Virus record (IMG/VR): IMGVR_UViG_3300044712_000432 | Span: 1 to 46,038 of that record | Direction: 5' to 3' (one strand) | Length of the DNA stretch: 46,038 nt | Origin: a virus | Shown: positions 1 to 46,038 of the stretch, piece by piece | Layout of the letters: each line of letters begins with the position of its first letter | How positions within the stretch are numbered: position 1 is the stretch's first letter | Notes under the pieces: generated by a model | Told to the model about the DNA's origin: nothing | Databases searched by the model: none | Seen by the model: the letters and a program-made list of their open reading frames with translations, nothing else | Position numbers and translations under genes: made by a program

Positions 1-24
1 ACGTATATTCCTGAGATTAAGTAA
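1..24 (+). pseudogene. 3' end of the 60-aa Cys protein gene (partial)
   Basis: The first eight codons (TYIPEIK and stop) equal the end of the gene at 45636-45818. This is the window-edge fragment of that gene, not a decayed gene. It is partial only because the sequence is linearised here. Confidence 0.75.
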
Positions 25-42
25 TAGCAAGGGGGCGTAAAT

Positions 43-207
43 ATGCAATGTATGGGCGGTTGCGGTAAGGAAGGGCACATAATCAAGCTAACTCCACAGG
101 TGGAAGTGTGCCTCTGTCTGGATTGCTTGGAGATAGCGCGGCGGTGGGTGCCGAGGCAGGTTATATGGCTAAAGCAGGTAGGAGCGCGGATTGATATAAC
201 GGCGTAG
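43..207 (+). CDS. 54-aa Cys-rich microprotein (zinc-ribbon-like)
   Basis: The ATG at 43 follows a GGGGGCG ribosome binding site (GGAGGCG in the right-hand copy). Cysteines lie at residues 3, 7, 23, 25 and 28, which could bind one zinc, followed by a basic, Trp-containing C-terminus. No family is recognised. It belongs to the run of small early genes continuing from 45818 across the window end. The same gene is repeated at 45837-46001 with an identical protein. Confidence 0.75.
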   Translation: MQCMGGCGKEGHIIKLTPQVEVCLCLDCLEIARRWVPRQVIWLKQVGARIDITA

Positions 208-219
208 GGGGTGCGGTGG

Positions 220-390
220 ATGGGTATCGGATTACCGAAGGCTCATTTTTGCGAAAAGTGCGGGGGTGTGAGATGGTTCTTATTACCCGAAAAGCCAAAT
301 AGGAAACTTGAAAAAGTATGCGAGGATTGCAAGGCAAAGTATGAATATGACTTTATGCAAAATGAGTGGATGCTGAAGGAGGCGAAGTAG
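220..390 (+). CDS. 56-aa protein with two CxxC motifs
   Basis: Starts at ATG 220 behind a GGGGGTG-type site and ends just before the next gene. CxxC pairs at residues 11-14 and 34-37 make a plausible zinc ribbon; the C-terminal third is charged. No specific function can be assigned. Its first 25 bases reappear at the right window end. Confidence 0.7.
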   Translation: MGIGLPKAHFCEKCGGVRWFLLPEKPNRKLEKVCEDCKAKYEYDFMQNEWMLKEAK

Positions 391-391
391 G

Positions 392-631
392 GTGACCAAA
401 ACAATGACCTTTGATTGTGTGGCTGGCTTATTGTTTAGGAGGGCTTTTAAACAATTTTTTGAGCGTGAAAAATTTAGACTAAGCGATATATGTAATATTG
501 ATTGGTATGAGGATAAGGGGTTTTTAGAAAGTCATTTTACTGTAAAACTAACTGGGGAAACAAAGAAAGTGGAGACTGTATATAACGCCTTTATGGACTA
601 TTTCGACGAAATAAGGAGGCGAAGTAGGTGA
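392..631 (+). CDS. Hypothetical early protein, 79 aa
   Basis: GTG start at 392 behind the AAGGAGG at the end of the previous gene. It overlaps the next gene by the GTGA at 628-631, which points to translational coupling. The protein has an aromatic N-terminal half and a basic C-terminus; no domain is recognised. Confidence 0.65.
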   Translation: MTKTMTFDCVAGLLFRRAFKQFFEREKFRLSDICNIDWYEDKGFLESHFTVKLTGETKKVETVYNAFMDYFDEIRRRSR

Positions 632-975
632 AAAGGGAAGATGGAGAAGAACTACTCATAACTGCCGGTACGTTAATAGACGGGCTTAGAATGTATCCAT
701 ATCCAATACCACGAGAGGTATTAATTGTGCGTCATTTTACGGCTTCTTTTGTAAAAGATGATGGAAAACACATTAACCCGGCAGATTTTACAAAAAAGGT
801 AGATTTAAAACCATATATCATAAAAGCTTTAGAATATATGGATCAGGAAATACGGTCCGCCGAGGAAAAGACAAGAAAAGCACAAAAAGAACTTGAAGAA
901 TATAAGCGGAAGTCATGGGAATTTGAAAAATTTAAACAGTTTATGGCCGAACAGGGGCGGATATGTCATTTTTAG
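628..975 (+). CDS. Hypothetical protein with C-terminal coiled coil, 115 aa
   Basis: GTG start overlaps the upstream stop and uses an AGGAGG site at about 613-618. Residues 1-70 look globular; residues about 72-105 are Glu/Lys/Arg-rich with heptad character, suggesting a coiled coil and oligomerisation. No family recognised. Confidence 0.65.
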   Translation: MKREDGEELLITAGTLIDGLRMYPYPIPREVLIVRHFTASFVKDDGKHINPADFTKKVDLKPYIIKALEYMDQEIRSAEEKTRKAQKELEEYKRKSWEFEKFKQFMAEQGRICHF

Positions 976-986
976 GGGGCGATTAA

Positions 987-1181
987 ATGCCAATATTACC
1001 GAATCCATGTACAAACTGTCATAAAGAATGGATCGCCGGTAGAGGAGTAGACTGCGGCGACTTCTGTGAGGATATAAAGGCATACGTCCAGTACCGGGAG
1101 ATGATCGCGGCAGAGGTTAAGGGAGGATTGAGCCTTACGGATACTATTGTGAAGGTTAATGCGAAGGTTGGGAGGGGATAG
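987..1181 (+). CDS. Small Cys-rich protein, 64 aa
   Basis: ATG at 987 after a GGGGGCG site. The N-terminal half carries CxxC (residues 8 and 11) and CxxxC (23 and 27), a probable zinc-binding knuckle. The C-terminal half is a predicted amphipathic helix. Similar Cys microproteins are common in early regions of Firmicutes phages; the role is unknown. Confidence 0.65.
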   Translation: MPILPNPCTNCHKEWIAGRGVDCGDFCEDIKAYVQYREMIAAEVKGGLSLTDTIVKVNAKVGRG

Positions 1182-1182
1182 G

Positions 1183-1890
1183 GTGAGAAGCACACCACAA
1201 GACAAGTACGATAAAGAAGAATTGAAGGATTTAAACGCTCAATCGTGGATGGTTAAAACATTAAAACTAAATCCTGAATACGTTTATTGGGGAAATTATG
1301 AGGATTATATGATATCAAAAGGTCAATGGGATTCTCCTGTGGAACTTTCAACCGTAAGCGATTTATGGGAACTAAATGAACTAAATGAATTAGTTAATTT
1401 TTATTTTAATATCACCAGAAAAAGTAAAAATTGTGAGTCATGTGATAGAAGTGGCTATAACAAAGAGACTAAACAGATTTCGGATGATTATTATGATTTT
1501 AATAACACTGGTAGAAGATGGGTAAACAAATTAACAGAAGACGAAATTGTCGCATTAGCTAAATATCGGCATTTAACAATAGAAGAAGCAAGAAAAAGAG
1601 CATCGAATAATGGGCTGAGTGGTTGTGATGCCCTTGATAGGCATATGTTAATTGAGGTTAGAGCAAAAAGGCTGGGTGTTTATGGATTGTGTGAAAAATG
1701 TAATGGTAAAGGGTATATATATACCGAACCTGTCGCGAAATTACAGCTTCAGATGTGGTTTATTCATCCAAGGAAAGGTGCTTCACGGGGTGTATTATTA
1801 ACTAATATCGAAGAGAATGAATTATCGAAGGTAAAGGATTATTTACGAGAAGCAAGACAGCGAAATCATGACAGGTTTTCAAAGATTTAA
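1183..1890 (+). CDS. Hypothetical protein with two DnaJ-like zinc knuckles, 235 aa
   Basis: GTG at 1183 is preferred over an upstream in-frame start at 1159 because GGAGGGG lies just before it. Two CxxCxxxGY/CxxCxGxGY motifs (about residues 87-94 and 172-179) resemble DnaJ central zinc fingers and probably form one zinc site across a helical linker. The gene ends directly before a terminator hairpin. Function unknown; confident that it is coding. Confidence 0.7.
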   Translation: MRSTPQDKYDKEELKDLNAQSWMVKTLKLNPEYVYWGNYEDYMISKGQWDSPVELSTVSDLWELNELNELVNFYFNITRKSKNCESCDRSGYNKETKQISDDYYDFNNTGRRWVNKLTEDEIVALAKYRHLTIEEARKRASNNGLSGCDALDRHMLIEVRAKRLGVYGLCEKCNGKGYIYTEPVAKLQLQMWFIHPRKGASRGVLLTNIEENELSKVKDYLREARQRNHDRFSKI

Positions 1891-1893
1891 ATA

Positions 1894-1918
1894 GGCAGGG
1901 ATTTCCTGCCCTTTTTTG
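1894..1918 (+). terminator. Rho-independent terminator
   Basis: Perfect 6-bp stem GGCAGG/CCTGCC with a 5-nt loop, followed by CTTTTTTG. It lies 4 bases after the stop of the preceding gene. Confidence 0.8.
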
Positions 1919-1982
1919 CTGTTGATGTGGGGAGCTCAGAATAAGTCCATCTTAGTGATAAAGCCAGCAATATCAAGGGTTT

Positions 1983-2660
1983 ATGATGTGCTCTTTGTGT
2001 GATGATGTGGGGGAGGTTGGTATATTGGACGACATTGGAGCAAAAAGATTAATTGCAGCAGTTTTAAAACAGGCTTATGACGATTATACCAATACAGTGG
2101 CATGTCCTAAATGGTGCTCTTTTTATACGACATGCGAAAATAAAGAAAACGGTCCAAAGTATTGCGATGCTAAAAAGTTTCTCCATTCTGCATGGTGTGT
2201 TACGCTTTGCGAAGGAATGGATATTAATTATGAGAAATATTTACTCACAGCCTTAGAGAATTGCCGGTTATCAAAGAATACATACAAGTATATCGAGGGG
2301 GAATTGCGCTCATTCCGGCAGGCAGAGAAGGAATTAAACGAATTGAAGGATGATATTACCCTGGCTACTCCGATTAAGCAGGAAGGGCATAGTTATACTC
2401 CCGGCGATCCTACACAAAGTAAGACAATGGCTATTCTCAAAGATAAAAAAATACAACGGATGCAGAAAACCGTCGATGCTATAAAGAAGGTATATAACAG
2501 GCTAGACAATAAAAAGCGGTCTATGGTGGATGGATTTTACTTTACACAGAGATATACTGCGGAAGGTATAGCCTGTAGGTTGCAGGTGGACAAGTCTACT
2601 GTAAACCGATGGAGGCAGAGGCTTGTATATTCTGTGGCGATAGAATTAAATTATCTATAA
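1983..2660 (+). CDS. HTH protein, probable late-gene transcription activator (RinA/ArpU-like position)
   Basis: A 225-aa protein with many N-terminal cysteines (CSLC near the start, further Cys up to about residue 65) and a C-terminal sigma-70 region-4-like helix-turn-helix at about residues 187-213 (GIACRLQVDKSTVNRW). This build and its place as last rightward gene before the tRNA and terminase match late activators of Firmicutes phages such as the RinA and ArpU families. Function is inferred from position and HTH. The start is uncertain: ATG 1983, ATG 1986, or TTG 2026 behind a strong GGGGGAGG, which would remove the first CxxC. Confidence 0.6.
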   Translation: MMCSLCDDVGEVGILDDIGAKRLIAAVLKQAYDDYTNTVACPKWCSFYTTCENKENGPKYCDAKKFLHSAWCVTLCEGMDINYEKYLLTALENCRLSKNTYKYIEGELRSFRQAEKELNELKDDITLATPIKQEGHSYTPGDPTQSKTMAILKDKKIQRMQKTVDAIKKVYNRLDNKKRSMVDGFYFTQRYTAEGIACRLQVDKSTVNRWRQRLVYSVAIELNYL

Positions 2661-2663
2661 AAT

Positions 2664-2694
2664 GCGCCGAAATGCGCCAAATCGGGCTTTTTTA
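2664..2694 (+). terminator. Terminator of the HTH gene
   Basis: GCCGA (2666-2670) can pair with TCGGGC (2682-2687, one bulge), followed by six T. It begins a few bases past the stop at 2660. Confidence 0.55.
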
Positions 2695-2724
2695 GGGTGT
2701 ATAATGATAATATAGATACACTAT

Positions 2725-2755
2725 GCAGGGCCGCAAATGCGACTCTGCTTTTCTT
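2725..2755 (+). terminator. Hairpin with T-rich tail
   Basis: GCAGGG (2725-2730) pairs with CTCTGC (2743-2748, one G-T pair), with a possible inner GCA/TGC pairing, followed by TTTTCTT. It may be a second, weaker terminator. Confidence 0.45.
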
Positions 2756-2823
2756 ATGCCAAATTTGGCGCAGTGTACTGTGGCATAGTCCCGGCTGCGC
2801 TCGCCTATTGGCGATAGATCCCG

Positions 2824-2860
2824 GGCCTGCGCCTATCCCTCCTTGGCGTGGGCCTTTTTG
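2824..2860 (+). terminator. Strong rightward terminator at the convergent junction
   Basis: Ten-bp stem GGCCTGCGCC/GGCGTGGGCC with two G-T wobbles and an 11-nt loop, then TTTTT. It would stop rightward early transcription before it meets the leftward cassette. Confidence 0.75.
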
Positions 2861-2862
2861 TG

Positions 2863-2889
2863 AAAAGAAAAACCTCCCTTAGTGGGAGG
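2863..2889 (-). terminator. Terminator of the leftward cassette
   Basis: Read leftward, CCTCCC and GGGAGG form a 6-bp stem with a 5-nt loop, followed by TTTTTCTTTT. The stop codon of the 51-aa gene lies in the loop. Confidence 0.75.
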
Positions 2890-3034
2890 CTTCTTTGATT
2901 ATGCTATTTAGTTTGTTTGCTACCTTTTCAGCTTCTTTGTATTTTTCATAACCAATTATAAATGTTGATTTGCCATTTTCGGTTATTTTTACGAATATTC
3001 CTGTTAGCGGAGTGAAAATAGCTTCAGCTTTCAT
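2879..3034 (-). CDS. Hypothetical protein, 51 aa
   Basis: Leftward ORF from ATG at 3034; an AAGGAGG lies about 8 bases upstream. The protein starts MKAEAIFTPLTGIF and looks like one beta-hairpin plus a C-terminal helix. It is last in the leftward cassette and its stop sits in the terminator. No family recognised. Confidence 0.6.
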   Translation of the reverse strand: MKAEAIFTPLTGIFVKITENGKSTFIIGYEKYKEAEKVANKLNSIIKEASH

Positions 3035-3067
3035 CCATCATACCTCCTTTTCTCCTTCGCGAGCCTG

Positions 3068-3412
3068 TTAGTCCTTCTGTTCTACTTCGATTGTGCCACG
3101 GTCGCCCATAGTGCGTTTGCATAGTTTTTCGGCTGCGTCATGGGCTTCTTTATAGGTGGGATACCATTTTGTTTCGCGGGTTTCCATGGTTTTCATTTGG
3201 TCGATTACCTTACCTTTGTATTGTGTCATTTCACTCTCTCCTCTTGAGCCGGAGCCTTGCTGCTCCTGCGCTCTTATGCGTTTGATGTAGGATTTGACTT
3301 GGGCATATTCGGTGTCGGTGAGTCTGATTGATCGCATCTTTAGACCGGGGATTTTGGGTTTACCGGGGCCGGGTGGTCTCCCAGCCCCTGGCCTTGCGCC
3401 GCCTCTAGTCAT
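3068..3412 (-). CDS. GARPGAGRP-motif protein, 114 aa (possibly two products)
   Basis: The N-terminus carries the RGGARPGAGRPP motif found at the start of many phage DNA-binding and packaging-related small proteins, then a short helical segment (about residues 27-50). After a Gly/Ser linker a second part begins at Met62 (codon 3227-3229). That Met has its own AGAGGAGAG site about 8 bases upstream, so a separate 53-aa product is possible. Middle gene of the leftward cassette; function unknown. Confidence 0.6.
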   Translation of the reverse strand: MTRGGARPGAGRPPGPGKPKIPGLKMRSIRLTDTEYAQVKSYIKRIRAQEQQGSGSRGESEMTQYKGKVIDQMKTMETRETKWYPTYKEAHDAAEKLCKRTMGDRGTIEVEQKD

Positions 3413-3440
3413 GTGATTACTCCCATTCTTCTTTTTACCA

Positions 3441-4394
3441 CTACTGTGCTACTTTATGTTCTTGTATTTCGCTATAGGGGTATTTCATCCAATCCCACCC
3501 CAGAGAGTTTAAAATTCTTACGGTTGTGGGATTTGCGCTTAATACTTTACCCCAACTTCCCCGGATTTTTACCATGTCGCCCTTTTTTACGTTTTCTTTG
3601 CTGTAACCAATTCCACCAAGTTGTGATAAGCAATCCTCAAAAAATTCTAATTTATCTTGTTCCCATTCGTATTTTTCAAGTAAGTCAGTAATTTTTTGTT
3701 CAATATAATCAGTTGTTAATACTTCGCCGGAACGGTTTTTAAGTGTTTCTCCTTGCTGGATTTTATAAAGTGCTTCTTCATATTTTACAATGTAACCTTG
3801 AGATTCTTTTAGTGATTTATTGCTTTCTTTAATTTTATTACCAAGATATACTTTATCGTTTAGTTTTGCATTGCTTGCGGTTGCTCTGGCTGTTTCTGCT
3901 TTGTCTTTGTAGTATTGACTTTTCTTGTATTCTTCAAAACCTCGATCATATCTTGCCATTACTTTGTTTCTGTGATTTGCAAAGGCTCTGCTGCCTGCAT
4001 GGCCTGCAATTATCGGCTGTGTTAACCATGACCAGTCTTTGCGATACTTGTTAAAATCGGCTTGTAATGCGTCCATTCTATTTAGTGCGTTATCGCTATA
4101 TTCTTCATAGCGTTCTGCCCTGGCTTCCGCGCGTTCTGTTTTGCGTTCTAATTCTTCGGAATATGATAATCTTTCGCCAACCGAACCTGCGTTTTCAAGC
4201 CCTAATTTTTTTGCTACTTGTTCAGCTCTGTAATGGCTGTTTGTGCTTCTGCTTACCCATGCATCGGCTTTTCCTGACCATAAAAACGCTGATCTTATTT
4301 CTGATTTTAGCCCATCATTTAAAGATTGGTATTCTGATTTAGTGAAATGCAACTCGATTTTTTGCGTTTCTTTGTTTAGCATGTATTTACCCAT
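3441..4394 (-). CDS. DUF3560 domain protein, 317 aa
   Basis: Residues about 55-190 show the charged pattern typical of DUF3560 proteins: an Arg/Glu/Ala-rich coiled coil (ERAEARAERYEEYSDNA-like) followed by GHAGSRAFANHRNK and a second helical stretch. The C-terminal 60 residues look like a small beta domain (KGDMVKIRGSWGKVLSAN). DUF3560 is found in phages and plasmids, often near anti-restriction genes; its biochemical role is not established. First gene after the leftward promoter, so it is the main product of this cassette. The long shadow ORFs in other frames here were not used. Confidence 0.7.
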   Translation of the reverse strand: MGKYMLNKETQKIELHFTKSEYQSLNDGLKSEIRSAFLWSGKADAWVSRSTNSHYRAEQVAKKLGLENAGSVGERLSYSEELERKTERAEARAERYEEYSDNALNRMDALQADFNKYRKDWSWLTQPIIAGHAGSRAFANHRNKVMARYDRGFEEYKKSQYYKDKAETARATASNAKLNDKVYLGNKIKESNKSLKESQGYIVKYEEALYKIQQGETLKNRSGEVLTTDYIEQKITDLLEKYEWEQDKLEFFEDCLSQLGGIGYSKENVKKGDMVKIRGSWGKVLSANPTTVRILNSLGWDWMKYPYSEIQEHKVAQ

Positions 4395-4426
4395 TTAAAA
4401 TCACTCCGTTTCGCTTATTTGTCTTT

Positions 4427-4455
4427 AGTATAGCATGGTATAGATTTCATGTCAA
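4427..4455 (-). promoter_or_regulatory. Near-consensus sigma-A promoter, leftward
   Basis: Read leftward: TTGACA (4455-4450), exactly 17 bp, then TATACT (4432-4427). It is the best promoter match seen in the window and lies 33 bp before the DUF3560 start. It needs no phage activator, so the cassette could be expressed in a lysogen. Confidence 0.85.
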
Positions 4456-4510
4456 TACATATTTTCAAATATATCTAAATTATTTTTGGGGCGTGGTGTT
4501 GTGCCACAGT

Positions 4511-4585
4511 GCCACAGTGACGCAATGGTAGCGTGTCTGCTTTGTAAGCAGGTTGTTGCGGGTTCAAGTCCTGTCTGTGGCTCCA
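4511..4585 (+). tRNA. tRNA-Thr (anticodon TGT)
   Basis: A full cloverleaf can be drawn: acceptor GCCACAG/CTGTGGC (7 of 7 pairs), D-stem ACGC/GCGT, anticodon stem TCTGC/GCAGG with loop TTTGTAA (anticodon TGT at 4543-4545), T-stem GCGGG/CCTGT with loop TTCAAGT, discriminator T and an encoded CCA at 4583-4585. It reads ACA (and other ACN by wobble) threonine codons. It heads the late transcript just before the small terminase. The 8 bases GTGCCACA are duplicated immediately upstream (4501-4516). Confidence 0.93.
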
Positions 4586-4715
4586 ATACATATTTATCTT
4601 TATGGAGGTGGAAGAAACTAATATGTCGTATGGTAACATACCAGAGACATTATAAAAATGCCTTAGAAGGGCAAATAACGTGTGTAAACTAGATTTTATG
4701 GAGGTGATTTATATT

Positions 4716-5195
4716 ATGCCTGCGCCCTTAGGTAATAAAAACGCTGTGGGGAATAATGGAGGAAGGCCGCTAAAGTTTCAGAGCGTGGATGAATTAGAAG
4801 AAAAGATAAATGCTTACTTTGAATCGTGCTGGCGGGACATTATTGTACGGGATAAGAATGGATTTGTTATATTAGATGAAGACGGCCAGCCGGTGAAGGA
4901 TCGGCAGCAGGTTGAGCCGTATACGCTTACTGGATTAGCTGTATTCTTGGATTGTGATAGCGGGTTATTATCTGATTATAATGATAGAGAGGATAGTAAT
5001 GGTGTTGAGTTTCTCCCCACTTTAAAACGCGCGCGAGATAAAATCAAGGCATATGCTGAGCAATCCCTATGGAAAGTCAAGAATCCGGCTGGCATCATTT
5101 TCAATCTAAAAGCTAACTGGGGTATGCAAGATACGCAAAAAATAGATGTCAATCTAACCACTCTAGCCGCTACTCTCAAAGACCTTAGCGACTGA
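4716..5195 (+). CDS. terS: Terminase small subunit
   Basis: A 159-aa protein. ATG 4716 is chosen over an in-frame start at 4680 because TGGAGGTGAT precedes it by 8 bases. The N-terminus MPAPLGNKNAVGNNGGRP is a hallmark of small terminases; the central TLTGLAVFLDCD region fits the DNA-recognition helices and the C-terminal part (NLKANWGM) is also typical. It would bind the packaging start site and feed DNA to the large subunit. Three phased 13-bp direct repeats start at the base after its stop codon. Confidence 0.85.
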   Translation: MPAPLGNKNAVGNNGGRPLKFQSVDELEEKINAYFESCWRDIIVRDKNGFVILDEDGQPVKDRQQVEPYTLTGLAVFLDCDSGLLSDYNDREDSNGVEFLPTLKRARDKIKAYAEQSLWKVKNPAGIIFNLKANWGMQDTQKIDVNLTTLAATLKDLSD

Positions 5196-5249
5196 TTATA
5201 GTAAACTAACCATACATTATTGTAGACTAGAGCGTATTATTGTAAACCA
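5196..5249 (+). repeat. Three phased 13-bp direct repeats after terS
   Basis: TTATAGTAAACTA (5196-5208), TTATTGTAGACTA (5217-5229) and TTATTGTAAACCA (5237-5249) fit consensus TTATWGTARACYA and start 21 and 20 bp apart, about two helical turns. A partial match (TGTAAACTA, 4682-4690) lies upstream of terS. They look like protein-binding sites: either packaging recognition sites for the small terminase or replication iterons. Confidence 0.65.
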
Positions 5250-5323
5250 AAGCTGGGAAGGTGCGGTATTACTGCCTCGCTAGGAGACACAATGGTTATT
5301 ATCGGACGTTGGAGGTTGATGGT

Positions 5324-5446
5324 GTGGTTATCACATTAGACATGTTTGATGCTATTTCGATAATTGGGCTAGTGATCGTGTTCGCTTTTGCTTTGGTAGC
5401 TAGGGTATTGTTTTGCACGATAAGCAAATTAGGGGGCCGGGGGTAG
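5324..5446 (+). CDS. Small membrane protein, 40 aa
   Basis: GTG at 5324 with GGAGG 8 bases upstream; longer in-frame starts from 5261 lack a ribosome binding site. Residues about 8-33 form one hydrophobic helix, followed by a basic end. No family recognised. Confidence 0.45.
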   Translation: MVITLDMFDAISIIGLVIVFAFALVARVLFCTISKLGGRG

Positions 5447-5483
5447 GGGGTACCCCGGAATTCTGCGCTGGCGATGATGATGT

Positions 5484-5492
5484 TTATCCACA
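5484..5492 (+). promoter_or_regulatory. Perfect DnaA box
   Basis: TTATCCACA matches the consensus DnaA box exactly. A one-mismatch copy (TTATCCCCA) lies at 5700-5708. Both are followed by A-rich tracts and an AACAAAACGCGG segment. A single 9-mer can occur by chance; the neighbouring repeats make an origin role more plausible. Confidence 0.4.
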
Positions 5493-5533
5493 TTTCCCCA
5501 AAAAAAACAAAACGCGGAAAAGGGAGGAAATAT

Positions 5534-5698
5534 ATGTTTATACCTCATCCGGCAATGTTAATACCTCGAATGTTGCGTACAGACGAAGAACAAAAACAAC
5601 TTGAGCAACTTGGCTATATCATGATGGGTATATATTTATTTTTTCTTGTTTCAATAATCGTACTTTTTGTTTTTATATTTACTCATATTGAATATTGA
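5534..5698 (+). CDS. Single-span membrane protein, 54 aa
   Basis: ATG 5534 has GGGAGG about 8 bases upstream; the extra 20 codons from 5474 run through A-rich DNA with no ribosome binding site. A charged helix (about residues 16-25) is followed by a hydrophobic span at about 28-50. Function unknown. Confidence 0.5.
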   Translation: MFIPHPAMLIPRMLRTDEEQKQLEQLGYIMMGIYLFFLVSIIVLFVFIFTHIEY

Positions 5699-5713
5699 TT
5701 TATCCCCAAAAAA

Positions 5714-5738
5714 TCCCGCATAAAAACAAAACGCGGGA
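5714..5738. repeat. Small inverted repeat
   Basis: TCCCGC (5714-5719) and GCGGGA (5733-5738) form a 6-bp stem around an A-rich 13-nt loop. There is no T-run, so it is not a clear terminator. Confidence 0.4.
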
Positions 5739-5814
5739 CCTTGTTTAACACATGCCGAAACGTAACTTATGCAGAGTTATCTACCTTTTTAAGAGAACTT
5801 TGCACGTAAATAGC

Positions 5815-5892
5815 AATAAAGCCTTGAAAATGCTGTATTTCCTTTGTACAAGGATGTGCATTTTCGGGCTTTATTTTGTACAAGGATGTGCA
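5815..5892. repeat. Long inverted repeat with nested 18-bp direct repeats
   Basis: Arms 5815-5833 and 5858-5875 pair as AATAAAGCC/GGCTTTATT and GAAAATGC/GCATTTTC with a short mismatch between, around a 24-nt loop. The 18-mer TTTGTACAAGGATGTGCA occurs at 5843-5860 and 5875-5892. The second copy ends 7 bp before the RepL-like start, so it could be an operator or origin element for that gene. Confidence 0.6.
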
Positions 5893-5899
5893 AGTAAAA

Positions 5900-6421
5900 A
5901 TGAGTAATATTGTCAAGATAGAAAGATACGTAGATCGGAAAACGGGCGAGATTTGCGCTACATCTGAGAAGGAATTACCAGACTATTTTAACCCTGACAA
6001 CGGATATAAGATGATGGCGCGAACTAAGAATATACGGATGTTTCCTAATGTGCCGTTCCCAAAAGAATTGAGCCGTACAGATATGGGACATTTACTTTTC
6101 TTATCCCGGCACATATGGGCAAATACCGGTGTTCTTGGCAAAGTTATTCGACGGTCATTCAAGCCTTATAATGATGATGAATTAATTAACTGTGTAGGTT
6201 TTAGTAGTAACCGGCGCGGTAAACAATGGCTTAACAGGATGGTCAATATGTCGATGTTGCGCAGCATAGATGTAAACCTACCGGACGATAAACAGGAACG
6301 GCAATGGTATATGAATCCTATTTACTTTTGTCCAATGTTTATTACAAGGCAAGCGTATCTTATCTGGCGGGATCAGGTAACAAAACATATTCCTGCGTAC
6401 ATAAAAAGCATGTTTGATTAA
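5900..6421 (+). CDS. RepL-like winged-helix protein, 173 aa
   Basis: ATG 5900 is the likely start; an earlier in-frame TTG at 5876 lies inside the repeat. The only ribosome binding site is a weak AAGGA in the repeat, so translation may be controlled. Residues about 55-120 fit a winged helix (LSRTDMGHLLFLS, then GFSSNRRGKQWLNRMV), followed by the YMNPIYF turn seen in RepL-type plasmid initiators and related phage regulators. It sits between the two terminase genes. Replication initiator or transcription regulator; the assignment is by pattern only. Confidence 0.5.
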   Translation: MSNIVKIERYVDRKTGEICATSEKELPDYFNPDNGYKMMARTKNIRMFPNVPFPKELSRTDMGHLLFLSRHIWANTGVLGKVIRRSFKPYNDDELINCVGFSSNRRGKQWLNRMVNMSMLRSIDVNLPDDKQERQWYMNPIYFCPMFITRQAYLIWRDQVTKHIPAYIKSMFD

Positions 6422-6448
6422 CATGTTTTTTTATTTTGAGGTGATGCA

Positions 6449-7945
6449 ATGTCCGAACAGGAGCAACTAAAAGAGCATATTCGTAAATTCCGCGCAGACC
6501 CTTCCCTGTTTGTCGAAAAGGTGTTAGGAGTTCCGCGAGAGATACAGATTGTCAACGGTAAGCCATTCGGCCAGACAGAGCAGCAGAAGCAATTACTTAT
6601 GGCTGTTGCAAAACCTGGGGCGAAGGTAAGCGCAAAAGCTGGTCATGGCGTTGGAAAATCTACTGTTGATGCTTGGCTTGTACTTTGGTTTCTTTGCTGC
6701 TATAAGGATGTAAAAGTACCTTGTACTGCACCATCAGGCCATCAATTAGAGGATGTTCTTTGGGCTGAGATAGCCAAGTGGCATGATAAAATGCATCCTT
6801 GGTTTAAGCAGAGTATTAAGGTTAAGTCAGACAGGGTGGAAGTTGTCGGCATAGAAAAGAATCAATTCGCGGTAGCCCGTACAGCGAGAAGGGAAAACCC
6901 GGACGCATTGCAGGGATTTCATGCTGATAACCTGCTATTTTTGATAGACGAGGCTGCCGGTGTAGATGAAAAGGTATTTGAGGTTGCGCGTGGTGCGCTA
7001 TCAACTCCTTCTGCGAGGGTTGTAATGACCGCTAACCCCACACGGACAACGGGTTATTTTTATCAGTCCCACCATTTAAACCGCGATCATTGGACGCGAC
7101 TGACATTTAGCTGCCTTGATTCCCCCCTTGTTGATCCGTCCTATGCCCAAGAGATAGCGGCAGAATATGGCGAAGATTCGGACATGTATCGTGTCCGTGT
7201 TCTTGGTGAGTTCCCAAACGCTTCTATTATGCAGCTTATACCTAATGACTTGGTTGAAAGGGCCATGAAAGCCAACCCCCGTGAAGATATGTATATTAAT
7301 GCTCCCGTCGTGCTTGGTGTTGATGTGTCATACTTTGGCGATGACAGATGCAGTATATTTAAACGGCAGGGACTAGCGTCCTGGCTGTTGCTTGAAAGCA
7401 AGAACATGGACACTACCCAGCTTGCCACGGCTGTTGCGAGGTTTGAGGATGAACACAATGCCGATGTTGTGAATATAGACCTAACAGGCTGGGGCGCGGG
7501 TGTTGTAGATGCCGGGAGATCATGGAATAGAAACTGGAATGGAATTATGGTCGGCGGTGCTTCCGGTGATCCTGCTTGTTATAATAAACGTGCTGAATGT
7601 TGGTGGAAAGGTCTTCAATGGCTGAAAGATGGAGGATCATTACCTCAGAATACTGACTTGCGGGACGATTTAGTAGGACCGCAGTATTTTTATTCCCGAT
7701 CCACAAATAAAATACAACTTGAACGAAAAGAAGATATGAAAAAACGAGGGCTTGCCTCCCCGGATTTAGGGGATGGGTGGGCTCTTACTTTTGCCGTTCC
7801 TGTTGTCGGTAAAGGTGATGGAGTATACAGGGGTGGTTCCGGTAGACTTCATTTTTCCACAGCCGGAGATAATCCGTTAATGAAACATAACGACGGACGG
7901 CAATTTGCTAATGCGAATTACAGCTTATTTAAAAGGAGGCGTTAA
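6449..7945 (+). CDS. terL: Terminase large subunit
   Basis: A 498-aa packaging motor with both domains. ATPase: Walker A GHGVGKS (65-71), Walker B LLFLIDEAA with D167/E168, motif III TANPT (194-198). RNase H-like nuclease: GVDVSYFGDD (D292), VVNIDLTGWGAG (about D344) and a third acidic site in PDLGDGWA near residue 445. It drives ATP-dependent DNA translocation through the portal and cuts the concatemer. ATG 6449 has a GAGGTG site. Length and motif order are normal for the family. Confidence 0.95.
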   Translation: MSEQEQLKEHIRKFRADPSLFVEKVLGVPREIQIVNGKPFGQTEQQKQLLMAVAKPGAKVSAKAGHGVGKSTVDAWLVLWFLCCYKDVKVPCTAPSGHQLEDVLWAEIAKWHDKMHPWFKQSIKVKSDRVEVVGIEKNQFAVARTARRENPDALQGFHADNLLFLIDEAAGVDEKVFEVARGALSTPSARVVMTANPTRTTGYFYQSHHLNRDHWTRLTFSCLDSPLVDPSYAQEIAAEYGEDSDMYRVRVLGEFPNASIMQLIPNDLVERAMKANPREDMYINAPVVLGVDVSYFGDDRCSIFKRQGLASWLLLESKNMDTTQLATAVARFEDEHNADVVNIDLTGWGAGVVDAGRSWNRNWNGIMVGGASGDPACYNKRAECWWKGLQWLKDGGSLPQNTDLRDDLVGPQYFYSRSTNKIQLERKEDMKKRGLASPDLGDGWALTFAVPVVGKGDGVYRGGSGRLHFSTAGDNPLMKHNDGRQFANANYSLFKRRR

Positions 7946-7946
7946 T

Positions 7947-8204
7947 ATGTGTGGTCCTATATTGGGTGCGCTTGGTGGATTATTAGGCTTAGTCTCATCT
8001 AGAAAAATGTCTGCTCCTTCCGCACAACCTGTATCTGCTTCGCCGTCTGCTGTTGATGTGACAAGCGGAAATGATGCGATTGAAAGCGCAAAAGCGGCAA
8101 AGCAAAAAGCCGCCGCCGCTGCCGGTTTTCAGTCTACCATCAATACATCCTCTTCGGGGGATCAATCAACAGCGACAACTAAAAAGAAAACGTTGTTGGG
8201 TTAG
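7947..8204 (+). CDS. Small MCGP-type structural protein, 85 aa
   Basis: ATG 7947 lies two bases after the terL stop behind AAGGAGGCG. The start MCGPILGALGGLLGLV is a short hydrophobic helix that resembles the start of the gp14-like protein at 18335 (MCGPGVVMGL); the rest is Ala/Ser/Lys-rich and low complexity. Proteins of this kind sit between terminase and portal in T7-like genomes; a virion or membrane role is possible, not shown. Confidence 0.6.
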   Translation: MCGPILGALGGLLGLVSSRKMSAPSAQPVSASPSAVDVTSGNDAIESAKAAKQKAAAAAGFQSTINTSSSGDQSTATTKKKTLLG

Positions 8205-8214
8205 GTGAATTGCT

Positions 8215-9906
8215 ATGGAGAATGAACTTTCTTACATAAATAGACAGCATAAGGACTTGTTTACCGAATTTGACAAACGGAAGCCTATTTTTCAAGAGGT
8301 GCGGGACTATTTGTTTCCGTACCTTGGTTTTTTTGAAGGAGAAGAGGCAAATAGCGGCGACAGACTTGACGAAAAACTTTTGCGTACTATTTCTATCGAA
8401 TATGCCAATATCTTGGCGGCTGGGATGCAATGGGGAATTACCTCTCCTACACGTCCCTGGGTGAAATACCGTATTCATAATTATACGTTGATGCAAAGAG
8501 AGGATGTGCGGCAATGGCTGGAAACTAGGCGTAATATTGTCCTTGATGTGCTGGACAGGTCTAATTTTTATCCTTCAAACCATCAGTTTTATATGGAATT
8601 GGGAGTATTCAATACAGCCGCTATGCTTGTTGAGGAAGACGATGAAACAGCCATAAATTGCCGGACGTTTACCTGTGGTGAATTTGCTATAGGATTGGAC
8701 AAAAAAGGTCGTCCAAACAGGTTCGCAAGGAACATAAAATTAACCCCTTTTCAAATTGTGGAGCAGTTTGGTATTGAAAATGTACCCGATGCCATAAAAA
8801 CAAAGTATAACGCTGGACAATATGACGGATTTTTTGATGTAAAACACCTTATTTGCCCTAACAAAGAGTATAATCCCCAAAAAATGAGTTTCGAGTACAT
8901 GAAATTTACGGATTATTATTGGATGGACGGGCAAATAGAAGGAAAATACCTTCGGAAAAGCGGATTCAACGAATTCCCCGTCATGGTTGAACGCTGGCAG
9001 GTGCGTGGATCGGATATTTACGGTACAGGACCGGGAATATGGTCCCTTGGCGACGCAAAACAGATTCAGCTTATGTGGAAAGATATATGTACTGCCGCAG
9101 AATTAGCCGTAAAGCCGCCCACGATGGCACCTACGGACATTTTAAAGAGCGGTGGCATCAATTTACTACCTGCCGGAGCGAATTACTATAATCCATCCGG
9201 CGCACAAACACCAATACAGCCGGTATTTCAGGTAAATTTTAATATGGACCATGCCGCGAAGATACAGGAAGAGATAGAATCCTGTATCCGTAAACATTTC
9301 AAGGTTGATGTGTTCCAGCTTATCTCCGAATTGAATATGGGAAAAGGGACAAGGACAGCGCGGGAGATCATTGAATTAACCGCAGAAAAAATGTCTCAGA
9401 TGGGGCCGTTATTGGAACGGTTGCAAACAGGATATTTGCCGCAGGTGGTGGAGCGTGTTGACCGTATCTGTGAACGGATGGGGCTATTCCCGCCGCCGCC
9501 GCCAATTTTGGAGCAGTACAACGGTGCAGAAATTAAGGTAGAGTATGTTTCCGTTTTGTCTCAGGCGCAAAAGCAGAATCTTATCACGCCTATTTTAGAC
9601 ACTGTCGGTTCTGTAATTGATATGTCTGTTACTACTCAGTTACCGGAAATATTGGATAAGGTTGATTTCGATAAAGTTACCGATAACCTAGGCATCTTAA
9701 ACGGCATACCGGAGGAAATTATTGTCGATGATGAGCGAGTGCAAGCTATTCGTCAAGCCAGAGCAGAACGACAGGCTATGATAGATGCGGCGGCAATGGG
9801 CGCGAATGTTGCTCAGACCGCAAAAACAGCTTCCCAGGCCGATATGTCCGGCAATAACGCATTAACGCAAGTTCTGGGCGGTCCTAGCGGGGGTATTGTC
9901 CAATGA
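8215..9906 (+). CDS. Portal protein (T7-type head-tail connector)
   Basis: A 563-aa protein with the T7 gp8-type signature: N-terminal FTEFDKRKPIFQEVRDYLFP, then LAAGMQWGITSPTRPWVKY, central SLGDAKQIQLMWKD and AVKPPTMAP, and C-terminal GTRTAREI with FPPPPPIL. A dodecameric ring of this protein forms the DNA channel at the head vertex. Follows terL as usual and overlaps the next gene by ATGA. Confidence 0.93.
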   Translation: MENELSYINRQHKDLFTEFDKRKPIFQEVRDYLFPYLGFFEGEEANSGDRLDEKLLRTISIEYANILAAGMQWGITSPTRPWVKYRIHNYTLMQREDVRQWLETRRNIVLDVLDRSNFYPSNHQFYMELGVFNTAAMLVEEDDETAINCRTFTCGEFAIGLDKKGRPNRFARNIKLTPFQIVEQFGIENVPDAIKTKYNAGQYDGFFDVKHLICPNKEYNPQKMSFEYMKFTDYYWMDGQIEGKYLRKSGFNEFPVMVERWQVRGSDIYGTGPGIWSLGDAKQIQLMWKDICTAAELAVKPPTMAPTDILKSGGINLLPAGANYYNPSGAQTPIQPVFQVNFNMDHAAKIQEEIESCIRKHFKVDVFQLISELNMGKGTRTAREIIELTAEKMSQMGPLLERLQTGYLPQVVERVDRICERMGLFPPPPPILEQYNGAEIKVEYVSVLSQAQKQNLITPILDTVGSVIDMSVTTQLPEILDKVDFDKVTDNLGILNGIPEEIIVDDERVQAIRQARAERQAMIDAAAMGANVAQTAKTASQADMSGNNALTQVLGGPSGGIVQ

Positions 9907-10220
9907 GAGATAAGATAAAGAAGAGACTAGACGAAATAAACCTTGTGGATTTAAGCCATATCCTGCAAACGCCGGAAGGAAGGCGTTTTTTTAATTGGAT
10001 TTTAGAGGCTTGCGGCAGAGATACCCAGGACTTTAAGGGAAACAGTCGGGACGTATTCCTGGCCGGGATGAGGAATGTAGCGGTTATGCTTGTTGCCGCA
10101 GGTAAAGCGTTAGGACTTCAAGGTCTTGATCTAATGCACCAAGCGGAAAAAGAATATATCATTCTGCAAATGGACATAGCGGAAGAAATTAAGAAAAAGG
10201 AAGGAGATAACAATAAATGA
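9903..10220 (+). CDS. Bbp19-like protein, 105 aa
   Basis: The core LQTPEGRRFFNWILEACG followed by FKGNSRDVFLAGMRNVAVML matches Bbp19-type proteins, which lie next to the portal in many podovirus genomes. Coupled by ATGA overlaps to both neighbours. Function in virion assembly is unknown. Confidence 0.75.
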   Translation: MRDKIKKRLDEINLVDLSHILQTPEGRRFFNWILEACGRDTQDFKGNSRDVFLAGMRNVAVMLVAAGKALGLQGLDLMHQAEKEYIILQMDIAEEIKKKEGDNNK

Positions 10221-10636
10221 GTGCGGAGGCGATTAGATACGGAACGGCAACAGGTACACAGCAAGTAACTACTGCGTATCCGTTGCCTGTTAACCTGCCA
10301 AAAGGCACAGTAACAACGGCGCATAGTGCCATCACAGAGACAACCACATCGGCAGAAATAAACTGTGCCGGGTTTAATTCTTTATTGGTTGAGGTTGCTA
10401 TATCTGGTGGGGCCAATAACTGGACATTCTCCCTAACCGGTTGCATGGTAACTGGTGGTACATTTGTTAATCTGTATGAACAAGCCAATACGGGAAGTAT
10501 GGTACAAATGTCCTATCAGTGCAACGCAAGTCGGATGTTCCTATTTAGAGGCATCCCGGACTATGTGAAAGTAGTTGCTACTGAGGATGTAAACGGTTCT
10601 ACAGTCACGGTTAAAGTTCAACCTTTGAATACATAA
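10217..10636 (+). CDS. Beta-rich head protein, 139 aa (possible decoration protein)
   Basis: The sequence is rich in Thr, Val and Gly with alternating hydrophobic residues, as in beta-sandwich decoration proteins ([19 protein letters not shown]). It lies in the head module before the scaffold. No family is recognised with confidence; role inferred from place and composition. Confidence 0.6.
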
Positions 10637-10652
10637 TAAAGGGGGAGATAGT

Positions 10653-10784
10653 ATGCCGTTAAAAAAAGGATCTAGCCAAAAGACTATAGGTTCCAACATA
10701 GCCGAACTCCGCAAGTCTGGCTATCCCGCAAAGCAAGCTGCTGCGATAGCCTATGATAAGGCAGGTAAATCAAAAAAAAAATAG
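10653..10784 (+). CDS. Small basic protein, 43 aa (DUF6496-like)
   Basis: ATG 10653 follows GGGGGAG. The pattern [16 protein letters not shown] then [19 protein letters not shown] matches a small basic protein common in podovirus head modules (KQA-AIA motif). Function unknown; it might bind DNA. Confidence 0.7.
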
Positions 10785-10807
10785 AAAGGAGGCGATCCTT
10801 GTCTATG

Positions 10808-10832
10808 CCGGGTTAACACCCCGGTTTTTTTA
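10808..10832 (+). terminator. Terminator or attenuator before the scaffold gene
   Basis: CCGGG/CCCGG stem with a 7-nt loop followed by seven T. An AGGAGG and a tiny TTG-started reading frame (five codons) lead straight into the stem. It could lower or tune read-through into scaffold and capsid genes. Confidence 0.65.
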
Positions 10833-10857
10833 TACCCAAAAATAAGGAGGTTTTCAC

Positions 10858-11493
10858 ATGTCAAATAAAGTTATCGCGGCTCAAGATAACACTGCCGCCG
10901 CAATAATGGAGATGGACTTGCAATTGTTTTCAGACCCTACCCCAGAACCTGCACCGGGACCAACCCCAGAACCTGCGCCAATACCTGAACCTGCTCCCGC
11001 GCCCACTCCGTCGCCGGAGCCAATTCCTGCGCCAGAGCCTACACCAGAACCAACCCCCGGTGCGCCGGAGCAATATGCGGACTTTACTCTGCCGGAAGGT
11101 TTTGACGCTCCCACGGATGACTTCAAAGCCTGGGTAAAAGAGCAGAACATGACCCAGGAAGCGGCACAGTCTGTTGTTGATTTCTACACGCAAAAGATTG
11201 TTCCGCAGCAACAGGCGGCGCATGTCAAGCAGGTTGAAACCTGGGGCAAGGAAAGCGAAACAAAATACGGCAAAGAAGGTATCGAGGCGGCCAACAAAGC
11301 GTTAGGCCGTTTTTCTACGCCCGAATTTAAAGAGTTCCTTGGTCATACAGGGCTAGGAAATCACCCGGAAATGATTGGGATATTCAAGCAAATCAATGAA
11401 AAGATTTCCGAAAGCGGATGGGTTGATGGTCCGCAAAATTCAGAACTGACTATCGCCCAAAAACACTTCCCAAATAGCAAACACAATGTATAA
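10858..11493 (+). CDS. Capsid scaffolding protein, 211 aa
   Basis: After a short N-terminus, residues about 23-75 are a Pro/Glu/Ala linker of TPEPAP-type repeats; residues about 80-210 are helical (LPEGFDAPTDDFKAWVKEQNMT, QKIVPQQQ). This architecture and the position just before the capsid gene are typical of T7-like scaffolds, which guide procapsid assembly and leave before DNA packaging. Strong AAGGAGG site at 10845. Confidence 0.85.
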   Translation: MSNKVIAAQDNTAAAIMEMDLQLFSDPTPEPAPGPTPEPAPIPEPAPAPTPSPEPIPAPEPTPEPTPGAPEQYADFTLPEGFDAPTDDFKAWVKEQNMTQEAAQSVVDFYTQKIVPQQQAAHVKQVETWGKESETKYGKEGIEAANKALGRFSTPEFKEFLGHTGLGNHPEMIGIFKQINEKISESGWVDGPQNSELTIAQKHFPNSKHNV

Positions 11494-11510
11494 AAAGGAG
11501 AGATGATTAA

Positions 11511-12500
11511 ATGGGAGCTATTGGTAACACTTACCCTACTATGATTGATGTGGCGCGGCGGCTTGATCCTAACGGTTCAATCGCTGACATTATCGAGTAT
11601 GTAAACAAAGTAAACCCTATGGTAAATGATGCGCCTACCGTAGAGGGCAATTTACCCACCGGCCACCGTTATACGCGGCGTACTGGTCTGCCTACTGTGG
11701 GGTGGCGCAAGATTAACAGCGGCGTTGTTCCGGGAAAATCGCAAACCGCGCAATACGACGAGGGTTGCGGTATCCTGGAAGCGTATGCCGATGTTGACAA
11801 GAAACTAGCTGACCTTAACGGCAATTCTGCCGCATGGAGGTTGTCCGAAAATTCGGCATATATTGAATCAATGGGACAAGAAGCGGCCAGCACCTTGCTT
11901 TATGGCAATGTGGACGATGACCCGGAAGAGTTTGACGGGTTTATGAATCGCAGTTCTTTAAACGCCCTCGGAGATCAATGTTTAGGCGCAGGAGGCACGA
12001 CTAACCTAGCGTCTATTTTATTGGTCGGCTGGGATCCGAAGAAATGTTCTCTGCTCTATCCAAAAGGTTCTAAGGCTGGCCTGGATTCTGAGGATAAAGG
12101 GCAAGTAACTCTTGGCGATGCCACTAACGGCTATTACGAGGGCTATCGTTCCCACTATGTTTGGGAACTTGGCCTTGTAATCCCCGACCCGCGTTATGTC
12201 GTGCGTATCCCTAATATCGACACTGTTGCGCTGGCGACGTTCAACTCAAACACCGACACTTCTGCAGACCTGTTGCAGTTAATGATTCGTGCCTATAACG
12301 CTATTCACAATATTGACGCTTGTAATCCGGTGTACTACATGAATAAGACCGTAAAAACCTGGCTTGACATCATTGCCAATACCGGAACTAACCGTAATGT
12401 GACCATTGCCTACATCGACGGCAAGCCTGTAACTACGTTCTTTGGTGTACCGGTGAGAAAATGCGATGCCATGCTATCTGCTGAAAGTCAAGTATCTTAA
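11511..12500 (+). CDS. Major capsid protein (GP7 type, HK97 fold)
   Basis: A 329-aa protein. The N-terminal stretch ARRLDPNGSIADIIEYVNK, then NLPTGHRYTRRTGLPTVGWR and GILEAYADVDKKLADLNG, are characteristic of the GP7 family of major capsid proteins seen in many podoviruses. C-terminal VTIAYIDGKPVTTFFGVPVR fits the axial-domain region. It assembles the icosahedral shell with the scaffold upstream and the cement protein downstream. Confidence 0.93.
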   Translation: MGAIGNTYPTMIDVARRLDPNGSIADIIEYVNKVNPMVNDAPTVEGNLPTGHRYTRRTGLPTVGWRKINSGVVPGKSQTAQYDEGCGILEAYADVDKKLADLNGNSAAWRLSENSAYIESMGQEAASTLLYGNVDDDPEEFDGFMNRSSLNALGDQCLGAGGTTNLASILLVGWDPKKCSLLYPKGSKAGLDSEDKGQVTLGDATNGYYEGYRSHYVWELGLVIPDPRYVVRIPNIDTVALATFNSNTDTSADLLQLMIRAYNAIHNIDACNPVYYMNKTVKTWLDIIANTGTNRNVTIAYIDGKPVTTFFGVPVRKCDAMLSAESQVS

Positions 12501-12518
12501 TAAAGGAGGTAATAATAA

Positions 12519-12920
12519 ATGTTTATTGATAACCAATTAATGATGTCCGATGCCCAAAACTTTGCCACGGTTGCAATAGCAACTGCTTCGACCAGTTATA
12601 TTGATATGACTGTCGCCGGGAAAGCCGGTAATCCCTTGTGGATTATCGTAAAAGTTGAAACCGCTTTCATCTGCGCCGGTAGTAATCCCACCCTAACGGT
12701 TGCCATTCAGTCCGACAGTGATTCCGCTTTTGGAACAGCCACTTCTCACTACACCTACAGCACTATTGCGGAAGCTACTTTAGTTGATGAATATGTGATC
12801 GCAAAGGTGCAGGTTCCCGATGATTGCGGTCGCTATCTGCGTGTGTACTATACTCCTTCTGCCGCTTTTGATGCCGGGAAGGTTGACGCTTTTGTGACCA
12901 TGAATCCCGACAGGCTATAG
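12519..12920 (+). CDS. Bbp16-family capsid cement protein, 133 aa
   Basis: Starts MFIDNQLMMSDAQNFAT, matching the start of Bbp16-type cement proteins; the rest is a beta-sandwich pattern (PLWIIVKVETAFICAGSNPTL). It lies directly after the capsid gene. Such proteins bind the outer shell and stabilise it after expansion. Confidence 0.85.
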   Translation: MFIDNQLMMSDAQNFATVAIATASTSYIDMTVAGKAGNPLWIIVKVETAFICAGSNPTLTVAIQSDSDSAFGTATSHYTYSTIAEATLVDEYVIAKVQVPDDCGRYLRVYYTPSAAFDAGKVDAFVTMNPDRL

Positions 12921-12935
12921 GAAGGGGTAATTTGA

Positions 12936-13256
12936 ATGTATATTTGCATTCGGGAATGTTTTGTTAATGGTAGGAGATATGTCCCTAACAATCTCAAAAA
13001 AAATATTGGTGAATTCCCCGGCGTGGACAAACATCCATACTTTAAAGAAATTGCCAATGTTCCTGTAATTCCGGTTATTGATGACTCAGCCGCATTGTCA
13101 GAGTTTACCCCTCCTCTTCCCTTCCAAAAAAAAGTAACCCCTGAAATTCAGCAGGAAATGAAGGAGTTGAAAGAGGGCGGTATGACCGTAAAGGACATAG
13201 CGCAAAAGTTTGATGTTTCCGTATCTACGGTTATGAAGTATACCAAAGAGGAATAG
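12936..13256 (+). CDS. Protein with C-terminal Hin-like HTH, 106 aa
   Basis: The first 80 residues include MYICIRECFVNGRRY and a Pro-rich linker; residues about 79-104 form a resolvase/Hin-type helix-turn-helix (GMTVKDIAQKFDVSVSTVMKY). Similar proteins follow capsid genes in several podoviruses, where their role is unclear. An HTH in a structural cluster is unusual. The stop codon is inside the following hairpin. Confidence 0.6.
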   Translation: MYICIRECFVNGRRYVPNNLKKNIGEFPGVDKHPYFKEIANVPVIPVIDDSAALSEFTPPLPFQKKVTPEIQQEMKELKEGGMTVKDIAQKFDVSVSTVMKYTKEE

Positions 13257-13280
13257 AGGGGAGTTATTCTCCCCCTATTC
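13251..13280 (+). terminator. Strong hairpin between capsid-associated genes
   Basis: GAATAG-AGGGGAG and CTCCCC-CTATTC form a stem of about 12 bp with a short loop, covering the upstream stop codon. There is no T-run after it, so it may be a processing or pausing element rather than a terminator. Confidence 0.5.
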
Positions 13281-13304
13281 CTTAAACAGAAAGGAGAGAA
13301 ATAG

Positions 13305-14354
13305 ATGGCTTTTAATATAAATCTTAATTCCGGGACTATGGAAATAATTAAATTCCTGCGAAATCTTGTCGGCAATGTTACTGCCGGGACTGTAACAGCA
13401 AGTAAGACTGTTACGGTTGATGCCAATAAAGACGTTGGCGATTTCCGTAACCTTGACGCGGTGAATATTGACGTTGGCGCAAGTGGTACGGCTGGCACTG
13501 TGGACGTGTTCCCGACAACTGCGTCCAAGGGTAAAATCATTATCCAATGTGCCGATAATACAACTAACCATAACCTTATTATTACTAATGAGGCGGTAAA
13601 CGGTGCAAACAAAACACATACCATTCCTGCATTGACCGGTTATGCCGCCGTATCTACTGCGGCGTTAACTCTTGCAGAGGTTGATGTACTGGATGGTGTT
13701 ACTCCTGGTACTGTCGCTGCATCCAAAGCCGTTGTTACTGATTCGTCCAGCAGGGTTGATGTTTGGAATGTGGCCGGACTTACCACTATGGGAGCGCAGA
13801 CTTCCTCGGCCCTCTATTTGGGCGCAGGTAACAGTACAACCGCGCTTTCCACATCCACGGCAGATAAGAACTTTGTCGGACTGTATACGAAATCCACGGC
13901 AACAAGCGGGGATTCGCGCGGTATCTATGCTAAGCATTATATTGAAGGTGCTGGCGGCAGCGGCGAAGCATTGCGGGCCTATACGATGGTTACGGCGGCG
14001 GCGGCACAGGCCCACGGCGCGCATATCACCGGACAGCTCGACACAGGCGGTCAGGTGACAGGCCAATTATGCGGCGCAAGGGTAACGGCGGCAACAAATA
14101 CCGGTTTAACCTTGGCTGGCGGTTCTATTGCTGCACTACGGATTGATACCGACCTTAACAGCGCGGTGTCCGGCATGACTGAGTCAACTCTTATTGACAT
14201 TCGGGAGTTGCAGACTAATAAGATGGGATTTTTCCTGACTACATCCGACATGACCGGATGTGTTAAGGGTTCTGCGCCGGGGGCGGCTAACAATGCCTTG
14301 AAAATCAATCTTAACGGCACGGTTGCCTATATCCCGATATGCCCTGAATCTTAG
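13305..14354 (+). CDS. Head fibre/decoration-like structural protein, 349 aa
   Basis: Low-complexity Gly/Thr/Ala/Val protein with two related segments (TVTASKTVTVDANKDVGDFRN near residue 30, TVAASKAVVTDSSSRVD near 140) and the motif LTLAEVDVLDG, recurrent in phage surface and fibre proteins. Residues about 170-340 resemble a trimeric beta domain (GIYAKHYIEGAGGSGEALRAY). Probably a virion surface protein; the exact location is not known. Confidence 0.65.
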   Translation: MAFNINLNSGTMEIIKFLRNLVGNVTAGTVTASKTVTVDANKDVGDFRNLDAVNIDVGASGTAGTVDVFPTTASKGKIIIQCADNTTNHNLIITNEAVNGANKTHTIPALTGYAAVSTAALTLAEVDVLDGVTPGTVAASKAVVTDSSSRVDVWNVAGLTTMGAQTSSALYLGAGNSTTALSTSTADKNFVGLYTKSTATSGDSRGIYAKHYIEGAGGSGEALRAYTMVTAAAAQAHGAHITGQLDTGGQVTGQLCGARVTAATNTGLTLAGGSIAALRIDTDLNSAVSGMTESTLIDIRELQTNKMGFFLTTSDMTGCVKGSAPGAANNALKINLNGTVAYIPICPES

Positions 14355-14362
14355 GAGGTTAA

Positions 14363-14542
14363 ATGAAAGTTACTATTGAACAACGGCGCAACGATCTATG
14401 TGTTGGACTTGTCAACCTGTACGCACAGGAGAAGGAACTGCAAGTCAAATTAGCGCAGGTGCAGGAAAGCATCAAGTGTAATGTCACGGCAATATCCGAA
14501 ATGGAAATTTTATTAAGCGAACAGCAGAAAGTAACCGAGTAA
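14363..14542 (+). CDS. Small coiled-coil protein, 59 aa
   Basis: ATG 14363 follows AGGAGG with ideal spacing. The protein is almost one helix (QEKELQVKLAQVQESI). It may assist assembly of its neighbour; no family recognised. Confidence 0.65.
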   Translation: MKVTIEQRRNDLCVGLVNLYAQEKELQVKLAQVQESIKCNVTAISEMEILLSEQQKVTE

Positions 14543-14547
14543 TGGGG

Positions 14548-14575
14548 GGCGGGACATCCCGCCTCTCTTAATTTT
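14548..14575 (+). terminator. Hairpin before the tail genes
   Basis: Perfect GGCGGG/CCCGCC stem with a 4-nt loop, followed by the imperfect T-rich tail TCTCTTAATTTT. A weak terminator separating head and tail modules. Confidence 0.5.
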
Positions 14576-14589
14576 GTCGGAGGTGTAAC

Positions 14590-15183
14590 ATGATTTCAAA
14601 AACCTCTATTTGTAATTTGGCTTTGTCCCATTTTGGGGGCGGGAAAATTACTTCTCTGGATGACGGAAGCGAAAAAGCCCGTCAACTGGACTTAAATTAT
14701 AATAATTGCTTAGAAACTACTTTGCGGGCTTTCCCCTGGAATTTTGCTCATAAAATAGAGTTGCTTGCTCTTACCGACAATACTACGCCTGGGTGGGAAT
14801 ATGTGTACGAATATCCCGCTAATTGCGTTAATATATTGCGAGTTTGTCCAGAAAGCGATCTTCGCCATAAAGACAAAAAATATCATTCCGAATATATGGT
14901 ATTCTCGGATGGCAATGAAAAATATATTGCTTGCGACGTTGAAGATGTTTACGTGGAATACACGTTGAATGCGACAAACCCCACTCTTTATGATTCTGCC
15001 TTTGTTAAGGCTCTTTCTTATTTATTGGCGGCGGAAGTGTGTAACGCATTAAGCGGAAATGCTCAAAAATCACAAGAAATGATGCAAAAATACGCTCTTG
15101 CCATTGGCGAAGCTCAATTGGCCGGAGCCAACGAGGGTTATGTGCCTATTGAATTGCCTACCTCTTATACGGATGGGAGGTAA
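14590..15183 (+). CDS. Tail tubular protein A / adaptor (T7 gp11-like)
   Basis: A 197-aa protein with the family's start pattern (ICNLALSHFGGGKITSLDDGSEKARQL reads as two typical helices), the LRAFPWNFA motif near residue 46, and YPANCVNILRV. This protein rings the portal and joins the tail nozzle. Its place before the nozzle gene matches T7-like order. Confidence 0.9.
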   Translation: MISKTSICNLALSHFGGGKITSLDDGSEKARQLDLNYNNCLETTLRAFPWNFAHKIELLALTDNTTPGWEYVYEYPANCVNILRVCPESDLRHKDKKYHSEYMVFSDGNEKYIACDVEDVYVEYTLNATNPTLYDSAFVKALSYLLAAEVCNALSGNAQKSQEMMQKYALAIGEAQLAGANEGYVPIELPTSYTDGR

Positions 15184-15188
15184 TTGAT

Positions 15189-17909
15189 ATGTCCAGCGTA
15201 ACTCCGCAAAAAGTATATTTAAAACAATCCTCCTTTGCTGGTGGGGAAGTAGCTCCCGCCATGTGGGGCCGGGACGATTATAAAAAATATGAATCAAGTG
15301 CCAAGACGATGTATAATTTTTTCCCTCATCCTATTGGTGGAGCCTCAAATAGGCCGGGAACATATTTAGTGGAAGAGGTAAAAAATTCGGCTAAAAAAGT
15401 AAAATTATTGCCGTTTCAGTTTTCTGTAGAGCAAGCCTATATTACAGAGGCGGGAGAAAATTATTTTCGCTATTACAAAGATGGTGGACAGATAGTCCGT
15501 ACTGTGGCTATAACTGATGCGTGGGCCTTGGCAACCGCTTATGTAGTTGATGATGCCGTGGATAATGGCGGTCTTGTCTACAGGTGCATTTCTGCTCATA
15601 CATCTGCTGCCGGTGATGAACCGGGAGTTGGTGCGACTTGGGCAACGAAATGGGTGCAAAGTGCGATAGTAGAAACAACTACCACTTATGCGGAAAGCAA
15701 ACTATTCGGACTTAAAACCGCACAATCAGCCGACACCATGTATATTAGCCACAATGATTATACTCCTTCTACATTAACAAGAAGCAGTCATTATAAATGG
15801 ACGTTTGGGGCTTTCGATTACAAAAACGGTCCATTTCGCACCCCTAATTCTACGGCAACAACAATAACCCCTAGTGCCACAACCGGCAATATCACGTTAA
15901 CCGCTTCAACAAGTATTTTCGATAGCGATCATGTGGGTTCTTTATGGCAAATTAGCCATGATGTGACAGGACAGGTTGTAAATATTACATTCTCCTCTAC
16001 AACAAACTCAAGCAGCATAAAATGTAAAGGTGATTGGTCTTTAGTTACACACGGCACATGGACGGGCACGTTGACATTGCAAAAATCCACGGATGGCGGC
16101 TCTACGTGGTATACAATCCGTTCTTATACTTCTACCAATGATGCGAACGTGGAAGATTCAGGGGAAACGGACGAACTTGTCCTATTACGCCTTGGTTATA
16201 CCCATACGGGCGGTTCATGTGGCGTTGACCTAAATGCACATTCATTTGTTATGGACGGAGTTGTCGATATAACGGGATATACTAGCGGAACTGTAGTAAA
16301 TGCAACTGTTATTAATGAGTTGGCATATAATACCGCCACAAAAGATTGGGCAGAAGGATCATGGTCCACAAAAAACGGATTTCCGGCCTGTGTAAAGTTT
16401 TATCAAAACAGAGTAGGATTTGCGGGGAGCGTTACGGACCCCTTGACCCTTTGGTTGTCTAAGGTTGGAGATTATCCAAATTTCTTGTCCAGTGTTCCGG
16501 TGAAAGATGACGATGCTATTACCGCGCCTTTAGTCTCTCAGGGTGTAAATTCTATTCGCTCTATTGTTTCTATAGGGAATTTACTGGCGTTTACTGCTGG
16601 AGGGGAATGGAAAATAGGCACTGGCAGCGAAAGCACTGCATTAACTCCTACGTCCACAAGAGCGGTGCAACAAGGGTACAGAGGAACGTCAACATTAGAA
16701 CCCTTGATTATTGGCGATAGAATCCTATACTGCCAGGAAATGGGCAGCACGGTAAGAGATTTTGGTTATAGCCTGACAGACGACGTCTATAAAGGCGACG
16801 ATTTAACAATGTTGGCAAGGCATCTATTCCGCAACTACGAAATAGTTGATTGGGCCTATCAGCAAGAGCCAGACGGTATTATTTGGGCGGTGCGGGATGA
16901 CGGGATTTTGCTTAGTTTTACTTATATAAAAGAGCAGGATGTGTGGGGATGGGCGCAACATGAAACGGATGGATATTTTGAAAGTGTTGCCGCGATCCCC
17001 GGCGCAGATTATACAGAAGTATATTTCGTAGTACGCCGGACAATCGGTGGAGCTACTAAACGGTTTATAGAAAGACTAGCCCCCAGAATGGTGTCTACGG
17101 ACCCACGGGACCAGTTTTTTGTTGATTGTGGGCTTACCTATGATGGTGTTTATAAGGCTGATGGAACGACAAAGAGAATTATAACCGGAGCGACAAAAGC
17201 GAGTCCTGTTGTAATCACATCGACGGCACACGAACTAAACAACGGTGATTATGTTGATATTTCGGATGTAACCGGCATGACGGAATTAAACGGGAACAGG
17301 TATAAAGTTGCTAATAAAACAGCAGATACATTTGAATTAACCAATATGGACGATGATACAGATATTGACGGCACAGCATTTACTACCTTTATTTCCGGTG
17401 GGTACATTAGAAAAGCCGTTATTACCGTATCAGGGCTTAGTCACTTAGAGGGGGAAACCGTTACTATCCTGGCAGACGGTACGGTGGACGCTTCCCAAGC
17501 TGTTTCAAGTGGAAGCATCACGCTTACCGATTATGCCTCCCGCGTACATGTAGGATTGGGGTATACCAGCGATTTAGAAACATTAAACCTTGATTTCCCG
17601 ATGAAAGACGGAACGATCCAAGGGCGTATGAAGTGTGTTAGACGGGTAACTCCGCGATTAGAAAAGTCTTATGGTGGATATGTCGGCATTAACGGAAGCG
17701 ATAACTTAGAACCAATTGAATATGCCCTATCGGACACCTGGGGGAAACCTGCCGACCTGTTTACCGGTGATGTAAAAACCACCCCGTTTTCAGCGTTTAA
17801 CACAGATGCAACAATATTTATCAGACAATCAGATCCTTTACCAATTACGGTATTATGTTTAATGGCTGAAGTAGAATTGGGAGGAGATCAGAATGGCAAC
17901 GAAGGTTAG
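15189..17909 (+). CDS. Tail tubular protein B / nozzle (T7 gp12-like)
   Basis: A 906-aa protein. The start (QSSFAGGEVAPAMWGRDDYKKY, MYNFFPHPIGGASNRPGT) and the central NRVGFAGS and GTSTLEPLIIGDRILYCQ stretches are diagnostic for gp12-like nozzle proteins. Two inserts are seen: a Ser/Thr-rich beta segment at about residues 215-370 and an E1-FCCH-like beta repeat at about 660-750 (ASPVVITSTAHELNNGDYVDI). It closes the tail tube and carries the fibres. Confidence 0.9.
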   Translation: MSSVTPQKVYLKQSSFAGGEVAPAMWGRDDYKKYESSAKTMYNFFPHPIGGASNRPGTYLVEEVKNSAKKVKLLPFQFSVEQAYITEAGENYFRYYKDGGQIVRTVAITDAWALATAYVVDDAVDNGGLVYRCISAHTSAAGDEPGVGATWATKWVQSAIVETTTTYAESKLFGLKTAQSADTMYISHNDYTPSTLTRSSHYKWTFGAFDYKNGPFRTPNSTATTITPSATTGNITLTASTSIFDSDHVGSLWQISHDVTGQVVNITFSSTTNSSSIKCKGDWSLVTHGTWTGTLTLQKSTDGGSTWYTIRSYTSTNDANVEDSGETDELVLLRLGYTHTGGSCGVDLNAHSFVMDGVVDITGYTSGTVVNATVINELAYNTATKDWAEGSWSTKNGFPACVKFYQNRVGFAGSVTDPLTLWLSKVGDYPNFLSSVPVKDDDAITAPLVSQGVNSIRSIVSIGNLLAFTAGGEWKIGTGSESTALTPTSTRAVQQGYRGTSTLEPLIIGDRILYCQEMGSTVRDFGYSLTDDVYKGDDLTMLARHLFRNYEIVDWAYQQEPDGIIWAVRDDGILLSFTYIKEQDVWGWAQHETDGYFESVAAIPGADYTEVYFVVRRTIGGATKRFIERLAPRMVSTDPRDQFFVDCGLTYDGVYKADGTTKRIITGATKASPVVITSTAHELNNGDYVDISDVTGMTELNGNRYKVANKTADTFELTNMDDDTDIDGTAFTTFISGGYIRKAVITVSGLSHLEGETVTILADGTVDASQAVSSGSITLTDYASRVHVGLGYTSDLETLNLDFPMKDGTIQGRMKCVRRVTPRLEKSYGGYVGINGSDNLEPIEYALSDTWGKPADLFTGDVKTTPFSAFNTDATIFIRQSDPLPITVLCLMAEVELGGDQNGNEG

Positions 17910-18333
17910 GGAAGCAAGTTTTTCAGACTTTGCAAATTTTTACCCTCATCCAAACAACTTGGAAGAAATAAAAGTTTCCCTTGACATTGATCCAGATATG
18001 TGCCTTGCCATTCTATGGGATCATAGCAAAGAGAAAATAGTCGCAGAACTGGAGGGCAATCTGGTATGTTTGTGCGGGATTGTCCCTCCTAATAATTTCT
18101 GGCTGTTTTTCTCGCGTGATGTTACAAGTCTTCCCTTAAGTTTTTTCAAGGCAAGCCGGGAAATAGCCGGGAAGATTATTGAGGTTTACGGATATGCGGA
18201 AGGAAGAATATATTCCCAAAACACCTTTGCCCTGCAATGGGCGAAATGGGCTGGATGGACTATTGAACCGGGAGAGCCATACGGAAATGAAGGAAAGATA
18301 TTTCACAGATTCCATATAGGGAAGGAGGAGTAA
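17893..18333 (+). CDS. gp13-like protein with GNAT-type fold (DUF2833-like), 146 aa
   Basis: Starts inside the end of the nozzle gene (17-base overlap). The pattern VREASFSDF at the start and ALQWAKWAGW near residue 112 resembles T7 gp13/DUF2833 proteins, which have an acetyltransferase-like fold and are needed for virion maturation in T7. It lies, as in T7, between nozzle and gp14-like genes. Catalytic activity is doubtful. Confidence 0.75.
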   Translation: MATKVREASFSDFANFYPHPNNLEEIKVSLDIDPDMCLAILWDHSKEKIVAELEGNLVCLCGIVPPNNFWLFFSRDVTSLPLSFFKASREIAGKIIEVYGYAEGRIYSQNTFALQWAKWAGWTIEPGEPYGNEGKIFHRFHIGKEE

Positions 18334-18334
18334 T

Positions 18335-18844
18335 ATGTGTGGTCCAGGAGTAGTGATGGGACTTAACGCTTTAGGCACATATCAGCAAATTAGAGCCGCC
18401 AAGGCGGATGCGGCATATCAAGCATCTGTGGCTAATGCTAATGCAACTTTGGCCGAAAGGCAAGCGGTAGAAGCAGGTAAAACGGGAGCATATGAACAAA
18501 GCCAAATAAGGGATAAGGCGCGAAAGATAGAAGCCACACAAAGGGCGCAAATAGCGGCAAGCGGTCTTGAACTTGCGGCAGGTTCTCCCTTGAATATTCT
18601 TGCTGATACTGCTTACCAGAGCGAACAGGATGTGCAAACGTCCCGGCATAATACGGGTATGCGTATGTGGGAATTAAACAATCAAGCTAACGACTACAGA
18701 GCGCAAGCGGAAGCGGCAAGACGTGCAGGTAAAAATGCAACAAGGTCGCTTTTGTTAACCGGAATTACTTCTCTTGCTAAACAATATAAGGATTTTGGTC
18801 TTGGAAATCAAAAGAAATCGGCAATGGGTATAACACCACGATAG
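18335..18844 (+). CDS. T7 gp14-like internal virion (ejection) protein
   Basis: A 169-aa Ala/Gln-rich protein: MCGPGVVMGL hydrophobic start, a coiled-coil stretch (residues about 16-60), AASGLELAAGSPLNILADTA and a long C-terminal helix. These are features of gp14-family core proteins, which leave the head first and form a pore in the outer membrane in T7. Start is one base after the previous stop. Confidence 0.85.
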   Translation: MCGPGVVMGLNALGTYQQIRAAKADAAYQASVANANATLAERQAVEAGKTGAYEQSQIRDKARKIEATQRAQIAASGLELAAGSPLNILADTAYQSEQDVQTSRHNTGMRMWELNNQANDYRAQAEAARRAGKNATRSLLLTGITSLAKQYKDFGLGNQKKSAMGITPR

Positions 18845-18856
18845 TGAGGTGAAAGT

Positions 18857-20980
18857 ATGACACCTATAATTCAATATTCCAGACAAGTAAATATGGAGCA
18901 GCCACCCGGTTATCGCAAGCCTGTTGTCGCAGGACCGGAGTCTTTCGGTGCAGGATTAGGACAAGCGATTTCCAGAGCTGGGGAAGTGGCCGGAGAAATG
19001 GCATTAAAACAGCAGGAACAAGATGATGTTAAGGCTGTTTTAGATGCCTCAGAAGCATACAAAAAGGATATGATTACCGCATTTAATGGAGAGAATGGAT
19101 TTTATTCCTTAAAAGGCGACAATGCCTCCAACGTTGCTCAACAATCTGCCGACTTTATGACAAAAACACGGGAGAAATACGAAGGAACGTTAAATGCAAG
19201 GCAATTGCAATCCTTTAGAAATCATGTCTTGGCGACAGAAAACTCCTATTATCAAGGAGCGTTAACTCATCAGCAACAGGAGAAGGACGCGGCTTTTACT
19301 AATACGGTTAATTCCGGCATAGAAACAGATACGCAAATGATAATGGCTAATTATAAAAATACTGAACTTATGAATACTCCTTTAGCCGATATTGATAAAA
19401 AAGTAGCCGCTTTTGGTGCTGTCAAGGGTTGGGATAATGAAACAATCAAAACACAGCAAGATAAATATCGTTCCAAGGCTATTTCAGACGCTTTTGAATA
19501 TGCCGTCAACATGAACGATTTAGACCGCGCACAGGGCATAATAAAGGACTTTGGCGGGATTGTAGATAAAACCGTTCTTGGGAAAATGGAAAACACTATT
19601 AGACCAATCCTGCAACAGGACGAACTGTTTAGATTTGCTGATGCATTAAAGAAAGACCCAAACATGCTTAATCCTGACGGAACACTTAATATTGAAAAGG
19701 CACAAGCGGCAACCGAAGCCAGATATGGCGTAAATGCCACTAAAAAAGTAACGACAAAGGGAAAAGGTGTTGCTGATACTACCTTAATAAATGAATGGGT
19801 ATCCGGGGCCACGCAAAACGTAGACCCTGTATTTCTTACGCGTCTTGCTAAATTAGCAAAGGACAAAGGCCAAAAGATTGATATTCAAGACGGTTTTCGT
19901 ACATTTGACGAACAAAACGCATTATACGAAGCATCAGACAAAAGCGGTACGATGGTAGCTGCTCCCGGCAGGAGTAGACATGAGGTTTCTTTGGCTATTG
20001 ATGCAGGCAGTGATTGGGTAAAACAGTTGTCAACTGATGAACTAGAGAAATATGGACTTCATAAGCCGATGGATTACGAAGATTGGCACATTGAACCAAC
20101 AGAAACAAAAGGGAAGGGTACTTTGGCATTAAAGGCGGTTTCTTTAGGAGGGGAAGAAACAACCGTTTCCGCGTATGATCCTGTAATGTATAAGAAAGCC
20201 ATAGAAGCTGTCCATTCGGCAGCAGCCGAACTTAATGCCGTTCACAATCAGCAAGTTAAGCAGAAAATGGATGCTTTTGATAACTACATGTTGGCTAATA
20301 AGCCCTCTACAATAGCGGAAATAGAACAGGCAGCACGGGATTTTGGATTAACAGGTTCTGATTTACTTGGTGCTATTGGTGCGGGAAAGCAGGTGGCCGG
20401 ATTGGTTAAATTTGAAGAAAATCAAGCATCTGAGGAAGCATATGAACAAGCAAAAAAAGATATATATGAGGGGCGAATATCTTCACAGGCGGCATTAAAG
20501 GCGAAATATGGCGATAGCGTTAAAATCGACCATTTAATTACTTTGGGGAACTTCTTAGATGCTACATATAATAAAAGTTTACACAAGCCCCCAGAATTAC
20601 AAAACCAGGAGAATTGGAATTCTTTTCAAGGAGTTTTAAAGGGAGCGGGAATAAAAGACAAAATAGAAGAAGGTAAAATTTTAGAAAAAGTAACTATTCG
20701 AATAAAAGAAGCAAGAGATAAAGGAGAGCAAATTTCCCGGTATGACATTGAAGAAATGACTCGCGAGTATACGGCAAAAACTATATTAGTCAATAAACCT
20801 TGGGCTTTTGACAAAAAAGGGATTCTTGCTGATGTTCCATCTGCTCCTGGTTGGGGAGTTGACAATGAAAGCGTATATTATCAAGATCCCGGAACTGGTC
20901 AGATTATTCGCCCTGATAAGTACGAAAACGGTAAATATTACAAAACGGTTAATGGCGTAGATGTTGAAATGGTCCCGTAA
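18857..20980 (+). CDS. gp15-like internal virion protein with embedded M15 peptidase, 707 aa
   Basis: Residues about 30-270 and 430-707 are helical core-protein-like. Between them (about 320-415) lies a VanY/M15-type DD-carboxypeptidase domain: SRHEVSLAIDAG gives H375-x6-D382 and EDWH gives E408-xx-H411, the zinc ligands and catalytic Glu of M15 enzymes. As part of the ejected core it would open cross-linked peptidoglycan during DNA entry. In T7 the wall-cutting domain is a transglycosylase in gp16, so this is a different solution. Confidence 0.82.
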   Translation: MTPIIQYSRQVNMEQPPGYRKPVVAGPESFGAGLGQAISRAGEVAGEMALKQQEQDDVKAVLDASEAYKKDMITAFNGENGFYSLKGDNASNVAQQSADFMTKTREKYEGTLNARQLQSFRNHVLATENSYYQGALTHQQQEKDAAFTNTVNSGIETDTQMIMANYKNTELMNTPLADIDKKVAAFGAVKGWDNETIKTQQDKYRSKAISDAFEYAVNMNDLDRAQGIIKDFGGIVDKTVLGKMENTIRPILQQDELFRFADALKKDPNMLNPDGTLNIEKAQAATEARYGVNATKKVTTKGKGVADTTLINEWVSGATQNVDPVFLTRLAKLAKDKGQKIDIQDGFRTFDEQNALYEASDKSGTMVAAPGRSRHEVSLAIDAGSDWVKQLSTDELEKYGLHKPMDYEDWHIEPTETKGKGTLALKAVSLGGEETTVSAYDPVMYKKAIEAVHSAAAELNAVHNQQVKQKMDAFDNYMLANKPSTIAEIEQAARDFGLTGSDLLGAIGAGKQVAGLVKFEENQASEEAYEQAKKDIYEGRISSQAALKAKYGDSVKIDHLITLGNFLDATYNKSLHKPPELQNQENWNSFQGVLKGAGIKDKIEEGKILEKVTIRIKEARDKGEQISRYDIEEMTREYTAKTILVNKPWAFDKKGILADVPSAPGWGVDNESVYYQDPGTGQIIRPDKYENGKYYKTVNGVDVEMVP

Positions 20981-20992
20981 GGAGGAAATGCA

Positions 20993-23900
20993 ATGAGATT
21001 AGTCGGTCCCGACGGGTATGAATATTCACTTGAAGAATTAAATAACTTACAAGCGACAGAAAAGCCCTGGTATCAAAAAATACTTCCTTCCGGTGGTGCT
21101 TCTCAACTCGATTCAAGCAATTATTCCCGTAGCGAAGCATTGGCGCAAACATACGGGACATATAGCCAAATAAACCCTGACCAGGAGGCCCAGGATCGGC
21201 AAACTGCTCAAACATTAGGGCTTCCGCAATCAATTGTTAATGCAACTCCAGAAGTAAGAAAAGAAGCAATTTCCCAAGCACAGTCTCAAAATAACGCTCC
21301 ACAGGATTGGGGAAAATTTACGGCCGACAATCCGTATACGTCAAAATATCTTTCCGACCCTCAATATATGGCTATTGCTCACGACGATATAAATAATCTT
21401 GCCGAACACGAAAGTATTCTCACTACCATGGGTAAATCTGTCCGTCTGCGCGAACTTGAACAACAGCGCGGCGAGATCGGCAACACTCTCTTTTTGTCCG
21501 GCAGCAAGGTCGAAGATTTGTCGGATTTAGAAAAGGAAAGGCTTTCCCGGATTGATGAAGAAATAAAGCAACTGCAACCGCAAATACCTACAAGTACATG
21601 GAGCGCAAGAGGTTTGGCATCTGCAATAGCCGGATTCGCACCATCGTTGAAAACGGCAGCAAGGTACAGTTATGCAGGTGCGGCAGCGGGTGCGGCTACT
21701 GGTTTGTTGGGAGGTCCGGCAGCGGAAGTGACCGTCCCTGCGGCTATGTTGGCCGGGGCTGGGGCCGGATTTAAAACAGGGTTTAACCTTGATCTTGCCG
21801 CAACAGCATCCGGCAATCGGTATCTTGATGAAGTACAAAAGAATGTCGCTCCCTTAAACGCGGCATTAGGTTCTGCTGTTACCGGCGCAGCTACATACGG
21901 ATTAAGTTATGCACAAGTCGGGAAATGGATGAAAATTCCCGAGTCCACAGGATTAAAGCAAATAGGATTAACAGCCGCAGAACAGGCGTTGATAGGCGCA
22001 GGATTTACCGGGGCCGATATTGCAGGGCAAAAGATAGCGGAAAAAGATTGGTCCATCAAGCAAGAGGATTTACAGGCAATGGTTGAGGGCGGTATCAACA
22101 TGATACCTATTGGCCTTGCCTTGTCTGTTCCCGGACATGCCGTTTCCGGCTTATCCCGACTTAGCCAAATAGCGGAAGAATCCAAAACAAGACAACGCTC
22201 CCCGGAGGCATACGCTGAATTTGTAAATTCTCAGGCTGGGGAAGTATCTATTTCCGGCTTAGAACTTGCCACCTATCTAGAAACGCAGAAACCGGAGCAA
22301 GCTAGGGCAATTGCTGAAAGGTTAAAAATTAATGATAATGATTTAGCCGAAGCCATTACAACGGGGGGAGAGGTAAAGGTTGGGCTAGGTAATTTCCTCA
22401 CCATTGACAAACAGCATCAAGAAGCATTATTGCAGGATGTTCGCGTAGGGGATCACCCGACAGAGCGGGAAATCCAGCAGTATAAAGAGGAACTTAAACA
22501 AGTTGCCGAATCTCAGCAGAAAACAACCGAGCCAGCGCATCCCGAACAGCGCGGCAGTATTGCCGAAGAATTAGGACTAAGCGAAACAACACAAAAAGCC
22601 AAAGCCGAACAGGAAAGGATTATTGCTGAACGGGAGAACGCGGAAAAAGATATATCTATCAAACAAAAGATAGATTCCGCCATAAAAGAAGCCCAAAAAG
22701 AGGTTGAAGCTAAAGTAGCCAGTGAACCACTTTATAGGGCGATGGATTCTATTGATGTTCAATTATTCAGCAAATTAAAAAATGGCGTAAAAGAAATAGC
22801 CCAAAAATACACCGAAGGTAAACTAACCGAAAAACAGAAGGTCCACTTTGAGATTGTGGCCGAATCACACGGCTTTACATCCGGCGACGAATTAGCCAAA
22901 AGGATTAAGGGAAGTCGGGTAAAGTCCGATGAAGTAAAAACCAGACTTAATTATATGGCTGAACAAATGAAGCGGGAAGAATTGGGCGATAAAAAGACAG
23001 TAACGGATCAAGCAGAGTTTAACGCTGTTAAATTAGAATCAGTTTCCCATGAAGCTGCTGCATTGCGCGGCATGGCAAGAGGCGAACATATAAAGATAGC
23101 CAGGGAAAAGGATGTTGCTGATGCCGTTTCTAAGTTCAAAGATGCCGAGGCCGCTTTGTTGGTTGAGATTCAAAAGGCGAAAGGCGATGCGAAAATTCAA
23201 GAGTTAAAAAATAAACTGGAAGAATTAAAGCGGAGCCATGCCGACGAATTGAAGCAACTGAAAAAAGAGCAAAAAACACAACAAGAACACGATAGCAAAC
23301 TTGCCAAGGAATGGCTAAAGTCCGAAGATGTTAGCCAACGTATAGGCAGACAAGCGCAGATAGGCATTAAAGCGGCGTTGGAGTACGCCAGGGAAGTTAT
23401 TGCTGGCAAACCCATATCGGAAGCCATAGCCTACGGGAAATACATGTCTCAGGCCAGAAATGCGGCTAGACTTGCAGAAAAGGCATACCGGGCCGGGAAG
23501 TATGAGGAAGCGGCACGATACAAGAACCAGGAAATGGTTAATCATGCCTTAGTGCTTGAAGCGGTGAAGGTTAAAAAAGAATTTGACCAAATTAACGGAT
23601 ACCTAAAAGAACAGCAAAAATCAGATATTAAAACATGGAAGAAGGAAGAACATTTCAATCAAGCCGCAGACTTGTTGACCCGCTTTGGATATGATCGTTC
23701 ACCTATAAATAAAATGGAAACATTGGACCAATGGGCGCAACGCATGAGCGATAAGATGGACACGGTTAGTATTGCCGATTGGCTTTTGTCAGATACTACC
23801 AGCAACCCACAAAAATTAACCTTACAGCAATTAACTGATGTTAAAAATGCCATAGCGAATATAAAGCATATTGCCCAAACGGAAGATAAGTTTTTCAGGT

Positions 23901-26011
23901 TATTCGACAATGCGGCAATGAATGAAAAAATCAATGAAGCTAAAACCCTTCTTGCTGACAAGCCGGACGTATACACTCCGGAAGTAGGGTTTGATGAAAG
24001 AAGTATTAAGGCAGGGTATTTTTACAGCCTAAAAAAAGTGACTTCTTTCCTCTGGGGCTTAGATGGCAAGGACTTCGGGTTCTTTTATAAATTAATCTAT
24101 GAAAAGCCATATGACGCACAAAACGCACTAGGCAGGCGTATGTCTAAGTTAAAAGAAATGCTGGATAGTGCCTATTCTGCCTACAGCAAGAAAGAACGGG
24201 CAAAATTAGGGAGTGAAAAGGTATTTTATGATGAATTAGGTGTTTCTATTACTAAGGAACAGTTAATCCAAATCGCACTTAACGCCGGAAACAAAAGTAG
24301 TAAGGATGTATTATTCAGTAAGGCCCCTGTCGGCCTTGAAAAGTCTGCATTGTGGAGAGGTACGCCAGAACAAAACGAAATAGCGATAATGAAGTTTTTA
24401 GGTGAAAACCTTGACAAAAGAGATTGGGGATTTATCCAAAACACCTGGGGTGCTGTCAATTCTCTTTTCCCGGATGCTGACGCAAGACACAAGGAAATGT
24501 CCGGCTTTAGCATGGAGAAGATTGACGCTGTACCGTTTAATGTTACCCTTGCTGATGGTTCCACTATAGCCTTGCGTGGAGGATATTACCCACTAAAACA
24601 AGACCCGCGTTCACTAAGGGTTGCCGAAGTAACGGGAGAAGAACCGCTATATACAGGGAAAGCGGCTAATATGTTCATTGGGACAGACAAGGGATATACC
24701 TATTCTCGTACAGGCGCAACATATCCTATAAAACTAACATCTGACACGACATTCCAGCATTTATCCGAAGTGGCACATGATATTGAATTTAGGCCAGTAA
24801 TAACCGACTTACGGCGACTTATTCTTAATAAAGATTTTGCTGATTTAATCAAACAAAAAACAGGGCTGGAAGGGTATGCCTTACTTAAAGAATTTATTTC
24901 TTCTTCCGCTAATAGTCGCACAGAAGCGTCTAGGTTGGCATCTGATTGGATGGATAAAAGCGCGGAATACCTTCGTAACAGGGTAGTGGTTGCCCAATTA
25001 ATGGGGCGGCTTGGCGTTGTGTTGCAAAACTTCGCCAATCCGCTTCTTTATGGCAAGGCTGTTGAAGGATTTTCGCATACGGACGCGGCTATTGCGTTCT
25101 TTAAACGCGGCATATTCGACTATTGGCCTAAACTAGTAACAGGGAACGCAGGAAAAATAAGGGACTTCGTTCTTAATAATTCGCAGTTTATGAAGGATAA
25201 AACAAAAACACCAGATTGGATACTACACGAAGTAAAAAAAGAAGACAGTCCTATTGTAGAATTTTTTACGATGCTTCTTGCCGAATCCGACAATTTAACA
25301 AACTTTCCCATGTGGATGGAGGCATACGAAAAGAAAATTAATACAGGCGCAACACATCATGACGCTGTTATGTATGCCGACATTTTAATTGACAGAGCAA
25401 CAGGTTCGGGCAGAAAAATTGATACTCCGCAAATACTGCGTACTCCTGGAGTAAAGCGAACTTTAGCCATGTATAAAACATTCATGTTGACACAATACAA
25501 TACGTGGGCGATAGAACGGCAAATATTCCTAAAAGATAAGGATGTTATGCGCGTAGTTACTCAAGTAGCGGCAAAGTGGTGGTTGTTCACTTTGGGGAGT
25601 GCGTTGTTTTCTGGGAAAATTAACTTTAATGATGACCCGGAAAAAATCCTTAAAAATATGGTAGCTGAAATCATTAGTTATCCGTTGGGGTTTCTTCCGG
25701 TACTTGGAGATATGGGGCAGGTCGTAGTTCGGCAAATGGCAGGAATTAAAAGTTTTAATTATCGAGTTACGCCGCTAGAATCTGCTGCCTATGATGTAAT
25801 AGATGTATTTTCAACTACCAAGAAAGCCATAAAGGGAGATAAAGATATTGCTGATGTATTAGAATCCGCTTCAAAGGTAACGGCGTATAAGTATAAGTAT
25901 CCAGATCAATTTAATGATTGGTTTTGGAACGCATACGATATGTTGGTTAACGATATGGAATTTAAGGCCGAAGACATAATGAAACGCAGACCGAAGAAGG
26001 AGAGGAATTGA
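20993..26011 (+). CDS. Giant gp16-like internal virion (ejection) protein, 1672 aa
   Basis: By far the largest gene. After a polar N-terminus, residues about 210-310 are Gly/Ala-rich hydrophobic segments (YAGAAAGAATGLLGGPAAE) and 330-385 continue this pattern, fitting membrane insertion. Residues about 500-900 are long charged coiled coil; the C-terminal 600 residues are globular. Order and size match the T7 gp16/large ejection protein. No lysozyme or transglycosylase motif was seen; wall cutting may be delegated to the M15 domain upstream. The stop codon lies in a hairpin. Confidence 0.8.
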   Translation: MRLVGPDGYEYSLEELNNLQATEKPWYQKILPSGGASQLDSSNYSRSEALAQTYGTYSQINPDQEAQDRQTAQTLGLPQSIVNATPEVRKEAISQAQSQNNAPQDWGKFTADNPYTSKYLSDPQYMAIAHDDINNLAEHESILTTMGKSVRLRELEQQRGEIGNTLFLSGSKVEDLSDLEKERLSRIDEEIKQLQPQIPTSTWSARGLASAIAGFAPSLKTAARYSYAGAAAGAATGLLGGPAAEVTVPAAMLAGAGAGFKTGFNLDLAATASGNRYLDEVQKNVAPLNAALGSAVTGAATYGLSYAQVGKWMKIPESTGLKQIGLTAAEQALIGAGFTGADIAGQKIAEKDWSIKQEDLQAMVEGGINMIPIGLALSVPGHAVSGLSRLSQIAEESKTRQRSPEAYAEFVNSQAGEVSISGLELATYLETQKPEQARAIAERLKINDNDLAEAITTGGEVKVGLGNFLTIDKQHQEALLQDVRVGDHPTEREIQQYKEELKQVAESQQKTTEPAHPEQRGSIAEELGLSETTQKAKAEQERIIAERENAEKDISIKQKIDSAIKEAQKEVEAKVASEPLYRAMDSIDVQLFSKLKNGVKEIAQKYTEGKLTEKQKVHFEIVAESHGFTSGDELAKRIKGSRVKSDEVKTRLNYMAEQMKREELGDKKTVTDQAEFNAVKLESVSHEAAALRGMARGEHIKIAREKDVADAVSKFKDAEAALLVEIQKAKGDAKIQELKNKLEELKRSHADELKQLKKEQKTQQEHDSKLAKEWLKSEDVSQRIGRQAQIGIKAALEYAREVIAGKPISEAIAYGKYMSQARNAARLAEKAYRAGKYEEAARYKNQEMVNHALVLEAVKVKKEFDQINGYLKEQQKSDIKTWKKEEHFNQAADLLTRFGYDRSPINKMETLDQWAQRMSDKMDTVSIADWLLSDTTSNPQKLTLQQLTDVKNAIANIKHIAQTEDKFFRLFDNAAMNEKINEAKTLLADKPDVYTPEVGFDERSIKAGYFYSLKKVTSFLWGLDGKDFGFFYKLIYEKPYDAQNALGRRMSKLKEMLDSAYSAYSKKERAKLGSEKVFYDELGVSITKEQLIQIALNAGNKSSKDVLFSKAPVGLEKSALWRGTPEQNEIAIMKFLGENLDKRDWGFIQNTWGAVNSLFPDADARHKEMSGFSMEKIDAVPFNVTLADGSTIALRGGYYPLKQDPRSLRVAEVTGEEPLYTGKAANMFIGTDKGYTYSRTGATYPIKLTSDTTFQHLSEVAHDIEFRPVITDLRRLILNKDFADLIKQKTGLEGYALLKEFISSSANSRTEASRLASDWMDKSAEYLRNRVVVAQLMGRLGVVLQNFANPLLYGKAVEGFSHTDAAIAFFKRGIFDYWPKLVTGNAGKIRDFVLNNSQFMKDKTKTPDWILHEVKKEDSPIVEFFTMLLAESDNLTNFPMWMEAYEKKINTGATHHDAVMYADILIDRATGSGRKIDTPQILRTPGVKRTLAMYKTFMLTQYNTWAIERQIFLKDKDVMRVVTQVAAKWWLFTLGSALFSGKINFNDDPEKILKNMVAEIISYPLGFLPVLGDMGQVVVRQMAGIKSFNYRVTPLESAAYDVIDVFSTTKKAIKGDKDIADVLESASKVTAYKYKYPDQFNDWFWNAYDMLVNDMEFKAEDIMKRRPKKERN

Positions 26012-26030
26012 TTTCCTCTCCTCTTTATTT
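25999..26030 (+). terminator. Hairpin at the end of the ejection-protein operon
   Basis: GGAGAGGAA (25999-26007) pairs perfectly with TTCCTCTCC (26013-26021); the loop contains the TGA stop. Followed by TCTTTATTT. Confidence 0.65.
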
Positions 26031-26054
26031 AAAGGCTCAGGGCCTTTTTTTTAT
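26031..26054 (+). terminator. Second, canonical terminator
   Basis: AAGGCTC..GGCCTT stem with a short loop and a run of eight T. In tandem with the preceding hairpin it would separate virion-core genes from tailspike and lysis genes. Confidence 0.8.
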
Positions 26055-26075
26055 TTCTAAATGGAGGTGTAGCAT

Positions 26076-28448
26076 ATGACTGTTTCATCCGAACTAAACA
26101 AACATGTGTATGTTGGGAACTCTGCTACTATGGTATGGCCCTTTACATTTTATGTTCTTGACGAGGACGATTTGCATCTGTATCTAACAAATATTACTAC
26201 CGGCGCAACAACGGAAATAACAACAAATTTTTCCGTATCACCTACGGGTGGAAGTTTCCCGGCAGATAGCGGGACTATTACTTATCCTTCTATTGGTGAT
26301 CCTTTAACAAGCACGTACAAATTAACAATTGTTCGCGAAATGGATGTGTTGCAAGAAACCGAATATCCAAACAATTCCGCATTAAGACCAAAAGTGGTAG
26401 AGCGTGATCTTGACCGTCAAACAATGATTTCACAACAACTAAAAGAATCTATAACCAGAGCTTTGGTTGCAGATATTTCCTCTACGACAAATTACGAAAT
26501 GCCTGCCGCCGTTGCTGACGGCGTTATAGGATGGAATGATGCCGGTACTGCCCTAGAGAATAAAACTGATTTATCAGGTACATTCCCTGTCGTTGATGTT
26601 CAAGCCGCTATAGACCATATAACAGACCCCACAAATGCCCACGCTTCCAGTGCTATTTCATTTGTTCAATCAGGTTCCGGGGCCGTAACTAGAACCGCGC
26701 AGGATAAATTAAGAGAGGAAATATCAGTAAAAGATTTTGGTGCAAAAGGCGATGGAACAACCGACGATTATGCTGCCATAACAGCAGCAATAACATATGC
26801 GGCAACAATAAACGGCACTGTGCGCGTTCCGTCCGGTCTATATATTGTTTCGGATACCATTGATATTACCGAATACCAATTTGTTAGTATTATCGGAGAT
26901 GGACGGTTGAATTCATTAATTCTACATACAGGCGCACAAACTACCGGATGTTTACAGATATATGGCGGTGACGGAGTTGTTAGTGGTGGATTACGTACAA
27001 TGTATAACCGTCCTATATGCACAGTTAGCGATATAGGGTTAGGTAGTATCGGCGGACCGGCATTAAGATATTATAGGGCTTGGAACATAATTACCGAAAG
27101 AGTTTATCTTTTTAGTGCTCATGCAAGCTATCCATTTTTAAGTTGTGACGGTGCGGCCATGAATTTATTTAGTGATTGTGATCTTGATCCTGGGAATACC
27201 GATTATCCCTCTAATTGGGCGGCTACTTTAACTGCGCTTTGCACAAGTGGACAAAATGCGCTGAAAATAACTACCTCAGATGTTATCCCTACCACTACCA
27301 CTGAGCAAAGTTTTATAAATTGCCGCACTGGAAACTGGTATACTGGAGATAGTATTATTATTGAAAATCCCGCGCCCACGGTATTTAGTATGTTTGGCAT
27401 GAGTTTTGTCAATTGTTTCATAAAAGTAAAATCAACACGTAATGGAGTTTCAATTATCAACGCAGGGGTAAAGATAGATAATACCGATTTTGAAGGAGTT
27501 GGATCAGATCCGGCAACAACGGCGATTTACGTTGGCGGATCTGATACTGTATTACGTATATCAAATGTTGATAGTTACTCGGCTCAATTAAGAATAGTTC
27601 TTGCTGATACTGTTTATGTAAGTAATAGTAGTTTTAAAAATCTTGTGGTCGAAAATAATCCCACTACATATTACTGTTTTATGGGTATGAATGTTGTTAA
27701 TGCTATAGACAATACGTCGGCGGGTATTATATCTAATGGAGCAAATATATTATGGTTTGGCACAAAAGGAACTTCAGTGTCTGGATCACTTGGAAATAAA
27801 CTCGTTCTTGATAATATTGGAAGTCAACTAAAGTTAGTGGGCGATGGAGGCTATTCGGCTGGATTATGGACAAATGCTGGAACGACTAATGCTCAATTCG
27901 CTGATTGGTCCAGTTTAAAAGGTTTTCAAATGAATCTTGCAAACGGAAATATCCGTATCGGAAATAATACCTCGCCCGATTCGTGGAAACTTTCTGTTGA
28001 TGCTGGCTGGATAAATTCGGTTGATGGTTATAAAACAAACGGAGCGGATTTTGGAGAAATGTTTGAAAGTGCGGACGGCAACAGAATACCCTTTGGTGTT
28101 ACAGTAATAGCCGTGAATGGGAAAATTAGGGCAGCTAAAGATGGAGAAAGCCCGATAGGTGCTATTTCTGCAACATGTTCCTGGGTTGGTAATAATGGCG
28201 GCAATGAATGGCCGGGAAAATATCTAAGAAACGATTTTGGGGTTATTGTTGAAGATTCAGACGGAAATCCGACAATTAACCCTTTATATGATCCAACAAA
28301 AGAATATGTTTTACGTGAAAACCGTCCCGAATGGCACATAGTAGGGTTATTAGGGCAAGTTAGAATATTAAAGGGACAGCCTACTGCCCCAGGATGGATT
28401 AAACTAAACGACATATCTGACCAAGTTGAACTATGGCTAATTAAGTAA
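26076..28448 (+). CDS. Tailspike with T7-fibre-like N-terminus, pectate-lyase fold and Peptidase_G2 chaperone
   Basis: A 790-aa receptor-binding protein. Residues 1-150 match the virion-binding part of T7-type fibres (VGNSATMVWPFTFYVLDEDD). Residues about 210-600 begin with VKDFGAKGDGTTDDYAAI, the signature of pectate-lyase-3 beta-helices that bind or cut surface polysaccharide. The C-terminal part (about 645-790) is the Peptidase_G2 self-cleaving chaperone of phi29/GA-1 appendages, with ADFGEMFE at 657-664 holding the likely acidic catalytic pair (D658, E661). It should trimerise and then cut off its chaperone. Confidence 0.85.
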   Translation: MTVSSELNKHVYVGNSATMVWPFTFYVLDEDDLHLYLTNITTGATTEITTNFSVSPTGGSFPADSGTITYPSIGDPLTSTYKLTIVREMDVLQETEYPNNSALRPKVVERDLDRQTMISQQLKESITRALVADISSTTNYEMPAAVADGVIGWNDAGTALENKTDLSGTFPVVDVQAAIDHITDPTNAHASSAISFVQSGSGAVTRTAQDKLREEISVKDFGAKGDGTTDDYAAITAAITYAATINGTVRVPSGLYIVSDTIDITEYQFVSIIGDGRLNSLILHTGAQTTGCLQIYGGDGVVSGGLRTMYNRPICTVSDIGLGSIGGPALRYYRAWNIITERVYLFSAHASYPFLSCDGAAMNLFSDCDLDPGNTDYPSNWAATLTALCTSGQNALKITTSDVIPTTTTEQSFINCRTGNWYTGDSIIIENPAPTVFSMFGMSFVNCFIKVKSTRNGVSIINAGVKIDNTDFEGVGSDPATTAIYVGGSDTVLRISNVDSYSAQLRIVLADTVYVSNSSFKNLVVENNPTTYYCFMGMNVVNAIDNTSAGIISNGANILWFGTKGTSVSGSLGNKLVLDNIGSQLKLVGDGGYSAGLWTNAGTTNAQFADWSSLKGFQMNLANGNIRIGNNTSPDSWKLSVDAGWINSVDGYKTNGADFGEMFESADGNRIPFGVTVIAVNGKIRAAKDGESPIGAISATCSWVGNNGGNEWPGKYLRNDFGVIVEDSDGNPTINPLYDPTKEYVLRENRPEWHIVGLLGQVRILKGQPTAPGWIKLNDISDQVELWLIK

Positions 28449-28468
28449 TTTTATGTTAAACTATTACC

Positions 28469-28592
28469 GCTAGGCTAGGTAAGGGTAGCTCCCTTGCCGA
28501 AAAGCCGCCCGGTGGCCTGCCTAGCTTACATACCGGGCAACTAAATAAAAACCGGGAAGGAGTGACCTGCTTATGCTAGGTCTATTTTTTAT
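28469..28592 (+). ncRNA. Candidate structured RNA with possible pseudoknot
   Basis: A 165-bp gene-free stretch. GGTAAGGG/CCCTTGCC (28478-28485, 28491-28498) is an 8-bp hairpin. GCTAGGC (28469-28475) pairs with GCCTAGC (28519-28525), and GCCCGGT (28507-28513) pairs with ACCGGGC (28532-28538); the two helices interleave, forming a pseudoknot. A second ACCGGG at 28551 offers an alternative partner. A terminator ends the stretch. It does not match any RNA class I recognise; it could be a small RNA or the 3' end of the tailspike mRNA. Confidence 0.45.
28564..28590 (+). terminator. Terminator before lysis genes
   Basis: GACCT-GC and GC-AGGTC pair with one bulged T and a 4-nt loop, followed by TATTTTTT. 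Confidence 0.65.
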
Positions 28593-28613
28593 GCCTCCAG
28601 GAAAGAGGTATAA

Positions 28614-28865
28614 ATGAAACTGGAAGAACAATTAACGGAAGCATTGAAGTTAATTACTAAGGTTTTAAACGACACTAACGACATAAACAAGAGACTTGCA
28701 AACGCCTTTATAGTGGCTATAGTGGCGTTTTCTTTATGCTTTTCTATTACCATAGTAGGCATTACATATCTATATTTTCGGTCTGATTACCAATATGGAA
28801 CTATCAACCAAACCCAAGGCAATAGCAGCACAGCAAATATTAACGCGAAGGGGGATGCTGAATAA
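28614..28865 (+). CDS. Small membrane protein of the lysis region, 83 aa
   Basis: N-terminal amphipathic helix (1-30), one transmembrane span at about 31-54, then a polar tail rich in Asn/Thr/Gln. ATG 28614 follows AAGAGGT. Could be a holin partner or anti-holin; no family recognised. Its stop overlaps the next ATG (TAATG). Confidence 0.6.
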   Translation: MKLEEQLTEALKLITKVLNDTNDINKRLANAFIVAIVAFSLCFSITIVGITYLYFRSDYQYGTINQTQGNSSTANINAKGDAE

Positions 28866-28921
28866 TGGCAAAGAAACCCGTTAAACCGACAAAACCCGGT
28901 AAGCCAACGAAGGGGGGTTAA
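28865..28921 (+). CDS. Basic 18-residue peptide
   Basis: MAKKPVKPTKPGKPTKGG, encoded by an ORF that starts in the upstream stop (TAATG) and ends 4 bases before the next gene start. Lys/Pro/Gly repeats and tight coupling suggest it is translated. Role unknown; it may serve mainly to couple translation to the next gene. Confidence 0.5.
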   Translation: MAKKPVKPTKPGKPTKGG

Positions 28922-28925
28922 TGCT

Positions 28926-29216
28926 ATGGAACCATGTCCGTATCATCCTGAGTGTTTGCGAAGGATAGAGATGTGTGAAGAAAAAATATCTGCACTTGAA
29001 GACAACAATACAAAATTTTTGATTAAACAAGCCGGGATGGATCAGAAATTGGATTACATTATTGAAACAGTCAAAACCCTTGTAAGAACCGTAGAGGATA
29101 TGGCAAAAACTCCTTCCAGGCGGTGGGAAACGGCAATAACCGCAGCTATCACGGCAGGGATAACAATACTTTTGACAGCTATTTTGTCGTGGTCAGTATT
29201 GCATAGGGCGGTGTGA
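28926..29216 (+). CDS. XhlA-like holin-associated protein, 96 aa
   Basis: N-terminal Cys-rich start (CPYHPEC), a coiled coil at about residues 15-60, then a C-terminal hydrophobic span at about 70-90. This layout matches haemolysin XhlA-like proteins, which act with holin and amidase in Firmicutes phages. Overlaps the next gene by GTGA. Confidence 0.7.
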   Translation: MEPCPYHPECLRRIEMCEEKISALEDNNTKFLIKQAGMDQKLDYIIETVKTLVRTVEDMAKTPSRRWETAITAAITAGITILLTAILSWSVLHRAV

Positions 29217-29461
29217 AGTTTATGCTTGATTACATATGTAGGCATTGGATTGGCGTAGTCATTATTATGGTGATTACGCTTTTCATTTTCTGGGCAATAG
29301 GGTTTTTTGCCAATTCCCTAATGGGAGCAAAGTTTGAACTAAATTCCTGTTGGGCGGGAGTAGCCGCCATATCTACAGCCGGGATAGTTGGACTAGGAAA
29401 GTATTATACTGATTCCCGGCACAATAGCGAACCAAATAAACCTATTGACGGAGGCGGTTAA
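29213..29461 (+). CDS. Probable holin, two spans, 82 aa
   Basis: Starts at GTG 29213 (overlap) or ATG 29222. Two hydrophobic segments (about residues 11-33 and 45-62) and a short charged C-terminus. Lies directly before the endolysin, the usual holin position. Family not identified. Confidence 0.65.
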   Translation: MKFMLDYICRHWIGVVIIMVITLFIFWAIGFFANSLMGAKFELNSCWAGVAAISTAGIVGLGKYYTDSRHNSEPNKPIDGGG

Positions 29462-29463
29462 TA

Positions 29464-29991
29464 ATGAAAGTTGCGATTAATGCCGGGCATGCCCCAAACG
29501 GGATTCCTGACCCCGGAGCCGTAGGCCCAAACGGAACACAAGAGGCCGATGTCACAAAATCTGTAGCAGAGAAACTTTGCGCTCTATTGCAGTATTTTGG
29601 ACATGAAACTCTATTCATTCAAGAGGATGATCTAGGCTTGATATGTGACAAGGCAAACGAATTCGGCGCGGATATATTCGTTTCTATCCATTGCAATGCT
29701 GCCGAGAATCCTGCCGCACATGGCACAGAAACTTTCTACATGGAAGGTAGCGGAGCCGGTTCACGGTTAGCGCAATATGTACATTCCGAACTGTGCGGAA
29801 CGGGATTGACCAACAGAGGAACGAAAACCGCAAGGTACTATGTCTTAAAGAATACCGACATGCCAGCCATTTTGACCGAATTGGCCTTTATCTCTAACCC
29901 AGAGGAAGAAACCTTGTTGTCCGATGTTAATTCTCAACAAACCTTCGCAGAGGTTATCTGCCGAGGGATAAACGCATTTTGCGGGATGTAA
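29464..29991 (+). CDS. Endolysin, N-acetylmuramoyl-L-alanine amidase (Amidase_3)
   Basis: A 175-aa single-domain enzyme that cuts the MurNAc-L-Ala bond. Zinc ligands H9 (INAGHAPN), E27 (TQEADV) and H76 (VSIHCNA), and catalytic E139 (AILTELAFISN) are all present. No signal peptide and no wall-binding domain, so it depends on a holin. Compact size is normal for prophage Amidase_3 lysins, including those of diderm hosts. Confidence 0.92.
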   Translation: MKVAINAGHAPNGIPDPGAVGPNGTQEADVTKSVAEKLCALLQYFGHETLFIQEDDLGLICDKANEFGADIFVSIHCNAAENPAAHGTETFYMEGSGAGSRLAQYVHSELCGTGLTNRGTKTARYYVLKNTDMPAILTELAFISNPEEETLLSDVNSQQTFAEVICRGINAFCGM

Positions 29992-30005
29992 AGGAGGCGT
30001 AAAGC

Positions 30006-30176
30006 ATGAGTGAATATCTGCGTGATATTGCTGCATGGTTTTTAGGTGAAGCTGATAAATTAGATAAACTTGATACAAAGATTAGGGCGGCAATTACTAC
30101 ACAAAACCGTCGAGCCTTTTATTATGGCATTGCTGTAGGTTTGATTCTTGCGGTTTTAATCGTAGGGGTGATCTAG
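30006..30176 (+). CDS. Small membrane protein, 56 aa
   Basis: ATG 30006 follows AAGGAGGCG. A charged amphipathic N-terminal half is followed by a C-terminal hydrophobic span at about residues 39-56. It ends one base before the next ATG. A lysis accessory role is plausible but not shown. Confidence 0.65.
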   Translation: MSEYLRDIAAWFLGEADKLDKLDTKIRAAITTQNRRAFYYGIAVGLILAVLIVGVI

Positions 30177-30177
30177 T

Positions 30178-30702
30178 ATGCTAAAAAACATTGACTTTAA
30201 GTACAAAATAGCCATAATCGTTTCTATGGTGCTTATTTTTGTCTGTGTTGCGTTTTGGGTATATGGTAAGGTATTTACACCAAAGGTTACGAAAATTCCC
30301 AACGTAGACAGCCAAAATAAAGCCATCACCCTTCCTATTGAGACAAGGTTCAAACAAATTACCTCTGTCGGCATTGAAGCGAAAAATCCTGGTGACGCAG
30401 ATATACAAGTATCTAGTAAATCAAATTATGTCGTTGAAGTAAACGGCAAAAAGGAAGAATTGCAACCTGTAGTTAAAGAAACATCGAAGCTGGAGAACAA
30501 TAAAGTAGTAGTCACCCAGGAAAACACTGTCACGACAAAAATTAAATTGCCGGAGCCTGCTGGTTCGTTTGGTGCAGGGATGAACGATAAAGACGAATTG
30601 GCTATTATGGCAGATGGACGTATTTATAAGAACTTGAATTGGTGGGTATATGCCAGCAGATCGGAGCAAGCGGTAGGCGCGAAAGTAACAATATATAAGT
30701 AG
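30178..30702 (+). CDS. Membrane-anchored exported protein, 174 aa (possible spanin-like)
   Basis: One N-terminal span at about residues 11-30 (IAIIVSMVLIFVCVAFWVYG), then about 140 polar residues probably outside the membrane, with a coiled or beta middle (KEELQPVVKETSKLENNK). Last gene of the lysis cluster. In a diderm host such a protein could help disrupt the outer membrane; no spanin family match is recognised, so this is conjecture. Confidence 0.6.
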   Translation: MLKNIDFKYKIAIIVSMVLIFVCVAFWVYGKVFTPKVTKIPNVDSQNKAITLPIETRFKQITSVGIEAKNPGDADIQVSSKSNYVVEVNGKKEELQPVVKETSKLENNKVVVTQENTVTTKIKLPEPAGSFGAGMNDKDELAIMADGRIYKNLNWWVYASRSEQAVGAKVTIYK

Positions 30703-30704
30703 CG

Positions 30705-30728
30705 ACTATTTCCTTTTTTTGAAATAGT
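30705..30728 (+). terminator. First hairpin after the lysis operon
   Basis: ACTATTTC pairs perfectly with GAAATAGT (8 bp) around an 8-nt T-rich loop. The T-run is in the loop, not after the stem. Confidence 0.45.
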
Positions 30729-31448
30729 TCATTCTAAGGGGGGCTGGCTAATGCTGGCCCCTTTTTTGTTTAGCACAAAACTCCGAAATACTTTCCTTTG
30801 ATTATGTTCTAAAATCTCAAAATTGTTTCTCTCAAATATATATCTATACTGATTATAAGTATAGTGACGATCCCCTAACTCATTTACTTTATTCTCCCAG
30901 CCGATTATCATCTTAATTGCCTCTTTTAACCATTGTACTTTATGTTCGCCTATAATAATTACCACGCCATCTGGTTTTAATACTCTATATATTTCAGACA
31001 AGAGTTTGTCTGGATTATCCGCGTGGTGGAAAGATTGGGACATAAACACAAAATCAAGCGAATTATCAGCTATATGTAAATCGTAGAAACTCCCATATAT
31101 AAGGGAAATTTTATCAACGGGAACATTATAATGTTTTAGGACAAGAGGGCCAAGCTTCAATAAACGATGCTTAGAATACTCTAGACAGTATAATTTATCA
31201 ACTATAGGAGTGATATAGGAAGCAGCCCAAAGATTACCTGCTGCTAAATCAATCCCGGTTCCGCGCATATATGACGAAAAGAGCAATAAGTCATATGGTA
31301 ATTGACATTCTTTTAAATATTGCTCCATTTTTTCAAAGTTACCGTCAACAATATACCAGGATTTTTTCTTTTCTTCGTTTTCATTATTCCAGTATTCAGC
31401 ATATTTAGGCATATCTTCATTTAACCAATGTTCGACTTGATATTCCAT
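30729..31448 (-). CDS. SAM-dependent class I methyltransferase (lysogenic-conversion candidate)
   Basis: A 239-aa protein from ATG 31448, with GGGAGGGG 11 bases upstream; ATG 31457 is also possible. Motif I GIDLAAGNLW, post-I YCLEYSKHRLLKL, DFVFMSQSFHHADNP and the LSEIYRVLKPDGVVIII segment are those of Methyltransf_11 enzymes acting on small molecules or glycans. It reads opposite to the lysis genes and abuts the attachment site, so in a prophage it would lie near one end, the usual place of cargo genes. Substrate unknown. Confidence 0.8.
   Translation of the reverse strand: MEYQVEHWLNEDMPKYAEYWNNENEEKKKSWYIVDGNFEKMEQYLKECQLPYDLLLFSSYMRGTGIDLAAGNLWAASYITPIVDKLYCLEYSKHRLLKLGPLVLKHYNVPVDKISLIYGSFYDLHIADNSLDFVFMSQSFHHADNPDKLLSEIYRVLKPDGVVIIIGEHKVQWLKEAIKMIIGWENKVNELGDRHYTYNQYRYIFERNNFEILEHNQRKVFRSFVLNKKGASISQPPLE
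30738..30767 (+). terminator. Late-operon terminator
   Basis: GGGGC..GGC and GC..GCCCC form a stem with a small internal loop, followed by TTTTTT. It overlaps the last codons of the leftward methyltransferase, so the two transcripts converge here. Confidence 0.75.
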
Positions 31449-31565
31449 AATATTCATCCCCTCCCAATTAATTACCATTTTACTACTATGCGTGAAAATT
31501 TGCATTAGTTATTTGTTGTGGTAATTGATTTAAGGAGCATTAAAAAGTGACATATTTTTATGTAT

Positions 31566-31757
31566 TAGTAACATATTAGTAACAAATAGCCAATAAACCC
31601 GCGTGAATACTGCATCACCAATTCTCCAAACGTTAATTACAGTGTATTAATTACCCCTGCGAATCCAGTATTTGCGGGGGTTTTTGTTTGTCTATGAGGT
31701 AATTAATAACAGTTCAAAACAGGTTATTAGTAACAAACTAGTAACAAGCTAGTAACA
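31566..31757. other. attP: Phage attachment site (attP) region with arm-type repeats
   Basis: TAGTAACA occurs five times in direct orientation: 31566 and 31577 on one side, 31728, 31739 and 31750 on the other, each 11 bp from its neighbour. Between them an 11-bp inverted repeat (TATTAATTACC at 31645-31655, GGTAATTAATA at 31698-31708) flanks a terminator-like segment (CCCCTGCG..TTGCGGGGGTTTTT). This is the layout of a lambda-type attP: integrase arm sites flanking a core. It directly follows the integrase gene. The exact core cannot be set without the host sequence. Confidence 0.75.
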
Positions 31758-31763
31758 AGCACT

Positions 31764-32801
31764 TTAAATCATGTCTATTGCTTTTCTTAGTTCTTCGATG
31801 TCCTTATGGGTATATGTTTTTTCTGTGGTGGTAAAGCTGCTATGCCCTACAATATTTTTAATTGATGTGGGATTTGCTCCCGCGTTGTTAATTAATGTCG
31901 CAAAGGTATGGCGGCAGTCATGGGGCCTGTGCCCTGTGTCTAGTCTTAGTCGCTCCATGATCGGCGTAAACACTCCCCGGTAGTAATAGTCATAGCTTAT
32001 CGGTTTATCCTGTTTCTTGGGGTGTATTATAAGGTAGGAAGTGCAAGCCTGTACCCTACGCTCAAAAAATGGCTGGATTTTGTTATGGATGGGCACAAGT
32101 CTATTTTGGCCTGCCTCTGTCTTGCTGTCTGTGACTATAAAATACCTCTCTGATAGGTTTACATCCTCTGGTCTAATATTAATCAATTCTCCGGGCCGAA
32201 TACCGGTATAGATAAGCATTAGGATAGTATCTGCCAATGGGATGTCTGGTTCGTTTTTAAACAGCGTGTCTATTTCCTGCTGGCTGAAAGGTATTCGTTT
32301 GGTCTTGCCTTTGTTTTCGCCAAGGGTGATGTATTCAGAATAATCCTTGCTGACAATATCATTTGCCATAGCATATTTGTATAATTGATTATACAGCACT
32401 TTCATTTTCTTTAATGATCCGTGTCCTAAATCGCATGCTGCTATTGCTTTGTTAAGGTGGGCGGTCTTGATGTCCTTGAACAGCAGGTCATGTAAAGAAG
32501 TAGAATTATTGAACGCTGCATTATATCCCAGGACTGATGACCTAGACGCGTCCTTATATTTGACGGACTTGTATAATTGAAATAGTTCTGAAAATGTGAT
32601 CGTGTCATTATCCACCACAAGAGGATCTTTATTATATTCTGCAAGGGCAAGTAAGGCTTGATTTTGTTTTTCGTAATATCCAATAGGTAGATATATAGGA
32701 TAGCCCCTATCGTCAAACCCCAGTGTTTTTCTGGCTACCCAGGGTTTTCTTCTGTTGCCGGATAGTTTATAAACCGAGCCGTATCCATTAGGATTACGCA
32801 A
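31764..32801 (-). CDS. int: Tyrosine-recombinase integrase
   Basis: About 345 aa. Catalytic residues all present, numbered from the longest ORF start at 32828: R211 (YTGIRPGEL), K236 (DSKTEAGQNR), H303-xx-R306 (HDCRHTFAT), H329 (VGHSSFTTTEKTY) and Y339. Starts RNPNGYGSVYKLSGNRRKPW, an AP2-like arm-binding start typical of Firmicutes phage integrases. I chose TTG 32801 behind GGGGTGG; GTG 32810 or TTG 32828 are alternatives. It inserts and excises the phage at attP. Confidence 0.92.
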   Translation of the reverse strand: MRNPNGYGSVYKLSGNRRKPWVARKTLGFDDRGYPIYLPIGYYEKQNQALLALAEYNKDPLVVDNDTITFSELFQLYKSVKYKDASRSSVLGYNAAFNNSTSLHDLLFKDIKTAHLNKAIAACDLGHGSLKKMKVLYNQLYKYAMANDIVSKDYSEYITLGENKGKTKRIPFSQQEIDTLFKNEPDIPLADTILMLIYTGIRPGELINIRPEDVNLSERYFIVTDSKTEAGQNRLVPIHNKIQPFFERRVQACTSYLIIHPKKQDKPISYDYYYRGVFTPIMERLRLDTGHRPHDCRHTFATLINNAGANPTSIKNIVGHSSFTTTEKTYTHKDIEELRKAIDMI

Positions 32802-32849
32802 TTTTACCACCCCATAGACAAAATACAATAAATACTATATAATTAAATA

Positions 32850-32863
32850 CGAACATACGTTCG
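32850..32863. promoter_or_regulatory. LexA (SOS) box upstream of integrase
   Basis: CGAACATACGTTCG fits the Gram-positive LexA consensus CGAAC-RNRY-GTTYC at all but the last base and is extended by A and T into a 16-bp near-palindrome. It lies about 50 bp before the integrase start, where it would block leftward transcription until DNA damage. Confidence 0.75.
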
Positions 32864-32921
32864 TTAATTTATGATGAATTTGTGATGTAATTGTGAGGTT
32901 TTCAGAATATTTTCATTATTA

Positions 32922-32963
32922 GGACAAATGTCCATTGTAATATTTTATTGTGTCATGTAAAAT
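32922..32963 (+). promoter_or_regulatory. Rightward promoter with upstream palindrome
   Basis: TTGTAA (32935-32940), 17 bp, TAAAAT (32958-32963). The palindrome GGACAAATGTCC (32922-32933) ends one base before the -35 box and may be an operator. The promoter would serve the 49-aa gene at 33031. Confidence 0.55.
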
Positions 32964-33030
32964 CTAATTGCTGAGATGATCGGATGTTAAATTAAGTGAA
33001 GGGAATCACGATACATAAGGAGGTCATTAA

Positions 33031-33180
33031 ATGCCACAGACGGAAAAGAAGGGGGAAAAGTTAGAGGAGAGAAAAACAAAACCGATAATTATAGTGTGTC
33101 ATTTAGGGAATAAAGATTATGTTGAGTGCGACGGCGGATTAATATTGGTAGATCATAAATTTATATCTGATCTCGAATAA
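33031..33180 (+). CDS. Hypothetical 49-aa protein between integrase and repressor
   Basis: ATG 33031 follows AAGGAGG with good spacing. A charged N-terminal tail (Lys/Glu-rich, 1-17) precedes a small beta-rich part (PIIIVCHLG, GGLILVDHKFI). It is a one-gene unit with its own promoter and a strong terminator, reading opposite to both int and the repressor. That setting suits a gene expressed in the lysogen. No family recognised. Confidence 0.6.
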   Translation: MPQTEKKGEKLEERKTKPIIIVCHLGNKDYVECDGGLILVDHKFISDLE

Positions 33181-33183
33181 GGA

Positions 33184-33227
33184 AAATCGCGGGGGATACC
33201 GTTAATCTTCCGCGATTTCTTTTTTTA
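33184..33227 (+). terminator. Strong terminator, probably bidirectional
   Basis: AAATCGCGG pairs perfectly with CCGCGATTT (9 bp, 17-nt loop), followed by CTTTTTTT. The repressor stop codon lies in the loop on the other strand, where the stem is followed by only four T. Confidence 0.8.
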
Positions 33228-33588
33228 GTTCTTCAGTTATAACCAATAATTTTTTTATAGTTTCTACGGACACCTCTTTAGTATTTTGGCTTATTTTTGT
33301 TGGTTCAACAAGAGTAAGCCTATTTTTTTTGTCTTTTTCTATTTTGTTAAGTATGGCGTTATACTTCTCCGAATCTTCTTTTACTACATAAGCGTCGGGC
33401 AAAAAGAACTCCGGCAAAGTCAATCCAAAATAATTACATATCCTTTCTATTGTCTCTGTTCTTGGGCTTGTCTCGCCTTGCATTATTGTGGCTAATGTTG
33501 ATTGGGGAATATCGGACTTCCGAGCAAATTCATTTATGCTTAGTCCGTGCTTATCGCATAACTCTTTTATCCTCTCCGGTATGTTCAT
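33202..33588 (-). CDS. CI-like repressor (XRE family), 128 aa
   Basis: Residues 4-61 are an XRE helix-turn-helix (IKELCDKHGLSINEFARKSD, then IPQSTLATIMQGETSPRTETI). The C-terminal half is charged and helical, with no LexA/RecA-type self-cleavage peptidase. It reads opposite to the Cro-like gene across a region with three operator-like sites. Lacking a peptidase domain, it must be inactivated in another way, for example by an antirepressor. Confidence 0.82.
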   Translation of the reverse strand: MNIPERIKELCDKHGLSINEFARKSDIPQSTLATIMQGETSPRTETIERICNYFGLTLPEFFLPDAYVVKEDSEKYNAILNKIEKDKKNRLTLVEPTKISQNTKEVSVETIKKLLVITEELKKEIAED

Positions 33589-33616
33589 ATGCCCTATCCT
33601 TTCTATTAACGTAAAA

Positions 33617-33732
33617 TCGTTAATCTTATTATATATAAAAAATAAAAAAAATAAATATCGAAATTACGCTTGACAACCTATCGTAACTACGATAAGATAA
33701 GATTAACGAAATAACGATTCGTAATTCCGATA
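33617..33732. promoter_or_regulatory. Lysis-lysogeny switch: three operators and paired promoters
   Basis: Three sites share TATCGNAAYTACG: 33656-33668 (TATCGAAATTACG), 33679-33694 (perfect palindrome TATCGTAACTACGATA) and 33720-33732 (on the other strand, TATCGGAATTACG). A 13-bp inverted repeat (33617-33629 and 33697-33709, TCGTTAATCTTAT) frames the first two. The central operator lies in the spacer of the rightward promoter. A TATAAT (33633-33628) reads leftward toward the repressor with a poor -35, as in maintenance promoters. Confidence 0.75.
33670..33698 (+). promoter_or_regulatory. Rightward early promoter (PR-like)
   Basis: TTGACA (33670-33675), 17 bp, TAAGAT (33693-33698). The spacer holds the palindromic operator, so repressor binding would block RNA polymerase. 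Confidence 0.8.
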
Positions 33733-33750
33733 GAAAGGAGGTGATATGCT

Positions 33751-33972
33751 TTGACGTTAGGTGAACGATTGAAGCATTTTCGCATAGAAGCTAACAAAAC
33801 TCAAAAGTCGGTAGAACTTGAAATTGGGATTCCTCAATCTACCTTAAGTGGGTGGGAAAATGATATAGCCGAACCGGGGTCCAGTGATTTAATCAAGTTA
33901 GCTAGTCACTACCGTGTATCTGTGCTGAAATTACTGTATGATAACCCACCCGGCAAGAAAAAAACCGGATAA
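33751..33972 (+). CDS. Cro-like XRE regulator, 73 aa
   Basis: TTG start at 33751 behind AAAGGAGGTGAT; the nearer ATG is followed at once by a stop. Residues 3-60 form an XRE helix-turn-helix (ERLKHFRIEANKTQ, IPQSTLSGWENDIAEP). First gene after the rightward promoter, the Cro position. The recognition helix (IPQSTL) matches that of the CI-like protein, as expected if both bind the same operators. Confidence 0.8.
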   Translation: MTLGERLKHFRIEANKTQKSVELEIGIPQSTLSGWENDIAEPGSSDLIKLASHYRVSVLKLLYDNPPGKKKTG

Positions 33973-33987
33973 AAGGAGGGACAAGCC

Positions 33988-34173
33988 ATGCAACAGATCA
34001 CAGTCCAGCAAGCGGCTGAGATCATGAAGAAGGGAGCACAATTCGTCCGTGTAGGACTGCAGCGCGGATTATTGCCTTTCGGAACGGCGGTAAAGGTGAA
34101 GCAACGCTGGAATTATTACATTTCGCCAAAGCTGTTCTACGAATACGTAGGCGAACCGAAGCAAGGCGCATAA
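33988..34173 (+). CDS. Small HTH DNA-binding protein, 61 aa
   Basis: ATG 33988 follows AAGGAGG. VQQAAEIMKKGAQFVRVGLQ fits a MerR/excisionase-type helix-turn-helix of a type frequent after Cro in Firmicutes prophages. It could be an excisionase or an early regulator. Confidence 0.6.
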   Translation: MQQITVQQAAEIMKKGAQFVRVGLQRGLLPFGTAVKVKQRWNYYISPKLFYEYVGEPKQGA

Positions 34174-34186
34174 GGGAGGGGTGAGG

Positions 34187-34321
34187 ATGGAGAAGAAGCA
34201 ATGCGATACATGTTATTGGGAAGAGTATGCTGTATCCCAGGAGCCTTGTTATTCATGTGCCTATGGCGATAAAGATGCATTTACCAATTGGCAACCAAAA
34301 GAGCCAAAGGATACCCCATGA
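34187..34321 (+). CDS. Cys-rich microprotein, 44 aa
   Basis: ATG 34187 after GGGAGGGG. CxxC pairs at residues 6-9 and 21-24 suggest one zinc site. Coupled by ATGA to the next gene. No family recognised. Confidence 0.6.
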   Translation: MEKKQCDTCYWEEYAVSQEPCYSCAYGDKDAFTNWQPKEPKDTP

Positions 34322-34410
34322 GCGTTTTCTACTCAGGCATGATCTCCGGCGCGATAGTATGCGCGGCAGTGATGGGGTTTGTGGGGTATGTGTGGGGGAT
34401 ATGGAGATAG
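34318..34410 (+). CDS. Single-span membrane peptide, 30 aa
   Basis: Overlaps the upstream stop by ATGA and is almost all hydrophobic (GMISGAIVCAAVMGFVGYVW). Short but tightly coupled. Function unknown. Confidence 0.45.
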   Translation: MSVFYSGMISGAIVCAAVMGFVGYVWGIWR

Positions 34411-34423
34411 GGGGGAAGAGAAA

Positions 34424-34777
34424 ATGATTGATATTTCTAAGTTTATGTTTATTAAGAAACTCAAGGCTGGCAGATATGGCAACGGGGGGGTTACCATTTA
34501 TAAAACCGGTAACGGCGCAATATCTTCTACGTTAGGGGATGAACTCTTAAACATTAATGCTATTGATATTGGGCTATCTGCCAATGGTCAGGAAATTTTA
34601 ATTCAAAAAGGGACAACTTTTAATTTGATTCCTGACAAAAGAACTAAATCAAATTTTAAAAAATTTACATCAAAAGAATTGGCTTATGAACTGCAAAAGC
34701 TAAATATTAGTTTTCCCGCAAAATACGATGTCAAAAAAATTGATGATGTATTTTTGGGGGAATTGATTGAAAAGTGA
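34424..34777 (+). CDS. Hypothetical protein, 117 aa
   Basis: ATG 34424 has GGGGGGAAG about 9 bases upstream and is preferred to an in-frame start at 34379. Mixed alpha/beta pattern; codons are more A/T-rich than in neighbouring genes. No domain recognised. Confidence 0.6.
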   Translation: MIDISKFMFIKKLKAGRYGNGGVTIYKTGNGAISSTLGDELLNINAIDIGLSANGQEILIQKGTTFNLIPDKRTKSNFKKFTSKELAYELQKLNISFPAKYDVKKIDDVFLGELIEK

Positions 34778-34843
34778 TGGCCCCGTAGGGCCAATGCGGG
34801 GTTGGTATGGTTCAATGATAACGCATGAAGGGGGGTGGTGTCG

Positions 34844-35287
34844 ATGCTTGAAGAGGCCCGATTGGAGGCAGGATTGTCCCTGGAAAGGGCCGCAGGGATG
34901 GCTTATTTGGACAGAAAAGCACTTAGGCGGCGAGAGACAGGAGAAATACAGGTAACGCCTGACGAGGTTTGCACGTTAGCAGAAGCCTATAAGAACCAGC
35001 AACTAAAGCACTGGTATTGCTCAGTATGCAAGATCGGCAAGGAAATGGGCCGCATATATGACCCCGTAGACGCAACACTGGCAATGCTCCGGTTCCTGCG
35101 GATAATTGAGGACATGCCGAAGATTAAACAGGTGCTAATGGACATCCTTGAAGACGGCAAGATCACGGAAGACGAACTGCCTTTATTTGAGGAAGTATGT
35201 AAGAAGCTGGCATACATGAAACAGTGTATAGATGCGCTTGTGATGGCAAAAGGAAAAAGCACTCCTGCCAGAGTGCCTTTAAGGTAA
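34844..35287 (+). CDS. XRE-type regulator with Cys pair, 147 aa
   Basis: ATG 34844 behind GGGGGGTGG. Residues 1-50 form an XRE-like HTH (EEARLEAGLSLERAAGMAYL then LRRRETGEIQVTPDE). A CxxC (CSVC, about 57-60) and a helical C-terminal part follow. Many Firmicutes prophages have this protein in the early operon; function beyond DNA binding is unknown. Confidence 0.7.
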   Translation: MLEEARLEAGLSLERAAGMAYLDRKALRRRETGEIQVTPDEVCTLAEAYKNQQLKHWYCSVCKIGKEMGRIYDPVDATLAMLRFLRIIEDMPKIKQVLMDILEDGKITEDELPLFEEVCKKLAYMKQCIDALVMAKGKSTPARVPLR

Positions 35288-35352
35288 AAACATGAGAAAG
35301 TTCGATAAGTTTGTTACCTCTTTAATTATATCAAGAAAGGCGGTAAAAGTCA

Positions 35353-35550
35353 ATGGATAAGCACGTTGTTGATATATTAACCGGCATGAGTTTTATGGCT
35401 ATCTGGCTATTGTTGATTCTTCCTTGCATGATTATCGCTTATAGAGATTTACGGAGAATATGGCGGGTTATAGCTAGGGCAGCAAGGATGGAGCTGCGGC
35501 GGTATGTACTGAGGGTTTGGATAGAGGAGAGAAAGAGGGGGATTGCATGA
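35353..35550 (+). CDS. Membrane protein with basic tail, 65 aa
   Basis: One hydrophobic span at about residues 8-29 (GMSFMAIWLLLILPCMIIAY), then an Arg-rich tail. It overlaps the next start by ATGA. Function unknown. Confidence 0.55.
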   Translation: MDKHVVDILTGMSFMAIWLLLILPCMIIAYRDLRRIWRVIARAARMELRRYVLRVWIEERKRGIA

Positions 35551-37052
35551 GTGAGGTTATTGTAAAAACTCAGCAGGATTGGGACGTTATACCGAAGGAT
35601 TTTGACGGCATTGTCTATATTAACGCAGACCGGGAAACGGTGATTATTGTTAAGGAAAAACGGGGCTGGAAAGTGGTAGCCAGGGGAAATAGTTCCGTGG
35701 AAGCCAGGGAAAATAGTTCCGTGGTAGCCAGGGAAAATAGTTCCGTGGTAGCCTGGGGAAATAGTTCCGTGGAAGCCAGGGAAAATAGTTCCGTGGTAGC
35801 CTGGGGAAATAGTTCCGTGGAAGCCAGGGAAAATAGTTCCGTGGTAGCCAGGGAAAATAGTTCCGTGGTAGCCTGGGGAAATAGTTCCGTGGAAGCCTGG
35901 GAAAATAGTTCCGTGGTAGCCAGGGAAAATAGTTCCGTGGTAGCCTGGGGAAATAGTTCCGTGGAAGCCTGGGGAAATAGTTCCGTGGAAGCCAGGGAAA
36001 ATAGTTCCGTGGTAGCCAGGGAAAATAGTTCCGTGGTAGCCAGGGAAAATAGTTCCGTGGTAGCCAGGGAAAATAGTTCCGTGGTAGCCAGGGAAAATAG
36101 TTCCGTGGTAGCCAGGGAAAATAGTTCCGTGGTAGCCAGGGGAAATAGTTCCGTGGAAGCCAGGGAAAATAGTTCCGTGGAAGCCAGGGGAAATAGTTCC
36201 GTGGTAGCCAGGGAAAATAGTTCCGTGGTAGCCAGGGAAAATAGTTCCGTGGTAGCCAGGGAAAATAGTTCCGTGGTAGCCAGGGAAAATAGTTCCGTGG
36301 TAGCCTGGGGAAATAGTTCCGTGGTAGCCTGGGGAAATAGTTCCGTGGTAGCCAGGGAAAATAGTTCCGTGGAAGCCAGGGAAAATAGTTCCGTGGTAGC
36401 CAGGGGAAATAGTTCCGTGGAAGCCTGGGGAAATAGTTCCGTGGAAGCCTGGGGAAATAGTTCCGTGGAAGCCAGGGAAAATAGTTCCGTGGAAGCCAGG
36501 GGAAATAGTTCCGTGGAAGCCAGGGAAAATAGTTCCGTGGAAGCCAGGGAAAATAGTTCCGTGGACGGCAAAGGCAATACACAAATAGCTAAATACTCAG
36601 ATTCTGCGAAACTTACCATATCCGGCAATGCGCGGATAGTTTCCCTCCCTGAAACTGTAGAAGAATATTGCGATTTTTACGGGATTGAGGTTAAAGATGG
36701 TCAAGCCGTATTATATAAAGCCGTCCATCATATCGAAAACATTTACCACAGCAACCATGACTACCACTTTACTTATGAGATAGGTGTAACCGTAGAACAT
36801 GAATGTGACTCTAATATAAATCGTGAATGCAGTCGAGGCTTGCATGTTTCTCACCGCGCTTGGGCTATTGATTTTGGGCGCGGATGGCGCGAATTAGCTA
36901 TTTTGGAATGCCTTGTGCCATTGGATTGTATTGTAGTACCGAAGAACGGGAGCGGCAAGGTGAGAACATCAAAATTAACCGTAGTACGGGAAATACCGCT
37001 TGAAGAGTGCGGGACATATGGGAAGGTATTAGGAAGGATGAGGGCATCATGA
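35547..37052 (+). CDS. Octapeptide-repeat (beta-solenoid-like) protein with DUF7666-like C-terminus, 501 aa
   Basis: ATG 35547 overlaps the previous stop (GGGGG upstream). Residues 1-47 are globular. From residue 48, the octapeptide NSSV[V/E]A[R/W][E/G] repeats 37 times (last copy degenerate), to about residue 343, predicting a stiff beta-solenoid. Residues about 345-501 resemble DUF7666 (GLHVSHRAWAIDFGRGW, then KVRTSKLTVVREIPLEECG). Such proteins occur in phages and prophages; role unknown. Copy number may vary, and long antisense ORFs here are artefacts of the 24-bp period. Confidence 0.85.
   Translation: MSEVIVKTQQDWDVIPKDFDGIVYINADRETVIIVKEKRGWKVVARGNSSVEARENSSVVARENSSVVAWGNSSVEARENSSVVAWGNSSVEARENSSVVARENSSVVAWGNSSVEAWENSSVVARENSSVVAWGNSSVEAWGNSSVEARENSSVVARENSSVVARENSSVVARENSSVVARENSSVVARENSSVVARGNSSVEARENSSVEARGNSSVVARENSSVVARENSSVVARENSSVVARENSSVVAWGNSSVVAWGNSSVVARENSSVEARENSSVVARGNSSVEAWGNSSVEAWGNSSVEARENSSVEARGNSSVEARENSSVEARENSSVDGKGNTQIAKYSDSAKLTISGNARIVSLPETVEEYCDFYGIEVKDGQAVLYKAVHHIENIYHSNHDYHFTYEIGVTVEHECDSNINRECSRGLHVSHRAWAIDFGRGWRELAILECLVPLDCIVVPKNGSGKVRTSKLTVVREIPLEECGTYGKVLGRMRAS
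35688..36563 (+). repeat. 24-bp tandem repeat array, about 36.5 copies
   Basis: Unit AATAGTTCCGTGG-W-AGCC-W-GGG-R-AA. Nearly all differences fall at three bases (14, 19, 23), each changing an amino acid: Val/Glu, Arg/Trp, Glu/Gly. The other 21 bases are the same in all complete copies. Such uniformity indicates recent expansion or ongoing homogenisation. Not CRISPR: there are no spacers. Confidence 0.95.
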
Positions 37053-37288
37053 GTAGATTCACCGACCTAGCCTATGACACTGACCGCTTTAGCCATCCCC
37101 TCTCACAGGAAATGTTCCCCCCTCCCGAGCGACACCCCCGCATGAGCGATAGCGGGATGTACTGCGTAACGTGTGGGAAAGAGTTGAAGGTGATCGAATA
37201 CCCGGATGAGCCGGAGGAATATTGCGGGGGAAGTTATACGGTGTACGGGGGATCGGAATTATTTTGTGAAAAGGGGTGTCCAGCATAA
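37049..37288 (+). CDS. Cys-rich protein, 79 aa
   Basis: Starts in the ATGA overlap with the repeat protein. CxxC at residues 39-42 and CxxxC at 73-77 suggest a zinc ribbon; the first 35 residues are polar and Pro-rich. No family recognised. Confidence 0.6.
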   Translation: MSRFTDLAYDTDRFSHPLSQEMFPPPERHPRMSDSGMYCVTCGKELKVIEYPDEPEEYCGGSYTVYGGSELFCEKGCPA

Positions 37289-37300
37289 GGAGGGGTATTG

Positions 37301-37585
37301 ATGAAAATAAATTTTAATATAGCAATGAAAAAAGTAACACCTAAAATACTTGAATATGGATTTACAAAAGCTTCACCCGAATGGGGTAAGGGAGAAATTC
37401 AATGGTACAAAATTGTTATACCTAATACTTTTAGAGGAAAATATATGGTCTATCTTTGCGAAAAAGATATATGCGGAATTTTCCAGGGCATGGCAATTCA
37501 AGATCATGAGTTTAGTAGCCTTATGGACAAATTATCATTTAAATCACCGGAGTGTGTTAAATGGACGGTTGATTTACTAAGTTGA
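37301..37585 (+). CDS. Hypothetical protein, 94 aa, apparently truncated by a 13-bp duplication
   Basis: ATG 37301 behind AGGAGGGG. The protein ends TVDLLS right after a 13-bp tandem duplication (37568-37593). Removing one copy restores an open frame with 23 more residues (LNGLKNFGVIDFDGELNF..), ending in an ATGA overlap with the next gene, the normal arrangement in this operon. So the gene is probably a recent frameshift variant of a 116-aa protein. Function unknown. Confidence 0.6.
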   Translation: MKINFNIAMKKVTPKILEYGFTKASPEWGKGEIQWYKIVIPNTFRGKYMVYLCEKDICGIFQGMAIQDHEFSSLMDKLSFKSPECVKWTVDLLS

Positions 37586-37593
37586 TTTACTAA
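37568..37593 (+). repeat. 13-bp tandem duplication
   Basis: GTTGATTTACTAA occurs twice without a gap (37568-37580, 37581-37593). It shifts the frame of the 37301 gene and brings in a TGA. Confidence 0.9.
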
Positions 37594-37660
37594 ACGGTTT
37601 AAAAAATTTCGGCGTAATTGATTTCGATGGCGAGTTGAATTTTTTAAAGGAGGCCACGAC

Positions 37661-37837
37661 ATGAACCTATACGACGTCACCGTATACGACAACAAGCATA
37701 AAGTTACCGTGACATGGAAAAACGTGGGCGCAGATACGGAAGATAAAGCGTTCGAGAGGGTTGTAGTTGCCATGAGGGGCGACGGGGTTCCAAGGAGATT
37801 AATCATGAAAAAGAATATTGAGGAGGTTGCGAGTTAA
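37661..37837 (+). CDS. Hypothetical protein, 58 aa
   Basis: ATG 37661 follows AAGGAGG. Short beta-rich start (YDVTVYDNKHKVTVTW) and a helical end. The stop shares a base with the next ATG (TAATG). No family recognised. Confidence 0.65.
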   Translation: MNLYDVTVYDNKHKVTVTWKNVGADTEDKAFERVVVAMRGDGVPRRLIMKKNIEEVAS

Positions 37838-38934
37838 TGAGTATGGATTTAAAGGTAGTTGAACAGGTTCAAAAGTTTGTTTGGAACTTTGAGGATATTA
37901 GAAAAGAATTAAAAGCACATATCGCGCAGTATTCAAAGTTAGTTGTAAACGACGACAATGTGCTTGAAATGGAAAACACCAAAAGAGAAATTGCCAGTTT
38001 GCGCGTTAAAATTTCCAAGTTTAAAGTTTTCGTAAGGCGGGAATTGGAAAAGCCATACCAGGAATTTGAATTACAGGTAAAAGACCTGCTTGCCCTTGTT
38101 GAATCGGTAGAAAAGCCGATTGAGGAACAGCTTTATAAATACGAAGTCAAGCGCAAAGAAGAAAAAGCTAAACTTGTTCAGCAATGGATTAATGAAATCT
38201 CGGCAGAGCTTGGCCTTGAAGAAAAATATAGTAGCCAGATTGCTATTGCCGACAAGTACCTTAATCGGACACAGAAATCCAAGGACACAAAAGACGATAT
38301 TCAAATGAAAGTCTGTTGGTTCCTGGATATTCAAAAGAAAGAACAGGAATCCGAAAGGTTCCGGCAGGAAAAAATCGAAATGGCGCGGTTCCTTGTTGAG
38401 TCACTAAGCGCAGGACTAACTACTCCGCTAACCTTTGCAGAAGTAGAGGGAAAGATTGAATCCCTTGATATTGTCGGTCTAAGGACGCATATCGAAACCG
38501 AAGTATCCAGACGTAGGGAACGAGAAGAAAAGGCCGCTAAACAAGCCTTGGAACGTGCAGAACAGGAAAGACTTGCACAAGAACAAGCCCGGATTAAAGC
38601 AGAACAAGAGGCAATAGAGAGGGCGGCAAGAGAAGAGGTAGAACGAGCGGCGGCAGAACAACGGGAACAGGAACGGATTGAACGCGAAGAGCAGGAACGT
38701 ATTGCCGAGGCTAACAGGATTGAGCAGGAACGAATTAAAGCGGAGCAGGAAGTCGCGCAAGAAATAACAGCGGTTGAAATACCGAAACCTGCACCGGTTC
38801 CCGCCAAGAAATACAATTCACAATTTGTAGTGTATGGCATAACAGAAAATGACCATCAAGCAATTTCAGACTTCTTGCACAATAAAGGATATGAATTTAA
38901 GTCAGCCACAAAAGAAGTTAAGAAAGCGGGGTGA
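37837..38934 (+). CDS. DUF1351 domain protein, 365 aa (recombination module)
   Basis: Residues about 1-230 fit DUF1351 (KREIASLRVKISKFKVFVRRE, LDIQKKEQESERFRQEK). Residues about 220-315 are a continuous Glu/Arg/Ala coiled coil, and a short folded C-terminal part follows (VVYGITENDHQAISDFL). DUF1351 genes lie next to single-strand annealing or Sak4-type genes in many phages; the role is not known. AGGAGG at 37821. Confidence 0.78.
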   Translation: MSMDLKVVEQVQKFVWNFEDIRKELKAHIAQYSKLVVNDDNVLEMENTKREIASLRVKISKFKVFVRRELEKPYQEFELQVKDLLALVESVEKPIEEQLYKYEVKRKEEKAKLVQQWINEISAELGLEEKYSSQIAIADKYLNRTQKSKDTKDDIQMKVCWFLDIQKKEQESERFRQEKIEMARFLVESLSAGLTTPLTFAEVEGKIESLDIVGLRTHIETEVSRRREREEKAAKQALERAEQERLAQEQARIKAEQEAIERAAREEVERAAAEQREQERIEREEQERIAEANRIEQERIKAEQEVAQEITAVEIPKPAPVPAKKYNSQFVVYGITENDHQAISDFLHNKGYEFKSATKEVKKAG

Positions 38935-38938
38935 TGGC

Positions 38939-39583
38939 ATGGCTATACCCGTACTAATCATTGGGAAAAGCGGAAGCGGAAAAAGTACCAGTTTAAGAAA
39001 TTGCGCCGAAGGGTTTAATCTAATAAAGGTTTTAGATAAACCCCTCCCTTTTAAAGGGAAAATACCTTCCGGAACGACTGATAATTACACAACTGTCATG
39101 AAATGGCTTGATGCTGCAAAAGAAAAATCTATCGTTATAGACGATGCGGGATATTTAATAACAAATCAGTTTATGAACAATCATTCCAACGCAGGGAAAG
39201 GGAACGGAGTATTTGCCTTATACAATGACATTGGAGATAAGTTTTGGAGTTTAATCCAATTCATAATTACCAAGTTACCTGCCAGTAAAATTGTTTATCT
39301 GATGATGCACGAAGATACTAACGATTTTGGCGACATCAAACCTAAAACAATAGGGAAGATGCTGGATGAAAAAGTATGTGTCGAGGGAATGTTCACAATC
39401 GTCCTGCGGTGTGTTAGCGAGAACAATAAACATAAGTTTATCACTCAATCGGAGGGTGGAGCAGTTAGTAAGTCTCCAATAGGACTTTTCGAGCGAGAGA
39501 TTGACAATGACCTCAAATTCGTTGACGATGCCATCCGTTCTTACTGGGAACTAACCGACAAAAAAGAAAGTAAAGGAGCGTAA
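38939..39583 (+). CDS. Sak4-like RecA-fold ATPase (AAA_24), probable recombinase
   Basis: A 214-aa protein. Walker A GKSGSGKS at residues 9-16; Walker B-like SIVIDDAG near residue 65. Single-domain size, and the DUF1351 and SSB-like neighbours, match Sak4-type phage proteins that assist strand annealing. ATG 38939 is used; the longer frame from 38849 overlaps the DUF1351 gene. Confidence 0.78.
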   Translation: MAIPVLIIGKSGSGKSTSLRNCAEGFNLIKVLDKPLPFKGKIPSGTTDNYTTVMKWLDAAKEKSIVIDDAGYLITNQFMNNHSNAGKGNGVFALYNDIGDKFWSLIQFIITKLPASKIVYLMMHEDTNDFGDIKPKTIGKMLDEKVCVEGMFTIVLRCVSENNKHKFITQSEGGAVSKSPIGLFEREIDNDLKFVDDAIRSYWELTDKKESKGA

Positions 39584-39588
39584 ACAAA

Positions 39589-40146
39589 ATGCAAAAACCT
39601 GCTGAATGGGACAACACAGAAGCCTTTACGGGGGATTTTAAAAACCTTCCTCCTGGCGGTTATATCTGCCGAATTAAAAACGCGAAAGTCGATACAACTC
39701 AATCCGGCAAAGAAGTTTTAGTTATTGCGTTTGATATTGCCGAAGGTGAATTTGCCAATTACTACGGTGAACAGTATGTCAAGAAAACAGAAAATAACCC
39801 TGACGCGAAATGGCAGGGCATATACCGGCAGTTAACAGAGGGTAACAGCCTTAAATTCTTTAAGGGTTTAATCCATGCCATTGAAAACAGCAATAACGGT
39901 TACAAGTGGAATTGGGCTGAGAAGACGTTGAAAGACAAGCTATTTGGTGGCGTGTTTGGGCAAGAAGAATACATCAACAATAACGGAGAATTGAAACTCT
40001 CCACCAAATGCCGCTTTATCCGCAGCATAGAACAGATCAGGAAAGGCGTGGATGCGCCGGAAATCAAGAAATTAAGCGGCACTAATGGAGGCAGTTCAAG
40101 CAATATAAATGATGTGTTCCCCGATGATGATATTCCTTGGGGCTAA
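39589..40146 (+). CDS. SSB-like ssDNA-binding protein (DUF669-like), 185 aa
   Basis: N-terminal beta-rich region (LPPGGYICRIKNAKVDTTQSGKE begins an OB-like pattern) and a disordered Ser/Asn linker ending DDDIPWG, close to the SSB tail DDDIPF that recruits host repair proteins. Position after the Sak4-like gene fits. Binding to ssDNA is inferred. Confidence 0.75.
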   Translation: MQKPAEWDNTEAFTGDFKNLPPGGYICRIKNAKVDTTQSGKEVLVIAFDIAEGEFANYYGEQYVKKTENNPDAKWQGIYRQLTEGNSLKFFKGLIHAIENSNNGYKWNWAEKTLKDKLFGGVFGQEEYINNNGELKLSTKCRFIRSIEQIRKGVDAPEIKKLSGTNGGSSSNINDVFPDDDIPWG

Positions 40147-40168
40147 ACATTAACACCACCGCAAAACA

Positions 40169-40192
40169 GGGGCAAGGTTGAGGCTTTGCCCC
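40169..40192 (+). other. Hairpin before the 3D-domain gene
   Basis: GGGGCAA pairs with TTGCCCC around a 10-nt loop, ending one base before GGAGGAGG. No T-run. It may affect translation of the next gene or stabilise its mRNA. Confidence 0.4.
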
Positions 40193-40204
40193 GGAGGAGG
40201 TAAC

Positions 40205-40693
40205 ATGCGAGAATTTCTAAAGCAAGTGCTAATAAAAGCAATACCCCCGTTAATTCTATGGCTGTCAGTGTTGGCTTATCTGCACTACAACGTACTTAAA
40301 CCGTTAGAGCGTACCGCAGACCATTTAAGCGAAATAAATCAGTCAATAGAGCAGACTAACAGCCAATTAACGGAGATAAGTCGTAGACAAGCGGAAGAAG
40401 TAAGCCGGGGCAGTAATAGGAGGATGATGGAGATTTCGTACTACACTGACGATCCAGACGAGAATGGAGGGTATGAGGGGCTTTCGTCCTCCGGCACTCA
40501 ATTAACGGTAGGCAGGACAATAGCGGCGAATAATCTCCCGTTTGGCACAAGGGTATTTATCCAGGGTATTGGTGAAAGGGTTGTTGAGGATCGCGGGAAT
40601 TTAAAGGACAACCAGATAGATGTCCTTGTGGAGGATAAAACTACCGCTTATAGGCTGGGTAGGCATATGGCGGCGGTAGTGGTGGAGAGATAG
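40205..40693 (+). CDS. Membrane-anchored 3D-domain protein (putative muralytic), 162 aa
   Basis: One span at about residues 9-28, a coiled-coil stalk (35-65), then a 3D/MltA-type double-psi barrel (about 76-162): TVGRTIAANNLPFGTRVFI, VVEDRGN (D129) and IDVLV (D139) carry the acidic residues conserved in this fold. Homologues such as YuiC cut peptidoglycan glycan strands. It lies inside the replication module, far from the lysis genes, which is odd. Confidence 0.75.
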   Translation: MREFLKQVLIKAIPPLILWLSVLAYLHYNVLKPLERTADHLSEINQSIEQTNSQLTEISRRQAEEVSRGSNRRMMEISYYTDDPDENGGYEGLSSSGTQLTVGRTIAANNLPFGTRVFIQGIGERVVEDRGNLKDNQIDVLVEDKTTAYRLGRHMAAVVVER

Positions 40694-40707
40694 GGGGGAG
40701 TGGGAGG

Positions 40708-41097
40708 ATGGATGAAGTCCAGGAATTAATAGAAATAGCCTCACATGCGAAAGGGTTCGATTTGAAACTTAATCTTAACGAAATAGAACTTTTCTTCCTT
40801 GAAACTTACTTAGATTGGTGCAATAAAGACCCGGAAGCTAAAGAAAAGCTAGAGCCACAAGTCGAGATAGGGCCGTATAGAGTAGACTTTCTATACTTAG
40901 GTAAGTATGTAATCGAGATTGACGGCAAGGAATACCACAGCACACAGGAACAGCGGGAACATGACTACAACAGGGAAAGATTCTTACTGTTGCATGGATA
41001 CACGGTGATAAGGTTTACGGCTAAAGAAGTGCGGGAGTATCCGCGAGAGTGTATTACTCAGATGATGGAGATCGTTTATACACGAAAAGTTGTTTAA
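40708..41097 (+). CDS. DUF559-like PD-(D/E)XK/Vsr-type nuclease, 129 aa
   Basis: The core EIGPYRVDFLYLGKYVIEIDGKEYH holds D60, E70 and D72, followed by the helix HDYNRERFLLLHGYTVIRF, the pattern of DUF559/Vsr-like endonucleases. It probably nicks or trims DNA in replication or recombination. Start ATG 40708 with GGGGGGAG. Confidence 0.75.
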   Translation: MDEVQELIEIASHAKGFDLKLNLNEIELFFLETYLDWCNKDPEAKEKLEPQVEIGPYRVDFLYLGKYVIEIDGKEYHSTQEQREHDYNRERFLLLHGYTVIRFTAKEVREYPRECITQMMEIVYTRKVV

Positions 41098-41115
41098 TTG
41101 ATAGGTGGGTGGGGG

Positions 41116-41778
41116 ATGAACTATCTTGCCGAGATATTGGCCTTTAACCGGTGGAGGGAAGTGAACCCGTTACCTGCCAGCGCAATTGCATTATGGCACG
41201 AATTGATGGCTGTTTGTAATAAGGCTGGATGGCAACAGGTATTTACTACCCCGAATGGGACGTTACAGGCCGCATGTGGTTTAAGCCGCAGAGAGTTTGA
41301 CAGGGCAAGGCAAATACTTATCGAAAATGACCGCATTAAATATAAGAAGTCCGAGAGGGTAAATCAAGCAGGACGATATGAACTTCTCCCCTTCCCGATT
41401 GTTCAAAATGTACAACAAAACGTACAACAAAAGGTGCACAGAACGTACAACGGGAGGGACAACAAAAAGGACATATTATTTAAACAAGAAACAGAAACAG
41501 AAAAAACCCTCCATAGGTTCCCGGAGTTTTGGGCCGCATATCCAAAAAAGAAATCCAGGGAAGATGCAGTTAAGGCTTGGAACAAGATAAAACTAGACGA
41601 AGCATTGTTTGTTGAAATAATGGCGGCTTTAGAGTTACACAAAAAAAGCCATGACTGGACAAAGGATAACGGTCAATTTATTCCTAACGCTGCCACTTGG
41701 TTAAACGGCAAGCGGTGGGAAGATGAAATAATTGAGGCGCAGCTACCACAAAATGACTATTCGCGGGTGAAGTGTTAG
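41116..41778 (+). CDS. Replication initiator / replisome organiser, 220 aa
   Basis: ATG 41116 behind GGTGGGGG. Residues about 1-90 fit the winged-helix N-terminal domain of phage replisome organisers (ASAIALWHELMAVCNKAGWQ, ACGLSRREFDRARQIL). A polar, Gln-rich linker is followed by FPEFWAAYPKKKSREDAVKAW, a frequent C-terminal part. It likely binds the origin and loads the primase-helicase coded next. Confidence 0.78.
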   Translation: MNYLAEILAFNRWREVNPLPASAIALWHELMAVCNKAGWQQVFTTPNGTLQAACGLSRREFDRARQILIENDRIKYKKSERVNQAGRYELLPFPIVQNVQQNVQQKVHRTYNGRDNKKDILFKQETETEKTLHRFPEFWAAYPKKKSREDAVKAWNKIKLDEALFVEIMAALELHKKSHDWTKDNGQFIPNAATWLNGKRWEDEIIEAQLPQNDYSRVKC

Positions 41779-41781
41779 GGG

Positions 41782-43584
41782 GTGAACACTATTTCACCGT
41801 ATGATTTTGCTAGAAAATACTTCGGACACTATCGTCAAAAGGGAGACGAATTAGTCCCTATGTTCTGCCCTTTCTGTGATGGCGGGGAAAAGAAAGATAA
41901 ATTCACCTTTGCCCTTAATGCTAAAAACATGACATTTAACTGTAAACGTGGGACATGCGGTAAACAAGGGCATTTCACGCAACTATGCAAAGAGTTTGGA
42001 GAGCAGGCAGACCGTGATAATACATACGAAATTCATACACGACAACGGATATATAAAAAGCCGCAGACTAAAATAGCCACGCCACAGCAAAAGGTAGAAG
42101 CATATTTGAAGTTACGCGGTTTTAGTTTGGATACCTGGACGCGGCGCGGTGTTGGGGAGTCAGGCGGCAATATAGCAATACCCTACTACGAGAACGGTGA
42201 ATTGGTCATGGTCAAATTCCGCAAGCCTGAGAAATATAACGGCAAAGGACAGAAAGCTTGGCGGGAAGAGGGAGGCAAAGCTGTACTATGGGGTATGGAT
42301 TTATGCGACTGTGAAAACCCTCTTGTGGTCGTCGAGGGAGAAATGGATGCGCTTGCCTTAGACGAGGCCGGAGTAAAAAATGTGGTAAGCGTACCAAGTG
42401 GAGCCGAGGACTTAACATGGGTAGAATTATGCTGGGACTGGCTGGAACGGTTTAAGAAAATCATCATATGGGGCGATAACGACGAGCCGGGGAAAGCAAT
42501 GGTACGTAATCTCATTACACGGCTTGGAGACTGGCGGTGTTATGTAGTTGATAGCCAGTATAAAGACGCGAACGAGTGCCTTGTGAAAGAGGGGGCCACT
42601 AAAACCGCTGGATATGTATTAGGCGCAAAACCTGTGCCGGTTCACGGACTTATAGACCTTGCCAGTGTAACGCCATATGATGTGACGAAAGTCCAGCGTG
42701 TAGCGTCAATGATAAGAGGACTTGACGAAGAGACAGGCGGCTTTCTGATGGGTGAATTATCCATCTGGACAGGGAAAAGCGGACAGGGAAAGTCAACCAT
42801 ACTAGGACAGCAAATGATTGAAGCTATTGACGCTGGGGAGAGCGTATGCGCCTATAGTGGAGAGTTAAGAGCAGACCGTTTCCAATACTGGATTAACCTG
42901 CAAGCGGCTGGGAGAAAGCACATTGCAAAGTATTTCGACAAGGTGAAAGGTAAAGACGTTGCATATGTGCCAAGGGAGATAGCCGAACAGATAAAAGCGT
43001 GGTATCAAGGCCGCTTTTGGTTATATGACAATAACGTAAGCGGTAATAACGAGGAAACGGGAATTTTAAGGCTGTTTAGCTATGCGGCAAGGAAATACGG
43101 CTGTAAGGTTTTTTTGGTTGATAATCTTATGACGAGCCGCTTTGATTGCGGGAAGTCGGATAGCGATTATTATAGGGCACAATCAAATTTTGTCGGTGAA
43201 CTGATACATTTTGCCAAGGCTTATAATGTGCATGTTCATCTTGTAGCACATCCAAGAAAGACACAGGGGAAGATCGAGAAAGAAAACGTATCTGGAAGCG
43301 GAGATATAACGAATCGCGCCGACAATGTATTTTCTATAGACCGCATGACAGACGAAGAGAAGACGAAAGCCGGATTCGACACTAAACTAACTATATTAAA
43401 AAACCGTTCCGAAGGTGTCCAAAATGTAGAAATAGGGCTAATGTTTGACCAAGAATCGAAACGGTTTTACCAGCGTTCAGATACGGTGGGAGCGTATAAA
43501 ATGTATGGATGGGAAACGTTTCCGTCCCCATGGGATGAGGAAGGAGAGCAGAATGAAAGCATACCGCTTACTGGAGTTGGTTAG
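41782..43584 (+). CDS. Bifunctional primase-helicase (T7 gp4-like), 600 aa
   Basis: Zinc finger with C29, C32, C54, C59 (FCPFC, CKRGTC); TOPRIM primase core with VVEGEMDALAL (E184 area) and IIWGDNDEPG (about 230-237); RecA-like DnaB helicase with Walker A TGKSGQGKS (330-338), KVFLVDNLM and VAHPRK. It unwinds DNA and makes primers. GTG start at 41782 after GGGG. One polypeptide replaces separate DnaG and DnaB. Confidence 0.92.
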   Translation: MNTISPYDFARKYFGHYRQKGDELVPMFCPFCDGGEKKDKFTFALNAKNMTFNCKRGTCGKQGHFTQLCKEFGEQADRDNTYEIHTRQRIYKKPQTKIATPQQKVEAYLKLRGFSLDTWTRRGVGESGGNIAIPYYENGELVMVKFRKPEKYNGKGQKAWREEGGKAVLWGMDLCDCENPLVVVEGEMDALALDEAGVKNVVSVPSGAEDLTWVELCWDWLERFKKIIIWGDNDEPGKAMVRNLITRLGDWRCYVVDSQYKDANECLVKEGATKTAGYVLGAKPVPVHGLIDLASVTPYDVTKVQRVASMIRGLDEETGGFLMGELSIWTGKSGQGKSTILGQQMIEAIDAGESVCAYSGELRADRFQYWINLQAAGRKHIAKYFDKVKGKDVAYVPREIAEQIKAWYQGRFWLYDNNVSGNNEETGILRLFSYAARKYGCKVFLVDNLMTSRFDCGKSDSDYYRAQSNFVGELIHFAKAYNVHVHLVAHPRKTQGKIEKENVSGSGDITNRADNVFSIDRMTDEEKTKAGFDTKLTILKNRSEGVQNVEIGLMFDQESKRFYQRSDTVGAYKMYGWETFPSPWDEEGEQNESIPLTGVG

Positions 43585-43702
43585 GCGATATTGTAGATGG
43601 ATTCACCCTAGTATTTGCGGGTATGCAACGGAATATGCGATACGAACGAATAATCATAGATTGGCCGACCAAGTGATATTAAGCCAGGATAAAGGCGCAT
43701 AA
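43553..43702 (+). CDS. Small basic protein, 49 aa
   Basis: ATG 43553 lies inside the end of the helicase gene (32-base overlap) with AAGGAGAG before it. A basic helix (YRLLELVRRYCRW) is followed by a helical hairpin. Function unknown. Confidence 0.55.
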   Translation: MKAYRLLELVRRYCRWIHPSICGYATEYAIRTNNHRLADQVILSQDKGA

Positions 43703-43715
43703 AAGGAGGGGGATT

Positions 43716-44018
43716 ATGGACGCTAAGAAAAGCAAGTTTGACTTTGGTAGGTTTTTCGGGGGATACCACGATTATTTTGTGAATGCTGGAAAGTACACAC
43801 AAGAAGAAGCTGAAAAAATCTATCAGGAAGAAACTGGGTGGGATTATCATGAACGCCCTTATATCGTCGAAAAAGCCCATGTTAAATGGAGGGCTGGGGT
43901 AGACGAAGATAATAAACCATGTGTTGGTTGGTGGGGCGATTATAATCCAACAGAAAAGCGGAGTGTCGAATGTTGGGCATTTAGAATGGCTCCCAAACCA
44001 CAGCCGCCAAAAGAATAG
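43716..44018 (+). CDS. Hypothetical protein, 100 aa
   Basis: ATG 43716 follows AAGGAGGGGG. Aromatic-rich (YHDYFVNAGKYTQEEAEKIY, VGWWGDY). No family recognised; part of the distal early operon. Confidence 0.65.
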   Translation: MDAKKSKFDFGRFFGGYHDYFVNAGKYTQEEAEKIYQEETGWDYHERPYIVEKAHVKWRAGVDEDNKPCVGWWGDYNPTEKRSVECWAFRMAPKPQPPKE

Positions 44019-44028
44019 GAGGGGGATT

Positions 44029-44274
44029 ATGGACGTATTAGAGAGGATCGAGCGCGGGGAGATCAAGGTATCTATGGACAGCCCATATGGGGAACAAGGT
44101 AATCTTGCAGAATTGTTGATACTTGCCAAACTAGGCGCGGCCACACTAAAAGCAACAGAGGACAAAAGTAATTATTATAGCCCTTGTGCATCTCACATTA
44201 AAGACATTAGTCAATGCTCTAGTGATATATGCGCTTGGTACGACTTCTGCCGCATAAGATCAGCGAAAGAATAG
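44029..44274 (+). CDS. Cys-containing hypothetical protein, 81 aa
   Basis: ATG 44029 has GGAGGGGG upstream; the longer frame from 43921 overlaps the preceding gene. Four cysteines near the C-terminus could bind metal. Function unknown. Confidence 0.6.
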   Translation: MDVLERIERGEIKVSMDSPYGEQGNLAELLILAKLGAATLKATEDKSNYYSPCASHIKDISQCSSDICAWYDFCRIRSAKE

Positions 44275-44287
44275 GAGGGATGATGGG

Positions 44288-44560
44288 ATGAAAACCTACT
44301 CTGAAATGAACGAGAAAATCAAAGGGTTATTGCGTTTAGGAGGCAAGCCTGAGAATGAACCAGTCGGATGGTATGCCGCGCAGAGGATAGAGGAGCTAGA
44401 GCAACAAAACGCCGTCCTCCAAGCCCGGCTAACGGAGGCGGAGGGGTTGCTTAAATGCGTATTAGAGAGAATTAAGGGGTGTGGGTATAAATGTCCTTTC
44501 CCTTTAACTATGGCGATGATAGAAGAATTTTTAAAGGGAGGCGGGAAGGTTGATGTTTGA
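44288..44560 (+). CDS. Coiled-coil hypothetical protein, 90 aa
   Basis: Residues about 25-60 form a coiled coil (AQRIEELEQQNAVLQARL); the end has a Cys pair. AGGAGGGATGATGGG site. Overlaps the next gene. Typical small early protein, function unknown. Confidence 0.65.
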   Translation: MKTYSEMNEKIKGLLRLGGKPENEPVGWYAAQRIEELEQQNAVLQARLTEAEGLLKCVLERIKGCGYKCPFPLTMAMIEEFLKGGGKVDV

Positions 44561-44906
44561 AAAGTGTAAACATCCAGACTTAAAGGACGGGGCTGTAACT
44601 TATTCGGGCAGTATTGGAAGTGGAAATAATAGCAAGTGTAAGCATGAATGGGGTTTAACCCAATGTATAATTTGTGGAATGTCGTATGTTGACTATCTTC
44701 GCCAACAACTCCAAGCCGCCGAGCAAAGGGCGGCAGAGGCGGAGGCGAGAGAGGCGCAGTATAGGGCGGCGTTGGAGAGGATTGCCGCAGAAAGGCCATT
44801 AACAGGGCCGCTAAACTTGTCTGACTTGGACATGCAGGAGATAGCGCGGGAAGCCCTCGCCAAACTAACCGGCACCACATCAAAAAACGAGTGGGGGGAG
44901 TATTAA
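44553..44906 (+). CDS. Cys/coiled-coil hypothetical protein, 117 aa
   Basis: Metal-binding-like N-terminus (C5, H7, C29, H31, CIIC at 38-41) then an Ala/Glu/Arg coiled coil at about 45-80. Shares the coiled-coil style of its neighbour, suggesting duplication or interaction. Function unknown. Confidence 0.65.
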   Translation: MFEKCKHPDLKDGAVTYSGSIGSGNNSKCKHEWGLTQCIICGMSYVDYLRQQLQAAEQRAAEAEAREAQYRAALERIAAERPLTGPLNLSDLDMQEIAREALAKLTGTTSKNEWGEY

Positions 44907-45247
44907 TGAGCAACTACCTCCCCGACGAAGAACATCAAAGGCGGCTTGCAATATGGAAAGAGAGCAAGAACAACAAAGAAGCCGCCAAAAAAGCCGGAGT
45001 AGCGGATGCGACATTCACAAAATGGCGCAGGACTTACAATATCCCGAATCACAGAATTAATACGAAGCCTAAACGGGCCAAGAAGAAGATAAAGCAAGCC
45101 CTTGGCCCATTTTACAGACCGTCACCGGATGCCCACATATTCAAAAGGATGCTGCGGGAAAGGTTTATGCCGACGATGGAAAGCGCGATAGGTTTGCCGG
45201 GGGTTGTGGTGAGGACAAAGATTCGATATGTGGACAGGGCGATATAA
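44906..45247 (+). CDS. HTH protein, 113 aa
   Basis: Starts in a TAATG overlap. Residues about 18-40 form a homeodomain-like HTH (KEAAKKAGVADATFTKWRR), with a Lys/Arg-rich middle. Could regulate the early-to-late switch. No family recognised with confidence. Confidence 0.65.
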   Translation: MSNYLPDEEHQRRLAIWKESKNNKEAAKKAGVADATFTKWRRTYNIPNHRINTKPKRAKKKIKQALGPFYRPSPDAHIFKRMLRERFMPTMESAIGLPGVVVRTKIRYVDRAI

Positions 45248-45300
45248 TTCACGCAGAGGGCATTATTAGCCCCGTAGAGACGTTAAAGGAGAGTGGGGAT

Positions 45301-45621
45301 GTGAATAGTAAGCAGAAGGGCAAGCGGGGAGAATTAGAGCTTTCCAAGGAACTCCGCGAATATGGGTACAAGGATGTAGGGCGCAGCCAGCAGTATTGCG
45401 GCAAGGGTGAAGATGCCGCCGACCTTGTGAATTTGCCAAAAATACATATAGAGTGCAAACGTGTTGAGAAGTTGAATTTGTGTGAAGCCATGCAACAGGC
45501 GGTGAGCGATTGCGACAACGAAAAACTGCCAGCCGTATTTCACCGAAAGAACCGGGGCGAATGGGTTGTATCCATGCGGCTTGAAGACTGGATTTGTTTA
45601 TATAGAGAGTTTGCGGGATAA
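45301..45621 (+). CDS. Holliday-junction-resolvase-like PD-(D/E)XK nuclease, 106 aa
   Basis: GTG start after GGAGAGTGGGG. KGKRGELELSKELREYGY with E11, then AADLVNL with D41, and IECKR with E51/K53 give the RecU/Hjc-type active site. It would resolve branched DNA before packaging. Confidence 0.8.
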   Translation: MNSKQKGKRGELELSKELREYGYKDVGRSQQYCGKGEDAADLVNLPKIHIECKRVEKLNLCEAMQQAVSDCDNEKLPAVFHRKNRGEWVVSMRLEDWICLYREFAG

Positions 45622-45635
45622 GGGGGTGCGTAAAT

Positions 45636-45818
45636 ATGCCGGATATAGCTGTTATAGCGAAAAGATATTTCAATGTTGGTGATAGTTACTGCCAATTAAA
45701 ACAAAACAAAGTAAATCCTTTTTACACTTGTAGAACTTGTGATTGCAACAAAGGTGTAATGTTGAGCGATGATTATAATGTGATTGTATTATGTACGTAT
45801 ATTCCTGAGATTAAGTAA
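45636..45818 (+). CDS. Small Cys protein, 60 aa
   Basis: ATG 45636 after GGGGGTGCG. CxxCxC near residue 32 suggests a metal site. The last eight codons are repeated at the window start. Confidence 0.6.
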   Translation: MPDIAVIAKRYFNVGDSYCQLKQNKVNPFYTCRTCDCNKGVMLSDDYNVIVLCTYIPEIK

Positions 45819-45836
45819 TAGCAAGGAGGCGTAAAT

Positions 45837-46001
45837 ATGCAATGTATGGGCGGTTGCGGTAAGGAAGGGCACATAATCAAGCTAACTCCACAGGTGGAAG
45901 TGTGCCTCTGCCTGGATTGCTTGGAGATAGCGCGGCGGTGGGTGCCGAGGCAGGTTATATGGCTAAAGCAGGTAGGAGCGCGGATTGATATAACGGCGTA
46001 G
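45837..46001 (+). CDS. 54-aa Cys-rich microprotein (second copy of 43-207)
   Basis: Identical protein; here the ribosome binding site reads AGGAGGCG, a better match than in the left copy. In a circular map the two are one gene. Confidence 0.75.
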   Translation: MQCMGGCGKEGHIIKLTPQVEVCLCLDCLEIARRWVPRQVIWLKQVGARIDITA

Positions 46002-46013
46002 GGGGTGCGGTGG

Positions 46014-46038
46014 ATGGGTATCGGATTACCGAAGGCTC
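46014..46038 (+). CDS. Start of the 56-aa CxxC protein gene (partial)
   Basis: First eight codons of the gene at 220-390, cut by the window end. Confidence 0.65.

What the first reader, a model, noticed from the sequence alone, without database searches (positions are those of the whole stretch)
35547..37052. Phage protein with 37 octapeptides varying at only three binary positions
The 24-bp unit is the same at 21 bases in every complete copy, while the three variable bases each have two states and change Val/Glu, Arg/Trp or Glu/Gly. Trp is almost always paired with Gly (a single Trp-Glu copy), so copies look shuffled from a few types. This pattern of strong homogenisation with only amino-acid-changing variation suggests an expandable, selectable solenoid. 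The conserved C-terminal domain and early-operon position point to an intracellular rather than a virion role.
Basis: partly seen in the sequence, partly recalled or inferred. Interest (0 to 1): 0.75.

Follow-up and report, generated by a model that had tools for sequence, protein, structure and literature searches.

The report
Phage solenoid with three-switch repeat units
Many unrelated bacterial viruses carry a rod-like protein built from near-identical eight-residue units that differ only at the same three two-state positions, a pattern that looks like a fast-reshuffling recognition surface kept diverse by selection and that this report found in no paper.

Summary
In detail: 36 complete 24-bp units plus one divergent unit, with only three bases varying, each with two states (Val/Glu, Arg/Trp, Glu/Gly). 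The surprise is how general it is. About 75 non-redundant arrays from phages and prophages with GC 26-69% show the same thing. Within one array, synonymous bases are almost fixed. Between arrays they differ freely (Fst 0.86-0.99 at wobble bases). The same three amino-acid-changing bases stay polymorphic in nearly every array (74, 75 and 73 of 75; Fst 0.12-0.27). This also holds in loci found without using the repeat, in other scaffolds. Phages with identical 1-kb flanks carry different arrays, so the array turns over faster than its surroundings. AlphaFold predicts a beta-solenoid (pLDDT 86-88). The C-terminal domain is homologous to a domain of T4-type RIIB / DUF7666 / DUF5758, with weak ADP-ribosyltransferase-like fold hits. 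The gene sits in the early operon of a probably temperate phage, before Sak4-type recombination genes. Best explanation: an intracellular recognition solenoid under concerted evolution plus selection for diversity, probably in phage-host or phage-phage conflict. The ligand is unknown. Random order in resolved arrays is partly an assembly bias.

The parts
35547..37052 (+). gene for the repeat protein, 501 aa: N-terminal cap, octapeptide beta-solenoid, C-terminal RIIB/DUF7666-like domain
35547..35687 (+). N-terminal cap, residues 1-47 ([KT]TQ.[ED][LFW]D.IP..F....YI), shared by relatives and usable to find them without the repeat
35688..36551 (+). 36 complete 24-bp units AATAGTTCCGTGG[T/A]AGCC[A/T]GGG[A/G]A = NSSV[V/E]A[R/W][E/G]
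36552..36575 (+). divergent last unit NSSVDGKG leading into the C-terminal domain
36576..37049 (+). C-terminal domain related to RIIB C-terminus / DUF7666 / DUF5758; weak ADP-ribosyltransferase-like fold match
   Evidence: PHROG RIIB E 9.6e-9, Pfam DUF7666, BFVD RIIB hits, 2hw2
34835..35287 (+). transcriptional regulator (HTH, phrog_6499) upstream in the early operon
35353..35550 (+). 65-aa ORF with a hydrophobic segment, its stop overlapping the start codon of the repeat gene
   Evidence: sequence
37843..38934 (+). DUF1351 / phrog_674 early gene; phrog_674 also lies near the array in L088
38849..39583 (+). Sak4-like ssDNA-annealing recombinase, possible driver of repeat recombination
   Evidence: E 5.9e-73
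39589..40146 (+). SSB-like protein
41782..43584 (+). DNA primase/helicase, replication module

Best explanation
The gene makes an early, intracellular phage protein: a short N-terminal cap, a beta-solenoid of near-identical octapeptides, and a C-terminal domain shared with RIIB/DUF7666 proteins. Each unit lays down a four-residue strand (Ser-Val-x-Ala) with Val4 and Ala6 in the core and positions 5, 7 and 8 on the outer side and turn, so a 36-unit rod shows 36 x 3 two-state surface sites. Units are gained, lost and reordered by recombination or slippage, which keeps the scaffold and its silent bases uniform within a phage. Selection for a varied outer surface keeps both states at the three positions in nearly every lineage. 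Most likely the solenoid recognises a variable protein partner in a conflict (a host or prophage defence factor, or a competing phage) and the C-terminal domain acts on it or on its pathway. Shown: sequence pattern, its generality, concerted evolution, turnover faster than flanks, early position, C-terminal homology. Predicted: the solenoid. Inferred: orientation of the side chains, selection for diversity as the cause, recognition, and the conflict role.
For: Across 75 non-redundant arrays, Fst at the wobble bases is 0.86-0.99, against 0.12, 0.27 and 0.17 at bases 14, 19 and 23, which vary in 74, 75 and 73 of 75 arrays. Loci found by the C-terminal or N-terminal domain alone show the same switches, also in NSRV, SSHV and 9-residue SSQV scaffolds. 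Codons at the switch sites sit one mutation apart: Val5 is GTA/GTG in 71 of 73 arrays while scaffold Val4 is GTC/GTT in 54 of 75 (Fisher P 2e-20), and Arg7 is CGG/AGG in 72 of 74. State frequencies per array are near binomial with p about 0.5. Arrays differ between contigs with 100% identical 1-kb flanks: L005/L106, L026/L123, L034/L056, L004/L007. AlphaFold gives a solenoid, pLDDT 86-88. The C-terminal domain is under purifying selection, dN/dS 0.17-0.20, and related to RIIB. Neighbours are mostly recombination and replication genes. rII proteins counter RexAB immunity in several phages (PMC11879866).
Against: No ligand, phenotype or expression data. The C-terminal domain also occurs on other proteins (giant viruses, ankyrin proteins), so RIIB kinship does not give function. 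Only two states per site is narrow for a recognition code. Order shows no significant structure beyond chance, which fits selection on composition as well as selection on order. Resolved arrays are biased to shuffled ones.
Confidence: 0.5

Rival explanations
1. Composition, not recognition: mixing charged and hydrophobic residues on the outer face keeps a long uniform solenoid soluble and stops sticking or mis-registered folding. Selection acts on the balance of states, order is neutral.
For: State fractions cluster near one half with near-binomial spread (chi2/df 1.4, 1.4, 2.0); order is close to random; Val/Trp versus Glu/Arg are hydrophobic/charged alternatives; slight excess of Glu5-Trp7 and Arg7-Glu8 in one unit.
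Against: Glu/Gly at position 8 is not a hydrophobic/charged pair; many residue choices could balance a surface, yet the same pairs recur; the under-dispersion expected from strict balance is not seen.
Confidence: 0.28
2. Intertwined trimeric beta-helix (needle or spacer) like T4 gp5 or VgrG, a structural virion part.
For: Eight-residue period is that of gp5; Pfam DUF2345 E 1e-6 and Gp5_trimer_C E 0.03, both below cut-off.
Against: The gene lies in the early recombination/replication region in the window and in most relatives looked at, not the tail module; low-complexity repeats inflate such scores.
Confidence: 0.09
3. Targeted mutagenesis: a phage or host mechanism specifically mutates the three bases, as in diversity-generating retroelements.
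For: Variation is confined almost entirely to three exact bases in every canonical array.
Against: No reverse transcriptase in the record; change types are mixed (T/A, A/T or C/T, A/G) and strictly two-state; differences between near-identical phages include gain or loss of whole units.
Confidence: 0.05
4. Neutral concerted evolution: the three sites are simply segregating variants caught before fixation.
For: Tandem arrays do homogenise, and rare private variants (Met at position 5 in L122/L123) spread locally.
Against: Silent sites in the same arrays are fixed (Fst 0.86-0.99) while the three sites are polymorphic in 73-75 of 75 arrays with the same alternatives.
Confidence: 0.04
5. Assembly or consensus artefact of a repeat that short reads cannot resolve.
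For: 32 of 77 contigs end inside the array; complete arrays in that set never hold exact repeats above about 123 bp; the window reaches 128 bp.
Against: Isolated phages with finished genomes show related arrays with Val/Glu switching (Gordonia phage Spooky, mycobacteriophages); an artefact cannot confine variants to three codons across GC 26-69%.
Confidence: 0.04

Closest known systems
Fungal NLR repeats with high internal conservation (HET-D/HET-R family WD repeats; also ANK, TPR), Dyrka et al. 2014, PMC4986451
   Same: Near-identical repeats, copy-number change, concerted evolution, diversity confined to a few codons on the interaction surface (four positions per WD repeat)
   Different: Here a predicted beta-solenoid of 8-residue units in a phage, two states per site, no NACHT/NB-ARC domain; no homology
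TAL effector repeats (from general knowledge)
   Same: Uniform scaffold with two variable residues per unit, order carries information
   Different: 34-residue helical repeats that read DNA; here 8-residue beta units, ligand unknown
PHROG 15773 and DUF7666/DUF5758 phage proteins
   Same: Window protein matches PHROG 15773 (E 1e-35) and, weakly, DUF7666; function unknown
   Different: These entries do not describe the three-switch array
RIIB of T4-like and N4-like phages
   Same: Homologous C-terminal domain (PHROG E 9.6e-9; BFVD prob 1.00)
   Different: No RIIA-like match among the large ORFs scanned in the window; the octapeptide solenoid is not part of the matched RIIB region
T4 gp5 / VgrG octapeptide beta-helix
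   Same: Eight-residue period
   Different: Virion spike; only sub-threshold similarity here

Membership tests
DUF7666 (PF24703) | Pfam gathering score 27 bits | tested here: inconclusive
   Window 22.1 bits whole protein, 24.8 bits C-terminal part, below cut-off; 18 of 23 relatives match at E<=1, best 1.7e-7
RIIB family | homology over the C-terminal domain | tested here: met
   PHROG RIIB E 9.6e-9 and 3.8e-8; BFVD RIIB models E about 1e-6, prob 1.00
RIIB family | partner RIIA encoded by the same phage | tested here: inconclusive
   Seven ORFs scanned, five of them over 500 aa, match tail, endolysin-like, tail-spike, primase/helicase, adaptor, SSB-like and unknown families, none RIIA; not every ORF was scanned
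RIIB family | counteracts RexAB-type immunity | not testable with these tools
   needs infection assays
ADP-ribosyltransferases | ART fold | tested here: inconclusive
   Arr 2hw2 prob 0.63 and 0.47, PARP10 weaker, all E>0.4
Fungal HIC NLRs | NB-ARC/NACHT STAND core | tested here: not met
   no such Pfam domain in the window protein
Repeats with high internal conservation | >85% identity between repeats over 100 aa | tested here: inconclusive
   94% DNA, 83% protein mean identity over 288 aa
Diversity-generating retroelement target | reverse transcriptase with template repeat | tested here: not met
   no RVT_1 in the record, control genomes positive
gp5/VgrG beta-helix | Pfam score above cut-off | tested here: not met
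   DUF2345 28.9 of 30.7 bits, Gp5_trimer_C 14.9 of 30.9 bits
TAL effector repeats | 33-35 residue helical repeats with two adjacent variable residues | tested here: not met
   8-residue units predicted as beta strands

The most novel reading that the evidence does not exclude
Phages of many hosts maintain a coded recognition rod: a solenoid whose identity is written as a string of three-switch units, reshuffled by recombination, and read by a partner as a self/non-self or target tag.
Probability: 0.25. Interest if true: 0.95.

Novelty: new variant of a known kind. Interest (0 to 1): 0.82.

Why it matters
Uniform repeats with a few variable surface positions mark recognition systems under conflict in fungi and DNA-reading effectors of plant-associated bacteria. 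Finding the same logic, in a minimal two-state form repeated across dozens of diverse phages, points to an unrecognised phage-host or phage-phage recognition system with an easily read sequence code, and it gives a route to testing what RIIB-type domains do.

Tried and rejected
Structural periodicity of the states (alternate faces): no lag correlation survives multiple testing (lag-2 Arg/Trp z -2.6, lag-6 z 2.9 among dozens of tests). Reverse-transcriptase diversification: no RT. Minus-strand open frames across the array: expected for a 24-bp tandem repeat without stops and not supported by the C-terminal homology. Sequence search of the PDB for the whole protein and for the C-terminal profile: only chance hits. 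VIA-align listed mainly solenoid matches to residues 1-166, so it says nothing of the C-terminal domain. Papers: no hit for DUF7666 or for the peptide strings, and only one irrelevant hit for phage octapeptide solenoids; most subscription papers are not held, so absence of a report is weak evidence. Plasmids: three weak matches only.

Full report
Observation. The ORF at 35547-37052 encodes 501 residues. It holds 36 complete 24-bp units and one divergent unit at 35688-36575. Only bases 14, 19 and 23 vary, each with two states, giving NSSV[V/E]A[R/W][E/G]. Seven of the eight possible unit types occur. The record has a 244-bp terminal direct repeat with two mismatches, so it is probably a complete phage genome. 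By sequence it carries a tyrosine integrase (31764-32828, minus strand) and a repressor-like HTH protein (33202-33588, minus strand), so it looks temperate (motif reading).

Generality. A search of IMG/VR with the protein gave 79 loci, and one of species genomes gave 18, mostly Clostridia and related MAGs. In nearly all, each phage has its own silent bases (TCC/AGT/AGC/TCA for Ser, GCN for Ala, CGG or AGG for Arg), uniform across its units, while the same three bases switch. In the first 66 arrays base 14 varied in 66, base 19 in 66 and base 23 in 65. The cleaned set has 75 arrays and 837 units. Within-array versus total diversity gives Fst 0.86-0.99 at the wobble bases and 0.12, 0.27 and 0.17 at the three switches.

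Ascertainment. The first search used peptides such as NSSVEARE, so I repeated it with the C-terminal domain alone and the N-terminal cap alone. These loci show the same behaviour, with new scaffolds: NSRV[V/E]A[R/W][E/G], SSHV[V/E]A[R/W][E/G], NSSV[V/E]A[Y/H][E/G], NSTV with linked Thr-Tyr/Arg-Cys states, and 9-residue units SSQV[NV/KE]M[R/W][E/G] and GSAQI[SY/RD]V[Y/S]. Some relatives are more diverse (L003, L022, L041, L158, L166), so strict two-state arrays are the commonest form, not the only one. Isolated phages (Gordonia phage Spooky, mycobacteriophages ThetaBob and Squirty) carry related arrays with Val/Glu switching.

Codon evidence. At scaffold Val4 the main codon is GTC/GTT in 54 of 75 arrays. 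At switch Val5 it is GTA/GTG in 71 of 73, the only Val codons one base from Glu (P 2e-20). Arg7 is CGG or AGG, one base from Trp, in 72 of 74. The two states therefore share their unit background and differ by single changes, rather than being two old repeat lineages.

Turnover. Contigs with 100% identical 1-kb flanks on the array side have different arrays: L005/L106 and L026/L123 differ in the repeat next to the unique flank, L034/L056 (same sample) diverge after five shared units, and L004/L007 differ by exactly four units. The L004/L007 case could be an assembly collapse; the others could not easily be. L002/L028 share 99% of the 5' flank and have quite different arrays.

Bias to keep in mind. 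Thirty-two of 77 contigs end inside the array, and complete arrays in that set have no exact repeat above 123 bp. Short-read assembly therefore keeps shuffled arrays and breaks uniform ones. The near-random order and lack of identical neighbours must be read with that in mind. The confinement to three codons cannot come from it.

Structure. AlphaFold models of a short-array relative (L005, pLDDT 86.2) and of the window protein (pLDDT 87.5) give one four-residue strand per unit, at unit residues 3-6, with turns at 7, 8, 1, 2. The solenoid part matches parallel beta-helices generally (VIA Z 11.2, rmsd 4.5, 161 residues for 3p4g), which shows fold class only. pTM is 0.61, so domain arrangement is uncertain, and a monomer prediction cannot exclude an intertwined trimer.

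C-terminal domain. PHROG RIIB profiles match at 9.6e-9 and 3.8e-8; BFVD RIIB models match at E about 1e-6, prob 1.00, rmsd near 2 A over about 120 residues. DUF7666 matches 18 of 23 relatives and DUF5758 nine, at E up to 1. The best PDB hit for this part is an ADP-ribosyltransferase, weakly (2hw2 prob 0.63 and 0.47). dN/dS is 0.17-0.20 in three moderately diverged pairs. The domain behind the array is replaced in other phages (for example L022, L027, L053), so the architecture is modular.

Context. The window gene follows HTH regulators and precedes DUF1351, a Sak4-like annealing protein, an SSB-like protein and a primase/helicase. Elsewhere neighbours include exonuclease VIII, RecT, Sak4, DnaD-like loaders, methyltransferases or an anti-restriction protein; one locus (L022) also lies near a head protease. 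An annealing recombinase next door is a plausible driver of unit shuffling (inference).

Mechanism and rivals. Concerted evolution at silent sites with shared polymorphism at three outer sites is what one expects if unit turnover is fast and selection keeps both states. In fungi the same signature marks recognition repeats of NLRs, with diversity at four positions on the interaction surface (PMC4986451). rII modules of several phages counter RexAB superinfection immunity (PMC11879866), which makes a conflict role reasonable for a protein with a RIIB-type domain, but not shown. The main rival is selection on surface composition for solubility, which fits near-half state frequencies. The two are separable by testing arrays of equal composition and different order.

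Noticed in passing
IMG/VR contigs 3300049926_000051, 3300028146_000009, 3300048930_000268, 3300011877_000002, 3300006198_000027 (L032/L035, L029/L039, L057/L060, L014/L069, L015/L072): Both ends of the same contig lie inside the array, so these are probably circular phage maps broken at the unresolved repeat; the array is a systematic assembly breakpoint in viral metagenomes.
   Followed up: partly
window 1-244 and 45795-46038: Terminal direct repeat of 244 bp with two mismatches; suggests a complete genome of about 45.8 kb.
   Followed up: partly
window 36603-37049: RIIB/DUF7666-type domain with weak but repeated fold similarity to Arr and PARP ADP-ribosyltransferases; could bear on the unknown activity of RIIB.
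   Followed up: partly
L129:2581-2850, L130:2611-2934, L165, L166: Nine-residue solenoid units (GSAQI..V., SSQV..M..) with the same few-state habit, including Arg/Trp and Glu/Gly switches in L130.
   Followed up: partly
L022, L046, L053, L057, L136, L161, L163 C-terminal parts: A different C-terminal domain (..ITGAC.FG.K.F....) follows the same kind of array, and another (NWC.TTHCRAG) in L027, L071, L076, L080: modular swapping of the domain behind the solenoid.
   Followed up: no
window 31728-31760: Three copies of an 11-bp direct repeat TAGTAACAAGC just downstream of the integrase gene; possibly part of an attachment site.
   Followed up: no
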